This document shows, piece after piece, positions 1 through 64,000 of a stretch of 64,000 nt of DNA. The position numbers and the translations under genes were made by a program. Below the pieces are notes generated by a model. That model was given only the letters and a program-made list of their open reading frames with translations, searched no databases and was not told the DNA's origin. Within the stretch, counting starts at the first letter, position 1, and every line of letters starts with the position of its first letter. Source of the DNA: Dietzia sp. JS16-p6b (GTDB taxonomy: Bacteria; Actinomycetota; Actinomycetes; Mycobacteriales; Mycobacteriaceae); assembly GCF_003052165.1 (NCBI RefSeq), contig NZ_CP024869.1, forward strand, positions 2,638,001-2,702,000, read 5' to 3'.

Positions 1-1516
1 GCGTACTCACGAGGTGGTGCAGGGCCAGCGCGGTGCGCTTCATCGGGACCCATCGGCCCTCCATGGCCATCGAGAACGACGTGTCGACCAGCAGCGCGAC
101 GGCGGCCTGGGTCCGCGACTCCGTCTCCCTGACCTCGATGTCGTCCGGCAGCAGCCGGATTCCCTGTCCCGGGTCCCCACCCTCGGCCACGACCCGGGAC
201 AGGGCGTTGGTGACGGTCCGCGGCACGTCCCACGACTCCACGTCACCGAACCGCCAGGCGCGGCTCGCTCCCGTCTGGTCCCCCGCCGCCCCGGACATCC
301 GCGTCTCGCGGGCGCCGGTGCGACCCGAGAGCCGACGGGCGGCGTCACGCAGCAGGGAACCGCCGAGCTTGCGCAGTGCGGCCGGGGACAACCTCAGGTC
401 GCCGTCGGGGCGCCTGCTCAGGTAACCCGAGTCGCGCATCGACTGCTCGAGCCGCGCCAGCGTGCGCAGGGAGACCGCGGCCTCTCCCCCGAGGTGGCGG
501 GCCACGGCCTCGAGGTCCAGCTCGGACAGGGGCGAACCCTCGCTGCCCCGCGCCAGCTGCTCGGCGAGACGGTCCAGGTCACCGAGCTCCGCCATCGCCG
601 CGGCACCCTCGGAGAAACCGAGTCCCTCCTCGCCGTCGAAGTCCGCGGAGCCGTCCCAGTCCTCGCCGGGTCTGAGCGACTGCAGTAGCCCGTCGAGCCG
701 ACCCAGCTGCTCCATGAGTTCCGGTGAGCCGAACGCCTGCTGCGAGAGCGCCATCAACTCCTCCCGCTGCTCCGGCGTCATCGACCGCATCATCCGCTGC
801 GCGGCCGCCGCGCGCCGGGCCAGCACGTCGATGAGCTCGTCGATGTCGGCCGGCTGCTCCGGGAAGGAGTCCGAGTGCTTGTCCATGAACCGCTCGAAGT
901 CCTCGGGGGTGTCCTGCCCACGAGCGTGCTTCTCGAGCAACTCGGTGAGGTCGGCGAGCATCTCCGACACCGCCGCACGATCGGCGTCGGTCGCGTTCTC
1001 CAGGGCCTGTTTCATCCCCGCGAAGCGCGACTCGAGCGCCTCCGCTCCGAGGAGATCCTGGATCCTCCTGTAGGCCTCCCACGCATCGGAGGAGGCCCAG
1101 TCGTACTCGGCGAGCTCGCCGACCGCCGCGGCCGGGGAATCCGGGAGGTTCTCGATGGTCATCTCTCGCAGGGTGCGATCCATCGGGTCCATCTGCGTGT
1201 CCCGGGCGAGCTGCCCGCGTTCGGCCAACAGCGCCTTGTCCAACAGCTCGGACACCTCCTCCAGGGTCCCGCCCAGGTGGCCGCGCTCGAGCAGTTCACG
1301 GCGCCGACGCTGCACCCTGCCCGCGAGGTCGTCGAGACCGGCCTGGCCCCGACCGCCCCGGCGGAGGAACTCGCGCATCGACTGCTCGGGCGAGTACCCG
1401 GACATCACCCCCTCGGACACCGCCTCGAGCGCCTCGGACAGGTCGAGCGGGGGCGCGAGAGGGTCGGGGCCTCCGACGTATCGTCCGTACCGCGCGCGGG
1501 GCTCGTCTCGCGACAT
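1..1516 (-). CDS. VWA-domain (CoxE-like) protein, 3' part beyond window
   Basis: The frame is open from an ATG at 1516 to the left edge (at least 505 codons), so the C-terminus lies outside the window. The first ~450 residues are polar, rich in Glu/Arg/Ala and probably mostly helical. Close to the cut comes a von Willebrand A strand with the metal-site motif DTSFSM (DxSxS). Proteins of this layout are usually the partner of a MoxR/ChlI-type AAA ATPase, and such an ATPase is directly upstream (stop at 1570, 53 bp away, same strand). The pair corresponds to Mycobacterium tuberculosis Rv0958/Rv0959. The family is thought to act in metal insertion or protein maturation, but no client is evident here and I infer no specific function. 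Confidence 0.82.
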   Translation of the reverse strand, partial: MSRDEPRARYGRYVGGPDPLAPPLDLSEALEAVSEGVMSGYSPEQSMREFLRRGGRGQAGLDDLAGRVQRRRRELLERGHLGGTLEEVSELLDKALLAERGQLARDTQMDPMDRTLREMTIENLPDSPAAAVGELAEYDWASSDAWEAYRRIQDLLGAEALESRFAGMKQALENATDADRAAVSEMLADLTELLEKHARGQDTPEDFERFMDKHSDSFPEQPADIDELIDVLARRAAAAQRMMRSMTPEQREELMALSQQAFGSPELMEQLGRLDGLLQSLRPGEDWDGSADFDGEEGLGFSEGAAAMAELGDLDRLAEQLARGSEGSPLSELDLEAVARHLGGEAAVSLRTLARLEQSMRDSGYLSRRPDGDLRLSPAALRKLGGSLLRDAARRLSGRTGARETRMSGAAGDQTGASRAWRFGDVESWDVPRTVTNALSRVVAEGGDPGQGIRLLPDDIEVRETESRTQAAVALLVDTSFSMAMEGRWVPMKRTALALHHLVST

Positions 1517-1569
1517 CGCGTCCCTCCTGCTCCGGCGGCTCCTCGGCCACCATCGTCGACCCCGGGGGG

Positions 1570-2976
1570 TCAACCGTAGACGGCGGCGCCGTCCCCGGTC
1601 TCCTTGGACAGGCGCCGCGAGAGGTAGAGCCCCTCCAGCGCGAACTCGATCGCCCCCGCCCTCTGCCCCACGGTCTGGGCGCCCGCGCGCTCGGCGATCC
1701 GGTCGTAGAGGTCCGGATCGGAGAGCTCGGGCAGGTCGTCGAGGAACTCCGCCGCGGTGACACTGGCGCCGGTGGTCAGGGTCACCGACCCGTCGAACGC
1801 CTCGACGAGGGGGGCCAGGTCGAGACCGCGGAACATCTCGCGCACCACGTCGACCGTGGCGCTGCGCAGGAGATAGCGGAGGATCTCCGTCTCGCGGCCC
1901 TCCTCACCCGGCTCGAACTCGATCTTCCCGCGCAGCACCTCCACGGCGGCGTCGACGTCGACCAGCCGCGCGACCGCCTCGCCCGGGTCGTCGGTCCCCC
2001 GGACGGCGGCGCGCCGCCTGGCCGCGGCCGCGACGGTCTCGGCGCCGGCGATCGCGAAGCGCGCGGACACGCCGGAGGACTGGTTGACCGACTCCGAGGT
2101 CCGCAGTTCGCGCGTGAACCGGGCGAGCAGTTCCATCACGGCGTCCGGAACCTCCGCGGTGAGCTCCGCCTCCTGGCGCACGACCTCGATCTCGTCGGAC
2201 AGGTCCAGCGGGTAGTGCGTGCGGATCTCGGCGCCGAACCGATCCTTGAGCGGGGTGATGATGCGTCCGCGGTTGGTGTAGTCCTCCGGGTTCGCCGAGG
2301 CCACCACCAGGACGTCGAGGGGAAGACGCAGGACGTACCCGCGGATCTGGACGTCCCGCTCCTCCATGACGTTGAGCAGCGCCACCTGGATGCGCTCGGC
2401 CAGGTCGGGGAGTTCGTTGAGCGCCACGATCCCGCGGTTCGCGCGGGGTACCAGACCGTAGTGGATCGTCTCCGGGTCGCCGAGGCGCCGTCCCTCCGCC
2501 ACCCGCATCGGGTCGACGTCGCCGATCATGTCCGCCACGGAGGTGTCCGGGGTCGAGAGCTTCTCGACGTAGCGCTCGGTCCGGTGCCGCCAGTCGATCG
2601 CCAGTGAGTCCCCCTCGCGGGCGATCCGCTCCCGCGTCGCCGAGGTGATCGGAGCGAGTGGGTCCTCCCCCAGCTCGGATCCCGCGACGACGGGCGACCA
2701 CTCGTCGAGCAGGCCCACCAGGGTGCGCAGCAGGCGTGTCTTGCCCTGCCCGCGCTCGCCCAGCAGGACGATGTCGTGACCGGCGATGACCGCCCTCTCG
2801 AGTTGCGGGATGACCGTCGTGTCGAAACCGTGCATCCCCGGCCAGGGATCGCGGCCCGCGGCCAGTCCGGCGAGGAGGTTCTCGCGCATCTCCTCGCGCA
2901 GGCTGCGGCTGGTGTACCCCGCGGCGCGCAGGTCGCCGAGGGTCTGGACGTCCGGCTTGTCGCTCACGGGGCCCAC
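1570..2976 (-). CDS. AAA+ ATPase of the magnesium-chelatase ChlI/MoxR type
   Basis: A 468-residue AAA+ ATPase. Walker A is GERGQGKT at residues 73-80. The segment around RGIVALNELPDL (about 185-195) occupies the Walker B position, with Asn-Glu where Asp-Glu is usual. It is followed by an ALLNVMEERDVQIRG stretch typical of ChlI-like proteins (sensor and hairpin region). The GTG start has a good ribosome site (GGAGG, 6 nt away); a second GTG lies three codons in. It is followed by the VWA gene on the same strand and probably forms a two-component chelatase-like machine with it, as in the Rv0958/Rv0959 pair. It is not likely to be a bacteriochlorophyll chelatase because no other chlorophyll gene is present. 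Substrate unknown. Confidence 0.85.
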   Translation of the reverse strand: MGPVSDKPDVQTLGDLRAAGYTSRSLREEMRENLLAGLAAGRDPWPGMHGFDTTVIPQLERAVIAGHDIVLLGERGQGKTRLLRTLVGLLDEWSPVVAGSELGEDPLAPITSATRERIAREGDSLAIDWRHRTERYVEKLSTPDTSVADMIGDVDPMRVAEGRRLGDPETIHYGLVPRANRGIVALNELPDLAERIQVALLNVMEERDVQIRGYVLRLPLDVLVVASANPEDYTNRGRIITPLKDRFGAEIRTHYPLDLSDEIEVVRQEAELTAEVPDAVMELLARFTRELRTSESVNQSSGVSARFAIAGAETVAAAARRRAAVRGTDDPGEAVARLVDVDAAVEVLRGKIEFEPGEEGRETEILRYLLRSATVDVVREMFRGLDLAPLVEAFDGSVTLTTGASVTAAEFLDDLPELSDPDLYDRIAERAGAQTVGQRAGAIEFALEGLYLSRRLSKETGDGAAVYG

Positions 2977-3063
2977 GGTAGTCCTCCTCGCGGCCCCGTG
3001 CCCCGACCCGAGCCGGGCCTGGGTCGGCGGGGATGGGGTGCGACAGGGTGTCGAGGTCGGGAT

Positions 3064-3519
3064 TCAGTCCTCGATCGGCACCCGGTGGTCGCTCGCGATC
3101 GACACCCTGTTGAACGCGTTGATCAGGACGATCGACCACTCCAGCGCCGAGAGCTGGTCGTCGTCGAAGTGCTCGGCGGCGGCGGCCGTGGCCTCCTCGC
3201 GCTCGGTCACCCCGTCCAACCGCGTGAGGGTCTCGGCCAGGCGGAGCGCGGCGCGTTCGGGGGCACCGAAATCGTCGATGTCCCGCCAGGCCGGCAACAG
3301 GTCGAGGCGATCCTGCGACACCCCCGCCTTCCGCGCGGCCGGGACGTGCGTGGCCAGACAGGCAGCGCACCCGTTGAGCTGGGAGACCCTGACGTTGACC
3401 AACTCGATCAGCGCCTCCTCCAGGCCCGCCCCGGTCGACGCCTCCCGGGAGGCGACCGCGGTGCGGACGAGCTGCTTGTAGACCTCACGCTGGGCGCGGT
3501 CCAGCTGCGGGACACCCAT
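3064..3519 (-). CDS. Carboxymuconolactone decarboxylase/AhpD-family protein
   Basis: A 151-residue protein of the AhpD-like fold. It carries the redox motif CAAC (Cys51-Cys54) followed by His58, the usual arrangement in small alkylhydroperoxidase-type proteins. It is therefore probably a thiol peroxidase or disulfide-exchange protein rather than a true gamma-carboxymuconolactone decarboxylase. The ATG at 3519 lies 2 bp after the pirin stop codon, so the two genes are almost certainly co-transcribed. The frame stays open further upstream through the pirin gene, but that part has pirin's sequence on another frame and is not coding. The physiological substrate cannot be read from the sequence. 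Confidence 0.85.
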   Translation of the reverse strand: MGVPQLDRAQREVYKQLVRTAVASREASTGAGLEEALIELVNVRVSQLNGCAACLATHVPAARKAGVSQDRLDLLPAWRDIDDFGAPERAALRLAETLTRLDGVTEREEATAAAAEHFDDDQLSALEWSIVLINAFNRVSIASDHRVPIED

Positions 3520-3521
3520 GA

Positions 3522-4556
3522 TCAGGCGTCCTTCCCGGTCCGTGCCCGCGCCGCCGGGTTCGCCCTCGGCGCGAGCACGCTGCCGGGCAGCGTGGGCGCG
3601 GGGAGGCGGGTGAGCCCGTCGGGGTTGCGCCCGATATACCCGTCGACCCGCCCGAAGCGATCCGACCCGTCCTCCCACTCCTGCCGGTAGCGCACGATCT
3701 CGTCGTGGCTGCGGCCGATGAAGTTCCACCACATGACGATCTCCTCGCCGAACGGGGTGCCACCGATGAGGATCATGCGCGCCGGGGTGGATCCGGTGTT
3801 GTCGATCGTCAGGGTGGCCTCGCCGACCCCCGTGTAACCCAGTTGCGCGGGGTGGACTGTCACACCCTCGAGCGTGATGTCGCCGGTGTCCACCAGGAGC
3901 CCGTGTTCGAACTCCGGGTCGACATCGAGGGTGAGCCGGGCTCCGGGGTCCAGTCGGAGCTCCGCGCCCAGGAGCGGGGTGAAGGTCGCGACGGGCGACG
4001 ACGAGCCCAGCAACGACCCGATGAAGACCAACGCCGATCCGCCCTCGTACTCCACCCTTTCGGGAACGTGGTGCTCGAACGCCCGGCCGCTGGTCTCGCG
4101 GTCCCTCTCGGGCAGCACCGTCCACAGCTGCACGCCGTGCAGAACGCCCGTGTCCTGGGTCGAGACCTCGGTGTGGCAGATCCCCGCTCCGGAGGTCATG
4201 AGGTTGACCTCGCCGGGCCGGACCACCGCGTGGTTGTCACCGGAGTCGTGGTGGGTCACATTGCCCTCGAACAGCCAGCTGACGGTCTGGAGTCCGGTGT
4301 GTGGGTGGGAGGGCACGTCCATACCGCCGGTGGCCGACACGTCGTCCGGACCGTAGTGGTCGACGAAGCACCAGGCTCCGATCAGAGAGCGCTGACGTTG
4401 CGGCAGGGTCCGCCTGACCGTCATCGCGCGCGGTCCGCCGAGGGGCACGTCACGGGAGGTGATGATCTCCACCGCGGCACCGCCCGGTTCGGGTCCGCCG
4501 GGTGCTCCCCCCGCCTCGCAGTCGATCTCCTCCGGACGGGCGTCGAGGTTGCTCAC
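3522..4556 (-). CDS. Pirin-family protein (bicupin)
   Basis: A 344-residue pirin. The metal ligands of the N-terminal cupin are all visible: His84 and His86 in SHPHTG, then His128 and Glu130 in GAGICHTE. Pirins bind Fe(II); some act as quercetin dioxygenases and others as redox-sensitive regulators. I cannot tell which applies. The start is taken as the GTG at 4556, which overlaps the SDR stop codon (GTGA). The first ~28 residues (Glu/Gly/Pro-rich) precede the conserved fold. It sits in the middle of an SDR-pirin-AhpD run, which suggests a small oxidative-stress or detoxification operon (inference). Confidence 0.87.
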   Translation of the reverse strand: MSNLDARPEEIDCEAGGAPGGPEPGGAAVEIITSRDVPLGGPRAMTVRRTLPQRQRSLIGAWCFVDHYGPDDVSATGGMDVPSHPHTGLQTVSWLFEGNVTHHDSGDNHAVVRPGEVNLMTSGAGICHTEVSTQDTGVLHGVQLWTVLPERDRETSGRAFEHHVPERVEYEGGSALVFIGSLLGSSSPVATFTPLLGAELRLDPGARLTLDVDPEFEHGLLVDTGDITLEGVTVHPAQLGYTGVGEATLTIDNTGSTPARMILIGGTPFGEEIVMWWNFIGRSHDEIVRYRQEWEDGSDRFGRVDGYIGRNPDGLTRLPAPTLPGSVLAPRANPAARARTGKDA

Positions 4557-5452
4557 GACCGCACCTCCGCGTCGGCCACGCTGGGGCCGTCGGATGCCTC
4601 TCGCCCCATCTCGAGCCTGGCGGCGTCGATCCTGCCCCTCAGCGCCGCTCTGAGTGCCCTGTCCACGACCGGGACGGGGAGGAGGTCGAGGAGCCTGCGG
4701 CCGAGATCCCATCGCACGGCGTACCGGTGGCGGGGCCGGGCGGTCGTGCCCGCGGTCCACACCGCTTCCGCCAGGAGCCGGGGATCGGCGGCCTTGTCGT
4801 CCTCGCCGGCCGCCATCTCCCCTATCACGGCGGCCATGGCGGCGAAGGGCGAACCCGGGAGCGTCGACTCCTGGAAGCGGCGCCGGATGGAGGCGGTCAT
4901 GCCCGTGCGGAACGGGCCCGGTTGCACGAGCACCACGTCGAGGCCGAGGAACATGAGCTCGCGCCGGAGGGAGTCCCCGTAGGCCTCGATCGCGTGCTTG
5001 CTCATGGCGTAGGCGCCGTTCATCGGCATCCCGTGTTGCGGCCCGGTCTCCGAACTGATGAGGACCACCCGGCCGCCGGTGACGCGGAGCAGGTCGAACA
5101 TCGCGTGCACCGTCCGGACGGTCCCCATCACGTTGACGTCGAGCACCTGCTGCACCCTGTCGGGGTCCGTCTCGGCGAGCGGTCCGATGCCCAGAACCCC
5201 GGCGAAGGTGATCAGCGCGTCCAGCCGGCCGTGGTCGGCGCGGACGCGGTCCGCGAGCGCCCGCAGGGACACGGGATCGGTGACGTCGACCGCCACGGGG
5301 GTGAGCCCCTCGCCCCCGGCCGGCGGGGTGAGATCAGCCGCGACCACGTGCCACCCGCGGGCGGCGTAGAGCGCGGCCGTGGCGGCACCGAGACCACCCC
5401 CGGCTCCGGTGATGACGACGACGGGGGTGTCGGAGGCCGAGGCGGAGGTCAT
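4553..5452 (-). CDS. Short-chain dehydrogenase/reductase (SDR)
   Basis: A 299-residue classical SDR. The NAD(P) site TGAGGGLG is at residues 15-22, Asp56 follows in VDVTD, Asn107 is present, and the active site is Ser134, Tyr148 and Lys152 (YAMSK). The usual NNAG loop reads TFAG (82-85), a mild deviation that need not abolish activity. The C-terminal ~100 residues are longer than in minimal SDRs and resemble the long-chain retinol-dehydrogenase-like group. It is the first gene of the SDR-pirin-AhpD run and overlaps pirin by 4 bp. The substrate is unknown; oxidation or reduction of a hydrophobic alcohol or ketone is likely from the family. Confidence 0.88.
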   Translation of the reverse strand: MTSASASDTPVVVITGAGGGLGAATAALYAARGWHVVAADLTPPAGGEGLTPVAVDVTDPVSLRALADRVRADHGRLDALITFAGVLGIGPLAETDPDRVQQVLDVNVMGTVRTVHAMFDLLRVTGGRVVLISSETGPQHGMPMNGAYAMSKHAIEAYGDSLRRELMFLGLDVVLVQPGPFRTGMTASIRRRFQESTLPGSPFAAMAAVIGEMAAGEDDKAADPRLLAEAVWTAGTTARPRHRYAVRWDLGRRLLDLLPVPVVDRALRAALRGRIDAARLEMGREASDGPSVADAEVRS

Positions 5453-5537
5453 ACCGCCGACGGTACCGGCGCGGCGGGTCCGCCGTGAGGGACCCGGGCG
5501 CGGGACCCGGTGAATCGGTGAATCGGGCCCCGGTCGG

Positions 5538-6395
5538 TCAGGCGCCGACGACGAGTCCGAGTTTGCCGGCCAGACGATCGATGTAGGCCAGCACCTCCTC
5601 CTCGGACTTGTCCGGGGTCCCGTAGACGAGCTCGTGCACGCCCAACTCGCGGTACATCTCGATCTTCTCGGGGACCGGCTTGCCGTCGAGTACCACGATG
5701 TACGGCTCCCCGTCCCGGCCGGCCTGCGCCCACAGCTCCCGCAGCTGCCGGACGCTCCCCGCGATGTCCTGGGAGATCGGGGTGGTCATCCACCCGTCGG
5801 CACTGCGGCAGATCCACTTGAAGTTCTTCTCGTTTCCCGCCGCACCGACGAGCGTCCGGGGGCCGCCCTCCTGGACGGTCTTGGGCCAGGCCCAGCTGAG
5901 GCCGAAGTCCACGAACCGGCCGTGGTACTCGGCCTCCTCCCGGGTCCACAACTCGCGCATCGCCTCGAGGTACTCGCGCAGCATGGTGCGCCGCAACGCG
6001 GGTGGGACGTTGTGATCCGCCATTTCGTCGAGGTTCCAGCCGTACCCCACCCCGAGCACCGTGCGCCCGCCCGAGAGGTGGTCGACCGAGGCGATGGTCT
6101 TGGCCAGGGTGATGGGGTCGCTCTCGACCGGGATCGCGACGGCGGTGCCGAGGCGGATCGTCGAGGTGACCGAGGACACCGCGGCGAGCGTGACCCACGG
6201 ATCCAGTGTGCGGCTGTAGCGCTCGTCGGGCAGCTCGGCCCCGCCGGTTCCCGGGTGCGCTGCCTCGCGCCGGATCGGGATGTGGGTGTGCTCGGGGACG
6301 TAGAACGCCGAGAACCCCGCCTTCTCCGCGGCCACCGCGGCCACCGTCGGCCGGATCCCCCGATCACTCGTGAACAGGGTGAGTCCGAATTGCAT
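5538..6395 (-). CDS. LLM-class (luciferase-like) flavin oxidoreductase, probably F420-dependent
   Basis: A 285-residue TIM-barrel protein of the luciferase-like monooxygenase superfamily. It starts with MQFGLTLFTSDRG, and its GFSAFYVPEHTH segment (about residues 28-39) and TIRLGTAV strand are typical of the actinobacterial 'TIGR03619/Rv-type' F420-dependent group. Mycobacteriales make F420, so F420 is the likelier cofactor, but FMN cannot be excluded without structural comparison. ATG at 6395. It is 85 bp from the SDR and 74 bp from the next gene, so it may be transcribed alone. Substrate unknown. Confidence 0.83.
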   Translation of the reverse strand: MQFGLTLFTSDRGIRPTVAAVAAEKAGFSAFYVPEHTHIPIRREAAHPGTGGAELPDERYSRTLDPWVTLAAVSSVTSTIRLGTAVAIPVESDPITLAKTIASVDHLSGGRTVLGVGYGWNLDEMADHNVPPALRRTMLREYLEAMRELWTREEAEYHGRFVDFGLSWAWPKTVQEGGPRTLVGAAGNEKNFKWICRSADGWMTTPISQDIAGSVRQLRELWAQAGRDGEPYIVVLDGKPVPEKIEMYRELGVHELVYGTPDKSEEEVLAYIDRLAGKLGLVVGA

Positions 6396-6469
6396 GGGCG
6401 CTCCTCGTGCCGTCGGGATCGCCGACCGACACCTGACCAGACAGGTGTCCAGCGGCGGTTTCCGTCAGA

Positions 6470-7603
6470 CTAGCGCACCGCGGCCGGGATCGGCGGGCAC
6501 TCCTCGCCCGGGGCGCAGTCGGCCGGATCGCCCGGGGCGCTCTGCAACCGCTGCATGGTGTGGTCGGAGACGTAGCGGAAGATCTCATTGCCCGGCGTGG
6601 TGCGCGACAGCGCGTCCGCCGCGAGCAGCACCACCGCCCCCGTCCACGTGCTCAGCTCCACGGGCCAGCGCTTGCCGTCCGCGAACACCAGCCCGGTCCA
6701 GTAGGAGCCGTCTGAGTCCCGCAGGTGCTGCATGTTGGTGAACTGCTCGAGGGCCTGGTCGTGCCGGCCCGCCGCCTCGAGGGCGAGCACGAGTTCGCAC
6801 GTCTCGGCGCCGGTGACCCACGGACGGTGGTCCACGCACCGGATGCCCAGCCCGTCGACGACGAACCGGTCCCAGTGGGCATCCAACCGCTGCTGCGCCT
6901 GCTCACCCACCATCACCCCGCCGAGCACCGGGTAGTACCAGTCCATGGAGAACTCGGCCTTGGGGGTGAACAGTTCGGGGTGCGCCCGCAGGGCGTGCCC
7001 GAGGGAGTCGGCGGCGGCGTCCCAGTCCGGGGCCGTCTCACCGAGTTCCTCGGCGATCGCGACGCCACACCGCAGGGCGTGGTGGACACTCGAGGACCCC
7101 GTGATGAGGGCCTCCTCGCAGAAGCCCTCGTCCCCGGCGCCCCACCACATCTGCCCCTCCGGGCCCTGGAAGGTCAGCACCAGGTCCAGCGCCCTGCGCA
7201 CCGTCGGCCACATCGACTCCAGGAATCCCTGCCGGGCCGTGACCAGGTGGTGGTGCCATACACCGACAGCGACGTAGGCGCAGAAGTTGGAGTCCGTGTC
7301 CGCGTCGACGACGACCCCGTCCTGCCACCGCACCGGCCACGAGCCGTCGCCGCGCTGGGTGTCCCGGAGGAAGCCGTAGGCCCTCTCGGCGGCCTCCCAC
7401 TGCCCGGCCACGGACAGCCCCATGGCGGACTCCACGTGGTCCCACGGGTCGGTGTGCCCGCCGGTGAACCACGGGATCTCCCCGTTCGGACGCTGCACGG
7501 AGGCGATCCACTCGCCGGTGGCCCGCGCCGCGTCGGCGTCGAGCACCCCCGGGACGCTGGGGACGGGACGGGACCGGTCTACTGCGGTGTCGGAGGTGAG
7601 CAC
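6470..7603 (-). CDS. Alpha/alpha-toroid protein, prenyltransferase/squalene-oxidase-repeat-like
   Basis: A 377-residue protein rich in Trp and in QxxxGxxxW-like segments (PNGEIPWF, GDGSWP, SDGSYWTG), typical of an alpha/alpha-barrel such as terpene-cyclase/prenyltransferase toroids or glycan-processing barrels. No DxDD cyclase motif is seen, so a cyclase reaction is unlikely. It starts at GTG 7603, 6 bp after the methyltransferase stop, and is the last gene of a GT4-methyltransferase-toroid cassette. No signal peptide is visible, so it should be cytosolic. Automatic annotation tends to call such proteins 'prenyltransferase'. The context argues for a role in processing or sensing a glycan or glycolipid made by the two upstream genes. 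That is inference. Confidence 0.7.
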   Translation of the reverse strand: MLTSDTAVDRSRPVPSVPGVLDADAARATGEWIASVQRPNGEIPWFTGGHTDPWDHVESAMGLSVAGQWEAAERAYGFLRDTQRGDGSWPVRWQDGVVVDADTDSNFCAYVAVGVWHHHLVTARQGFLESMWPTVRRALDLVLTFQGPEGQMWWGAGDEGFCEEALITGSSSVHHALRCGVAIAEELGETAPDWDAAADSLGHALRAHPELFTPKAEFSMDWYYPVLGGVMVGEQAQQRLDAHWDRFVVDGLGIRCVDHRPWVTGAETCELVLALEAAGRHDQALEQFTNMQHLRDSDGSYWTGLVFADGKRWPVELSTWTGAVVLLAADALSRTTPGNEIFRYVSDHTMQRLQSAPGDPADCAPGEECPPIPAAVR

Positions 7604-7609
7604 TGACGA

Positions 7610-8329
7610 TCAGGCCTCCGCGGGCTTGCGGAGGTAGAACACGATGGATTTGCCCATCACCGGGTTCAGGACCTTCTCGGCGGTCCGGGTGAGCCAGGGC
7701 CCCTTCATCAGGTCCCACACCAGGAGCTTGTGGTAGGCCTTGGGCAGCGGGTGGTCGTCGTTCTCCGTGCCCACCGCGCACTTGAGCCACCAGTAGGGGG
7801 CGTGCAGCGCGTGCGCGAAGCCGGTGCCGGTGACCTCCAGGCCCGCGGCGCGCAGCTTGTAGCCCAACTCCTCGGCGGTGTAGATGCGGCAGTGTCCGCC
7901 CGGGTTCGAGTGGTAGGCGTCCGAGAGCTTCCAGCAGAGCTTCTCCGGCCACTCGCGCGGCACGGTCACCGCGGCGACCCCACCCGGCTTGAGGATCCGC
8001 ACCAACTCGGCGATCGCCCGGGTGTCCTCCGGGACGTGCTCGAGAACCTCGGAGATGAGCACCAGGTCGAAGGTGCCGTCCTCGTAGGGCATGTCCAGCG
8101 CGTCACCGGTGACGGCCTCCCCCTTGGAGGTGGGCAGCCCCTCTCCCTCGGCCTCCATCGCGGCGAGCATCTCGGTCACCTGACGCATCTCGTCGGCGTT
8201 CTGGTCGAAGGCCGTGACGTCGGCTCCGCGGCGGTACAGCTCGAAGGTGTGCCGTCCGAGGCCGGCCCCCACGTCGATGGCTCGCATGCCGGGGGTGACC
8301 CCCAGACGGTCGAAGTCTGCGGTCAACAT
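7610..8329 (-). CDS. Class I SAM-dependent methyltransferase
   Basis: A 239-residue Rossmann methyltransferase. Motif I is AIDVGAGLG (residues 17-25), followed by an acidic end of strand 2 (AFDQN) and the post-I motif LVLISEVLEHVPED, which is typical of the UbiG/Methyltransf_11 group. Its start overlaps the end of the GT4 gene (ATG at 8329, GT4 stop at 8323-8325), so translation is coupled. The middle of a three-gene cassette with a GT4 glycosyltransferase suggests it methylates a sugar or glycolipid; compare the mycobacterial Rv0224c/Rv0225 neighbourhood, where a methyltransferase adjoins a similar GT4. The acceptor is unknown. Confidence 0.85.
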   Translation of the reverse strand: MLTADFDRLGVTPGMRAIDVGAGLGRHTFELYRRGADVTAFDQNADEMRQVTEMLAAMEAEGEGLPTSKGEAVTGDALDMPYEDGTFDLVLISEVLEHVPEDTRAIAELVRILKPGGVAAVTVPREWPEKLCWKLSDAYHSNPGGHCRIYTAEELGYKLRAAGLEVTGTGFAHALHAPYWWLKCAVGTENDDHPLPKAYHKLLVWDLMKGPWLTRTAEKVLNPVMGKSIVFYLRKPAEA

Positions 8330-9696
8330 GCGGCGTCCTCCTGCTCACGGATGTCGTACTCCCCGGGATCCGGGAGCACCTCGGACACGTCGTCGGTGAC
8401 GTGCTCGTCTAGCTCTGCCTGGTCCGGCCCGATGACCGGTCCGGCGGTGAGGTCCGGGAGCGTCTCGCCCCGGACCCTGGCGATCGCCGTCTCGTAGACC
8501 TCGACGGTCCGCCGTGCCACGGCGGCCCAGCTGTACCGCTCCATCACCCGCTGCCGCCCGCCGCGCGACAGGCGTCGTCGCTCGATCGGATCGGACAACA
8601 GCGCGCTGATCTCGCGGGCGAGCCCGTCGACGTCGCCGGGCTCGACGAGCCGGGCGGCGATGTCGTCGGTGCCGACGACCTCCGGGAGAGCGCCCGCGCG
8701 GCTGGCGATCAACGCACAGCCGCTCGACATGGCCTCGACCGCGGGCAGCGAGAAGCCCTCGTACATGCTCGGAACGACCGAGATCTCCGCCGTGCCCACG
8801 AGCTCGGCCAGCTCGTCGTCGTCGACCCCCGACACCAGGTCGACCGCGTCGCGGAGCCCCAGCGAGTCCAGCAGCCTGGCGGCCTCCCCCTTGCGCTTGA
8901 GCTTGGAGACGAGTGTCAGCCTCACCCCCGGATGGTCCCGCCGGACCTTCGCGAGCGCGCGCAGCAGGATCGGCACACCCTTGAGCGGCTGATCGGCGCT
9001 GGCCACGCACACCAGCCGGCCGGGCTCGCGGTCTCGTCGATCGTGGAAACGGTCGGTGTCGACCCCAAGTGGGATGGTCACGATCCGGTCGGGGTCCACA
9101 CCGAAGTCGGACGCGATGTCCTCGGCGGAGTTGCTGGAGACGGTGATGATCTCCTCGAGCTTCCGGGACACGCGGATCTGCATGCCGAGGAAGCCGAACC
9201 AGCGCCAGGTGGTGATCTTCTTGCGCCAGGGAGCCTCCTTCATGGCGAGGTCGCGATCCCGGGTGATGGGGTGGTGCACCGTGGCGACGACCGGGAACCC
9301 GGCCTCCTCGAGCGCCAACAGTCCACTTCCCAGGCACTGGTTGTCGTGCACCACGTCGAAGTCGGCGAGCCGCGGTGTGAGGGCACGGGCCGCACGGAGA
9401 CTGAACGTGCGCGGCTCCGGGAACCCGGCGGTCCACATCGTCACCACCTCGAGGAGGTCGATCAGGTCGCGGATCTCCCGGGGGTGCGGCGTGCGGAACG
9501 GATCGGCGTCGTTGTACAGGTCCAGGCTCGGCACCCTGGTGAGCGTCGGCCCCGGGTCGAGCTCGGGGTACGGCTGTCCGGAGAACACCTCGACGGTGTG
9601 ACCCAATGCGGCCAACTCGCGGCTGAGGTGCCGGACGTAGACGCCCTGCCCGCCGCCGTGTGGCTTGCTCCTGTACGAGAGCAGTGCGATGCGCAC
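8323..9696 (-). CDS. GT4-family (GT-B) glycosyltransferase
   Basis: A 457-residue retaining glycosyltransferase. The N-terminal lobe begins MRIALLSYRSKPHGGGQGVY, with the Gly-rich donor/acceptor loop. The C-terminal GT1 domain holds VCVASADQPLKGV and the EGFSLPAVEAMSSG (E-x7-E) nucleotide-sugar motif. The first residues closely resemble what I remember of mycobacterial Rv0225. The last ~40 residues are an acidic tail. It is the first gene of a cassette with a methyltransferase (4-bp class overlap) and a toroid protein. Likely product: a glycoside of a lipid or carrier in the cytosol. Donor and acceptor cannot be read from sequence. Confidence 0.87.
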   Translation of the reverse strand: MRIALLSYRSKPHGGGQGVYVRHLSRELAALGHTVEVFSGQPYPELDPGPTLTRVPSLDLYNDADPFRTPHPREIRDLIDLLEVVTMWTAGFPEPRTFSLRAARALTPRLADFDVVHDNQCLGSGLLALEEAGFPVVATVHHPITRDRDLAMKEAPWRKKITTWRWFGFLGMQIRVSRKLEEIITVSSNSAEDIASDFGVDPDRIVTIPLGVDTDRFHDRRDREPGRLVCVASADQPLKGVPILLRALAKVRRDHPGVRLTLVSKLKRKGEAARLLDSLGLRDAVDLVSGVDDDELAELVGTAEISVVPSMYEGFSLPAVEAMSSGCALIASRAGALPEVVGTDDIAARLVEPGDVDGLAREISALLSDPIERRRLSRGGRQRVMERYSWAAVARRTVEVYETAIARVRGETLPDLTAGPVIGPDQAELDEHVTDDVSEVLPDPGEYDIREQEDAAC

Positions 9697-9818
9697 GGTC
9701 TATCGCTCCCCTTCCGGTCATCCGGCCCCGGTCCGCCGCGAGGACCGCGGCGGCTCAGGGCACATCGAGCAAGTCTAGAACACGTTCGCGGCCAGCGACG
9801 ACACGGCCGGGGCCGACG

Positions 9819-9859
9819 CACCGGACCCCCGGGCGCTCGGGGCGTCCGGGGGTCCGGTG
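9819..9859 (-). terminator. Terminator downstream of rpoC
   Basis: A perfect 14-bp inverted repeat (9819-9832 with 9846-9859) encloses a 13-nt loop, about 40 bp past the rpoC stop codon. It is the strongest hairpin in the 201-bp gap between rpoC and the GT4 gene. No long U run follows, as is common in high-GC actinobacteria. It probably ends rpoBC transcription. Confidence 0.65.
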
Positions 9860-9897
9860 GTGGTGCGTGCCGGCGAATGGCCGCCGGTGGGGTCGGC

Positions 9898-13857
<3,960 letters not shown>

Positions 13858-13885
13858 GTAGGCGTCCTTTCCCGTATGGGATGGT

Positions 13886-13925
13886 GGCGGGCCCCTCGCG
13901 GGGTGGGGCCGGTACGGGGCCCGCC
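13886..13925 (-). other. rpoB-rpoC intergenic hairpin
   Basis: A perfect 10-bp inverted repeat (13886-13895 with 13916-13925) with a 20-nt GC-rich loop fills most of the gap between rpoB and rpoC, ending ~30 bp before the rpoC start. It could be an RNA-processing or attenuation site. I see no independent promoter for rpoC. Confidence 0.5.
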
Positions 13926-13978
13926 GTGGTGATACTGACTCTGTCGGATGCGGGGCGCCGGTTGCGCGCCCCACGCGC

Positions 13979-17470
<3,492 letters not shown>

Positions 17471-17655
17471 GATGGGTCCTTCCAGCACCTCACGTGATCA
17501 CCACGGGCGGTGACCACAGATGTATCTGCGAGCGGTCCGCCGACGGGTATCCACCCGAATCCGACCCGGTCGAGGACTCGAAGATCACCCGGTGGGACCG
17601 GGGACGAGCCGTCACGGACGGACGAGAGTGCAAATAGCAGCCAGCGCAACGACCT

Positions 17656-17684
17656 AATCTAGCGGATGGCGGCGCGGAAGTCCA
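17656..17684 (-). promoter_or_regulatory. Candidate rpoBC promoter
   Basis: On the minus strand a TGGACT (17679-17684) and a TAGATT (17656-17661) are 17 bp apart, a reasonable -35/-10 pair for the housekeeping sigma factor. It would give a leader of about 180 nt before the rpoB TTG. This is the best match in the 444-bp gap upstream of rpoB. A small hairpin (17800-17818, 8-bp stem, 3-nt loop) lies further upstream. Beyond that I see no gene in 17471-17914. Confidence 0.45.
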
Positions 17685-17799
17685 GCCGTCGACGGGGGTG
17701 CCCCCGGAGGCTGTGTGCTGGCGGGTACGCCGTCCGTCCCTGCGCTGGTTGCCCTCGTGGCTCTCGCCTCATCGGCCCCCGGTCGGGACGTCGCACCTG

Positions 17800-17818
17800 C
17801 GGGCGATCTGATCGCCCG
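17800..17818. other. Small hairpin between mce operon end and rpoB promoter
   Basis: An 8-bp perfect inverted repeat with a CTG spacer sits ~100 bp past the end of the last mce-operon gene and ~115 bp before the candidate rpoB promoter. It may end the mce transcript, but the stem is short and has no U run. Confidence 0.3.
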
Positions 17819-17914
17819 ACGCCCCTAAAGGGTGACGGGTCGACGGCCGTTCGTCAAGGATCTCGTCCGGTCCGGCCCGGAGATGCCCCGCGACCGGACC
17901 CGCCCGACCGCCCG

Positions 17915-18700
17915 TCAGGAGGGGAGGTCGGGGATCCGTGACAGCTTCCACACCCCGTCGATCCGGTCGAGACCGACCAGGTACGTACCGCTGGTGCTGC
18001 CTGCCGCGATGCCGTCGCGGGTCATCGAGACGTCCTGCACCAGGAGCACCTCGGCCTTGTCCCCGTCGAGGTAGGACAGCCCCGCCTCACGGACCTGTGC
18101 CTCGACGGCGGTGGCCGACTGCTCGTAGCTGTCGCGCAGAGCGGGCCAGTTCTGGTCCAACTCGGACACGAGCTCCGGGGTGAGGAACTCTCCGAGTGAG
18201 TCGTGGTACTCGTCCAGCGCCTCGTGGTCGATCGCGACCAGTCGTTGGACGTTCGTGCTCGCCGCGGTGAGGACCTCGTCGGTGACGGCCGGGTCGACGA
18301 ACGCCTGGTTGTCCACGTCGATCCCGGGCTCCGTGGCCAGGAACGCCCCGGTCGCCCCCGCCACCAGGCCCACCGCCAGCGCCGCGTACGCGAGGGTCCT
18401 CCCCGAGAACACCCGGCGGGCCGGCCGGGCGGACCCGGTGGCGGTGTCGGTGTCGGTGGCGGTGTCGGGGGCGGTAGCGGTGTCGGTGCCGGTGGCGGAC
18501 CCGGTGGCGGTAGCGGTGTCGGGATCGGACCCCGAGGCGGTGGAGGCACCCGCGTCGGGCCTCTGGTCGGGCGACACGTCCCCGTGGTGGTCCTGCTCGG
18601 CGCCGGAGCCGACCCCGGCGCGGGTCGGCCCGGTGTGGCCGGCCAGGCGACGACGTGCCGGTTGGCCCCCGGGCTTCGGGGTCCTCTTGATGGGTGGCAT
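17915..18700 (-). CDS. Mce-associated membrane protein (second, with low-complexity N-terminus)
   Basis: A 261-residue protein. The start chosen is the ATG at 18700, with AAAGGA ~9 nt upstream and 19 bp after the previous stop. Residues ~1-115 are basic, then Asp/Thr/Ala repetitive and probably disordered and cytoplasmic. One transmembrane helix follows (LAYAALAVGLVAGATGAFLA), then a ~125-residue extracytoplasmic domain of the NTF2-like type typical of Mce-associated (Mam/Mas) proteins. Such proteins stabilise Mce transporters. It is the last gene of the mce operon. The Thr/Asp-coding repeat (about 18430-18530) may vary in length between strains. Confidence 0.82.
   Translation of the reverse strand: MPPIKRTPKPGGQPARRRLAGHTGPTRAGVGSGAEQDHHGDVSPDQRPDAGASTASGSDPDTATATGSATGTDTATAPDTATDTDTATGSARPARRVFSGRTLAYAALAVGLVAGATGAFLATEPGIDVDNQAFVDPAVTDEVLTAASTNVQRLVAIDHEALDEYHDSLGEFLTPELVSELDQNWPALRDSYEQSATAVEAQVREAGLSYLDGDKAEVLLVQDVSMTRDGIAAGSTSGTYLVGLDRIDGVWKLSRIPDLPS
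18430..18530. repeat. GC-rich triplet/hexamer repeat inside the Mce-associated gene
   Basis: On the plus strand this stretch is a run of imperfect gtgtcg/gtggcg hexamers. Read on the minus strand it codes for the Asp/Thr/Ala-rich low-complexity segment of the Mce-associated protein. The reading frame is kept throughout, and unit number looks likely to change by slippage. Confidence 0.7.
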
Positions 18701-18719
18701 CAGCCGTTCCCGTCCTTTC

Positions 18720-19436
18720 TCATCGGCCGGCGGAGGTGGTCGGCGCGGTGGTCGTCCCCTCCTGCGCCCCGGAGTCGGCCGAGTCCTCCTCGGCGGAGTC
18801 GTCTCCGGTGGCGTCCTCGTCACCGGCGTCGGGCACCTCGAGTCCCTGCACCGACTGGCTGGACGACCCGACCGGCACCGTCACACCCACCTGGTTGACC
18901 GCATTGGCCTTCCACTCGTCGTCGACCCGGGTCAGGTCCACCCGCATCGCCTGACGACCGGTGATGTCCTCCTGGCCCTCACGCTCCGAATGGGCGGTGA
19001 AGACCACCAGGACGGCGGCGGTCCCCTCGTCCAGGTCCAGTTCCTCCACCGCGGTGTGCGAGACGGTTGCCGTGGTGACCGCCTTCTGTTCGATCACCCG
19101 GGTACGCACATCCTCCGACCACTGCTCCTGCTCCACGAGGAAGTCCCCCGTCGAGGCCTCCGCGAGCATCCGGAGCGAGTCGTCGACGTTCCGGTGATCG
19201 AAGCTGAACGCGTTGATGATCACCTGCGAGGCCACCTCGGAGACGGCGTCCCGCTCGGTCGCGACGTTCTGCGCGGACCGGGCCTCGGCGTAGCGGACCC
19301 CGGACACGGCCAGGGTCGCCAGGCCCGCGACGAGGACGAGCACCGAGACGACCACCAGCCACGTCGGGACGCTCCGCACCTCCCCGACGCCGTCGGTGCG
19401 GCCGTCCTCGCGACCATCGGTGTTCTGCGCACTCAT
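18720..19436 (-). CDS. Mce-associated membrane protein (first)
   Basis: A 238-residue protein with a short charged cytoplasmic start, one transmembrane helix (WLVVVSVLVLVAGLATLAV, about residues 26-44), and an extracytoplasmic domain with a short acidic Ser/Glu/Asp-rich tail. This is the layout of mycobacterial Mce-associated proteins encoded after mceF. The ATG at 19436 fits; the frame is open further upstream only into mceF. It is 53 bp downstream of mceF, the largest gap inside this operon. Presumed role: assembly or stability of the Mce lipid importer. Confidence 0.82.
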   Translation of the reverse strand: MSAQNTDGREDGRTDGVGEVRSVPTWLVVVSVLVLVAGLATLAVSGVRYAEARSAQNVATERDAVSEVASQVIINAFSFDHRNVDDSLRMLAEASTGDFLVEQEQWSEDVRTRVIEQKAVTTATVSHTAVEELDLDEGTAAVLVVFTAHSEREGQEDITGRQAMRVDLTRVDDEWKANAVNQVGVTVPVGSSSQSVQGLEVPDAGDEDATGDDSAEEDSADSGAQEGTTTAPTTSAGR

Positions 19437-19489
19437 GGGCGTGACGCTACCGGAACCCCCGGGCACCGGGCCGCCGCCCGGTCCCGCGG

Positions 19490-20734
19490 TCACCGGGGGA
19501 TCAGTCCCTGGAGCACCGCGAGCTGCTCGGCGGCCACGGACAGGTTGAGCCGGTCGGGGTCGACCTTGGGCTTGGTGTCCCAGGGCTGGGGCACCTCCGG
19601 GCTCGCGTACTCGACGCGATCCGCACCGCGGACCGCGGTGGGGCTGCCGAAGGGCACGGTGCAGCGCGCCTCGTAGTTGGGCGGGAAGTTCTGTTCCTGG
19701 GGGTCGAACGACGGGTCCTGCGCCTTGATCTCGTTGATGATGTCCCACGTGCCCTCGTAACCCTGGGTGCACGGGGTGGGGTTGTCCATCTCCAGGACCA
19801 GACCGAAGTGGATGGTGCCGTCTCCCGGGGCCACCGACAGGCCTCCGGCGCTCAGGGCGGGCAGCAGCTGGAGCAACACGACGAAGGACGGGGCGAGCGG
19901 GTCGACCGTCTTCATGGTGGTCGACAGGTTGCCGAAGGTCCGCGTGAGCGGCTCACCCGAGTTCTCCACGAGGAACCGCATCTCGTCCGCGAACTCCGGC
20001 CCGGTGTCGATGAGCCTCTCGAGATCCGAGTCGGAGTCACGCAGCGCCTCGGTGACGGTCCGCAGGTCGCGGGAGAAGCTGACGATCTCCGTGGACTGGT
20101 CGGCCTGCGTGTCGAGCACCGTGGCGCCGTCCCGGATGAGGGTCTGGAGCTGGGGCATCGTGCGGATACCGGAATCCGCGATGCGGATCAGTGAATCCGA
20201 GAGGCGCTGCAGCTGCGGCCCCCGGCCCTGGAACGCCCTGCCGAGTTCGTCGACGGTCACCTCGAGGTCGTCGAGCGGGACCGACCGTGACAGCTCGTCG
20301 ACCGACGCCAGCAGGTCCTCCACGCGGACCGGCAGCGCCTCGGTACCGGCGGAGATCACGTCCCCGTCCTCGAGGTAGGGCTCCGAGAACGTGTTGGGCC
20401 GCAGGTCGACGTACTGCTCGCCGATCGCCGAACGGTTTGCCACCACGGCCACGGTGTCCGCGGGGACCTCGGGGGCGCTGGAGTCCATGTCCAGCTCGAC
20501 CCGCACCCCGTCGTCCGTCAGCGTGAGCTCGCCGACCCGTCCGACCGGGGTACCCCGGTAGTTGACGGCGGCGTTGGTGAAGACCCCGCCGGTGTCGGGC
20601 AGGTCCAGGTACACCTTGTACTGGCCGATGCCGAACAGCGAGGGCAGACGGACATAGTTGGCGCCCACGTAACTGATGCCCAGGGCGGCGATGAGGCCGA
20701 AGACGATGAGCTGGGTTCTCAGCGTTCTGCTCAT
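19490..20734 (-). CDS. mceF: Mce-family protein F
   Basis: A 414-residue MceF. It has one N-terminal membrane anchor (residues ~8-27), the MlaD/Mce domain with VYLDLPDTGGVFTNAAVNYR and NRSAIGEQYVDL (about 40-120), then a long helical region (about 120-290) and a Pro-rich tail. MceF is the sixth subunit of the hexameric needle that carries lipid across the cell envelope. It overlaps mceE by 4 bp (ATGA), as expected for strict stoichiometry. The final ~130 residues contain the Cys-bearing stretch (TPCTQGY...ARCTVPF) common to MceF proteins. Confidence 0.93.
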   Translation of the reverse strand: MSRTLRTQLIVFGLIAALGISYVGANYVRLPSLFGIGQYKVYLDLPDTGGVFTNAAVNYRGTPVGRVGELTLTDDGVRVELDMDSSAPEVPADTVAVVANRSAIGEQYVDLRPNTFSEPYLEDGDVISAGTEALPVRVEDLLASVDELSRSVPLDDLEVTVDELGRAFQGRGPQLQRLSDSLIRIADSGIRTMPQLQTLIRDGATVLDTQADQSTEIVSFSRDLRTVTEALRDSDSDLERLIDTGPEFADEMRFLVENSGEPLTRTFGNLSTTMKTVDPLAPSFVVLLQLLPALSAGGLSVAPGDGTIHFGLVLEMDNPTPCTQGYEGTWDIINEIKAQDPSFDPQEQNFPPNYEARCTVPFGSPTAVRGADRVEYASPEVPQPWDTKPKVDPDRLNLSVAAEQLAVLQGLIPR

Positions 20735-21987
20735 TGGTATCCGGGCTCCCCTGGTTCTGGAAGGTACGTCTCGGAGAACTCCGAGGTACCCGGTGCGGGC
20801 CTGGGCACGACCGCCCGGTCCATGATCGGCGGGACCGGTAGCAGTGGCAGGACGATGGTGGTGCGGCGATCAGGACCGTTACCGCCGACCCAGGGGTTAC
20901 CCGGGTCCACGTTGTACGGCCCCCTGGTCGTGGTGGGCCGGACGGGAACGGGGTCGCCCTGGTTGGCACCGAGGTTGCGCAACGTCTCGGAGATCGTGGC
21001 GTCGACCGAGAGGAAGACGTTGGCCGACCCGCCGACGGTCGACGTGATGGAGGCGTCCGGGAACGGGAAGGTGGGGACGAAGCCGGTCAGGTCGATGAGC
21101 TCGGGCGTGGACTCCCCCAGATACTGGAGTACCGGCCTCAACGCCCTCAGGTCGGCGATGAGGTCCTCCCTGCTGGTCAGCAGGATGTCCGATCCCACCT
21201 CGCCCAGCGCATCGACGCGGCGCAGCATCTCCACGAACTGGGGACGCTGCTCCTCGAGCACCGCGACGCCGGCCGGCAGCTCGTCGAGGGCCGCCTGGAT
21301 CTGCTGCCGCTGGTCGTTCGCCCGTGCCGTCATGAGGTTGACGCCCTCGAGTGCGGCGGTGATGCTGTCGCGCTGCCGGTTGAGCCCGGCGATGAGCTCG
21401 TCCGCGGAGCGCAGCGTCTGGGTGAGCCCCTCCTCGCGACCGTCGGTCAGTGAGCGCAGCTCGGCCACGATGGGCTGGATCTGGTCCACTCCCCCGCCGT
21501 TGAGCAACAGTGAGAGCGCGCCGAGCACCTGCTCGATGTCGGTGGCGGTCCGCGTGTCGGAGGTCCGGATCACCGCGCCGTCGGTCAGTTGCCCGGACGG
21601 TTCCTCGTCCTCGGGAGGGGTGAGTTGGACGAACTTCTCCCCCAGCAGGTTGGTCTGCTGGATCGAGGCCTCGACGTTGGCGGGCAGTCCGAGATCGTCC
21701 CGGAGGACCACGTCCACCTGCGCCGTCCACCCGTCCTCGGCCAACGAGACACCCGAGACACGACCGGCGTCCAGGCCGTTGACCTTGACCGAGGACTGCA
21801 GGACCAGGTCCAGTACGTCGTCGAACTGGATGGAGACGGTCATCGGGTCGTCACCGACGTCGGCGCCGCCCGGGAGCGTGTAGTCCTGGAGGTCGGTCGA
21901 GCACCCGGCCGCGAGGGCCGCCACGACGGCGGACGCGCCCACGGCACGGACCGCGGTGCCACCGATTCCGAACCGGTGTCGACTCAT
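20731..21987 (-). CDS. mceE: Mce-family lipoprotein E (LprK-like)
   Basis: A 418-residue lipoprotein. The signal peptide ends in LAAGC with Cys29 as the lipidation site, which identifies this as the MceE subunit, the single lipoprotein of mycobacterial mce operons. The Mce domain includes VKVNGLDAGRVSGV and QTNLLGEKFVQL. Start ATG at 21987, overlapping the mceD stop by one base (TGATG), with GGAGGA 5 nt upstream. An ATG 12 codons earlier is less likely because it lies inside mceD. Presumed role: the component anchoring or linking the Mce channel in the envelope. Confidence 0.94.
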   Translation of the reverse strand: MSRHRFGIGGTAVRAVGASAVVAALAAGCSTDLQDYTLPGGADVGDDPMTVSIQFDDVLDLVLQSSVKVNGLDAGRVSGVSLAEDGWTAQVDVVLRDDLGLPANVEASIQQTNLLGEKFVQLTPPEDEEPSGQLTDGAVIRTSDTRTATDIEQVLGALSLLLNGGGVDQIQPIVAELRSLTDGREEGLTQTLRSADELIAGLNRQRDSITAALEGVNLMTARANDQRQQIQAALDELPAGVAVLEEQRPQFVEMLRRVDALGEVGSDILLTSREDLIADLRALRPVLQYLGESTPELIDLTGFVPTFPFPDASITSTVGGSANVFLSVDATISETLRNLGANQGDPVPVRPTTTRGPYNVDPGNPWVGGNGPDRRTTIVLPLLPVPPIMDRAVVPRPAPGTSEFSETYLPEPGEPGYQ

Positions 21988-23213
21988 CACCGTCCTCCTT
22001 CGGAAGCGGGGGTCATGGGCCATCCGCGGTTGCCCTCGACGGTCCCGGGCACCGGGATGGACTGCTTCATCTCACCCGCGAGGATCCCGAGGGGGAGATC
22101 GGGGTTGGAGGCCCTGAGCTCGCGGTTCCGCTCGGGTGCCAGCGCCTCGCAGGCCTGGATGTCCGCGCGGCGGAGGTTGTCGAGTTCGCGGAGCATCTCG
22201 TCCCCGGGGTTGAGGCGGCCCAGCGTCATGATCTGGCACAGCACCCCGGCCGGGTTCTGCTTCTCCGGGATGTTCGGCCGCATCGAGAGGGTCCCCGACT
22301 CCGAGTCGTAGGCACCGATGAGGTTGGCCAGGGCCAGCGGGGCCGTCTTGAGGATCTCCTCGATGTCGCCGCGCTGGTCGGCGGTGATCTGGCTCAGCGT
22401 GGCCAGTCGGTCCGCGTTGGAGCGGATGGAGTCCTGGTTGTCCCGCACCAGCCGCGCCACGTCGGCGAGCGCAAAGCTGAGCTCGGCCAGCGCACCCTGG
22501 AGGTCCTCCCGTTGGCCCGCCACCGTCTGGTTGAACGATGCCATCTGGGTGTTGAACTGCCTGACCTGCGCGTCGTTCTGCGCGAGCATCGTGACGAAGG
22601 ACTGGAGGTTGACCACGGTCTCGCTGATGTCCTGACTGGAGTCGGCCAGGGTCGTGGCCGCACGGGACAGCTCGTCGATCGACCGCCCCAGGGCGGCGCC
22701 GTTGCCGCCGAGGGTCTCGGCGGACCGGGTGACGAATCTGTCGACGGCGCCGTCCCTGTTCGCGCCGTCCGGCCCCAGCGCCTCCGTGAGGTCCTGGACC
22801 GAGGCGTAGAGCTTGTCCACCTCGACGGGGGTCGCGGTCCGTTCCAACGGGATGTGTGCCCCGGACTCCATCGTGGGCCCACCGGAGTAGGCGGGCATGA
22901 GCTGGATGGTGCGGTCCGGGATGACCGACGGGGTCACCTGCACCGCCTTGGCGTCGACGGGGACGTCGATTCCGCGACGGACGTAGAGCGTGACCTCCAC
23001 CGTGTCACCCATCGGGACGACCTCTTCGACCGAACCGACCGTCACCCCGAGGATCCGGACGTCGGTGCCCTGGGAGATGCCCACCGCCGACGGGAACGTC
23101 GCGGTGATGACGGTCCGGCCCATCCGGGTGACGGTCAGGTAGGTCACGGTGACGATCGCCACGACGACGACGAGGAGCAGCGCGACCAACCAGTACGGCA
23201 GCTTCTTGTGCAT
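21987..23213 (-). CDS. mceD: Mce-family protein D
   Basis: A 408-residue MceD. The N-terminus MHKKLPYWLVALLLVVVVAI gives a membrane anchor, followed by the Mce domain (FPSAVGISQGTDVRILGVTV, about residues 37-56) and a long helical domain ending in a Pro-rich tail. The start is the ATG at 23213, overlapping the mceC stop by one base; sequence further upstream in the same frame belongs to mceC. In mycobacteria the helical domains of MceA-F form the tube through which lipid moves. Co-translated with mceC and mceE. Confidence 0.93.
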   Translation of the reverse strand: MHKKLPYWLVALLLVVVVAIVTVTYLTVTRMGRTVITATFPSAVGISQGTDVRILGVTVGSVEEVVPMGDTVEVTLYVRRGIDVPVDAKAVQVTPSVIPDRTIQLMPAYSGGPTMESGAHIPLERTATPVEVDKLYASVQDLTEALGPDGANRDGAVDRFVTRSAETLGGNGAALGRSIDELSRAATTLADSSQDISETVVNLQSFVTMLAQNDAQVRQFNTQMASFNQTVAGQREDLQGALAELSFALADVARLVRDNQDSIRSNADRLATLSQITADQRGDIEEILKTAPLALANLIGAYDSESGTLSMRPNIPEKQNPAGVLCQIMTLGRLNPGDEMLRELDNLRRADIQACEALAPERNRELRASNPDLPLGILAGEMKQSIPVPGTVEGNRGWPMTPASEGGR

Positions 23214-24235
23214 CAGTTGATCCCACTCTGTCGGGCCGGCGCACGGGCACCGGGATAGAAGGGCGGCTCGGGGATGCCCGGCGGGATGAGATTGGTGACC
23301 ACCGAGTCGAACCACCTGCCGGTGCCCAGCATGTTGGCGTAGAGGCGATAGAACGGCGCGAGGTTGTGGATGGACTTCTTGAGGTCCTCCTCGTGGTCGG
23401 TGAGGACCGACAACGCGGAATCCAGGCTGTCCAGGGTCGGGCCGAACTCCGCCTCGGTGTCCGCGACGAGGAGACGGAGCTCCGCCGACAATCCCCGGGT
23501 GGAGGCGAGGACGAGCTTGAGGGTCTCGGCACGCTCGTTGAGCTCGCCCAGCAACTGCCCGGTGCCGATGATCAGTCGGCGGAAGTCGTCGTTGCGCTCG
23601 GCCAGGATCTCCGAGCTCGTCCTGGTGGCCTCGAGCAGTTGACGCAGCTCCGCGTCGCGGGTCGAGATGGTCTGGGACAGTCGCGCCACGCCGTCGACCG
23701 CGCCGCGGAACTCCTCGGGCGAGGCCTGCATGGCGTCGGTGAGTGTATCCAGACTCTCGGCGAGCGCGGCGTCGTCGATCTGCTCCAACGTCTCGGCAGC
23801 GGAGGAGAAGGCCGTCACCACGTCGTAGGGGGCGGTGGTGCGCTCCAGGGGGATCGGCTTCGAGCGGTCCAGCTCACCGGTGCCCGCGGGGACCAGCGCC
23901 AGGTACTTCTGGCCGAGCACCGTCTTGATCTGGATGCTGGCGCGGGTGTCGTCCCCGAGCCAGGCGTCCTTGGCCCGGAATCCCACGACGACCTTGTCCC
24001 CGTCGAGCTCGACGTCGGTCACCACGCCCACCTTGACACCGGCTACGCGGACCTCGTTGCCGTCCGTGAGACCAGCCGCCTCCGAGAAGTACGCCTCGTA
24101 CTTCGGTCCCGCCCCGACGATCGGCAGGGAGTCGAGCATGAACGACCCGGCCGTGAGCACCAGGATCACCACGACCCCGATCACTCCGATGGTCGCGTTC
24201 CCGACCCGGGGTTGACCCGGCGTCCGCTTGCTCAT
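23213..24235 (-). CDS. mceC: Mce-family protein C
   Basis: A 340-residue MceC. N-terminal membrane helix at about residues 16-36 (IGVIGVVVILVLTAGSFML), the Mce domain with YFSEAAGLTDGNEVRVAGVK and IKTVLGQKYLALVPAG, then the helical tube segment. Start ATG 24235 overlaps the mceB stop (ATGA). It is the shortest of the six Mce proteins here, lacking a long Pro-rich tail, which is normal for MceC. Confidence 0.93.
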   Translation of the reverse strand: MSKRTPGQPRVGNATIGVIGVVVILVLTAGSFMLDSLPIVGAGPKYEAYFSEAAGLTDGNEVRVAGVKVGVVTDVELDGDKVVVGFRAKDAWLGDDTRASIQIKTVLGQKYLALVPAGTGELDRSKPIPLERTTAPYDVVTAFSSAAETLEQIDDAALAESLDTLTDAMQASPEEFRGAVDGVARLSQTISTRDAELRQLLEATRTSSEILAERNDDFRRLIIGTGQLLGELNERAETLKLVLASTRGLSAELRLLVADTEAEFGPTLDSLDSALSVLTDHEEDLKKSIHNLAPFYRLYANMLGTGRWFDSVVTNLIPPGIPEPPFYPGARAPARQSGIN

Positions 24236-25323
24236 GGGATCCCCCCCTCGTGGCACCGTGGCGCGACGTTCGTGTACACCGTGTGGTTGACGACGGGTCC
24301 GCCGCTGGGCAGCAGGTTGGGCACGTTGTTGCCCGGTCCGCTGACCACGTCGAGTCCGCACAGATAGAACTGGAACCAGGACCCGAACGACCCCATCCGG
24401 ATGAGGTTGTCGGTATTGACCGGCAGGTTCTCCAGGACCTCGCTCAGCGTCCCCTGGTTGGCGTTGATGTTGTCGCTGATCAGCTTCAGGTGGTCGAGCG
24501 ATTCGTCGACGGCCGGCCGGGTCGCGGTGACCACGTTCTCGGCCGAGGACGTGAGGTCGGCGATCGAGTCCAGTGAGCTGCCGATCGCATCGCGTTCCTG
24601 CGCGAGTCCCTCGACCAGTTGCCTCGTGGTCACCACGAGCTGCTGGAACTGCACGTCGCGTTCGTTGATGGTCTGCAGGACCCGGGTGAGGTTGTCGATG
24701 ACCTCCCCGATCACCTGGTCGCGATCGGCCAGGTGGTTGGTCAGTTCGCCGGTCTGACGGACCAGACTGGTCACCGTCCCGCCTTCGCCCTGGAGGACCC
24801 GGATCAGGGAGTCCGCCAGCGCGTTGACGTCCTCGGGCTGCAGGGTCGTGAACAGGGGGCGGAAGCCGTTGAACAGCGCCGTGAGGTCGACCGCGGGCGA
24901 GGTGTTCTCGATGCCGATCACGGTGCCCTCGGGTAGCTCCGGCTGAGCCGGCCCGGGTTCCCGGGAGATGTTCATGTACCGCTGGCCGATCATGTTCCGG
25001 AAGCGGAGCGTGAGGTGCGCGTCCGCAGGGAGGGTGCGGTCACCGGACAGGGTGAAGTGCACCAGGGCCTGGTCGCGGTCGTGGACCTCGAAGTCGTTCA
25101 CGTGGCCCACCACGACCCCGGCGATCCGGACGTCGTCGCCCTTCTCCAGCATGGTCACGTCGGAGAAGACGGCCGAGTACTGGGTCCCGTCCTCCCGCGT
25201 GCCGCCGCGGATGGTCGTGGCCAGCACCGTGCTGAGCATGACGGTGACGACGATGAACACCGCGAGCTTGATGAACGAGCCGAGGAGCCCACCGCGGAAC
25301 AGGGCTTTGACTTTGGCGTTCAT
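24232..25323 (-). CDS. mceB: Mce-family protein B
   Basis: A 363-residue MceB. One N-terminal transmembrane helix (FIKLAVFIVVTVMLSTVLA), the Mce domain (VFSDVTMLEKGDDVRIAGVV; RFRNMIGQRYMNI) and a helical domain. It ends with a Cys-containing segment (YLCGLDVVSGPG...APRCHEGG) seen in many MceB proteins. The ATG at 25323 overlaps the mceA stop by 4 bp. Subunit of the Mce lipid importer. Confidence 0.93.
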   Translation of the reverse strand: MNAKVKALFRGGLLGSFIKLAVFIVVTVMLSTVLATTIRGGTREDGTQYSAVFSDVTMLEKGDDVRIAGVVVGHVNDFEVHDRDQALVHFTLSGDRTLPADAHLTLRFRNMIGQRYMNISREPGPAQPELPEGTVIGIENTSPAVDLTALFNGFRPLFTTLQPEDVNALADSLIRVLQGEGGTVTSLVRQTGELTNHLADRDQVIGEVIDNLTRVLQTINERDVQFQQLVVTTRQLVEGLAQERDAIGSSLDSIADLTSSAENVVTATRPAVDESLDHLKLISDNINANQGTLSEVLENLPVNTDNLIRMGSFGSWFQFYLCGLDVVSGPGNNVPNLLPSGGPVVNHTVYTNVAPRCHEGGIP

Positions 25324-26756
25324 CGGAAGCTCACCTCCGTCCCACGGAGAGCCGGCGCCCCGATCCCGCCGATCCACGCGGGGATGTCCGCCGCGTCGCG
25401 ATCGGTGGCGACGCCGTACACGGTGCGCACGGTGTCGGTCTCCAGCGGGGAGCCCGCATAGGCCATCGCCATGACGTCACGGTCCCGACCGGCGGTGACG
25501 GTCGAGGGGAACGGGAGGTTGGGCTGCTCGGGGACTGCGCGTCCCGGTGCCGCCGGCACGGATCCGCGGGTCCGCAGGGCGGGCACCGGGCCGTCCTGGT
25601 CGAGCGGGTTGGGCAGCGTCGGGATGAATTCCGGCCCGGGGTTCCTGGTGGGCGTCTGATAGGACCCGTCGGCGATGGCGCCACCGGGTGCTCCGCCGAA
25701 GATCTGCGGCTCCACGGCCGGGTCGTAACACCTCGGGCCCCGTGTGTCGAAGAACCGGGGTTCGTCCTGATTGGGCACGTAGCGTCCCTTGGGGTTGACG
25801 ACCTCGATCGTCACCCGGATACCCGGGTTCGGGGTTCCCACCCCGAGGATCGCGTCGGAGCGGTCGAGCGCGGTCATGAAGTTGTCCACGGTGCACGGCA
25901 GAGCCGGTGAGTACTCGGCCAGGTACTCCAGGGACGTCCGTGAGTCGATCGCGAGGGCGATGAGATCGGAGCGGTTGTCGGCGAGGAATCCGGTGAGGAC
26001 GTCGGCCGAGGAACTGATCCGCTGCAGGCCGTCCGCGATGTCGGTGCGGCGCTGGATCACCGTGTCCCCGGTGGTGCGCAGCGCGTCGAGAGCGTGGATG
26101 AGGTCGGGCAGCGCCTCGGAATAGGTCTGGGAGAAGGTCGCGAGATCCTCGAGACCGGACTCCAACGCGGGCATCTCCTCGGAGATGCCGTCGAAGACCC
26201 GCCCGATCTCCACGAATCCGGCGCCGATCTCGTCGCCACGGCCCGCGAGCGCCTGGTTGATCGCGCCGAGCGTTCCGGCCAGCTTCTCCGGGGGGACCGC
26301 CTCCAGCACCGGAAGCAATCCGTCGAGGACGCGGCCGAGCTCGATCGCGTTCCCGCGGGTGTCCTGCTCGATGGTGGCACCCGGTTCGATCGTCCCGACG
26401 GGCTGCTCGGGGAATCCGAGGGCGACGTACCTCTCGCCGAAGAGCGTCTTGGGCAGCAGACGACCACTGATGTTGGCCGGGAGCTGGTCGACGAACGCGG
26501 GGTCGAACTCCATGTTCACGCGGACGCGCTGACCCTCGGGCTCGACGCCGGACACCCGCCCGACCAGGACCCCCCGTGCCTTGACGTCGGCGTCGTTGGG
26601 CAACGCGAACGCCATGTCGTCGGTGTACATGGTGACGCTGTCCGAGGCGGTGAAGGCTCGGTTGTAGATCGCGATGGTGGTCCCCACGAAGACCAGCACG
26701 ATCACGATGAACAGCGCCGCGAGCAGTCGCTTGGACACGGCTGACAATTCGTTCAT
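25320..26756 (-). CDS. mceA: Mce-family protein A
   Basis: A 478-residue MceA. Membrane helix at residues ~10-30 (LLAALFIVIVLVFVGTTIAI), the Mce domain (ADVKARGVLVGRVSGV; LLPKTLFGERYVAL), the helical domain to about residue 290, then a long Pro/Gly-rich extension (about 330-440) with a Cys pair region (ALPCTVDNF, PRCYDPAV). Start ATG 26756 overlaps the yrbEB stop. First Mce subunit gene. Substrate class (sterol, fatty acid or other lipid) cannot be assigned from sequence; no sterol-catabolism genes lie in this window. Confidence 0.93.
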   Translation of the reverse strand: MNELSAVSKRLLAALFIVIVLVFVGTTIAIYNRAFTASDSVTMYTDDMAFALPNDADVKARGVLVGRVSGVEPEGQRVRVNMEFDPAFVDQLPANISGRLLPKTLFGERYVALGFPEQPVGTIEPGATIEQDTRGNAIELGRVLDGLLPVLEAVPPEKLAGTLGAINQALAGRGDEIGAGFVEIGRVFDGISEEMPALESGLEDLATFSQTYSEALPDLIHALDALRTTGDTVIQRRTDIADGLQRISSSADVLTGFLADNRSDLIALAIDSRTSLEYLAEYSPALPCTVDNFMTALDRSDAILGVGTPNPGIRVTIEVVNPKGRYVPNQDEPRFFDTRGPRCYDPAVEPQIFGGAPGGAIADGSYQTPTRNPGPEFIPTLPNPLDQDGPVPALRTRGSVPAAPGRAVPEQPNLPFPSTVTAGRDRDVMAMAYAGSPLETDTVRTVYGVATDRDAADIPAWIGGIGAPALRGTEVSFR

Positions 26757-27610
26757 CCCGCCACCCTCACAGTCGTGGTGGTGCCCCAGAGGGCGAGTCC
26801 GACGAAGAAGTTCAGGATGGCCACCACGACGATCGTGGTCCGCACCGCGCGGCCCACGGCCACGCCGACACCGGCGGGGCCGCCCGACGCGGTGAAGCCG
26901 TAGAAGCAATGGATCATCACCAGGACGAACGCGAAGATGATCACCTTGATGAATGAGTAGATCACGTCTTCCGGCGGCAGGAAGAGATGGAAGTAGTGGT
27001 CGAACGAGCCCGTCGACTGCCCCTGCACCATGGTGTTGACGGCGCGTGTGGCCATATAGGAGGAGAGCAGCCCCACCACGTACAACGGGATGACGGCGAT
27101 GAATCCGGCGATGATCCGGGTGGTGACGAGGTACGGCACGCTGGGGATCGCCATGACCTCGAGCGCGTCGATCTCCTCCGAGATGCGCATCGCGCCGAGT
27201 TGGGCCGTGAAGCCGCACCCGACGGTGGCCGACAACGCGAGCGCGGCGACCAGCGGGGCCACCTCGCGGGTGTTGACGTAGGCGGACAGGAAGCCGGTGA
27301 GCACCGAGCTCCCGATCTGGTCCAGCGCGGCGTACCCCTGCAGTCCCACGACGACGCCCGTGAACCCGCTCATCATGACGATCACGCCGATGGTTCCACC
27401 GAGGACAGCGAGCACGCCGACGCCGAAGGTCACCTCGGCGATGAGGCGGAGGACCTCTTTCCGGTAGTGCACGAGTGTCTGCGGGATCCAGCGGATCGCC
27501 CGGAGATGGAACGCGAGCTGGTCCCCGAGGCTGTCGAACGAGCTGATCGGCCCGCGCACCATCGCCCGGAGCCGGGCCCTGGTGGGCCCGACATCGGTGA
27601 ATATCGCCAT
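26753..27610 (-). CDS. yrbEB: YrbE-type permease B of the Mce transporter
   Basis: A 285-residue MlaE-family permease with about five to six membrane helices. The conserved cytoplasmic segment GCGFTAQLGAMRISEEIDAL (the EExDAL coupling helix that contacts the ATPase) is at about residues 132-151. Start chosen: ATG 27610, which overlaps the yrbEA stop (TGATG) and has GAAGGGG 5 nt upstream. A GTG one codon earlier is too close to that site. Together with yrbEA it forms the permease dimer driven by MceG. Confidence 0.92.
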   Translation of the reverse strand: MAIFTDVGPTRARLRAMVRGPISSFDSLGDQLAFHLRAIRWIPQTLVHYRKEVLRLIAEVTFGVGVLAVLGGTIGVIVMMSGFTGVVVGLQGYAALDQIGSSVLTGFLSAYVNTREVAPLVAALALSATVGCGFTAQLGAMRISEEIDALEVMAIPSVPYLVTTRIIAGFIAVIPLYVVGLLSSYMATRAVNTMVQGQSTGSFDHYFHLFLPPEDVIYSFIKVIIFAFVLVMIHCFYGFTASGGPAGVGVAVGRAVRTTIVVVAILNFFVGLALWGTTTTVRVAG

Positions 27611-28440
27611 CACGACCCCTTCGGCGGAACGATCTGCAGGTACATCGCCGTGAGGATGAGATTGGCGAAGAACAGCAGGAGGAATGTCAGGACCACTCCG
27701 AGGTTGACGGCGTCGCCGACGCCCTTCGGGCCACCCTTGGGGTTCATACCGCAGTACGAGGACACCACCCCGGCGATGAGCCCGAAGATCAATGCCTTGA
27801 CGGAGGACATGATGAAGTCCGGCAACTGGGCGAGGGCGCCGAAGGACATGAGGTACGCACCCGGGGTGCCCCCCTGCAGCAGGATGTTGAAGACGTATCC
27901 GCCGGCGATGCCGACGATGGAGACGAGACCGTTGAGCAGTACCGCGATGAGCATCATCCCCAGGACGCGGGGCACGACGAGCCGCTGGACGGGATCGATG
28001 CCGAGTACCCGCATGGCGTCGAGTTCCTCACGGATCGTCCGCGCGCCCAGGTCGGCGGCCACCGCGGAGCCGGCGGCTCCCGCGATGAGCAGCGAGGTCA
28101 CCAGGGGCGCCCCCTGCTGGACCACGGCGAGAACGCCCGTCGCGCCGGTGTACGCCTCGGCCCCGAGCTGCTGGACGAGCGATCCCGTCTGCATGGCCAC
28201 GACCGCCCCGAACGGGATCGCGACCAGCGCCGACGGCAGGATCGTCACCGACGCGATGAACCACGATTGCTCGATGAACTCGCGGAACTGGAACGGCCTC
28301 CTGAAAATTCCACGAATCACCTCGAGGAAGAGACGGAAGACCTTTCCCGCCTCGCCGACCGCGTTCCGGACGCCGCCTCCCACGTCCGCCGGAGACACAC
28401 CGGACCTCACCTCGGGTTGCTGACCAGCACCCTCCGCCAT
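27610..28440 (-). CDS. yrbEA: YrbE-type permease A of the Mce transporter
   Basis: A 276-residue MlaE-family permease. The N-terminal amphipathic stretch is followed by hydrophobic segments and the coupling motif ADLGARTIREELDAMRVLGI (about residues 127-146). It lies 27 bp after mceG and overlaps yrbEB. Inner-membrane half of the Mce lipid importer. Confidence 0.92.
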   Translation of the reverse strand: MAEGAGQQPEVRSGVSPADVGGGVRNAVGEAGKVFRLFLEVIRGIFRRPFQFREFIEQSWFIASVTILPSALVAIPFGAVVAMQTGSLVQQLGAEAYTGATGVLAVVQQGAPLVTSLLIAGAAGSAVAADLGARTIREELDAMRVLGIDPVQRLVVPRVLGMMLIAVLLNGLVSIVGIAGGYVFNILLQGGTPGAYLMSFGALAQLPDFIMSSVKALIFGLIAGVVSSYCGMNPKGGPKGVGDAVNLGVVLTFLLLFFANLILTAMYLQIVPPKGS

Positions 28441-28467
28441 CTACTTCCCCCGACCTCTCCGGTGTCC

Positions 28468-29583
28468 TCAGTTCTCGTCGGACCCGTAGTGGTCGTCGAT
28501 TCCCGTGATCGTGCTGTCCGCGGCGCCCACCGGGGTGGCCCCCGCCGTAGCGACCCCCGCCGGCGCGGTCGCGGCGTGCTTGCCGTTGCCGCCGTGCCCG
28601 CGGGCCGCCCACTCGGCCCGGATGGCCTCCTGCGCGCCCGGGGGGAGGGTGTCCAGCATCTCGGCCACCCGCTTCTCGCGACGGATCTCACCCTTGCGCT
28701 CCGGGCCACCGGGAGTCGGCTGCATCTGGGGCGGGACCCCCGTCACCTCGTCCTCGCCCGGGGAGCCGTCGTTGTGCCCGGCATCGGCGTGCGCCTGCTC
28801 CTCCCGCATCTGTGCGTCGTCCTTCTCCTCGGACATGCCGATCGGGCCCAGCTTGGACCCCCGGAGGAACTGACGGACCGAGGGTTCCTCGCTGGTGAGC
28901 AGGACCTCGCGCGGCCCGAACATGACGAGCTTCTTGCGGTAGAGCATCCCCAGGTTGTCCGGGACGGTCCGGGCCAGGTTGATGTTGTGCGTCACGATGA
29001 GGATGGTGGCGTCGATCTGCGCGTTGATGTCGATCAACAGCTGTGCGAGGTAGGTGGTGCGGACCGGGTCCAGACCCGAGTCGGGCTCGTCGACCAGGAT
29101 GATCTCGGGATCCAGCACGAGGGCGCGGGCGAGGCCGGCGCGCTTGCGCATGCCGCCGGAGATCTCCCCGGGCAGTTTGCCCTCGGCGCCGGTGAGACCG
29201 GTGAGCTCGAGCTTCTCCATGACGACGTCGCGGATCTCGCTCTCCGACTTGCGTGTGTGCTCCCGCAGCGGGAACGCCACGTTGTCGTAGAGGTCCATCG
29301 ACCCGAAGAGCGCGCCGTCCTGGAACAGGACGCCGAACAGCTTGCGGATCTCGTAGAGCTCCTTGGCGGTGCACTGGAGGATGTCGGTGCCGTCGATGAT
29401 GATCTGGCCGCGTTCGGGGCGCAGGAGACCGATCAGCGACTTGAGGAACACCGACTTGCCGGTGCCCGACGGACCCAGGAGCGCGCTCACCTCCCCCTCG
29501 GGAAGGGTGAACGAGACGTCCTCCCAGATCTTCTGCGATCCGAAGGACTTGGTCAGCCCCTCGACAGATATCTCGATACCCAC
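28468..29583 (-). CDS. mceG: ATPase of the Mce transporter
   Basis: A 371-residue ABC ATPase, the MceG/Mkl (Rv0655) type. With the GTG start at 29583 (ribosome site GAGGAG, 7 nt) Walker A is GPSGTGKS at residues 37-44. The ABC signature ISGGMRKRAGLARAL and Walker B ILVDEPDSGLDP follow at about 140 and 160. The C-terminal ~120 residues (from PIGMSEEKDDAQM) are the extension special to MceG. A start nine codons upstream is possible. It is the first gene of the mce operon, 27 bp before yrbEA. In M. tuberculosis the equivalent gene is not linked to any mce operon. Confidence 0.95.
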   Translation of the reverse strand: MGIEISVEGLTKSFGSQKIWEDVSFTLPEGEVSALLGPSGTGKSVFLKSLIGLLRPERGQIIIDGTDILQCTAKELYEIRKLFGVLFQDGALFGSMDLYDNVAFPLREHTRKSESEIRDVVMEKLELTGLTGAEGKLPGEISGGMRKRAGLARALVLDPEIILVDEPDSGLDPVRTTYLAQLLIDINAQIDATILIVTHNINLARTVPDNLGMLYRKKLVMFGPREVLLTSEEPSVRQFLRGSKLGPIGMSEEKDDAQMREEQAHADAGHNDGSPGEDEVTGVPPQMQPTPGGPERKGEIRREKRVAEMLDTLPPGAQEAIRAEWAARGHGGNGKHAATAPAGVATAGATPVGAADSTITGIDDHYGSDEN

Positions 29584-29654
29584 GACACCACTCCTCACTG
29601 CAGCCATCATCTGTGGCCACGGTCACTGTAAACTACCGCTCCGAGGGCGTGCTT

Positions 29655-29686
29655 CGTTACATACCGATAAGTAATGTATCGCAACG
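29655..29686 (-). promoter_or_regulatory. Candidate mce operon promoter and overlapping inverted repeat
   Basis: This is the most AT-rich stretch near the mce operon. On the minus strand TTGCGA (29679-29684) and TATGTA (29658-29663) are 15 bp apart, a short-spaced -35/-10 pair giving a ~70-nt leader to mceG. The same DNA is an imperfect inverted repeat: CGTT..ATAC on the left and GTAT...AACG on the right, with 11 bp between. A dimeric repressor of TetR or similar type could block this promoter. No such regulator gene is adjacent. Confidence 0.45.
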
Positions 29687-29717
29687 AACCTCGCCCGACC
29701 GACCTGCAGAAATGCCG

Positions 29718-29753
29718 GAGGGGCGGCCCGGCGATGTCGCCGGACCGCCCCTC
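29718..29753 (-). terminator. Terminator downstream of rplL
   Basis: Starting about 20 bp past the rplL stop is a 17-bp stem (29718-29734 with 29737-29753) with one G-T pair and a two-base centre, followed on the minus strand by ATTTCT. It separates rplJL from the mce promoter. Confidence 0.8.
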
Positions 29754-29774
29754 ACGGGCGCGTGGTGCGTCAGC

Positions 29775-30161
29775 TCACTTGAGCGAGACCTTGGCACCGG
29801 CCTCCTCGAGCTTGGCCTTGGCGGCCTCGGCGGCCTCCTTGTCGGCCTTCTCGATGATCGCCTTGGGGGCGGACTCGACGAGGTCCTTGGCCTCCTTGAG
29901 GCCCAGGCCCGAGACGATCTCGCGGACGACCTTGATCACGCCGATCTTCTTCTCGCCGGCCGACTCGAGGACGACGTCGAACTCGTCCTGCTCGGCGGCG
30001 GCCTCGGCACCGGCAGCCGGGGCGCCGGCGGCCGCGACGGCGACCGGAGCGGCCGCGGTGACCTCGAAGGTGTCCTCGAACAGCTTCACGAACTCGGAGA
30101 GCTCGAGAAGAGTCATCTCCTTGAAGGCCTCGAGCAGCTCGTCGTTGCTGAGCTTCGCCAT
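29775..30161 (-). CDS. rplL: 50S ribosomal protein L7/L12
   Basis: A 128-residue L7/L12 with the N-terminal dimerisation helix ([20 protein letters not shown]), an Ala/Gly-rich hinge (about residues 38-55) and the C-terminal factor-binding domain ([16 protein letters not shown]). It forms the stalk that recruits translation GTPases. It follows rplJ by 60 bp and is followed by a strong hairpin. Confidence 0.98.
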
Positions 30162-30221
30162 GGTGGCGTCCTTTCTGTTGGTCCCGGAACCGTCACGCGG
30201 CCCGGAAACGTGTGGGGTGTG

Positions 30222-30734
30222 TCAGTTCTTCTCGTCCTGCAGCGCCGCGAACAGACGTGCCAGCTGCGAGGCGGGCGCGTTGAACAGGCCGGCGGCCTTG
30301 GCCTGGTTGCCCTTGAGGGCACCGGCCATCTTCGCGAGGAGGACCTCGCGGGACTCGAGCTCGGCGATCTTGTCGAGTTCGGCGGCGGACAGCGTTGCGC
30401 CGTCCATCACTCCGCCCTTGACGATGAGCGCCTTGTTGTCCTTGGTGAAGGTCTTGAGCGCCTTGGCGGCGTCCACGACCTCACCGGTGACGAACGCGAT
30501 GGCGGTGGGGCCGGTCAGGAGGTCGTCGAGACCCTCGACACCGGCTTCCTTCGCCGCACGCTTGACCAGGGTGTTCTTGGCCACGGTGTACGTGGCGGAG
30601 TCACCCAGCGCCTTGCGCAGTGCGGTGACCTGCGGAACGGAGAGTCCGCGGTACTCGGTGACCACGGCCGTGGTGGAGTTCTGGAAATGCTCCTTGATCT
30701 CCTCGACGGCCTGGACCTTTGCGGGCTTTGCCAT
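30222..30734 (-). CDS. rplJ: 50S ribosomal protein L10
   Basis: A 170-residue L10, the base of the ribosomal stalk. It has the rRNA-binding N-terminal domain ([19 protein letters not shown]) and a C-terminal helix that carries L12 dimers. ATG 30734. It has a ~245-nt leader after the likely promoter, consistent with feedback control of rplJL by L10 binding its own mRNA, known in many bacteria. Confidence 0.97.
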
Positions 30735-30981
30735 GTTTCGCCTCCTCTCTGCTTCTCACTGCCGAGAAATGCGCGAACGCCCCGGGCGCAGGTGGCACGG
30801 GGCGTGGAGGAGGCGGGCTCGGTGGCTCGCGGTGTCCTACGCTGACCGGTGTTCTCCTGCGCGGGCCGTCCGGGCGCTCCCGGACCCTTCGACCGCCCCC
30901 GGCGGGGACGGTGACCTGCGGTCTTCGGTGAAACTTGATCAGGTGCCCGACGGACGGATCCGGCAGGCGTTCAAACTTCCC
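30735..30981 (-). promoter_or_regulatory. rplJ leader, putative L10 autoregulatory RNA
   Basis: The stretch from the predicted rplJ start site to the ATG is about 245 nt, GC-rich and free of any convincing gene. L10-leader RNAs occupy this position in many bacteria, and bind the L10-L12 complex to repress translation. I cannot confirm the kink-turn structure by eye, so this rests on position and length. Confidence 0.4.
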
Positions 30982-30987
30982 CATCAG

Positions 30988-31015
30988 GGTATAGGCGACG
31001 GGCCGCCCCCGCCAA
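30988..31015 (-). promoter_or_regulatory. Candidate rplJ-rplL promoter
   Basis: On the minus strand TTGGCG (31010-31015) and TATACC (30988-30993) are separated by 16 bp, a good housekeeping promoter. It lies within the divergent gap between rplJ and the lipid kinase gene. Confidence 0.6.
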
Positions 31016-31070
31016 ATCGACGGCCGACCGGGGAATGGCGGGTCGGGCGCGTTTCTGACACTGTGGTCCC

Positions 31071-32075
31071 GTGCCTCCCGCCTCCTCCCGCGTCGCCGTC
31101 GTCTACAACCCCATCAAGACGGGGGTCGACGAGGTCCGTCGCCGCACCGTGGAGAGGGCGGCCCTGCACGGGTGGACCGACCCGGTCTTCTACGAGACCA
31201 CCGAGGCCGATCCGGGGGTCGGTCAGGCCGCGGAGGCCGCCGCCGGCGGAGCGGATGGTGCCGGTGGGGTCGGCCTGGTGATCGCCTGCGGAGGGGACGG
31301 CACCGTGCGGTCGGTCGCCCAGGGACTGGTCGGGACCGGGATCCCCATGGGTGTGGTCCCCCTCGGGACGGGCAACCTGCTCGCCCGGAACCTGGACATC
31401 CCGTTGGACGACGTGGACCGTGCACTGCGCGTGGCGATGAGCGGTCGGAGCCGGGGAATCGATCTCGGCATGGTCCGGTACACCGACGGCGAGGGGCACG
31501 CACACGATGATGTCTTCCTCGTCATGCTCGGCGCCGGGATGGACGCGGACATGATCGCCGGCACCCATGACGGCCTCAAGGCCCGGGTCGGGTGGCTCGC
31601 CTACGTCGGCGCCTTCGCCAACACCCTGCTCCGGGGGCACAGAATCAAGGTGGAGTACTCGCTCGACGACGGGCCGGAGATCCACACCCGTGCCCGGACC
31701 CTGCTCGTGGCCAACTGCGGGATGCTCCAGGCGGGGATGATCCTGCTGCCCGACGCCGTGATCGACGACGGCCTGCTCGACGTGTTGGCCATACGGGCCA
31801 AGGGCGCCCTCGGATGGGCGCAGGCCGGCGCGGTACTGGTCCACCACACGTTCCGGCATCAACTCGCCCCCGTCCTTCGGAGGGGATCCTCCCGCGGGGA
31901 GGGCAAGGAACGCCACGAGACCCGGCCACTGGACTTCCGGCAGGGGGAGGCGGTGTCGGCCCGGATACTGGAGAAGCCCGCGTCGTTCCAGATCGACGGC
32001 GAGGAGTGCGGAACCGTCACCGAATTCTCGGCGTGGATCAAGCGTCGCGGTCTGACCGTGCGGGTCGCGCACTGA
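31071..32075 (+). CDS. Diacylglycerol/lipid kinase (YegS-type)
   Basis: A 334-residue DAGK-catalytic-domain protein. The nucleotide motif GGDGT is at residues 74-78 and PLGTGN at about 97-102, with a C-terminal beta-sandwich domain (LLPDAVIDDGLLDVLAIRAK). Such enzymes phosphorylate diacylglycerol or related lipids in phospholipid turnover. The GTG at 31071 has no ribosome site; a GACACT ~10 bp upstream could serve as a -10 for a leaderless transcript. It diverges from rplJ. The acceptor lipid is not determinable. Confidence 0.85.
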   Translation: MPPASSRVAVVYNPIKTGVDEVRRRTVERAALHGWTDPVFYETTEADPGVGQAAEAAAGGADGAGGVGLVIACGGDGTVRSVAQGLVGTGIPMGVVPLGTGNLLARNLDIPLDDVDRALRVAMSGRSRGIDLGMVRYTDGEGHAHDDVFLVMLGAGMDADMIAGTHDGLKARVGWLAYVGAFANTLLRGHRIKVEYSLDDGPEIHTRARTLLVANCGMLQAGMILLPDAVIDDGLLDVLAIRAKGALGWAQAGAVLVHHTFRHQLAPVLRRGSSRGEGKERHETRPLDFRQGEAVSARILEKPASFQIDGEECGTVTEFSAWIKRRGLTVRVAH

Positions 32076-32111
32076 ACTCCCCCGGCATCACGCCGCGGCG
32101 GCCGTGAGAAG

Positions 32112-32141
32112 GCGACGGAGCGCGACGGAGCGCGACGGAGC
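32112..32141. repeat. 10-bp tandem repeat, three copies
   Basis: Three perfect head-to-tail copies of a gcgacggagc decamer lie between the lipid kinase stop and the ribosome site of the CoA-transferase gene. They do not extend into either gene. Confidence 0.85.
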
Positions 32142-32165
32142 GCGCACCAGGAAGGGAGACAAGCG

Positions 32166-33392
32166 TTGGAGTCCACGACGGAGGGCCGGCACCGGGTCGG
32201 CGCGCTGGCCGGGATGCTGGTGCTGGAACTGGGGACCCTCATCGCGGGGCCCTTCGCCGGCCGCCTCCTGGGCGACATGGGCGCGCGGGTCGTCAAGATC
32301 GAGGATCCGGGCCGGCCGGACCCGCTGCGCACGTGGGGCCAGGGCGAGCGCGACGGTCGCCGCCACTTCTGGACCGTCCACGCACGCAACAAGGAGTCGA
32401 TCACCCTCGACCTGCGCTGCGGAGACGGCGCGGCGATCTTCCTCGATCTCGTCGCCCGCGCCGACGTCGTGGTGGAGAACTTCCGCCCGGGCACCCTGGA
32501 GAGATGGGGCCTGGGGCCGGACAGGCTCCACGAGGTCAACCCCGGACTCGTGATCGGCCGGGTCTCCGGTTACGGCCAGAGCGGCCCCCACGCCGCCCGC
32601 GCGGGGTACGCCTCCGTCGCCGAGGGGGTCTCGGGTCTACGTCACCTCAACGGCTTCCCCGACATGCCCCCGCCGCGCATGGCCCTGTCCCTCGGCGACA
32701 CCCTGGGCGGCATGTTCGCCGTCCAGGGCGTCCTCGCCGCGCTGCTGGCACGCGCCACCACCGGCCGCGGCCAGGTCGTGGACGTCGCGCTCACCGAGTC
32801 GTGCCTAGCGGTGCAGGAATCGGTGATCCCCGACTTCGACGCGGCGGGCGTGGTGCGCGGCCCGTCCGGCACCCGGTTGGAGGGGATCGCCCCGTCGAAC
32901 CTCTACCGCGCCGCGGACGGGGTGTGGGTCATCATCGCCGCCAACCAGGACACCGTATTTCGGCGGTTGTGCGACGCGATGGGGCGACCCGGGCTCGCGC
33001 AGGACCCGCGCTTCGTCGACCACTCCGCGCGCGGGGTGCACCAGGACCAGATCGACGAGATCATCGCCGACTGGGCCGCGGAGCGCACGGCCGAGGAGAT
33101 CGCCACCGTCCTGGAGGCGGCCGGCGTCGTGGTGGGGCCGGTCAACACCGTCGCGGACGTGGTCCGGGACGAGCAGTTCCTCGCACGCGACATGCTCGTT
33201 CCCCACACCGTGCCCGGGGTCGACGACACGGTCCTCGGCCCCGGCGTCGTCCCCGTGCTGGACGCCACCCCCGGGTCGGTGCGGCGCGGTGGGACGCCCG
33301 AGCCGGGGTTCGACAACGACGCGATCTACCGCGACCTGCTCGGCCTGGACGACGCGCGCCTGGCCGATCTGGCCGACCGCGGCGTCATCTGA
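32166..33392 (+). CDS. CaiB/BaiF-type (class III) CoA-transferase
   Basis: A 408-residue family III CoA-transferase. It begins (TTG start, AAGGGAG upstream) with GMLVLELGTLIAGPFAGRLL, then MGARVVKIEDPGRPDPLR and VENFRPGTLERWGL, all conserved. In many members the catalytic Asp follows GY or GF. Here the site reads ARAGYASVAEGVSGLRHL, and an Asp appears later in LSLGDTLGG. That pattern resembles the succinate-hydroxymethylglutarate/citramalate transferase subgroup, as I remember it. The neighbour on the other strand is an HMG-CoA-lyase-like gene, which suits that reading. CoA donor and acceptor remain inferred. Confidence 0.85.
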   Translation: MESTTEGRHRVGALAGMLVLELGTLIAGPFAGRLLGDMGARVVKIEDPGRPDPLRTWGQGERDGRRHFWTVHARNKESITLDLRCGDGAAIFLDLVARADVVVENFRPGTLERWGLGPDRLHEVNPGLVIGRVSGYGQSGPHAARAGYASVAEGVSGLRHLNGFPDMPPPRMALSLGDTLGGMFAVQGVLAALLARATTGRGQVVDVALTESCLAVQESVIPDFDAAGVVRGPSGTRLEGIAPSNLYRAADGVWVIIAANQDTVFRRLCDAMGRPGLAQDPRFVDHSARGVHQDQIDEIIADWAAERTAEEIATVLEAAGVVVGPVNTVADVVRDEQFLARDMLVPHTVPGVDDTVLGPGVVPVLDATPGSVRRGGTPEPGFDNDAIYRDLLGLDDARLADLADRGVI

Positions 33393-33414
33393 TCCGACCG
33401 CACGGACCAGCGCG

Positions 33415-33464
33415 GCGGGCAGGGTCAGCCAGCGGACGGGGTCAGCCGGCGGGCAGGGTCAGCC
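33415..33464. repeat. Degenerate ~16-bp repeats at the convergent gene junction
   Basis: The 16-mer gcgggcagggtcagcc occurs identically at 33415-33430 and 33449-33464, with two more partial copies between and after. It spans the junction between the CoA-transferase and the convergent HMG-CoA-lyase-like gene and overlaps the latter's stop codon (33459-33461). Confidence 0.75.
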
Positions 33465-34394
33465 AACGGGCAGGGTCCAGTCGAACCGGTGGCCGTTGCC
33501 GTGCGCTCCCGCGGCGGTACGCGAGCGCGAGTCCTCCCCCAATTCGGCGAGCATCCGGTCGGACGCCCCGACGAGCGCGTGGAAGCATCCGGGGTCGAGC
33601 CAGTCGGGGCGGAGCGCGAACAGGACGTCCTCGGTGGCCGTGTTGCCAGAGGCACCGGGGGCGAACGGGCAGCCGCCGAGACCGCCGAGCGCCGCGTCCA
33701 CCATCCGCGCGCCCGCGTCGACCGCGGCCAGCGTGTTGGCCACGCCCATCCCCCACGTGTCATGACCGTGGAAGACGATCCGCCGGTCGCCCGCCGGTTC
33801 GACGACGGCGGCGACGAGGTCCCGTACCTGACGCGGGTGGGCGTGACCGAGCGTGTCGGCCAGGACGACATCGACCGTTCCCTCCCCGCGCGGGTCGGCG
33901 ACCAGCCGCAGCACCCGCTCCGGATCGACTGGGCCCGTGAAGGGGCAGGTGAACGCGGTCGCCAGGCAGAGCTGGACCGTCCCGCCGACCGAGGCGGCGG
34001 CCTGCACCGCATCGGGCAGCGCCGCCACACTCGTCTCGGTGTCGCGACCGATGTTGGCGGTGTTGTGCTCGTCGGTGACCGACAGGCAGTACTGGAAGCG
34101 GCGGACACCCGCGTCTGCCGCGCGGCGGACGTGCCCCGGCGTGGCCACCCACACCCAGCAGCGGTCCCGCTCGTCCTCGTCCAGGGCCGCGACGACGTCG
34201 AGCGTGTCCGCGAGCGCCGGGACGAGATCCGGCCGGGCCATGGACCCCACCTCGAGATCCGGCACACCGAGCCCGAGCAGCGTCCGCACGAGCGTCACCT
34301 TGGACGCGGTGGACAGCCGACCGTCGGTGAGCTGCAGTCCGTCGCGCAGGGCCACGTCGCGGACGGCGACCGTCCTCGTCGGGTAGCTGTCCAT
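33459..34394 (-). CDS. HMG-CoA lyase-like (DRE-TIM) enzyme
   Basis: A 311-residue TIM-barrel of the HMG-CoA lyase/isopropylmalate synthase group. The first strand reads VAVRDVALRDGLQL (the catalytic Arg-Asp), the metal His pair is in FHGHDTWGMGVAN, and the flexible-loop segment GGLGGCPFAPGASGNTATED carries the catalytic Cys typical of HMG-CoA lyase. It likely cleaves HMG-CoA or a related 3-hydroxy-3-methyl acyl-CoA in leucine or branched-acid breakdown. It converges with the CoA-transferase across a short repeat-filled gap, so the two may share a pathway (inference). ATG 34394. Confidence 0.85.
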   Translation of the reverse strand: MDSYPTRTVAVRDVALRDGLQLTDGRLSTASKVTLVRTLLGLGVPDLEVGSMARPDLVPALADTLDVVAALDEDERDRCWVWVATPGHVRRAADAGVRRFQYCLSVTDEHNTANIGRDTETSVAALPDAVQAAASVGGTVQLCLATAFTCPFTGPVDPERVLRLVADPRGEGTVDVVLADTLGHAHPRQVRDLVAAVVEPAGDRRIVFHGHDTWGMGVANTLAAVDAGARMVDAALGGLGGCPFAPGASGNTATEDVLFALRPDWLDPGCFHALVGASDRMLAELGEDSRSRTAAGAHGNGHRFDWTLPVG

Positions 34395-34449
34395 GAGGAC
34401 ATCCTCTCCTATCCGGGCACGATGGGTGGTGGTGAGCGGGGCTGCGAGC

Positions 34450-34511
34450 GCGCGGGGCCCGCGGCATTTCGAGGCGGCGGCCGCCGCCTCGAAATGCCGC
34501 GGGCCCCGCGC
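34450..34511. terminator. Perfect 62-bp palindrome after rplA, probable terminator
   Basis: Two 31-bp arms (34450-34480 and 34481-34511) are exact reverse complements with no spacer. It lies ~40 bp past the rplA stop (34551) and ~55 bp before the start of the HMG-CoA-lyase-like gene. As RNA it would fold into a very long stem. The likeliest job is ending rplKA transcription, but the length and perfection are far beyond what termination needs. Confidence 0.8.
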
Positions 34512-34550
34512 CGGAATCCGGTCACGGGGCCCTGCGGGCGCGAGATCAAC

Positions 34551-35273
34551 TCACTGGGAGTCGGCGCCCGCCTCGAGGAGCTTGGAGATCGCCGAGGGAT
34601 CGACCGGGATACCGGGACCGGTCGTGGTGGAGACGGTGATCTTCTGCAGGTAGCGGCCCTTGGACGAGGACGGCTTGAGGCGCAGGACCTCGTCGATCGC
34701 GGCCTGGTAGTTCTCCGTGAGCTGCTCGGTGGAGAACGATGCCTTACCCACGATGAAGTGCAGGTTGTTGGCCTTGTCGGTGCGGAAGGTGACCTTGCCG
34801 CCCTTGATGTCGCTGACGGCCTTGGTCACGTCCATGGTGACCGTGCCCGTCTTGGGGTTGGGCATGAGGCCACGCGGGCCCAGCACGCGGGCCACACGGC
34901 CGACCTTGGCCATCTGGTCCGGGGTGGCGATCGCCGCGTCGAAGTCCAGCCAGCCGCCCTGGATCCGCTCGATGAGGTCGTCGGAGCCCACGACGTCAGC
35001 ACCGGCGGCCTCGGCCTCGGTGGCCTTCTCACCCGCGGCGAAGACGATGACGCGGGCGGTCTTACCGGTGCCGTTCGGAAGATTGACGGTGCCACGGACC
35101 ATCTGGTCCGCCTTGCGGGAGTCGACGCCAAGTCGCATGGCGACCTCGACGGTGGCGTCCATCTTCGTCGAGGAGGTGTCCTTGGCCAGGGCCAGGGCAT
35201 CCAGAGGCGAGTACAGCTTGGTGCGGTCGACCTTCTCAGCTGCGGCCTTGTAGGCCTTGCTGTTCTTGCTCAT
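34551..35273 (-). CDS. rplA: 50S ribosomal protein L1
   Basis: A 240-residue L1 with the family core ([36 protein letters not shown]). It binds 23S rRNA at the E-site stalk and in many bacteria represses its own operon. It follows rplK by 89 bp. The transcript ends at the long palindrome. Confidence 0.98.
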
Positions 35274-35362
35274 GAGATTTCCATTCCTGTCGCATGGTTA
35301 CCGCGACGGTCGGGTGTGGTGCGGGCCTGAGCTGCCCTCCCACGGTGATGTGTGGTGGTAGG

Positions 35363-35797
35363 TCAGGCCTCGACCGTGATGCCCATGGAGCGGGCGGTTC
35401 CGGCGATGATCTTCGCGGCCTGGTCGACGTCGTTGGCGTTGAGGTCTTCCATCTTGGTCTGGGCGATCTCGCGGATCTGGTCCATGGAGACCTTGCCGAC
35501 CTTCGCGGAGTGCGGCGTGCCCGACCCCTTCTGCAGGCCCGCGGCCTTGAGCAGGAGCTTGGCGGCCGGCGGCGTCTTGAGCTTGAAGTCGAACGAACGG
35601 TCTTCGTAGACCGTGATCTCGACCGGCACGACGTTTCCGCGCTGGTTCTCGGTGGCGGCGTTGTAGGCCTTGCAGAACTCCATGATGTTCACACCATGGG
35701 CACCCAGAGCGGGGCCGACGGGCGGTGCCGGGTTGGCTGCGCCGGCGTTGATCTGGAGCTTGATCAGCCCTGAGACCTTCTTCTTCTTGGGAGGCAT
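35363..35797 (-). CDS. rplK: 50S ribosomal protein L11
   Basis: A 144-residue L11. ATG at 35797; the longer open frame upstream is not coding. Diagnostic segments: [36 protein letters not shown] (residues ~24-43) and the C-terminal rRNA-binding [19 protein letters not shown]. It forms the GTPase-associated centre with 23S rRNA. Confidence 0.98.
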
Positions 35798-35895
35798 CGT
35801 CTTCCTCAGTCTTCCTGATTCTTCGACTGGATCTCGGCTCCACGCTGTACACGTGGGAGGCCGACTGTCGTGTGCGCGCACGCGCAACCTTGGCG

Positions 35896-35901
35896 ATTCT
35901 A
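35896..35901 (-). promoter_or_regulatory. Candidate -10 of an rplKA promoter
   Basis: In the 200-bp gap between nusG and rplK a TAGAAT hexamer on the minus strand lies ~100 bp before the rplK ATG. No good -35 is visible at 16-18 bp. It could drive rplKA separately from secE-nusG. Confidence 0.3.
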
Positions 35902-35997
35902 CGCGCGGGATCGGGTTGATCCCTAATCGCGGCCGTAACGACGCGACCCGCCACGCGCGGTGTGCACGAGGCGGGGGCGTCCGGGTGACCGGGAGCG

Positions 35998-36882
35998 TCA
36001 GTCGATCTTCTCGACCTGGGAGAATCCCAGCTCCACCGGGGTCTCGCGACCGAAGATGGAGACGAGCACCTTGAGCTTCTGCGAGGTCGGATCGACCTCC
36101 GAGATGCTGGCGGGAAGGGTGGCGAACGGGCCGTCCATGACGGTGACCGATTCGCCGACCGTGAACTCCACCTCGACGGCCTGCGGGACCAGGCCACCCT
36201 CGGCCTCGCCGCCGGGGGCGGCGGCCTTCTTCTCCGGCTTGGGGGCCAGGAACTTGGCCACGTCGCTCAGGGAGAGCGGGGTGGGCGCTCCGGCCGCACC
36301 CCCGGTCGCACTGACGAATCCGGTGACCCCGGGGGTGTTGCGGACGACGCCCCACGACTCGTCGTCCAGGTCCATGCGGACCAGCACGTACCCGGGCAGG
36401 ACCTTACGGTTGGCGACCTTCTTCTGGCCGTTCTTGACCTCGGTGTACTCCTCGATCGGGACCTCGACCTGGTAGATCTTGTCCTCGGCCCCGAGGGTGA
36501 CCGCACGCGTCTCGAGGTTGGCCTTGACCTTGTTCTCGTAGCCCGCGTACGAGTGGATGACGAACCAGTCGCCGGGGAGCTTGCGGAGCTGACGTTTGAA
36601 GGCGATGACGGGGTCGATCGCGGGCGCCGCCGCCTCGGTGGGGGCATCGGCCTCGTCGGACCCGGCGGCGTCCTCGGACTCGGTGGCGTCGTCGGTCTCG
36701 TCGGTGGCCGCGACGGCGTCGATGGCGTCGGCGACGGCGTCCGCGGTCGGCGGGACCGCCGCGTCGGAGGGGTCCGCCGACGTGTCGCCGAGCACCGCGT
36801 CCGCCTCGGTCTCGGCCTGCTCGGCGGCGGCCGGGCTCTGCTCGACGTCCTCGGACTCGGGGCTCTGCTCGATGTCGCTCAC
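35998..36882 (-). CDS. nusG: Transcription termination/antitermination factor NusG
   Basis: A 294-residue NusG. Residues 1 to ~88 are a strongly acidic, low-complexity extension (Asp/Glu/Ala/Thr). The NGN domain follows ([20 protein letters not shown]) and a C-terminal KOW domain ([20 protein letters not shown]). A Gly/Ala/Lys-rich insert (about 197-228) links the domains. NusG binds RNA polymerase and couples it to Rho and the ribosome. Long acidic N-terminal extensions are known in actinobacterial NusG. Between secE and rplK. Confidence 0.97.
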
Positions 36883-36946
36883 GGAAAATGCGGTCCTCTC
36901 GAAGTTCGGCGGTCCGGTTCTCGCCCCGGACCTCCAGCGGCGGGTG

Positions 36947-37297
36947 TCAGCGGTCGAAGACGAGCTCGACGAGCTTGCCCGCGCCGAAGTCGACGCCGGA
37001 GACCAGCGCGGTCATGAAGATCAGGAACAGGAACACCACGATGGTGTAGGTGACCATCTGGTTGCGCGTGGGCCAGATGACCTTACGCAGTTCCTCGACG
37101 ACCTGCCCGATGTACTGGAACGGGTTGGCGCGGTTGTTCCGCGTGTCCTCGGCGGTGTCCGCATCGGTGCGGACCCGACTGGCGACGGTGGTGTCACCCC
37201 GGCCGGCCTTGCCGGTCGGGACAGGGGCACCGGTGGGGCCGGCCGCGCCGTCGGAACCGCGCGCGCCGCTGGTGTCGTCGTCGCGATCCTGACTCAC
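36947..37297 (-). CDS. secE: Preprotein translocase subunit SecE
   Basis: A 116-residue SecE with a ~55-residue Gly/Asp/Thr-rich N-terminal tail, the conserved amphipathic helix [17 protein letters not shown], and one transmembrane helix ([20 protein letters not shown]). Part of the SecYEG channel. tRNA-Trp lies just upstream and nusG 64 bp downstream, as in mycobacteria. Confidence 0.96.
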
Positions 37298-37334
37298 GCG
37301 GTACCTCCGGGTCGACTGTGGCTGGCGGGAAGGG

Positions 37335-37407
<73 letters not shown>

Positions 37408-37467
37408 TCGGCCGGTCGCCCGGCCACCCGTGCCGTCTCGCGAATCGCGGACCGCACGAACGCCTCG

Positions 37468-37473
37468 ACTCTA
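37468..37473 (-). promoter_or_regulatory. Candidate -10 for tRNA-Trp/secE-nusG transcription
   Basis: TAGAGT on the minus strand, ~60 bp before the tRNA 5' end. The -35 region is weak. Confidence 0.25.
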
Positions 37474-37507
37474 CAGTGTCGGCGGCTGCCTGAGGCAGCG
37501 TGGGCCG

Positions 37508-37523
37508 CGACCGCGGGCGGTCG
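37508..37523 (-). terminator. Possible terminator after the hadAB-like pair
   Basis: A 7-bp perfect stem with a two-base centre ~35 bp past the HadB-like stop; a second small stem follows closer to the tRNA. Weak but the only candidate in the 151-bp gap. Confidence 0.3.
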
Positions 37524-37558
37524 GGCGTGGCAAGTGTACGACAGGCCCGGCAGTGGCC

Positions 37559-37990
37559 CTAAATCGCGACGGTGACGATCGCCTTGCCGAACACCTTGGC
37601 CCCGCCGCAGGTCACGACGAGTCCGACATCCGCCGTGGAGCCGTCGTCGGAGACCTTCTTCACCGCACCGCCCACCTCGAGCACGGCCGGGGCGTCGGCG
37701 GGCACCACCACCGGTCCGGCGAACCGGATCGAGGTTCCCACGACCCGGTCCGCACCCCCGGCCCAGTCGGCCACGACCCCGATCGCCAGGGCCGAGGTGA
37801 GCATCCCGTGCGCGATCACGCCGGGCAGACCGAGCTCGCGGGCGGCGTCGTCGTCCAGGTGGATGGGGTTGTGGTCGCCCGAGGCGTCCGCGTACCGGCG
37901 GAGATCCTCGCGCGAGATCTCGAGGCTGCGGGCACCGATCGGCTCGCCCGGTTCCGGTCGCCTCGTCGTCGTCGGATCGCCTGTCGTCAT
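37559..37990 (-). CDS. hadB: MaoC-type (R)-hydroxyacyl dehydratase subunit, HadB-like
   Basis: A 143-residue single hot-dog protein with the complete hydratase-2 motif: YADASGDHNPIHLDDDAARE, catalytic Asp39 and His44. In mycobacteria HadB is the catalytic half of the FAS-II dehydratase that lengthens mycolic-acid precursors, and hadABC sits next to tRNA-Trp-secE-nusG just as here. It overlaps the upstream HadA-like gene by 4 bp (ATGA). No hadC copy is present. Dietzia-type short mycolic acids would need only a basic dehydratase (inference). Confidence 0.9.
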   Translation of the reverse strand: MTTGDPTTTRRPEPGEPIGARSLEISREDLRRYADASGDHNPIHLDDDAARELGLPGVIAHGMLTSALAIGVVADWAGGADRVVGTSIRFAGPVVVPADAPAVLEVGGAVKKVSDDGSTADVGLVVTCGGAKVFGKAIVTVAI

Positions 37991-38388
37991 CCCTCGACCT
38001 CCGCGGTGAGCAGCGCACTGGACAGGGTCTGGACGGCGGTGCCGGACGGGTCGCGCAGCACCGTGTCGAACCCGATCATGCGCCCGCCGCGCGCGGACCG
38101 GACGCCGGTGACCGTCGCGGTGGCGGTGAGGACGTCACCGACCACGATGGGCCGGTGGTGCACGGACGACTGGGCGGTGTGCAGGGTGCGCGACAGGTCG
38201 ATCCGCAGGTCCGGGTGTCCCATCACCGCGCGCTGGACCGGCGCCGTGAGGGCGGCGGCCAGGGTGGCAGGGGCCTGACCGGGGGGCGCGCCGACGGCCT
38301 CGGCGAACCGCGTCACCACCTCCGCGGTGACGGTGACGGGGTCGCCGGTGACGACGAGGACGTGGTCGTCTGCGTTGTCTGTGCTCAC
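37987..38388 (-). CDS. Hot-dog protein, divergent HadA-like partner
   Basis: A 133-residue protein starting at GTG 38388 (VSTDNADDHV). It has the hot-dog pattern of the non-catalytic MaoC half (SSVHHRPIVVGDVLTATATV, GFDTVLRDPSGTAVQT) but no catalytic Asp/His pair. Position (directly before hadB with ATGA overlap) and fold suggest the HadA role: substrate-binding partner of HadB. It is shorter than mycobacterial HadA (~158 residues) and poorly conserved at the N-terminus. I assign it by context more than by sequence. Confidence 0.72.
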   Translation of the reverse strand: MSTDNADDHVLVVTGDPVTVTAEVVTRFAEAVGAPPGQAPATLAAALTAPVQRAVMGHPDLRIDLSRTLHTAQSSVHHRPIVVGDVLTATATVTGVRSARGGRMIGFDTVLRDPSGTAVQTLSSALLTAEVEG

Positions 38389-38483
38389 ACCGGCCGACGC
38401 TACCCCAGCCCGTCCGCACCAAACCGCCGATGCGACAGGGGTACGGCTCCTACGGTGGGGACAGTCGACCAGGGAGAGCGCCC

Positions 38484-40211
38484 GTGAGCCAGAACGACCA
38501 GGCAGCACACGATCGAGACGAACACGGGGTCGCGGGCGGCGGCCCCGAGGGGTCCGCCCCGGTGGCGGGCCACGGCGGCTCCCACGCCACCGCCGTCGCC
38601 GCCGCCCACGGCGTGCGGACGATGTTCACCCTCTCCGGAGCGCACGTCTTCCCCATGTACGACGCGGCGGAGAAGGAGGACCACGGGATCTCCCTGCTCG
38701 ACGTCCGGCACGAGCAGACCGCCGCGTTCGCCGCCGAGGCCACCGGCAAACTCACACGCTCCCCCGGCCTGGCGGTGCTCACCGCCGGCCCGGGCGTGAC
38801 CAACGGGATCAGCGCGATCTCCCAGGCGTCGTTCTCCGGCGCCCCGATGGTCGTGCTGGGCGGTCGCGCCCCCGCGGGCCGCTGGGGCACCGGCAGCCTC
38901 CAGGAGTTCGACCACGTCCCACTGGTGCGGTCGGTGACGGTGTCCGCCGAGACGGCCCGCGACACCACCGACATCGCGGGCGCCACCCACCGCGCCTTCA
39001 CGGCCGCACGCTCCGCCCATCGTGGGCCGGCGTTCCTGGACGTCCACATGGACCACTTCTTCGACCAGTGCGAGTCCGTTCGACCGGGACCGGGTTCCGG
39101 GCCCACCCCGGACCGCTCCCCCGACACCGACGCGGTCGACCGGATCGCCGACCTGGTGGTGGGCGCGCGGCGGCCCGTCCTCGTGGTGGGCTCCGACGTC
39201 TGGGCGGACGGCGCCGAGCTCGCGGCGCTGCGCTGCGTGGACACTCTCGGACTGCCCGCGATCCCCAACGGCATGGGCCGGGGGATCCTCCCCGCGGGGC
39301 ACCCCCTCCTGGTGTCCAAGGCGCGCGGACTGGCCTTCGGGAACGCCGACCTCGTCGTGGTGGTGGGGACCCCACTGGACTTCCGCCTGGGCTATGGCGT
39401 GTTCGGAGGGAAGGACGGGGCCGAGCCCGCGACGGTCGTGCACATCGCCGATTCCCAGGGCCAGCTCAGTAGACACGCGGACCCCGCCGTCGCCACGGCC
39501 GGCGACCTGGGCCTGGTGATGGACGCACTGACCGAGGCGGTCCACCGTCGACCGGGGAGGCCGGACTGGAGCGCGTGGACCCGGTCGCTGCGGGAGAAGG
39601 CGGACGCCACCCACGCCGCCGACCTGGAGCTGTTCGGAGCGACCGCCGATCCCGTCCACCCCGCCCGGATCTATGGAGAGCTGCTGCCGCGGTTGGCCGA
39701 GGACGCCGTCGTGATCGGCGACGGCGGCGACTTCGTCTCCTTCGCCGGCAAGTTCATCGAGCCCGCCCGACCCGGGAACTGGCTGGACCCGGGGCCGTTC
39801 GGCTGCCTCGGCGCGGGCCTGGGCGCCGCGATCGCCGCCCGGATCGCCCGGCCGTCGAGCCAGGTGGTGCTCCTGCTCGGCGACGGTGCCGCCGGATTCT
39901 CGCTGATCGACGTGGACACCCTCGTCCGTCACAACCTGCCCGTGGTGATGGTCATGGGCAACAACGGCGCGTGGGGACTGGAGAAGGGGCCGATGCAGAT
40001 GCTGTACGGCTACGACGTGATCGCCGACCTCGCGCCCCGCACCCGGTACGACGAGGTGGTCAGAGCACTCGGTGGTGCGGGAGAGATGGTCACCGATCCG
40101 ACCCGGATCGGTCCGGCGCTGGACCGCGCGTTCGCCAGCGGGGTGCCGTACCTGGTCAACGTCGTGACGGACGTGGAGGCCGGGTATCCCAGGTCCACGT
40201 TCGGGGTGTGA
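38484..40211 (+). CDS. ilvG: Thiamine-diphosphate enzyme, acetolactate-synthase-like (IlvG type)
   Basis: A 575-residue ThDP enzyme starting at GTG 38484 (AGGGAG upstream). The N-terminal PYR domain holds RHEQTAAFAAEATGKLTR with the catalytic Glu, then LTAGPGVTNGISAI. The central domain follows, and the PP domain has GDGGDFVSF and the ThDP/Mg motif GDGAAGFSLIDVDTLVRHNL with NNGAWGLEK. It matches what I remember of M. tuberculosis IlvG (Rv1820) along its length. True acetolactate synthase activity is uncertain because a separate IlvB/IlvN pair normally serves that role. Divergent from the hadAB-like genes. Confidence 0.82.
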   Translation: MSQNDQAAHDRDEHGVAGGGPEGSAPVAGHGGSHATAVAAAHGVRTMFTLSGAHVFPMYDAAEKEDHGISLLDVRHEQTAAFAAEATGKLTRSPGLAVLTAGPGVTNGISAISQASFSGAPMVVLGGRAPAGRWGTGSLQEFDHVPLVRSVTVSAETARDTTDIAGATHRAFTAARSAHRGPAFLDVHMDHFFDQCESVRPGPGSGPTPDRSPDTDAVDRIADLVVGARRPVLVVGSDVWADGAELAALRCVDTLGLPAIPNGMGRGILPAGHPLLVSKARGLAFGNADLVVVVGTPLDFRLGYGVFGGKDGAEPATVVHIADSQGQLSRHADPAVATAGDLGLVMDALTEAVHRRPGRPDWSAWTRSLREKADATHAADLELFGATADPVHPARIYGELLPRLAEDAVVIGDGGDFVSFAGKFIEPARPGNWLDPGPFGCLGAGLGAAIAARIARPSSQVVLLLGDGAAGFSLIDVDTLVRHNLPVVMVMGNNGAWGLEKGPMQMLYGYDVIADLAPRTRYDEVVRALGGAGEMVTDPTRIGPALDRAFASGVPYLVNVVTDVEAGYPRSTFGV

Positions 40212-40218
40212 GCGCCGG

Positions 40219-40992
40219 TCAGGACACGACGATCCGGTAGAGCAGCTCCGGCCGGCCGCGGCCCCCGTACCGGTGCGAGACGTCGACGGCGCCGTTGCGG
40301 TGCAGGTGATCGAGATAGCGGCGCACGGTCGCGCGGGAGGCGCCGCTCGCGCGCGCGACCTCGGCGGCCGAGTGCCCGGCGCCGTCGTCCAGTGCGGCCA
40401 GGACCGCGTTCAGCGTCGGCTCGGACAGGCCCTTGGGTAGCCGCTCCGGGGCACGGTTGCCCGGAGCGGGGACCGGGCCGACGGGCGCCGTGGCCGAACC
40501 GGGGGGCGCCGTGGGCCCACCGGCCGTCCCCCTCCTAAGCAAGGCATCGATCTCCCCCTGGCCGAACGAGTCGAGCTCAGCGGGTGGCCCGGCGCCGAAT
40601 TCGGAGCGGAACCGCTCCAGTCGGTCCACCATCGCCGCCCTCGTGAACGGCTTGACCAGGTATCCGGCGACCTGCCCGGACAGCGCCTGCCGGACGGTGA
40701 CGCGGTCCCGGAGAGAACTCACCACGATCACACTGATCCGGCGGCGGGAGATCGTCCTGATCCGGTGCAACACCTCGATACCGCTGAACCCCGGCAACCC
40801 GATGTCGAGCAGCACCAGGTCGATCCCGCCACCGGCCACCCACCCCACCGCCGCCTGCCCGTCGCCCACCGCGGCGACCACGGTGAAGCCCGCGACCCCC
40901 TCCACGTGGCGACTGTGCAGGCGCCGCGCCACGGGGTCGTCATCGACGATCAGGGTCCGGATGGCGCGGCCGCCCTGTCCCTCGCCCGTCAT
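40219..40992 (-). CDS. Response regulator, CitB/DcuR type
   Basis: A 257-residue two-domain regulator. The receiver has the acidic pocket Asp17-Asp19, phospho-acceptor Asp63 (LVLLDIGLPG) and the Lys of LVKPF near residue 114. A Gly/Pro linker leads to a winged-HTH of the CitB/DcuR type (HSAAEVARASGASRATVRRY). It overlaps the sensor kinase gene by 4 bp (ATGA). Such pairs sense C4 or tri-carboxylates and switch on their transporters; the divergent neighbour is a tricarboxylate transporter operon. Confidence 0.9.
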   Translation of the reverse strand: MTGEGQGGRAIRTLIVDDDPVARRLHSRHVEGVAGFTVVAAVGDGQAAVGWVAGGGIDLVLLDIGLPGFSGIEVLHRIRTISRRRISVIVVSSLRDRVTVRQALSGQVAGYLVKPFTRAAMVDRLERFRSEFGAGPPAELDSFGQGEIDALLRRGTAGGPTAPPGSATAPVGPVPAPGNRAPERLPKGLSEPTLNAVLAALDDGAGHSAAEVARASGASRATVRRYLDHLHRNGAVDVSHRYGGRGRPELLYRIVVS

Positions 40993-42236
40993 CGTCTCCT
41001 CCGCAACCGCGCGGTGACCAGCGCCCCGCCGGCCGGGGATCTGCCCACTTCGATCTCCCCGTCACGATCCCGCACGATCTGCCAGACCACCGCCAGGCCG
41101 ACGCCGCGGGTCGCGTGCCCGGCACCCGGGGCCTTGGTGGAGTACCCGTGCTCCATCATCATCGGCAGCGCCTCGGGGTCCAACCCCGGCCCGTCATCAC
41201 CCACGGCGACCTCGGTGCCGAACTCGTCCGCCAGCACCAGAACGTGGACGTGGCCCCCGGGACCCGCGGCCTCGATTGCGTTGATCACCAGATTCGCGAT
41301 CAGCGAGACGTCGTCCGCCCCGAGCTCACCCGCACTCGTCGAGGTCAGGGGGTCGATCTCCAGCCGACCTCCCCGCGACCGGTACTCCGCGGCCATCTCA
41401 CCCAACACCGCGCGCAGGCGCGGGTCCTCGACACCCCCGTCGCGGGTACCCGCGCCGGTGACCGGGGCGAGCTCCGCCAGATAGTCGAGCGCCGCGTCGG
41501 ACTCGCCGCTCTCGACGAGCCCGTACACCGCGTGGATCCGGGTCCGGAACTCGTGTGTCTGTTCGCGGAGCGCCCTGGACAATCGTCGCTGCTCTCCCAG
41601 TTCGGCGTTCTCCGCCTCCAGCCTGCGGACCCGGCCGCCGATCGCCGCGGAGACACCGGCGGCCCCGGTCAGCCCGACCAGCACCGCCAGCAGCACCCAC
41701 GGCGCCATGGCCGTGAGACTGGACCGCAGGTCGGCGGCGATCTCCGATTCCAGGACCCCCACCGAGGCCGCACCCACGACGAGCCCGCCGCGGTACACCG
41801 GGACCTTGGCGCGCAGTGTCGGACCGAGGGTCCCCTCCTCGGTGCCGACGAAGGTGGCCCCCGCCAGCACGTCCGACGGGTCGGTCGAGACCGGCCGGCC
41901 GCGTTCCGCGGGCACAGGGTGGGTGATCCGGATCCCTCGCGCGTCGCTGATCACCACGTAGTCGACCCCGGACGCCTGCTGGATCAGCTCGGTCAGCGGT
42001 TGCAGCTCCTGCTCCGCGTCCTCGCTCCCGATGGCGTCCCGCACCTGGTCGAGCTCCGCGAGGCTGCGCGCGACCGCGAGGACCCGCTCGGTCGTGGCCT
42101 CGCGAACCTGCCGCTCCTGGACCCGGGCGGCGGCATAGGCCGTCAGTCCCACGCAGGTCACCACCACCGCGAACTGGATCACCACCACGACGAGGCGGAA
42201 CCGCCGCTCGAGCAGCCACTCCGAGTACCGCGCCAC
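40989..42236 (-). CDS. Sensor histidine kinase, CitA/DcuS type
   Basis: A 415-residue kinase if started at GTG 42236, which has GAGGAG/AGGAG sites upstream. An ATG at 42263 or TTG at 42275 would add 9-13 residues but has no ribosome site. Layout: transmembrane helix near residue 15-38, extracytoplasmic sensor domain (~40-175) containing SGVDYVVISDARGIRITHP as in citrate/fumarate sensors, second helix, then the His box REQTHEFRTRIHAV. The ATPase domain follows with N box NLVINAIEA, GDDGPGLD and GVGLAVV. Its job is to sense an external carboxylate and phosphorylate the downstream regulator. Confidence 0.9.
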   Translation of the reverse strand: MARYSEWLLERRFRLVVVVIQFAVVVTCVGLTAYAAARVQERQVREATTERVLAVARSLAELDQVRDAIGSEDAEQELQPLTELIQQASGVDYVVISDARGIRITHPVPAERGRPVSTDPSDVLAGATFVGTEEGTLGPTLRAKVPVYRGGLVVGAASVGVLESEIAADLRSSLTAMAPWVLLAVLVGLTGAAGVSAAIGGRVRRLEAENAELGEQRRLSRALREQTHEFRTRIHAVYGLVESGESDAALDYLAELAPVTGAGTRDGGVEDPRLRAVLGEMAAEYRSRGGRLEIDPLTSTSAGELGADDVSLIANLVINAIEAAGPGGHVHVLVLADEFGTEVAVGDDGPGLDPEALPMMMEHGYSTKAPGAGHATRGVGLAVVWQIVRDRDGEIEVGRSPAGGALVTARLRRRR

Positions 42237-42269
42237 CCCGCTCCTCTCCTCGTTCGTGAGCATCAATGA

Positions 42270-42288
42270 GCACAAAGACTAGTTGTGC
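42270..42288. promoter_or_regulatory. Inverted repeat between the two-component system and tctCBA
   Basis: A 6-bp perfect inverted repeat, GCACAA and TTGTGC, with 7 bp between. It lies 33 bp upstream of the kinase GTG and 80 bp upstream of the tctC ATG. Placement in the divergent gap makes it a candidate binding site for the response regulator. Confidence 0.45.
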
Positions 42289-42368
42289 CCCACATCACAC
42301 GTCGCCGATCCATGCTCAGCCCATACCCCGGTGGCACTCACGCCACCGGACATCTGGAAGGACCGTTG

Positions 42369-43346
42369 ATGCGACACCCCCTTGCCCGCATCCTGACCGC
42401 AGTACTCGCTGTCGGGCTCACCACGGCCGCGGCGACCGACGCCAGCCGCTCCGGAGGCGGTGACAACCCCCGGACCCAACTGGCCATCATCGCACCGGCC
42501 GCCCCCGGCGGCGGATGGGACACGTTCGGCAGAGAAGCCCAGCAGGCCCTCATGACCAACGGGATCGTCAACGCCGTGCGGGTCCGCAACGTCCCGGGCG
42601 CGGCCGGCACCATCGGGCTGACCCAGTTCGTCCAGCTCGCCGGGCGTACCGATTCCCTGCTGGTCACCGGCGGCGTGATGGTGGGTGGGGTGATCCTGCA
42701 GGATTCCGACGCCACGCTCGAGGACACGACGCCGATCGCCCGTCTGGCCGACGACTACAACGTGCTGGTGGTCCCCGCGGACTCCCCGTATCAGACGCTC
42801 GAGGAGTTCCTGGCGGCGTGGCGGGAGCATCCGGGGATGGCGATCGCGGGCGGATCGCTCGGGAGCATCGACCATCTGCTCACGGGCATGCTCGCCGAGG
42901 CCGCCGGGATCGACCCGGCCCATATCAACTACATCGCCTACTCCGGGGGCGGCGAGGTCGTGAGGTCGATGATCAGCGGGTCCGCGGTCGGCGCGATCTC
43001 CGGAGCCAACGACTTCGACGCCCAGATCGAGGCGGGCGAGCTCCGCGCGCTCGGGGTCTCGTCGGCGACCCCGGTCGCGGAGCTGTCCACCCCGACCTTC
43101 ATCGAGCAGGGCGTGGACGTGTCCATGTCGAACTGGCGCGGGCTGGTCGCCCCACCCGGCATCTCTGACGAGGTCAGGGACGAGCTCATCGCGATCATCG
43201 CGGAGATGCGCGAGACCGGGGAATGGCGCGACACCCTCGAGCGCAACAACTGGACCGACGAGTTCATGGCAGGTGACGAGTTCGCCCGGTTCCTCGACGC
43301 GGAGATCGCCACGACCGAAGACATCATCAGGGAGTTGGGACAATGA
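42369..43346 (+). CDS. tctC: Tripartite tricarboxylate transporter substrate-binding protein
   Basis: A 325-residue TctC/Bug-family binding protein. The ATG at 42369 has GGAAGGA 6 nt upstream. A Sec-type signal peptide (LARILTAVLAVGLTTAAATDA) lacks a lipobox Cys, so it is secreted or anchored by the uncleaved signal. The family motif is visible in APAAPGGGWDTFGREAQQAL and VRNVPGAAGTIGLTQF. The bound carboxylate cannot be predicted. First gene of tctCBA, overlapping tctB by 4 bp. Confidence 0.92.
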   Translation: MRHPLARILTAVLAVGLTTAAATDASRSGGGDNPRTQLAIIAPAAPGGGWDTFGREAQQALMTNGIVNAVRVRNVPGAAGTIGLTQFVQLAGRTDSLLVTGGVMVGGVILQDSDATLEDTTPIARLADDYNVLVVPADSPYQTLEEFLAAWREHPGMAIAGGSLGSIDHLLTGMLAEAAGIDPAHINYIAYSGGGEVVRSMISGSAVGAISGANDFDAQIEAGELRALGVSSATPVAELSTPTFIEQGVDVSMSNWRGLVAPPGISDEVRDELIAIIAEMRETGEWRDTLERNNWTDEFMAGDEFARFLDAEIATTEDIIRELGQ

Positions 43347-44014
43347 CACTCGTAACCGACCAGGCGAGCGCGGGGGGCACGACGGCCCCGTCGGCCCCGG
43401 CCGCCCCGCCCACCGACCGTCGCCGCTGGTGGCGTCAGCGGACCGAGCTCGGGTTCGCCGCGGGCGTCCTCGCGATCGCCGCGTTCATGATCGTGCAGAC
43501 CATCACCATGGACGTCCCCGAGGGAGTGGGAGCACCCGGGCCGCGGTTCTTCCCCGGCCTGGTGGCCGGCTTCCTGATCCTGACCGGCGGACTGCTGGCG
43601 ATCAACGTCATCCGCACCCCCCGGCACACCGCGGCCACCTCGACCATGGGCCAGCTGTCCACCGACATGCTCGAGGACCTGGCCTCGATCGACGATCCCG
43701 TCGACTCCCCCACCACCACCACCGCGCCCGCGGCTGCCGGCGGCTCGGACTACGTGCCCGTCGACTACCGCACCACCGGGATCGTGATCGCCGGCCTCGT
43801 CGGGTTCGCGATCCTCCTCCAGCCCGTCGGCTGGTTGATCACCGCCAGCGCGCTGTTCTGGATCGTCAGCCGCGCACTGGGGAGCAGGCGACCGGTCTTC
43901 GACATCGCGGTCTCGGTGATCTTCGCCTCCGTCATCCAGATCGCCTTCTCGGCCGGGCTCGGCCTGGGGCTGCCCGCCGGAATCCTGGAAGGAGTCGTGC
44001 CGTGGAGCAACTGA
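43343..44014 (+). CDS. tctB: Tripartite tricarboxylate transporter small membrane subunit
   Basis: A 223-residue TctB with four membrane helices: about residues 37-55, 68-86, 148-170 and 185-210. A ~50-residue hydrophilic loop rich in Thr/Pro/Ala separates the helix pairs and is longer than in most TctB. It starts at ATG 43343 overlapping tctC, and its last codons overlap the tctA start by 13 bp. Confidence 0.9.
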   Translation: MTLVTDQASAGGTTAPSAPAAPPTDRRRWWRQRTELGFAAGVLAIAAFMIVQTITMDVPEGVGAPGPRFFPGLVAGFLILTGGLLAINVIRTPRHTAATSTMGQLSTDMLEDLASIDDPVDSPTTTTAPAAAGGSDYVPVDYRTTGIVIAGLVGFAILLQPVGWLITASALFWIVSRALGSRRPVFDIAVSVIFASVIQIAFSAGLGLGLPAGILEGVVPWSN

Positions 44015-45546
44015 GCCTGCTGGGTGACGGCATGGCCGGGGTGCTCACCCCGATGAACCTCACCCTCCTGCTGATCGGTGCCCTCCTCGGCACCGCGGTC
44101 GGCGTCCTTCCGGGACTCGGCTCCGCGATGGCGGTCGCCCTGCTCCTGCCGGTCACCTTCACGCTCGACCCGACCGGCGCCTTCATCATGTTCGCCAGCA
44201 TCTACTTCGGCGGACTGTTCGGTGACTCGACCTCCGGGATCCTGCTCAACACACCCGGCAACTCGTCGGCCATAGCCACGACGTTCGAAGGGCACCGGAT
44301 GGCCATGAGCGGCCGGGCGGCCAAGGCCCTGGGGATCTCGGCGATCGGCGCCTTCACCGGCGGCATGATCGCGTGCGCGTGCGTCGTGATGTTCTCCCCC
44401 TACCTGATCGTCCTCGCCCGGGCGTTCTCGTCACCCGAGTACTTCGCCCTCGCGGTGTTCGCCTTCGTCGCCATCTCGGCCGTCGTCGCCGAGTCCGTCG
44501 TGAGGGGACTGGCCGCGCTCGGCCTGGGGCTCGCGCTCGCCCTGGTCGGCACCGACTCGATGACCGGCACCCAGCGCTTCACCCTGGACACCCCGTCACT
44601 GTTCGAGGGCATCTCGATCATCGTGATCACCGTGGGACTGCTGGCCCTCGGCGAAGTCCTGCACCAGGCGTCGCGGATCCGCCGTGAGGCGACCGTCGGC
44701 GGTCCGGTGGCCACCGAGGGCTCCCCGTTCCCGACCCGCAAGGAGATGCGCAGAATCTGGCCGGCGTTCCTCCGGGGCACCGCGTTCGGCCTGCCCTTCG
44801 GCACGATCCCGGTCGGCGGGTCCGAGGTCCCGACGTTCCTCGCCTACGGCACCGAGAAGGCCCTGGCCGCGCGGCGGCACGACCCCGACTTCGGCACCCG
44901 CGGCGCGCTCCAGGGCGTCGCCGCTCCCGAGGCCGCGGGCAACGCCACCGCCGGCAGCGCGATGGGCGCGCTGCTCGTCCTGGGCCTGCCGACCTCGGCG
45001 ACGGCCGCCATGATGCTGGCCGCGTTCCAGCAGTACGGGATGCAGCCCGGCCCCATGCTCTTCGAGACGAGTGCCGCGCTGGTCTGGCCGCTGCTCGCCA
45101 GCCTGTTCGTCGGCCTGATCATCCTGCTGGTCATCAACCTGCCGTTCGCGGCCGTCTGGGCGAAGCTGCTGCTGATCCCCCGCCACTACCTGTACGCCGG
45201 CGTGACGGTGATCGCGATGCTCGGCACCTACGCGATCTCCTCCTCTACACTGGACCTGTGGATGGTGATCGCGATCGGCATCCTGGGATTCGTCATGCGC
45301 CGGTTCTCGATCCCGCTGGCCCCGGTCCTGATCGCCGCGATCCTCGGCCCGCTGGCCGAGCTCGAGCTGCGTCGGTCGCTGGCACAGTCCGAGGGCGACG
45401 TGTCGATCCTGGTCTCGTCGAACATCACCCTCGCGCTCTACGGCCTGCTGGCCGTGGCCGTGGCGGCGAGCATCATCCAGCACACCCGGTACCGTCGTCG
45501 TCGCCGCCGGGAGGCCGCGGCGGAGTTGGAGGCCGCCGCACGGTAG
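44002..45546 (+). CDS. tctA: Tripartite tricarboxylate transporter large permease subunit
   Basis: A 514-residue TctA with about 11-12 membrane helices. Family signatures are GVLPGLGSAMAVALLLPVTF near the N-terminus and GLPFGTIPVGGSEVPTFLAY in the middle, with APEAAGNATAGSAMGALLVL. Start chosen: GTG 44002 with AAGGAG 7 nt upstream, inside the end of tctB; the frame is open further upstream, but that part is tctC/tctB DNA. A perfect terminator hairpin follows. The system imports a carboxylate using a cation gradient. Confidence 0.93.
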   Translation: MEQLSLLGDGMAGVLTPMNLTLLLIGALLGTAVGVLPGLGSAMAVALLLPVTFTLDPTGAFIMFASIYFGGLFGDSTSGILLNTPGNSSAIATTFEGHRMAMSGRAAKALGISAIGAFTGGMIACACVVMFSPYLIVLARAFSSPEYFALAVFAFVAISAVVAESVVRGLAALGLGLALALVGTDSMTGTQRFTLDTPSLFEGISIIVITVGLLALGEVLHQASRIRREATVGGPVATEGSPFPTRKEMRRIWPAFLRGTAFGLPFGTIPVGGSEVPTFLAYGTEKALAARRHDPDFGTRGALQGVAAPEAAGNATAGSAMGALLVLGLPTSATAAMMLAAFQQYGMQPGPMLFETSAALVWPLLASLFVGLIILLVINLPFAAVWAKLLLIPRHYLYAGVTVIAMLGTYAISSSTLDLWMVIAIGILGFVMRRFSIPLAPVLIAAILGPLAELELRRSLAQSEGDVSILVSSNITLALYGLLAVAVAASIIQHTRYRRRRRREAAAELEAAAR

Positions 45547-45560
45547 GGATCGTGGACACG

Positions 45561-45595
45561 ACGAAGGCCGCCCACGACGCGTGGGCGGCCTTCGT
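45561..45595. terminator. Terminator between tctA and tRNA-Met
   Basis: A perfect 15-bp stem (45561-45575 with 45581-45595) with a 5-nt loop, 15 bp past the tctA stop and 13 bp from the convergent tRNA-Met 3' end. It probably works in both directions. Confidence 0.85.
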
Positions 45596-45607
45596 GATCC
45601 TGATCGG

Positions 45608-45681
45608 TACCGGTGGGGGGACTCGATCCCCCGACCTCACGATTATGAGTCGTGCGCTCTAACCAGCTGAGCTACACCGGC
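45608..45681 (-). tRNA. tRNA-Met (CAU), elongator-like
   Basis: A 74-nt cloverleaf: acceptor GCCGGTG/CACCGGT with a G1-U72 wobble, D arm GCTC/GAGC, anticodon loop CTCATAA (CAU), T arm GGGGG/CCCCC, discriminator A. The normal D loop and paired position 1 argue against initiator tRNA. tRNA-Ile2 with a modified CAU cannot be excluded from sequence alone. CCA is not encoded. Probably co-transcribed behind tRNA-Thr. Confidence 0.85.
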
Positions 45682-45723
45682 ATGCGCTGCCAGTCGGGCG
45701 ATCGGGCCGCCCCGCACAGTGCG

Positions 45724-45796
45724 AGCCCCCTGACGGAATCGAACCGTCGACCTTTTCCTTACCATGGAAACGCTCTGCCGACTGAGCTAAGGGGGC
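45724..45796 (-). tRNA. tRNA-Thr (GGU)
   Basis: A 73-nt cloverleaf: acceptor GCCCCCT/AGGGGGC, D arm GCTC/GAGC, anticodon stem TTTCC/GGAAA with loop ATGGTAA (GGU), T arm GACGG/CCGTC, discriminator U. CCA not encoded. 42 bp upstream of tRNA-Met on the same strand. Confidence 0.93.
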
Positions 45797-45848
45797 CGGC
45801 CACCCTGGGTCGCGAAGCGCTCCGCGGCTCGGGGTGAAAGCCTCTAGC

Positions 45849-45878
45849 AGATTACACACAGGCTCGAACGGGGCACAA
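45849..45878 (-). promoter_or_regulatory. Candidate tRNA-Thr/tRNA-Met promoter
   Basis: On the minus strand TTGTGC (45873-45878) and TAATCT (45849-45854) are 18 bp apart, ~50 bp before the tRNA-Thr 5' end. Confidence 0.45.
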
Positions 45879-45925
45879 ATCGCCCGGTGGAGCGGGGTCG
45901 AGGCCCCGCTGGCAGGATGTGGGGC

Positions 45926-46648
45926 ATGCGCATCTCCGTGGTCGTCCCCGTCCTCGACGACGCCCACGAGCTCGCCGGGTGCCTCGCGGCCCTGCACGGC
46001 CAGACGAGGCCGCCGGACGAGATCGTCGTGGTGGACAACGGATGCTCCGACACGAGTGCGGACGTCGCCCGCGAGGCCGGCGCGCGAGTGGTGACCGAGC
46101 CGGTCCGGGGCATCCCCTCGGCCGCCGCCGCCGGCTACGACCGGGCCTCGGGCGACGTGATCGCCCGCCTGGACGCGGACTCCCGCCCGGGCCCGGACTG
46201 GATGCAGCGGATCGAGAGCGCGTTCGCCGAGGACCCGGGTCTCGTGGCGCTCTCGGGCCCCGGCGAGTTCATCGGACTGAGCGGGTGGCGGGCCCGCGCC
46301 GCGCAGCTGCTCTACATGGACGCCTACTTCTTCTCCGTCGGCGCCGCGGTGGCCCATCCTGTGCTGTTCGGGTCCAATCTGGCGATGCGTCGCACGGCCT
46401 GGGAGCGCGTCCGCGAGGGAGTCGACCGGTCGGACCCGGAACTGCACGACGACATCGACCTGTCGTTCCAGTTCGGCGCCGACGACCGGCTGCGGGTGGA
46501 CAGGTCGCTGACCGTGGGCATCTCCGCGCGTCCGTTCGACGATCCGGCCGCGATGCGCCGACGCTTCTCCCGTGCGTTCCGGACGATCGCGCGCAACTGG
46601 CGCACCTCGCCGCCCTCTCAGCGCTGGATGGAGCGCCTGCGGCGCTGA
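45926..46648 (+). CDS. GT2-family glycosyltransferase
   Basis: A 240-residue GT-A fold transferase. The start MRISVVVPVLDDAHELAGCL leads to EIVVVDNGCSDTS, the metal-binding DxD-like ARLDADSRPG, and a C-terminal acceptor region. No membrane helix is evident. It converges with the C50 carotenoid operon. In Corynebacterium glutamicum a glucosyltransferase (CrtX) acts on the C50 carotenoid, so this gene is a candidate for carotenoid glucosylation, by position only. An alternative is cell-envelope glycan synthesis. ATG 45926 is preferred over an ATG 13 codons earlier. Confidence 0.8.
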   Translation: MRISVVVPVLDDAHELAGCLAALHGQTRPPDEIVVVDNGCSDTSADVAREAGARVVTEPVRGIPSAAAAGYDRASGDVIARLDADSRPGPDWMQRIESAFAEDPGLVALSGPGEFIGLSGWRARAAQLLYMDAYFFSVGAAVAHPVLFGSNLAMRRTAWERVREGVDRSDPELHDDIDLSFQFGADDRLRVDRSLTVGISARPFDDPAAMRRRFSRAFRTIARNWRTSPPSQRWMERLRR

Positions 46649-46712
46649 GTCGGCCGGAGCGCGTGCGGCGCTGAGTCGGCCGGAGCGCGTGCGGCGCTGA
46701 GTCGGCCGGAAG
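46641..46712. repeat. 26-bp tandem repeat, 2.7 copies
   Basis: Copies at 46641-46666, 46667-46692 and 46693-46710 (partial) are identical apart from the end. The first copy contains the stop codon of the GT2 gene. The array reaches to within ~10 bp of the convergent lbtBC stop. Confidence 0.85.
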
Positions 46713-46717
46713 GCGCG

Positions 46718-48013
46718 TCAGGACCAGACGAGCACCGACCACAGGATGATCTGCGTGACGCAGAATCCCGCGAGCATGTTGAGCACCAGGAAGCGCTTCC
46801 AGCCCTCGTTGGTGCGCTCGGCGTCGGCGTCGGTCACTCCGACATAGGCCGCGACGGTGGCCAGGTACGGCAGGATCGCGAAGGCGGCCCCGGACGCGGG
46901 CCACGGCGCCGCCACCAGCAGGACGATCACCGCGGCGGCGTAGCAGGCCAGCGCGAACCACACCGCGGCACGGGCCCCGAGCACGGTGGCGACGGACTTC
47001 AGGTCCGCCTCGCGGTCGAAGCGGACGTCCTGGACGGCGCCGAAGGCCTGCGAGGCGGCGCCCCACAACATGAAGGCCACAAGGCAGGCCCACACTCCCC
47101 CGGTCAGCTCGGCACCCGCGATGGTCCAGCCGACGATCGCCGGGGAGACGAAGTGGAAGGCGGAGGTCACCGAGTCGAGGAACGGGATCTCCTTGAACCG
47201 CAGTCCCCTGGCGCTGTAGGCGATCACGGCGAAGGCGCTCGCGGCGAGCCACAGGGACGACTCCAGCGATCCCACCAGCACGAGGTAGAGAAGGAACGGC
47301 ACCGTGGTCACCGCGGAGGCCACGAGGGTGGCGGTGTGACGGGAGCGTTCCAGCACCGATCCCTCGACGCCGCCCTTGCGCGGGTTGCGCAGGTCCGACT
47401 CGTAGTCGAACACGTCGTTGATCCCGTACATCGCCAGGTTGTAGGGCACCAGGAAGAAGACCGTGCCGATGACGCCGACGAGGTCGAACCCCCCTGTGGC
47501 CAGGAAGTACGCCAGGGCGAACGGCGCGGCGGTGTTGATCCACGACACCGGCCGGGACGACCAGAACAGCGTGGAGAGCAGTCCGGGTGACGGGGACCGC
47601 TCGGGGGTGCGGACCTCGTCGTCGTCGTGCCCCGGACCGCGTGCCAGCAGCGCGTCACCCCTGCCCGACACCGTCGGGTTCCCGACCCCGGCCCCGACGC
47701 GCGGCGACTCGGTGAGCAGCGCCCACACCGACGGCACGAACACCGCCGCGGCCACGGCGTAGGCGAAGTCCTCGATGGGCGCCACGCCCAGCCGGATGCC
47801 GCTGGTGAGCTCGTCGTCGTACGCCACGAGCCCGGCCGAGATCATGATGTTGTCGAACACCGCGGTGAGGATCATGAGAATGACGAACGCGCCGGCGACC
47901 CCGATCAGCCACCGGCGTCGGGCCTGCCCACGCAGGCGCCAGGCCGCGAGGAGGGCCACGGCCACCACGGGGATGGACATGGTGAGGTTGAGGGTCGTGT
48001 AGAGGCTGGTCAC
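46718..48013 (-). CDS. lbtBC: Fused lycopene cyclase subunit / lycopene elongase
   Basis: A 431-residue membrane protein in two parts. Residues ~1-105 are a CarR/lycopene-cyclase domain of about three helices (TSLYTTLNLTMSIPVVAVAL; SGIRLGVAPIEDFAYAVAAA with the conserved PIEDF). After a hydrophilic linker (~105-140) comes a UbiA prenyltransferase domain with the Asp-rich site NDVFDYESDLRNPRKGG and the second site QDVRFDREADLKSVAT. The elongase adds C5 units to lycopene and the cyclase half, with LbtA, closes the ends, giving a C50 cyclic carotenoid. GTG 48013 overlaps the previous stop (GTGA). I recall the same fusion (LbtBC) from Dietzia sp. CQ4. Confidence 0.9.
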   Translation of the reverse strand: MTSLYTTLNLTMSIPVVAVALLAAWRLRGQARRRWLIGVAGAFVILMILTAVFDNIMISAGLVAYDDELTSGIRLGVAPIEDFAYAVAAAVFVPSVWALLTESPRVGAGVGNPTVSGRGDALLARGPGHDDDEVRTPERSPSPGLLSTLFWSSRPVSWINTAAPFALAYFLATGGFDLVGVIGTVFFLVPYNLAMYGINDVFDYESDLRNPRKGGVEGSVLERSRHTATLVASAVTTVPFLLYLVLVGSLESSLWLAASAFAVIAYSARGLRFKEIPFLDSVTSAFHFVSPAIVGWTIAGAELTGGVWACLVAFMLWGAASQAFGAVQDVRFDREADLKSVATVLGARAAVWFALACYAAAVIVLLVAAPWPASGAAFAILPYLATVAAYVGVTDADAERTNEGWKRFLVLNMLAGFCVTQIILWSVLVWS

Positions 48014-48393
48014 GGGCGTTCCCCTGTCGCCCGGGCCGTCTGGGAGGACCGGGCCGTCCGGGACGCCCGGGACGCGGCCGCGTGCTCGACGGCACGGGAG
48101 ACCCCCGTCGCGGACACCAACGCGAGGTGGGACAGGAACGCCAGGAACACGACCTCCTCGACCGGGATCTCGGGGGCCACCAGCAGACCGGTCATGAAGT
48201 CGGTCTGGCCGCGGAAGAACACCCCGCTGCGCACCCCGAGGACGTCCCACGTGAGCAGCAGCGCCACGGAGGCGGTGACGGCGAGCGCCGCGGCGGCGGG
48301 CGCACGGAACGCCGCCAGCTTCCAGCGGTGGTCGATCACCAGGATTCCGGTGAACGAGACCACCTGAACCAGGAGATAGGCCAGCCCGATCAC
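48010..48393 (-). CDS. lbtA: Lycopene cyclase subunit, CrtYe/LbtA-like
   Basis: A 127-residue protein with three membrane helices and the cyclase motif APEIPVEEVVFLAFLSHLAL (PxEE), matching the small subunit of heterodimeric actinobacterial lycopene cyclases. The N-terminus GLAYLLVQVVSFTGILVIDH and the FRGQTDFMTGL loop agree. The last ~20 residues are a basic Ala/Arg tail. GTG 48393 overlaps the crtI stop. Works with the cyclase half of the next gene. Confidence 0.87.
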   Translation of the reverse strand: MIGLAYLLVQVVSFTGILVIDHRWKLAAFRAPAAAALAVTASVALLLTWDVLGVRSGVFFRGQTDFMTGLLVAPEIPVEEVVFLAFLSHLALVSATGVSRAVEHAAASRASRTARSSQTARATGERP

Positions 48394-50111
48394 CTGTCGA
48401 ACACCACCCTGTCTCCTACCGCCCTGTCGAACACCGTGCCCCCGCCGGGCTCGGCCACCGGCGCCGTACCCGTGTCGCCCCGGACGTGTTTGAGCACAAG
48501 CTCGGCGCTGATCAGGCACATGGGCAACCCGATCCCGGGAATGGTGGACGCCCCCGCGTAGTAGAGACCGTCGACGTGCCGGGAGACGTTGCGGGTCCGG
48601 AAGAACGCGCTCTGGGCCAGCGTATGGGCGGGCCCGAGGGCGGTGCCGCGCCACGCCCCCAGATCCTGTTCCAGATCGGCCGGCGCGATGGTGCGACGGA
48701 CCACCACGCGCTCCGCCAGGTCGGGGATCCCGGTCCAGTCGGCGATCTGGGCGATAGCCCGGTCGGCGGCCGCCTCGATGGTCGCGTCACCGGCGCCGTC
48801 GACGCCCCCGTGCCCGAGACCGGGGTCGGCGGGGATGGGGACCAGGACGAAGAGGTTCTCGTGCCCTGCGGGCGCGATGCCGGCGTCGGGGTCGTCGGTC
48901 GCGCTGGGGCGGCAGACGTAGAGCGAAGCCGGGTCGGGGATGTGGGTGGAGGCGCCGAAGATCGCGTCGAAGCCCTCCTCCCAGCGGTCGGTGAACAGCA
49001 GGGTGTGGTGCGACAGCTGCGGCAGCTCACCCTTCACGCCCAGCAGCATGAGCAGCGCGCCGGGCCCCGGCGTCTTGGAGTCCCAGTAGGACTGCGGGTA
49101 GGTGCGAAGCTCCTCCGGGAGCCACCGTGTCTCGAGGTGGTGCAGGTCGGCGGCGCCCACCACGAGCCCGGCGGGCAGGGTCCGCTCGTCACCGGCGCGG
49201 TCGCGCACCCGGACACCGGTCACCCGTGCGCGGGTGGTGCCGCCGTGAGCCCCGCCGTCGACGGAGGTGGTCAGTTCGACGGCCCGGGTGCCGGTGTGGA
49301 TGCGCACCCCCTGCGCCTCGGCAACCCGCCGGACGGCGGCGATCACCTCGGTGAACCCACCGCGGGGGTACAGCACGCCGTCGGTGAGGTCGAGGTGGCT
49401 CATCAGGTGATAGATCGACGGGGCCAGGTACGGCGAGGATCCCAGGAAGACCGCCGGGTAGCCCAGGATCTGCTGGATCCGGCGGTCGGTGAAGCGGCGG
49501 GAGACGAACGACTGCAGCGGCTGCACGAGCCGCGCCACCAACGCCCCGGCGCGGGCCAGCACGTCCGGCCGCACCAGCGCCGGATACGAGGTGAAGTTGG
49601 TGTAGAGGAACCGTCGCAGCGCCAGCTCATAGGTCGCCCGGGCGGAATCGAGGTACCTCCCCAGGGCGGCACCCGCACCAGGCTCGAGTGACTCGAACAA
49701 CTCCAGTGACGCCTGACGGTCGGAGCGGACGTCGACCGGCTCTGCCCGTCCCTCGAAGTAGACGCGGTACCCGGGGTCCAGCCGGACCAGGTCGAGCTGC
49801 TCGGCGGCGGAGGAGCCGCAGAGACGGAAGAAGTGGTCGAACACCTCGGGCATCAGGTACCAGGACGGCCCGGTGTCGAAGCGGAAGCCCTCGGCGGACC
49901 AACTCCCCGCGCGGCCGCCCACCTGGTCCGTCGCCTCGACCACGGTGACGTCGCGACCCTCCCGGGCCAGCAGGGCGGCGGTGGCCAGGCCGGCGATCCC
50001 GCCGCCCACCACCACGACGGGGCCGTCCGGTGCGGGTCGGCGGGCATGGGCGCCGGGCAGTCGATCGGTCAGGACACGGGCACCTGACCCGAGCAGGCTC
50101 CGGGCGCTCAT
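48390..50111 (-). CDS. crtI: Phytoene desaturase
   Basis: A 573-residue CrtI. The FAD-binding fingerprint GGGIAGLATAALLAREGRDV is at about residues 36-55. The family pattern GFRFDTGPSWYLMPEVFDHF follows, and the C-terminal FAD motif YYAGASTIPGIGLPMCLISA is complete. It converts phytoene to lycopene by four desaturations. It overlaps crtB (ATGA) and lbtA (GTGA). The N-terminal ~28 residues form a basic extension before the Rossmann fold. Confidence 0.95.
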   Translation of the reverse strand: MSARSLLGSGARVLTDRLPGAHARRPAPDGPVVVVGGGIAGLATAALLAREGRDVTVVEATDQVGGRAGSWSAEGFRFDTGPSWYLMPEVFDHFFRLCGSSAAEQLDLVRLDPGYRVYFEGRAEPVDVRSDRQASLELFESLEPGAGAALGRYLDSARATYELALRRFLYTNFTSYPALVRPDVLARAGALVARLVQPLQSFVSRRFTDRRIQQILGYPAVFLGSSPYLAPSIYHLMSHLDLTDGVLYPRGGFTEVIAAVRRVAEAQGVRIHTGTRAVELTTSVDGGAHGGTTRARVTGVRVRDRAGDERTLPAGLVVGAADLHHLETRWLPEELRTYPQSYWDSKTPGPGALLMLLGVKGELPQLSHHTLLFTDRWEEGFDAIFGASTHIPDPASLYVCRPSATDDPDAGIAPAGHENLFVLVPIPADPGLGHGGVDGAGDATIEAAADRAIAQIADWTGIPDLAERVVVRRTIAPADLEQDLGAWRGTALGPAHTLAQSAFFRTRNVSRHVDGLYYAGASTIPGIGLPMCLISAELVLKHVRGDTGTAPVAEPGGGTVFDRAVGDRVVFDR

Positions 50112-50989
50112 CGCACGCCCGCCCGTCCGCGGGCGGCGGTGGTCCGTCCCCGCCCCGAGGCGGCCCGCCCGAGCACGGCGAGCTTGACGGGGCCCGGGAC
50201 CCGGACACGACCGGCACTCACCCCGGCCGCGCCGGCCACCCGCAGGCGGTCGTTGAGCTCGGCGAACAGGTCGTGCGCGGCCAGCACGGCCACCCGGTCG
50301 CGCCCGGGGATCCGATCGATCGAGACCCGGGCGACGCGCAGATCCGCATCCACGTCGTCGGCGAGCTCGGCGACGTCCCGCTCGGTCAGTGCGCGCGGGT
50401 CACGGCCCGGAAGATAGTTGCGGCCGAGCTCGAGCGAGTCCTCCCGGATGTCCCGGAGGAAGTTGACCTTCTGGAACGCCGATCCGAGGGCGCGCGCGCC
50501 GGCGGCCAGCTCGTCGTCGTCGCCCAGTCCCCCGCCGGCGAACGTCCGCAGGCACATCTCCCCGATCACCTCGGCGGAGCCGTGGATGTACCGGCGCAGC
50601 GACTCCTCGGTGTGCTCGGTGACCTCCAGATCGGCCTCCATCGAGTCGTAGAACGGGTCGATCAACCTCGCACCGATCCCGAACCGGCGGGCGGTATCCG
50701 CGAAGGCGTGGGTGACCGGATCGGGATCGAGACCCCGCTCGACCGCGCGGTGGGTGCGTCGGCGGGTCTCGGCGATGAGGTCACGGGCCGCGACGGGGTC
50801 GTCCATCGCCCCGTCGACCACCTCGTCCCCGACGCGGGCCCAGGCGTAGATCGCCGCGACGTGCGGACGGGTCGCCGGCGCCAACAGCCGGCAGGCCAGG
50901 GCGAACGAGGTGGAGTAGCGGCGCAGGATCACGTCGCTGCACGCGCGGGCGGCCTCCGTGAACTCGGCGTGCGGGCTCTGCGGGGTCAT
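50108..50989 (-). CDS. crtB: Phytoene synthase
   Basis: A 293-residue squalene/phytoene synthase. The two Asp motifs are visible: the first as DEVVDG in AWARVGDEVVDGAMD, the second as the LRDIREDSLELGRNYLP helix. Start ATG 50989 overlaps the crtE stop. It joins two geranylgeranyl diphosphates into phytoene, the first committed step of carotenoid synthesis. Confidence 0.94.
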   Translation of the reverse strand: MTPQSPHAEFTEAARACSDVILRRYSTSFALACRLLAPATRPHVAAIYAWARVGDEVVDGAMDDPVAARDLIAETRRRTHRAVERGLDPDPVTHAFADTARRFGIGARLIDPFYDSMEADLEVTEHTEESLRRYIHGSAEVIGEMCLRTFAGGGLGDDDELAAGARALGSAFQKVNFLRDIREDSLELGRNYLPGRDPRALTERDVAELADDVDADLRVARVSIDRIPGRDRVAVLAAHDLFAELNDRLRVAGAAGVSAGRVRVPGPVKLAVLGRAASGRGRTTAARGRAGVR

Positions 50990-52005
50990 CGGGTCCTCTC
51001 GAGGGCGGTGGCCAGGTGGTGGTCGAGCGCGGAGCGCAGCTCGTGCGGGACGGCCGGGGAGTCCAGAGCGGCACGGGAGGCGGTCACCAGGTCCTCGGCG
51101 ATCCCCAGCGCGTGGTCGCGGGCACCGCACTCGGCCAGCAGGGACCGGGCGGCGGAGGGGTCGGGGTCGGCCTCACCGAGCGCGGCGTCGATGCTCGGCC
51201 ACAGGTCGGTGGTGGCGGCGTGGGCGAGCAACACGGTGGGGGCCCGGCGCACCAGGTCGCCCTCGTTGGACTTTCCCGTCACCGCCGGGTCGCCGAACAC
51301 CCCCAGCACGTCGTCGACCACCTGGTACGCCGTCCCCAGATGGCGACCGGCCTCCCGGAGCGGGGGGATCATCTCCTCCGGCCCTCCGGCCAGGACCACG
51401 CCCAGGACCATCGGCAGCGTCACGGAGTACGCGGCGGTCTTGGCGGCGCCGATCGCCAGCGCGTGCTCCTGTGTGATGGGCTCCCCACGAGCGGCGCCCT
51501 GCACATCGGCGTACTCTCCCGCGACGGAGGCCACCACCGCGCTCTCGACCTCCACCATGGCGCGGTGCAGCACCGGCCCCGGCACGGGTAGCCGGGCGAA
51601 CTGACCCATCGCGGCCACCAACAGGAGGTCCCCGCCGAGAAGGCCCCCCACCATGCCGACGTGGGCGGCGGTCTCCCGCGGCAGACCCTGTTCGACGCCC
51701 CGGGTCGTGGTGAGACCCTGCAGATTGGGCCGGCCACGGCGGTGGTCGTCGCCGTCGGCCACGTCGTCGTGGACGAGGAAGGCCTCGTGAAGAAGTTCCA
51801 GGGCCTGACCGGCAGCGGTGCGGACCGCCTCGTCGCGCCCGCCCGAGTGCGTGAAGACGGCATCGAACAACGCCGAGCGCATTCCTTTGCCGGATCGGGT
51901 CGTGGCATCGAGGTCGGCCGTCCAGTCGTCGACGGCAGGCCCCAGACCCTCGGGCAGGGCACGAGCAGTCATCCGCTGGGCGGCGGATACCGAATCCAGT
52001 GTCAT
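50986..52005 (-). CDS. crtE: Geranylgeranyl diphosphate synthase
   Basis: A 339-residue trans-prenyl synthase. The first Asp-rich motif DDVADGDDHRRGRP follows a Leu-rich helix, and the second reads QVVDDVLGVFGD. FKSNEGD-type residues (TGKSNEGDLV) are present. ATG 52005 has only a weak ribosome site; an ATG 11 codons later is an alternative. First gene of the crtE-crtB-crtI-lbtA-lbtBC operon, in which every gene overlaps the next. It supplies the C20 precursor for phytoene. Confidence 0.92.
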   Translation of the reverse strand: MTLDSVSAAQRMTARALPEGLGPAVDDWTADLDATTRSGKGMRSALFDAVFTHSGGRDEAVRTAAGQALELLHEAFLVHDDVADGDDHRRGRPNLQGLTTTRGVEQGLPRETAAHVGMVGGLLGGDLLLVAAMGQFARLPVPGPVLHRAMVEVESAVVASVAGEYADVQGAARGEPITQEHALAIGAAKTAAYSVTLPMVLGVVLAGGPEEMIPPLREAGRHLGTAYQVVDDVLGVFGDPAVTGKSNEGDLVRRAPTVLLAHAATTDLWPSIDAALGEADPDPSAARSLLAECGARDHALGIAEDLVTASRAALDSPAVPHELRSALDHHLATALERTR

Positions 52006-52181
52006 GTCCTGTTGTTCGGAGCCGACCCTGTCCTGGATACCCCTCACCCCGAATCTTCTCGACGAGATGCGGCGCACCGGCGTCCCTCGGCCGGAGCCGC
52101 GAAAGTCCACGGTGTCACACGGTCACACTATCGCGGCCCCGAAATGCACGAAGACCCCCGCTTGTGGCAGGGGTCTCCGAG

Positions 52182-52264
52182 TGCCAGATGATGGATTCGA
52201 ACCAACGTAGGCATAAGCCGACGGATTTACAATCCGCTCCCTTTGGCCGCTCGGGCAATCTGGC
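52182..52264 (-). tRNA. tRNA-Tyr (GUA)
   Basis: An 83-nt class II cloverleaf: acceptor GCCAGAT/ATCTGGC, anticodon loop TTGTAAA with GUA, a long variable arm (about 13-17 nt) typical of bacterial tyrosine tRNA, and T loop TTCGAAT. The T stem has one T-T mismatch. Discriminator A; CCA not encoded. Confidence 0.92.
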
Positions 52265-52290
52265 GTGCACCCGTTGAGGCGCTAGGACAC

Positions 52291-52319
52291 GATACAACGC
52301 GTGTGACCCCCGGTGCCAA
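52291..52319 (-). promoter_or_regulatory. Candidate tRNA-Tyr promoter
   Basis: TTGGCA (52314-52319) and TGTATC (52291-52296) on the minus strand are exactly 17 bp apart, ~27 bp upstream of the tRNA 5' end. Confidence 0.6.
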
Positions 52320-52407
52320 ATCGGGGGCCGACGGGATGACCCGGGCCTGAGTCCGCGCCGGGTAGCCTGGCCGGGATCGTCCCCACCGTGAGAGAAGGAG
52401 CGCGCCC

Positions 52408-52902
52408 ATGGCCTCGGAGTCCTCGTTCGACATCGTCTCGGAGTTCGACCGCCAGGAGGTGGACAACGCCCTGAACCAGGCCGCGAAGGAGCTGGGGACA
52501 CGGTACGACTTCCGCGGGACCGACGCCGGGATCGAATGGAAGGGCGACGACGCCGTGGAGATCGTCGCGGCGTCCGAGGACCGGGTTCTGGCCGCCAAGG
52601 ACGTGTTCATCGAGAAGCTGGTACGCCGGGGCCTGAGCATGAAGGCACTCGAGGTGGGCGATCCGATGCCGTCCGGTAAGGGATTCCGCCTGGTCGGTTC
52701 GCTCAAGCAGGGCATCGACAAGGAGAACGCCAAGAAGATCACCAAGCTCCTGCGCGACGAGGGGCCCAAGGGCGTCAAGGCGCAGATCCAGGGCGAGGAG
52801 ATCCGGGTGTCGTCCAAGAAGCGCGACGACCTGCAGGAGTGCATGGCGTTGCTGAGGAAGGCCGACCTCGAGGTCGCGCTGCAGTTCACCAACTACCGGT
52901 AG
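52408..52902 (+). CDS. YajQ-family nucleotide-binding protein
   Basis: A 164-residue YajQ/UPF0234 protein. It starts [20 protein letters not shown] and carries the family segments [29 protein letters not shown] and the final LQFTNYR. The fold is two ferredoxin-like domains. Some members bind cyclic di-GMP or other nucleotides; the role in actinobacteria is not established. ATG 52408 with GAGAAGGAG upstream. Just after it comes modA, 10 bp away. Confidence 0.94.
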
Positions 52903-52912
52903 GCCGTCGACA

Positions 52913-53719
52913 GTGCCCTACCCAGGGGGACGCCCGAGGCGGCGGCGCACCGCCGTGGGATCGGGGGTGCGGGTGGTGGCAGCGGCCGTGGGCGTGTCCC
53001 TGCTGGCCGGATGTGCTGTCGGGGGCGAAGACGACGAGGGTTCCCCTCGGCTCACCGTCTTCGCCGCGTCCTCCCTCACCAGCGCGTTCACGCGGATCGC
53101 CGAGGAGGTCGAGCGGGACGACCCCCGCGTGGAGATCCGACTGTCGTTCGACGGGTCCCCCGGGCTGGTCGACCAGATCGCCGGAGGCGCTCCCGCGGAC
53201 GTGTACGCCTCGGCGGATTCTCTGAGCATGGACCGGGCGGTGGCCGAGGGGCTGATCTCGGGAGCGCCGGTGGAGTTCGCGATCAACGTCCTCACGCTGG
53301 TCACCCCGCCCGGGAATCCCGCCGGCATCACCGGACTCGACCGCTCACTCGCCGACGCCCGACTCGTCGTGTGCGCGGAGGGGGTCCCCTGCGGCGACGC
53401 CGCACGAGCGCTGGCCGGGGCGGCCGGGGTGCAGCTGCGACCGGTGAGCGAGGAATCCAAGGTCACGGACGTGCTGGGCAAGGTGACCTCCGGGGAGGCC
53501 GACGCGGGGATCGTCTACCTCACCGACGCCCGCTCCGCCGGTGACCGGGTCGAGCAGATCGCGATCCCCACCGCGGCGTCCGCACCCACCCGGTATCAGA
53601 TCGCGGTGACCCACCGGGGTGAGACGGACCGGGCGGATGCGGCCCGGCGGTTCGTCGACGCCGTCACCGGCCCGGTGGGGCGCACCGTGCTGGCCGACCA
53701 CGGGTTCGGCCTCCCGTGA
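52913..53719 (+). CDS. modA: Molybdate ABC transporter substrate-binding lipoprotein
   Basis: A 268-residue ModA. A twin-basic signal (RRRR) and lipobox LLAGC place the lipid on Cys34. The mature part begins LTVFAASSLTSAFTRIAEEV, the oxyanion-binding AASSL motif of ModA, followed by ADVYASADSLSM and EADAGIVYLTDA. It binds molybdate or tungstate outside the membrane. GTG 52913; overlaps modB by 4 bp (GTGA). Confidence 0.93.
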   Translation: MPYPGGRPRRRRTAVGSGVRVVAAAVGVSLLAGCAVGGEDDEGSPRLTVFAASSLTSAFTRIAEEVERDDPRVEIRLSFDGSPGLVDQIAGGAPADVYASADSLSMDRAVAEGLISGAPVEFAINVLTLVTPPGNPAGITGLDRSLADARLVVCAEGVPCGDAARALAGAAGVQLRPVSEESKVTDVLGKVTSGEADAGIVYLTDARSAGDRVEQIAIPTAASAPTRYQIAVTHRGETDRADAARRFVDAVTGPVGRTVLADHGFGLP

Positions 53720-54510
53720 CCCGACCCCCGCTCCCCCGCTGGCTGCTCGTCGCCGCGCTCTCGGCGCTGGCCCTGACCTCCGTGCCGCTGCTGGGCATGG
53801 CCGTGCGCATCCCGTGGGCGGCGGTCCCCGAGCTGCTCACCTCCGAGGCCGCCCGCCATGCCACGCTGCTCAGCCTGCGCACGTGCGCGGTGTCCACCCT
53901 GCTCTGCGTCCTGCTGGGCACACCCCTCGCCGTCGTGCTGTCCCGGAGCCACGGGCCCCTGGCCGGTGTGGCCCGCACGGTGACGGCGCTTCCGATGGTG
54001 CTCCCGCCGGTGGTCGCGGGGCTGGCCCTGCTCACCACCCTCGGACGCACCGGAGTGGTGGGCCGGCACCTGTCCGTCCTGGGCATCGAGATCGGCTTCA
54101 CCACCGCGGCCGTGGTGATCGCCCAGACCTTCGTCGCCATGCCGTTCCTCGTGATCTCCCTCGAGGGGGCGCTGCGATCCGTGGACGCCCGACTCGAACG
54201 CACCGCGGCCTCCCTGGGAGCCGGCCCCACCCGGGTGCTCGCCACGGTGACACTGCCGCTGGTCCTGCCCGCACTGCTCGCCGGGGCGTCGATGTCCTTC
54301 GCGCGCGCACTGGGCGAGTTCGGAGCCACCCTGACCTTCGCCGGGTCCCTGCAGGGGACCACGCGCACCCTGCCGCTGGAGATCTACCTGAGCCGCGAAT
54401 CCGACGCCGACGCCGCGCTGGCCCTGGCCCTGCTGCTGATCGTGGTGGCCGCGCTGCTCATGGCCGCCTCGGCGTTCGTCGCGCGACGCGTGAGCGTGCA
54501 CCGTGGCTGA
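53716..54510 (+). CDS. modB: Molybdate ABC transporter permease
   Basis: A 264-residue permease with about five membrane helices and the EAA-loop LERTAASLGAGPTRVLATVT (about residues 160-179) that contacts ModC. The closing ALGEFGATLTFAGSLQG segment is diagnostic for ModB. GTG 53716 overlaps modA; its end overlaps modC by 8 bp. Confidence 0.93.
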   Translation: MTRPPLPRWLLVAALSALALTSVPLLGMAVRIPWAAVPELLTSEAARHATLLSLRTCAVSTLLCVLLGTPLAVVLSRSHGPLAGVARTVTALPMVLPPVVAGLALLTTLGRTGVVGRHLSVLGIEIGFTTAAVVIAQTFVAMPFLVISLEGALRSVDARLERTAASLGAGPTRVLATVTLPLVLPALLAGASMSFARALGEFGATLTFAGSLQGTTRTLPLEIYLSRESDADAALALALLLIVVAALLMAASAFVARRVSVHRG

Positions 54511-55747
54511 GCGACCACTCGCCGAGCCCCGGGCAGGCGCCGCCGCTGCGCCCCGGGCAGGCGCCGCCGCTGCCGCCCTCGACTGCCGGGTCTCCGGCCG
54601 CGACGTCGACCTCCGGCTCGCCGTGTCCGTCGGCCGGCGGTTGGCGATCGTCGGCCCCAACGGGGCGGGCAAGACCACCGCGGTGGATCTGCTGGCCGGG
54701 CACCTTCGCCCCGACGCCGGGACGGTCCATCTGCACGGGCGGGTGGTCAGTTCACCGGGTCTCCACGTCCCCGCCCACCACCGCCGGGTGGTCTCACTCG
54801 AGCAGCGCCCCGCGCTCCTGCCCCACCTCACCGCGCTGCACAACGTCGCCTACGGGCCGCGGTCACGGGGCGTGCGCAGGCGGCCCGCCCTCGACCGCGC
54901 CCGCACGGAACTCGAGTCGGTGGGCTGCGCCGATCTCGCCGACCGCAGGCCACACGAGTTGTCCGGCGGCCAGGCACAGCGGGTGGCGCTCGCCCGGGCA
55001 CTGGCCGTGGATCCCGAGGTGGTCCTGCTGGACGAGCCGCTCGCCGCCCTGGACGTGGAGGTCGCGCCCGGGATCCGCCGGCTCCTCGCAGACCGGCTCA
55101 CCGGACGCACGGTCGTCATGGTGACCCACGATCCGCTGGACCTGTGGGCGCTGGCGGACGACGTCGTCGTCGTCTCGGAGGGCCGCGCCGTCCAGTCCGG
55201 AACGGTCGAGGGCGTCTTGACCCGGCCGGGGTCCGACTTCGCGGCACGCCTGGCCGGGGTGTCCCTGCTGGAGGGCACGGTCGTCGACGACGACAGCGTG
55301 CACACCCCGGGCGGCGACACCGTCACCGGCCACCGCCCGGACGGAGCACCGGGGTGGGCGCCGGGCGTGCGCGCGATCGCGACCATCGATCCGCGCGCCG
55401 TGGCCCTCCACGCGGTGGACTCTCCCGCGGGCACCGCCACCGTCACCGCCGGGTGCGCCGCGGACGCCGGATCCGCCGCGGACGCCGGGTTCTCCGCGGA
55501 CGCCGGGTTCGCCGCGGACGGATTCGTCCCCCGGAGCCTGTCGAGCCCCCGCAACGCGTGGCCGGCGCGCGTGGTCGAACTGGCCCCGGCGGGAGCGCTC
55601 ACGCGGGTGACGGCGGAGCTGCGCGACGGCCAGCGGGTCGACGCCGAGGTGACCAGCCGCTCGGCCGCCGAGCTCGCACTCGCACCGGGTGTGGACGTGA
55701 CGCTCGTGGTCAAAGCGGCGCAGGTGGCTCTCTACCCTCGCAGCTGA
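54503..55747 (+). CDS. modC: Molybdate ABC transporter ATPase
   Basis: A 414-residue ATPase. Walker A GPNGAGKT at residues 51-58, signature ELSGGQAQRVALARAL near 150, Walker B VVLLDEPLAALD near 175, then an accessory C-terminal region ending in a TOBE/MOP-like domain (VTSRSAAELALAPGVDVTLV). Two low-complexity stretches are unusual: an N-terminal duplicated PRAGAAAA (from a 24-bp direct repeat) and a repeated (S/F)AADAG run near residue 320. Both keep the frame. Completes modABC. Confidence 0.9.
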   Translation: MAERPLAEPRAGAAAAPRAGAAAAALDCRVSGRDVDLRLAVSVGRRLAIVGPNGAGKTTAVDLLAGHLRPDAGTVHLHGRVVSSPGLHVPAHHRRVVSLEQRPALLPHLTALHNVAYGPRSRGVRRRPALDRARTELESVGCADLADRRPHELSGGQAQRVALARALAVDPEVVLLDEPLAALDVEVAPGIRRLLADRLTGRTVVMVTHDPLDLWALADDVVVVSEGRAVQSGTVEGVLTRPGSDFAARLAGVSLLEGTVVDDDSVHTPGGDTVTGHRPDGAPGWAPGVRAIATIDPRAVALHAVDSPAGTATVTAGCAADAGSAADAGFSADAGFAADGFVPRSLSSPRNAWPARVVELAPAGALTRVTAELRDGQRVDAEVTSRSAAELALAPGVDVTLVVKAAQVALYPRS

Positions 55748-55760
55748 GGCCCCCTCCCCC

Positions 55761-55820
55761 GACTTGGTCGTCCCCACTGCGGCATTTCGCTCAATCCGCC
55801 GCAGCAGCCACGACCGAGTT
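55761..55820. other. Compound inverted repeat after modC
   Basis: Nested inverted repeats: an outer ~10-bp pair (ACTTGGTCGT with ACGACCGAGT, one G-T) and an inner 7-bp pair (CTGCGGC 55777-55783 with GCCGCAG 55798-55804), with small internal bulges. It starts ~15 bp past the modC stop and could be its terminator. Confidence 0.45.
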
Positions 55821-55834
55821 CGCTGGAGCGACGC

Positions 55835-55984
55835 GCGCGCGAGCGGATGCCGGAGGTCATGCATGCGAGCGGCCCTGCGCGCGAGCGGATGCCGGAGGTC
55901 ATGCATGCGAGCGGTCATGCGCGCGAGCGGATGCCGGAGGTCCTGCGCGCGAGAGGCCATGCGCGCGAGCGGATGCTGGAGGTC
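55835..55984. repeat. 42-bp tandem repeat, 3.6 copies
   Basis: Head-to-tail copies at 55835-55876, 55877-55918, 55919-55960 and 55961-55984 (partial). Each unit is itself two related ~21-bp halves. Copies 1 and 2 differ at 2-3 positions; copy 3 has more changes. It fills the gap between modC and the convergent polyprenyl synthase stop. Because 42 is a multiple of 3, several frames stay open through it, giving repetitive peptides that I do not believe are genes. Confidence 0.9.
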
Positions 55985-56015
55985 GACTGGAGGCGGAGGC
56001 CCGCAGCTGAGCAGG

Positions 56016-57068
56016 TCAGCTCACGCGGTCGACCGTGAACCGGACCAGCCGCCGCAACGCCTCGTTCGCGGGTCCGGCGGGCAGGGCGTCCAGCTCGGAC
56101 ATGGCGTCGGCCACGTACCTCTCGAGCGTGGCCCGCGCGCGACGCATCCCCTCCGAGGCCCGGAGCAGGTCCAGGGCCTCGTGGACCTCCGAGTCGTCGG
56201 TCAGGGGCTGCGCCAGCAGTTCGCGCAGGCGGTCACCGTCTGTGGAGCCGGGCTCGAGCGCATAGATCATCGGCAGCGTGTGCACGCCCTCGCGCAGATC
56301 GGTGCCGGGGGTCTTGCCTGAGTCGGACGACGGCGAGGCGATGTCGATGATGTCGTCGGCGATCTGGAACGCGATCCCCACCGCGTCTCCCAACCGCCGC
56401 AGGCTCTGGATCTGCTCGTCGGACGCACCGGAGTACTCGCCGCCGAACTGCGCGGCGGCCGCGATCAGCGATCCGGTCTTCTCCCAGATCACCCGGAGGT
56501 AGTGCTCGGCGGCGTCCGCCGTCTCACCGCCGCCCGGCCCGACCGTCTCCCGCATCTGACCGGTGACCAACTCCGCGAACGTCTGGGCGATGAGTTGGAC
56601 CGCGGCCGGGCCGAGGTCCGCCAGGAGCATGGAGGAGTGGGCGAAGAGGAAGTCACCGGCGAGGATCGCGGTGGAGTTGTCCCAGCGACTGTTGGCGGAC
56701 TCGACGCCGCGGCGCACCGAGGCCTCGTCCATCACGTCGTCGTGGTAGAGCGTGGCCAGGTGGATCATCTCGCACACCACGGCCGCTTTGACCAGGCGCT
56801 CGCGGTCCGGTTCCGGGCCGAGCTCTCCGGTGAGCAGGGTCACGACGGGCCGGAAGCGCTTGCCGCCCGCGGTGACCAGGTGCAGGGCGACCTCGGTGAG
56901 GAAGTCCTCCCCGGACTCGAGGCGGCTCACGAGAAGCTGCTCGACCTCCACGAGCCGAGCCCTCAGCAGAGCTGCGAGATCCGCGTCGCCGACGTCCACG
57001 CCCGCCACCATGTGGTCGGGCGGCGTCTCAGCGGTGCCGGTCGTCACAGAATCGCTCGACATCCTCAT
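56016..57068 (-). CDS. Polyprenyl diphosphate synthase (menaquinone side chain)
   Basis: A 350-residue long-chain trans-prenyl synthase. First Asp-rich motif YHDDVMDEASVRRG, second AFQIADDIIDIAS, both intact DDxxD. It resembles GrcC1/heptaprenyl-type synthases, and Rv0562 (grcC1) holds the same place beside menJ in M. tuberculosis. ATG 57068, or 57062, both near a GAGGA site; the longer frame upstream runs into the divergent menJ gene and is not coding. Product chain length (likely C40-C45) cannot be read from sequence. Confidence 0.9.
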   Translation of the reverse strand: MRMSSDSVTTGTAETPPDHMVAGVDVGDADLAALLRARLVEVEQLLVSRLESGEDFLTEVALHLVTAGGKRFRPVVTLLTGELGPEPDRERLVKAAVVCEMIHLATLYHDDVMDEASVRRGVESANSRWDNSTAILAGDFLFAHSSMLLADLGPAAVQLIAQTFAELVTGQMRETVGPGGGETADAAEHYLRVIWEKTGSLIAAAAQFGGEYSGASDEQIQSLRRLGDAVGIAFQIADDIIDIASPSSDSGKTPGTDLREGVHTLPMIYALEPGSTDGDRLRELLAQPLTDDSEVHEALDLLRASEGMRRARATLERYVADAMSELDALPAGPANEALRRLVRFTVDRVS

Positions 57069-57197
57069 TCGTCCTCGTCGCCTGGTGTGGACCGGCGGCG
57101 ACCGATCCTGACGACAGACTACGGTCCCCGCCCGTGGGCTGCGGCACCCCACCCCGGCCGAGGTCGGCGCCGACCGCTCCGGCGGCGACCTGCCACC

Positions 57198-58457
57198 ATG
57201 GAGCGCATGGATCCACGGCCGCGCCCTCCCGCTTCGACCGATGTCCTCGTGGTGGGGTGCGGCCCCGCCGGTTCGGCCACCGCCACCTGGTTGGCGCGGG
57301 CCGGGCGCGAGGTCACGGTGCTGGACGCCGCGGCGTTCCCCCGGGACAAGACCTGCGGCGACGGCCTGACCCCACGGGCGATGGGCGAGGTCGACCGGTT
57401 GGGACTGGGCGGGTGGGCGCGTGACCGGATCACCATCCGGGGACTCGAGTTGCGGGGCTTCGGTCACGAGCGACGCGTGCCGTGGCCGGACGGGGATCAC
57501 GGCGGGGTCGCCTCGGCGGTGCGTCGCACGGTGTTCGACGACCGGCTGCGTGCGGTGGCCGTCGAGGCCGGGTCGACGGTGCTCGACGGTGTTCGGGTGA
57601 CCGGCGTGGAGAAGGGTGACGACGGCGAGGTCGTCGCTGTCCGGGCCGGGGCCGACCGCATCGCGTGCCGGACCCTCGTCCTCGCGGACGGCGTGCGCTC
57701 GCCGGTGGGCCGGATGCTGGGTCGGACCTGGCACCGGGACACGGTGTACGCGGTGGCGGCACGGTCGTACGTGCGGTCGGCCAGGCACGATCATCCGTGG
57801 ATCGGTTCGGACCTGGAACTCCGCGACGAGGCCGGCACGATCCAGCCCGGCTACGGCTGGGTGTTCCCGCTGGGCGACGGGGAGGTCAACCTCGGGGTGG
57901 GCGCCCTGGCCACGGCGACCCGGCCGGCGAACGTCGCGGTCAGAGACCTCCTGCTCCACTACGCCCGTAGCGTCCGCCGGAGCTGGGCGTTGGAGGGTGA
58001 CCCGCACGCGGTGACGTCGGCACTGCTCCCGATGGGCGGGGCGGTCTCGGGGCTGGCCGGCCCTAACTGGGCGGCGGTGGGCGACGCCGCCGCCTGCGTC
58101 AACCCGCTCAACGGCGAGGGCATCGATTACGCGCTCGAGGGCGGGCGGCTCCTCGCGGACCTCGTCACCGCCGGCGGCGCGGGCGGCGATCTGACCCGGG
58201 CGTGGCCGGAGGTGCTGCGCCGGAACTACGGCGAGGCGTTCGCCATCGCCCGGGACGCCGCCAGGCTGCTCACCTACCCGCGGTTCCTTCCGCTGGCAGG
58301 GCCGGTGGGGATGCGGTCGCAGACTCTCATGTCGGCGGCGGTACGGTGCATGTCCAACACGGTGGCGGAGTCGGACCGCGATCTCGTCGCCCGCGCGTGG
58401 CGGGCCGCGGGGTCGGTGGCCCGCCGTCTCGACCGACGCCCGCTCTTCGCCGACTGA
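57198..58457 (+). CDS. menJ: Menaquinone reductase (geranylgeranyl-reductase family)
   Basis: A 419-residue flavoprotein. FAD site VVGCGPAGSATATWLARAG near the N-terminus, PRDKTCGDGLTPRAMGEV, and the second FAD motif WAAVGDAAACVNPLNGEGID. It matches M. tuberculosis MenJ (Rv0561c) along the chain. MenJ saturates one isoprene unit of the menaquinone side chain (to give MK(H2)). ATG 57198 or the in-frame ATG at 57207; neither has a clear ribosome site. Divergent from the prenyl synthase, convergent with menG. Confidence 0.92.
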   Translation: MERMDPRPRPPASTDVLVVGCGPAGSATATWLARAGREVTVLDAAAFPRDKTCGDGLTPRAMGEVDRLGLGGWARDRITIRGLELRGFGHERRVPWPDGDHGGVASAVRRTVFDDRLRAVAVEAGSTVLDGVRVTGVEKGDDGEVVAVRAGADRIACRTLVLADGVRSPVGRMLGRTWHRDTVYAVAARSYVRSARHDHPWIGSDLELRDEAGTIQPGYGWVFPLGDGEVNLGVGALATATRPANVAVRDLLLHYARSVRRSWALEGDPHAVTSALLPMGGAVSGLAGPNWAAVGDAAACVNPLNGEGIDYALEGGRLLADLVTAGGAGGDLTRAWPEVLRRNYGEAFAIARDAARLLTYPRFLPLAGPVGMRSQTLMSAAVRCMSNTVAESDRDLVARAWRAAGSVARRLDRRPLFAD

Positions 58458-58476
58458 CCGGGCCCGCCGGGTCGGG

Positions 58477-59166
58477 TCAGGCCGGGCGCCGGGCCAGGTG
58501 GATCGCCGCGATCCCACCGGTGAGGTTGGTGACGCTGCAGCGCTCCCACCCGCTGGACTCCACCAGGGCGCGCAGCGCCCTCTGGTCCGGCCAGTCGCGG
58601 ATCGACTCGGCCAGGTACACGTACGCGTCGGGGTTCGAGGACACGCTGGTGGCGATCCTGGGCAGCGCCCGCATGAGGTAGTTCATGTAGACCGCACGGA
58701 AAGGCGGGAAGACGGGCGTGGAGAACTCCACCACGGCCAGTCTGCCCCCCGGCCGGACGACCCGCGCCATCTCGCGCAGCCCCGCTGCAGTGTCCTGCAC
58801 GTTGCGCAGCCCGAAGCTGATGGTGGCGGCATCGAAGGACTCGTCGGCGAACGGCAGCCTCATCGCGTCGCCGGCGACCTTGGGCACGTCACGCCCGGCG
58901 CCGGCACGGAGCATTCCCAGCGAGAAGTCGGCGGCCACGCACCACGCGCCGGACTTGGCCAATTCGACCGTGGAGACCGCGGTCCCGGCGGCCAGGTCCA
59001 GGATGCGCTCCCCGGGTCGGGGTGCGAGCAGCGACCGTGCCCGGCGGCGCCACACGTGGTCCATTCCCCCGGACAGGATGGTGTTGGTCAGGTCATAGCG
59101 CTTGGCCACGCCGTCGAACATCGACGCGACGTCGCGGGGCTGTTTGTCGAGATCGGCGCGGGACAC
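58477..59166 (-). CDS. menG: Demethylmenaquinone methyltransferase
   Basis: A 229-residue UbiE/MenG. Motif [18 protein letters not shown], then [20 protein letters not shown], and the family signature [17 protein letters not shown]. It methylates demethylmenaquinone in the last step of menaquinone synthesis. Equivalent to Rv0558, between mgtA and menJ as in mycobacteria. Confidence 0.94.
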
Positions 59167-59204
59167 GCTGTCGACGCTACCCCGCGGCGCGGCGGCGGAC
59201 AGGG

Positions 59205-60455
59205 TCAGGCCACCGCCCGCGTGGCGCGTCCGGGGCCGACCCGGCCGGGGATCGACCGGGCGCCGGCGGCGCGGTAGTGGTCGAACAGCTGGCCGCAGAC
59301 GGCGTCCCAGGTGCGCCCGGCGACGGTCGCTCGCGCGCCCGCGGCCAGCCGGGCGTGGTCGGCCAGGACCCGGTCCACCGTCCGGGAGACCTCCTCGGCG
59401 TATCGGCGGGGATCGAGGAGATAGCCGTTGACGCCCGCTCGGACCAGGTCACGGGGGCCGCCCTGGTCGGGGCCCACGACCGGCACCCCGGAGGACTGGG
59501 CCTCCTGGATGGACTGGCAGAACGTCTCGAACTCGCCGGCGTGGCAGAACACGTCGAGGGTGGCGTAGGCCTGATCGAGCTGGTCACCGTGGAGTTCGCC
59601 GGTGAAGATGGCGTGTGGCATGGCGGCGCGGAGGGCGGGGCGGTCCGGCCCGTCGCCGACGATGACGAGGCGCAGGTCCCCGTCGGGACCCGAGCGGTCG
59701 GCGAGTGCCCGGAGCCGCTCGACGTGCTTCTCCGGAGCCAGTCGACCGACGAACCCCACGACGGGCCGGCCGTCCGGGGACCACAGATCGTGGAGGGCCT
59801 GGCTGCGCCGGGACGGGGCGAACCTCTCTGAGTCGACCCCCCGCCCCCACCGGTACAGGCGCGGGATGCCGTGCGCCGCCAGGTCCTCCATCGCGGCGGT
59901 GGACGGAGCCAGGGTGCGGTCGCAGGTCGAGTGGATGGCACGGGTCCACGCCCAGGCCGCCTCCGCCATCGCACCGATCCCGTATGAGGTGGAGAACCCC
60001 GCGACGTCCGTCTGGTAGATCGCCACCGACGGCACGTCCAGCGCGCGCGCCGCAGCGGCGCCGGCCGCGCCGAGGACGAAGGGGGAGGCCAGATGGACCA
60101 CGTCGGGAGAGAAGTGCCGCAGCGCGTTGTAGACGCTCGGGCTGGGCGCGCCCACGGGCAGAGAGGACACCACCGGAACGCGGACGGCGGTGACCCGGTG
60201 GACCGGATAACCCAGGTGGTGCTCTGGTCCGGGGTCGGGCGCCCCGGGGGTCCCGAACAGGGGTGCCACGGCGCTGACCAGGGGGTGGGACCGGACCGCA
60301 TCGGTGGCACCCCGTCGCAGACCGACGTTGCCGGACGGCGCGACCACCAGACAGTCGTGGCCGTGCCGACGTGCGTACTCGAGGACCCTCAGGACGGAGT
60401 TGGTCACGCCGTTGACGCTGGGCAGGAACGATTCGGTGACGATGGCTACGCGCAC
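59205..60455 (-). CDS. mgtA: GDP-mannose-dependent alpha-mannosyltransferase
   Basis: A 416-residue GT4 transferase starting at GTG 60455 ([20 protein letters not shown]), the MgtA (Rv0557, once called PimB) N-terminus. The donor domain holds [16 protein letters not shown] and [19 protein letters not shown]. MgtA mannosylates a glucuronosyl-diacylglycerol to start lipomannan-like glycolipids. A GTG nine codons upstream is possible. 38 bp from menG and 37 bp from the small membrane protein gene, same strand. Confidence 0.88.
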
Positions 60456-60492
60456 ACCGTCACTGTCTCCCACCCGGGCCACCGGACGGTGA

Positions 60493-60972
60493 TCAGCGCG
60501 GGACGGTGCGGGGAACTCGTGGTGACGGTCTGTGAACCCCCGGTGACGCCGCGGCGTACGCGAGCGCCGCGAGCGGGACCGTCACCGCGGGGACGGACAG
60601 GGCGGGGACCACGGCGACCGTCCAGCTCCGGCCCGAGACGCGCACGAGGTCGGGGTTGGCGCGGCGGAACTCGACCTGCACCCGCTGACCCTCGACCAGC
60701 CCGATCGGGTAGAAGACGCCGGTCACCGGGCGGACGTGGCGGCCGCCGCCGGCGTCGAACTCCACCGCGGCACGACGATCGGTGACCTCGGTGACGGTGG
60801 CGGTCGTACTCCCCATGTCGCGGTCGATGCGCTGGTCGTTGACGAAGCACGCCACCAGGATGAGCGCGGCCGTCAGGAGCGAGAACGCGGCGACGACGAC
60901 CGAGGTGACCCGGACGATTGACCGGGTCCGGACCGCCCGGCGGGCCCGCCTCGCCTCGAGCGTCCTGCTCAC
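60493..60972 (-). CDS. Small membrane protein (DUF3592-like, Rv0556-like)
   Basis: A 159-residue protein with two membrane helices (VTSVVVAAFSLLTAALILVA near the N-terminus and a second near residue 125) and a soluble domain between them, ~75 residues, beta-rich and DUF3592-like (TATVTEVTDRRAAVEF, VEGQRVQVEFRRANPDLVRV). GTG 60972 overlaps the menD stop (GTGA). Rv0556 sits in the same place between menD and mgtA. Function unknown; the long frame upstream belongs to menD on another frame. Confidence 0.8.
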   Translation of the reverse strand: MSRTLEARRARRAVRTRSIVRVTSVVVAAFSLLTAALILVACFVNDQRIDRDMGSTTATVTEVTDRRAAVEFDAGGGRHVRPVTGVFYPIGLVEGQRVQVEFRRANPDLVRVSGRSWTVAVVPALSVPAVTVPLAALAYAAASPGVHRPSPRVPRTVPR

Positions 60973-62741
60973 CCCCCGGCCGCCTCGGACCGCATGGCGG
61001 CGTGGAGGTCGCGTAGCCCGGAGCGGTCGGTGGCCACCCGCACCACCCTCGTTCCGGCGGGCACGATGTCGCGGTGCGCGACGGCCGCCTCGGAGAGCAG
61101 CTGCTCGAGCCCGTCCGGGTCCGTGTCGACGAAGGGGATGCCGAACCCCGCGCACAGGGCGGCGAGATCCGCCCCGTGCGGGGTGCCGAACACGCGCTCG
61201 AAGTCGGTCGCCAACCGGGGGTCGCCCTGTTCGAGGAGGGCGAAGATCCCGCCCCCGTCGTCGTCGGCCACCACGATGGTCAGATCGTCGGGCTGCTCCT
61301 CCGCCGGCCCCAGCAGCAGCCCCGACACGTCGTGGAGGAAGGTCAGGTCGCCGAGCAGGGCGATGGTCCGGCCCGGTGCCGCCAGCGCGACCCCGATCGC
61401 GGTGGACACGGTGCCGTCGATCCCGGACGCACCCCGGTTGGCGTAGACGGCGACATCCGGGTCGAGCGGACCCACCAGGGACAGGTCGCGGATCGCATTG
61501 GAGGCACCCACGACGAGATGGTCGCCACCCCGGATGCCACGGGCCACCGCCCGGGCCACGTGCACCCCCGTGGGAGCCGCGCTCCCGAGGTGGGCGTCCA
61601 GGACCCGGTCGACGGCGGCCCGGGCGCGGGCGTCGGCGCGACCGGTGACGTCGGTCCACTCGGGATCGACGCCCCACCCGGTGAGGACGGAATCGGCGAA
61701 CTCGGCCGCGCTGCCGGTCGGGTTCGGGGCGTGCGGGCCCGCGTCGAGGATCACGAGGTCGACGTCCGGGTCGGCGAGCAACCTGGTGACCGAACGGTGC
61801 AGGGTCGGCCGCCCGGTCACCACCACCTGCTCGGGCCGCACGGCGGGAACCGCGAGGGGATGCACCGGGTGCAGCGGAACCGGGGCGCCCGGCTCCGCCA
61901 CGGTCGGCACCCCCACGAGTCCGGCCACCGGCCCGGCGCCGGCACCGGCGACCACCAGCGTGGGGCGGGTCAGGTCCACGACCACGGCCGAGTCGGCGGG
62001 TGCGGAATCGACCCCCGCGCCCGCCCGCTGGACCCAGGGGCGGCCGTCGGGCCGGCCGGCCGGGAGTCCGCCCGGCCTCGAGTGCTGGTCCGGCCCGTCG
62101 TCGTCGCCCCGGCCGGCCCCGGCAGCCTCCCCGACCACGTGGTCCTCGTCCCCCTCGGCCGGGACCAGCGGTTCGCGAAACGAGATGTCCACCTGAACCG
62201 GTCCGGGGTGGCCCGGGGCGGTCGCGGTGAGGATCGCGCGGCCGATCGCGCTGCGCCAGTGACGGTGTTCGGTGTCGGGGTCGCCGGCCGCGCCGAGTTC
62301 GATGACGGCGCGAGCGTGCGGACCGAACAACCCCACCTGGTCGATGGTCTGGTTGGCGCCGGTCCCCCGCAGTTCGGGAGGACGGTTGGCGGTCAGCGCG
62401 AGGATCGGCACGCCCGAGTGCGCGGCCTCGACCATCGCCGGATGGAGATTGGCCACCGCGGTTCCGGAGGTGACGACGACGGGGACCGGGCGCCTGGCCG
62501 CCGCGGCCAACCCCAGTGCCGTGAACGCCGCCGCACGCTCGTCGATCCGCACGTGCAACCGCAGGTGGCCGGTCCGCTCGGCGGCCGCGAGCGCGAGCGC
62601 CAGTGGTGCGCTGCGCGAACCCGGGCACAGCACCGCGTCGGTGATCCCGTGACGGATCAACTCGTCGACGACGACGCGGGCCTGGGCGGTGCTCGGGTTG
62701 CTCGCGCGGGGCGTGTTCGGGGCGGACCGGCTGGGGTTCAT
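60969..62741 (-). CDS. menD: 2-succinyl-5-enolpyruvyl-6-hydroxy-3-cyclohexene-1-carboxylate synthase
   Basis: A 590-residue MenD. N-terminal ThDP domain: VDELIRHGITDAVLCPGSRS, then LRLHVRIDERAAAFTALGLA with the catalytic Glu, and NRPPELRGTGANQTIDQVGL. C-terminal domain: ANRGASGIDGTVSTAIGVAL and ALLGDLTFLHDVSGLLLG. A disordered Gly/Asp/Ala-rich insert (~45 residues near 200-250) makes it longer than the ~554 residues of M. tuberculosis. It joins isochorismate and 2-oxoglutarate in menaquinone synthesis. ATG 62741. Confidence 0.93.
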   Translation of the reverse strand: MNPSRSAPNTPRASNPSTAQARVVVDELIRHGITDAVLCPGSRSAPLALALAAAERTGHLRLHVRIDERAAAFTALGLAAAARRPVPVVVTSGTAVANLHPAMVEAAHSGVPILALTANRPPELRGTGANQTIDQVGLFGPHARAVIELGAAGDPDTEHRHWRSAIGRAILTATAPGHPGPVQVDISFREPLVPAEGDEDHVVGEAAGAGRGDDDGPDQHSRPGGLPAGRPDGRPWVQRAGAGVDSAPADSAVVVDLTRPTLVVAGAGAGPVAGLVGVPTVAEPGAPVPLHPVHPLAVPAVRPEQVVVTGRPTLHRSVTRLLADPDVDLVILDAGPHAPNPTGSAAEFADSVLTGWGVDPEWTDVTGRADARARAAVDRVLDAHLGSAAPTGVHVARAVARGIRGGDHLVVGASNAIRDLSLVGPLDPDVAVYANRGASGIDGTVSTAIGVALAAPGRTIALLGDLTFLHDVSGLLLGPAEEQPDDLTIVVADDDGGGIFALLEQGDPRLATDFERVFGTPHGADLAALCAGFGIPFVDTDPDGLEQLLSEAAVAHRDIVPAGTRVVRVATDRSGLRDLHAAMRSEAAGG

Positions 62742-62751
62742 CCCCCCCAGC

Positions 62752-63774
62752 CTAGTTGTCACCACCGGTGACCGCCGGGTCGTCGTCGTGGGGTCCGGCG
62801 GCCGCGGCGGCGAGCCGGTCGGCGAGTGCCGCGAGATGCCCGCGCAACCCGTCGGGCGACTCCACGACGAACGGCGCGGGCAGCCGACCCAGGTACCAGG
62901 CCAACTCGTCGAGGGCGGCGGCGCCGGTCTCCAGACGACAGGCCGGGCCGTCGGGGTGGTCGACGGGCCGGAGCTCCGTGACGGTGCCGAAGGTGGGTGG
63001 GAAGCACTCGCGCACGTCCCGGGCGGTGGCCTGGACCACGACACTGGCGCGGTGCTCGTACGGAGCGGTCGTCACCGAGTGCTGGACGTGGGTGGCCGGG
63101 TCCGGCACGTCCGGGCGAGGGGTGAACCGCCAGCGACTGCGGTGCACCGCGCGGATGCGGTCCAGCCGGAAGGTCCGCCAGTCCGCACGCTCGAGGTCGT
63201 AGGACAGCAGGTACCAGCGTCGGCCCAGCACGACGATCCGGTAGGGCTCGACGCGGCGTTCGGTATCGCGGCCGGCGCGATCGCGGTAGTCCAACCGCAC
63301 CTGCTCGCTGCCCCGCACCGCGTGACCGAGCTCCATGAGCAGTGCCGGCTCCACCGGGGTGTCGGTACCGGGGACGGCCACCATCGACTCGCTCACGTCG
63401 GCGACCCTCTCCCGCAACCGGCCGGGCATGACCTGGTCGAGCTTGGTCAGCGCGCCCAGAGCGTGCTCGCCGACGCCGGCCACCGCCCCGCCGGCGGCGA
63501 GCCTCAGGGCGATCGCCACCGCGACCGCCTCGCGGTCGTCCAGCAGCAGGGGCGGAAGCCGGCGGCCCGACCCCAGCCGGTAACCGCCGCCCGCGCCGCG
63601 TTCGGATTCGACCGGATACCCCAGGTCACGCAGCCGGTCCACGTCCCGCCGCACCGACCTGGTGGTCACACCGAGTTCGGCCGCCAGCTCCGGCCCGGTC
63701 CACACCGCGCGCCGCTGGAGCAGGTCGAGCAAACCCAGTACGCGCTGGGTCGTGGGCGTTCTGTCGGCGGTCAC
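62752..63774 (-). CDS. WYL-domain transcriptional regulator
   Basis: A 340-residue regulator. Start GTG 63774 gives TADRTPTTQRVLGLLDLLQR and an N-terminal winged HTH (TGPELAAELGVTTRSVRRDV). The WYL domain contains PYRIVVLGRRWYLLSYDLER (the conserved WYL triad), followed by the C-terminal WCX domain (about 240-315). WYL domains bind ligands, often nucleic acid or small molecules, and commonly control a divergent gene; a DinB-like gene starts 145 bp away on the other strand. 10 bp upstream of menD, so it may also be read through into it. Confidence 0.9.
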   Translation of the reverse strand: MTADRTPTTQRVLGLLDLLQRRAVWTGPELAAELGVTTRSVRRDVDRLRDLGYPVESERGAGGGYRLGSGRRLPPLLLDDREAVAVAIALRLAAGGAVAGVGEHALGALTKLDQVMPGRLRERVADVSESMVAVPGTDTPVEPALLMELGHAVRGSEQVRLDYRDRAGRDTERRVEPYRIVVLGRRWYLLSYDLERADWRTFRLDRIRAVHRSRWRFTPRPDVPDPATHVQHSVTTAPYEHRASVVVQATARDVRECFPPTFGTVTELRPVDHPDGPACRLETGAAALDELAWYLGRLPAPFVVESPDGLRGHLAALADRLAAAAAGPHDDDPAVTGGDN

Positions 63775-63847
63775 GTCACCCAGTGTCGCACCGTCAGCGG
63801 ACCGGATCTGTCCTGATCGACTGAGAGTCTGTTGTCGGACCACGGTG

Positions 63848-63866
63848 CGGATCAGCAACTGATCCG
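63848..63866. promoter_or_regulatory. Inverted repeat in the WYL/DinB divergent gap
   Basis: CGGATCAG and CTGATCCG form a perfect 8-bp inverted repeat around CAA, in the 144-bp gap between the WYL regulator and the partial gene at 63919. An outer 6-bp pair (TGTCGG 63833-63838, CCGACA 63878-63883) surrounds it. Candidate operator for the regulator. Confidence 0.4.
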
Positions 63867-63918
63867 TTGCCCGTCCGCCGACACCATCCCGTTCACGAGA
63901 CACACCCAGGAGATCGTC

Positions 63919-64000
63919 ATGCCACTGTTCGCCGCCACCCACACCACCGAACGCGAGACCCTACTCGAATGGACCGACCACGCGCTCGTCAACGCCCGCT
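63919..64000 (+). CDS. Partial gene, DinB/mycothiol-transferase-like N-terminus
   Basis: ATG 63919 (AGGAGA upstream) opens a frame of 27 codons to the right edge. The peptide (TERETLLEWTDHALVNAR) resembles the first helix of DinB/DUF664 proteins, which act on mycothiol or small toxic molecules. Too short to be sure. Confidence 0.45.
   Translation, partial: MPLFAATHTTERETLLEWTDHALVNAR

Follow-up and report, generated by a model that had tools for sequence, protein, structure and literature searches.

How did a perfect palindrome of 62 bp come to stand behind a ribosomal protein gene of Dietzia sp. JS16-p6b, and what does it do there? The palindrome was found in the window, that is, the whole stretch of DNA analysed (64,000 nucleotides, positions 2,638,001–2,702,000 of a single-contig 3.72-Mb genome, with a G+C content of 70% over the first 464 kb of sampled sequence). 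Exact sequence comparison bore out the preliminary description of a perfect and spacerless structure at 34450–34511: the arms at 34450–34480 and 34481–34511 are exact reverse complements (31 + 31 nt, 0-nt spacer), and the whole reads identically on both strands. It is placed within a 156-nt gap (34395–34550) between two minus-strand genes, rplA upstream, encoding ribosomal protein L1 (34551–35273; PF00687, E 4.5e-67), and an HMGL-like (HMG-CoA-lyase family) gene downstream (33459–34394; PF00682, E 2.8e-38). The latter is convergent with a plus-strand CoA-transferase family III gene (32166–33392). Scanned against Rfam at gathering thresholds, the window yielded four tRNAs and nothing else; no family was assigned to the palindrome.

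Such a structure is far beyond chance. At the sampled base composition, one would expect about 9e-11 spacerless palindromes with arms of 31 bp per 3.72 Mb, and the longest arms in three order-1 Markov simulations of 864 kb each were 12, 15 and 11 nt (loops up to 12). The 167 nt around the palindrome fold at −103.1 kcal/mol (z = −6.53), and none of 200 shuffles folded equally well. The genome itself was sampled in the window and in 40 further 20-kb stretches (together 864 kb, 23% of the chromosome), and among the 104 perfect hairpins found there (arms of 10 or more, loops no longer than 12) the palindrome ranks first. Arms reach at least 20 in three of these 104; the runners-up have arms of 25 bp (loop 4), at L145:6785–6838 (C1:806785–806838), and of 22 bp (loop 0). 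A second spacerless perfect palindrome, of 44 bp and about 55% G+C against 70% for the genome, lies at L155:11455–11498 (C1:2811455–2811498); no further copy of this 44-bp sequence was found in the same genome or in the 22 other genus genomes searched. Within the window, a perfect 16-bp hairpin with a 3-nt loop (45561–45595), probably a terminator, stands 12 nt beyond the 3′ end of a tRNA gene on the minus strand (45608–45681). In two same-genus relatives, sampled over 200 kb each, the longest arms were 18 nt (G013) and 30 nt with a 10-nt loop (G019). The perfect hairpins of G019 include the one with 30-bp arms (L179:1162–1231), in each arm of which the unit ATCCGCTAC or its complement occurs twice, and another with 24-bp arms and a 1-nt loop (L176:6099–6147). 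Long perfect hairpins are therefore uncommon in the genus, yet not confined to the rplA site.

The preliminary description had suggested that the palindrome might be a mobile palindromic unit, a REP-, MITE- or similar element inserted after rplA and then co-opted as a terminator. An extragenic location and perfect dyad symmetry are what such a unit would display, and further copies were accordingly sought at several levels. In the palindrome's own genome no second copy was found, the next matches covering 25 nt (88%) or 20 nt (95%), with E 0.04. Across the 22 other genomes of the genus, with all first-look candidates scored, the best match of the 62-bp query took in 23 nt of it at 96% (E 0.002), and the weak matches among those listed mostly cover the central GGCGGCGGCCGCCGCC part; a longer query likewise revealed no second copy. 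A family-level search over 301 genomes gave a match in 17, one being the palindrome's own genome; the 16 of 300 others hold partial matches of 24–62 nt at 75–96%, in a search that is less complete than that of the genus because at most three candidates were scored per genome. Among phage and plasmid records (best 20 of 34 and best 20 of 115, respectively) partial matches only were found, with a best E of 0.04 among the matches listed and none covering 80% of a longer, 167-nt query. The several copies per genome or in relatives that define REP or MITE families are thus not seen at any of these levels, and one arm of the palindrome corresponds to ancestral local sequence, as described below. We therefore rejected a mobile element, which at this site would be very improbable indeed.

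The likely starting state of the palindrome can be read from the relatives. A DNA search of the genus, covering the palindrome's own genome and 22 others, returned an alignable rplA locus in 21 of the 22; the lone genome without one, G021, is 64% complete and gave a 25-nt match only. A hairpin of about 14–16 pairs with a GGCCCC..GGGGCC core follows rplA in 20 of these 21 relatives, L024 being without the core, and this core is mostly (A)GGCCCCGCGACCGG..CCGGCGCGGGGCC(T) or a near variant. These 20 hairpins are not all independent, since some are identical here (L007/L008, L009/L011). A T-rich GCATTTC-like motif occurs at most 22 nt past the stem in 14 of the 20 hairpin-bearing relatives (L007–L015, L017, L019, L020, L022 and L023) and is absent from the other six (L004, L005, L006, L016, L018 and L021), of which the first three are among the closest relatives by rplA; the motif may mark the point at which RNA polymerase is released. 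The corresponding hairpin is retained in the window at 34501–34532 on the minus strand (GGGCCCCGTGACCGGATTCCGGCGCGGGGCCC), where sequence, fold and the shared core identify it as the ancestral, terminator-like hairpin of rplA. It begins 18 nt past the rplA stop codon, is predicted to form 14 pairs (one of them G–U) with one bulged A at −29.4 kcal/mol when folded alone, and is followed by GCGGCATTTCGAGG.

The palindrome can be dissected against this background. Its first arm in transcription order (34481–34511, minus strand) consists of the 3′ arm of the terminator (34501–34511) and the downstream tail with the GCATTTC motif (34491–34497), and is probably the original copy; its second arm (34450–34480, minus strand), the exact reverse complement of the first, would be the derived one. 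Neither the palindrome nor arm 2 was found at the rplA loci of the 21 relatives, where the 320 nt following rplA hold no perfect hairpin with an arm longer than 15 nt. The HMGL-like neighbour is present in the flank sequence of 8 of the 21, seven of which were used for a downstream alignment (L008 was omitted, the region looking the same as in L007). Past arm 2, the end of the intergenic region and the start of the HMGL-like gene align with the relatives that have the same downstream gene. Both outer flanks thus align with relatives sharing this gene, so the insertion lay inside a normal intergenic region. Beyond the hairpin the tails of the relatives have strongly diverged and the immediate pre-duplication sequence is kept in none of them; both the ancestral hairpin and the tail are still present in the window genome.

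We consider it likely that the site is the terminator of the rplA unit carrying an inverted duplication, seen in this genome alone, that arose, most simply, through a template switch. A single event would suffice, in which the 3′ arm of the hairpin and its tail, 31 nt in all, were copied as a reverse complement directly behind themselves. Template switching during replication is a known route to perfect reverse-complement copies at imperfect or short hairpins, and it would be the most economical cause here: the polymerase would stall at the GC-rich terminator hairpin, the nascent strand would fold back, possibly turning at the GGCGGCGG/CCGCCGCC centre, and the folded-back strand would copy itself into the terminator arm before the polymerase resumed on its template. 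We infer this mutational mechanism from the footprint at the site, an exact reverse-complement copy of adjoining ancestral sequence that none of the 21 relatives carries. A pre-existing quasi-palindrome was looked for as a starting point, and none of the 45-nt tails of the 20 hairpin-bearing relatives stands out from its shuffles: their fold z-scores range from −1.34 to +1.53, against −4.72 for the tail of the window genome, and the tail hairpins predicted in several relatives (for example, L007/L008 and L017) are in no case better than their shuffles.

A spacerless perfect inverted copy without counterpart in relatives could also be produced by fold-back of a polymerase during library preparation, and the palindrome is known from a single assembly of one strain; arm 2 would then be missing from the real chromosome. 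A simple fold-back, however, would run into inverted upstream sequence, whereas the expected downstream intergenic region and HMGL gene resume after arm 2. The genome, moreover, is one contig, 100% complete and 0.02% contaminated. Such an assembly or library artefact is quite improbable in our estimation, and the palindrome looks real.

It also looks recent. There are no mismatches between the arms in 31 pairs (62 sites), which gives a rough 95% upper limit of 3/62 = 0.048 changes per site, and four-fold sites of rplA differ by 0.14–0.22 from those of eight relatives. This comparison points to a recent origin, or else to correction of one arm by the other. Recent origin, one of the reasons put forward in the preliminary description for the survival of the palindrome, is thus probably right, given the identity of the arms and the lack of arm 2 in 21 relatives. 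Lack of an SbcCD-type activity was another of these reasons. No protein of the genome passed the curated cut-offs for SbcC and SbcD, which were also missed by controls, SbcC being passed in 1 and SbcD in 8 of 14 control genomes. At L131:10049–14139 (about C1:2125049–2129139), we noted overlapping open reading frames for a metallophosphoesterase resembling SbcD and an ATPase resembling Rad50/SbcC, both below the curated cut-offs.

Selection may be invoked instead, a 31-bp stem being retained for a role in stopping transcription on both strands or in protecting the rplA mRNA. The hairpin is very stable on both strands, and other long perfect hairpins do occur, with arms of 22 and 25 in our sample of the same genome and of 24 and 30 in one relative. 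We further compared 102 actinobacterial rplA loci, namely those of the palindrome's own genome, of the 21 same-genus relatives and of the best 80 of 589 rplA protein matches in named genomes, these 80 including an actinobacterial MAG (L037) at 93% and other genera at no more than 81%. The longest perfect hairpin within up to 250 nt downstream of rplA has arms of 4–31 nt, the 31 being our site and the next longest 22, 21 and 20 nt. A stem of this length is nevertheless not seen in the 21 relatives; in 20 of them a hairpin of about 14–16 pairs stands in its place. Identical arms leave no compensatory changes to be observed. Although the palindrome would act on both strands, there is no sign of selection for it, and we regard a stem kept by selection as unlikely. 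The palindrome is, in our reading, most likely a copying accident, neither a mobile element nor a new system.

A second question is whether the site still works as a terminator. In its closeness to the stop codon (within about 50 nt) and its conservation at the orthologous place in the relatives, the GC-rich hairpin agrees with what is expected of the I-shaped intrinsic terminators reported in mycobacteria. The U-tract that an L-shaped terminator would carry directly after the stem is missing, the only candidate being the ATTT in GCATTTC, which starts at the 6th nt past the stem, and a terminator pattern scan listed no terminator at the palindrome site. The available portion of PMC12288462 states that terminators lacking a poly-U tail are the usual kind in mycobacterial genes; it also describes intrinsic terminators as scarce in mycobacteria and Rho-dependent termination as dominant, and lists a paper whose title says that the mycobacterial polymerase needs a U-tract. 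Since this picture is mixed, termination at the rplA-end hairpin is likely, not certain. As for the link to termination made in the preliminary description, it stands in so far as a terminator-like hairpin is found in nearly all relatives, and falls where it assigned this role to a mobile unit. The same description had held that a unique arm, with a short hairpin in close relatives, would leave a mere terminator lengthened by chance. This is largely what we observed, but half of the terminator was apparently duplicated in inverted orientation and, to judge from the sequences, does not appear to have been extended base by base.

RNA folding suggests how the two overlapping structures might share the transcript. 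The palindrome alone folds into 29 pairs with a 4-nt loop at −72.4 kcal/mol. In folds of a growing transcript, measured from the rplA stop codon, the ancestral hairpin is still present at 100 nt and the long hairpin has taken the shared arm at 105 nt, and we infer from these models a refolding from the one to the other. The ancestral hairpin would thus form first and end most transcripts; only those that read through would make the far stronger second hairpin, which takes over the shared 3′ arm and could act on both strands as a back-up barrier. Arm 2 would rarely be transcribed if the ancestral hairpin does terminate. On this modelling, the site most likely still serves as the terminator at the end of rplA, with the extra hairpin predicted to form on read-through alone. 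A further step would be that the duplication created a two-state RNA element, in which the 11 nt at 34501–34511 pair either upstream, in the terminator, or downstream, in the 31-bp hairpin, and that read-through regulates the HMGL-like gene; the two proposals together are a long shot. Were they true, read-through would open the terminator and expose a double-stranded substrate of the RNase III type, the level of co-expression of the HMGL-like gene with the rplA unit would be set in this way, and a regulatory link would have arisen from a single mutation.

Taken as an inverted duplication of half a terminator, the palindrome reveals no new element or system. It appears to offer a clean natural case, still free of decay, in which a short terminator hairpin gave rise in a single step to a long perfect palindrome; the host is a high-GC bacterium, and its relatives display the likely starting state. 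As such, it could provide a modest test of template-switch mutation at terminators. Among the matches listed in a literature search on template switching with palindromes, inverted duplication or terminators, no title pointed to a half-duplicated terminator in bacteria or to this locus.

The class to which the site belongs is already known: according to the accessible part of a survey of 118,019 genomes, perfect inverted repeats cluster immediately after the stop codons of bacterial genes, and some bacteria have perfect repeats that are far longer (PMC13155455). Our palindrome is the extreme member of this class among the 102 rplA loci compared. It shares with the repetitive extragenic palindromes of the REP type, as presented in the excerpt of PMC3733652 that we consulted, an extragenic position behind a gene, and differs from them in being a single copy outside any repeat family, with one half consisting of ancestral local sequence. 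The resemblance to the I-shaped intrinsic terminators of mycobacteria, in the portion of PMC12288462 cited above, lies in a GC-rich hairpin less than 50 nt from the stop codon without a U-tract; here, in contrast, an overlapping perfect palindrome with 31-bp arms shares the 3′ arm of the hairpin, and termination is predicted. The closest parallel in mechanism is provided by quasipalindrome template-switch mutations. Partial texts describe template switching at imperfect palindromes in Escherichia coli (PMC7202029) and perfect RNA hairpins created in one event by template switching in RNA genes (PMC8794818), and a third, likewise seen in part, cites the same idea for short inverted repeats (PMC4060949). 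In the first two of these, as is proposed for the rplA site, a perfect inverted copy arises in one step beside or within an existing hairpin. Whereas the E. coli reporters, as far as the excerpt of PMC7202029 goes, contain an 18-bp quasipalindrome and a 4-bp frameshift, about 31 nt appear to have been added behind rplA.
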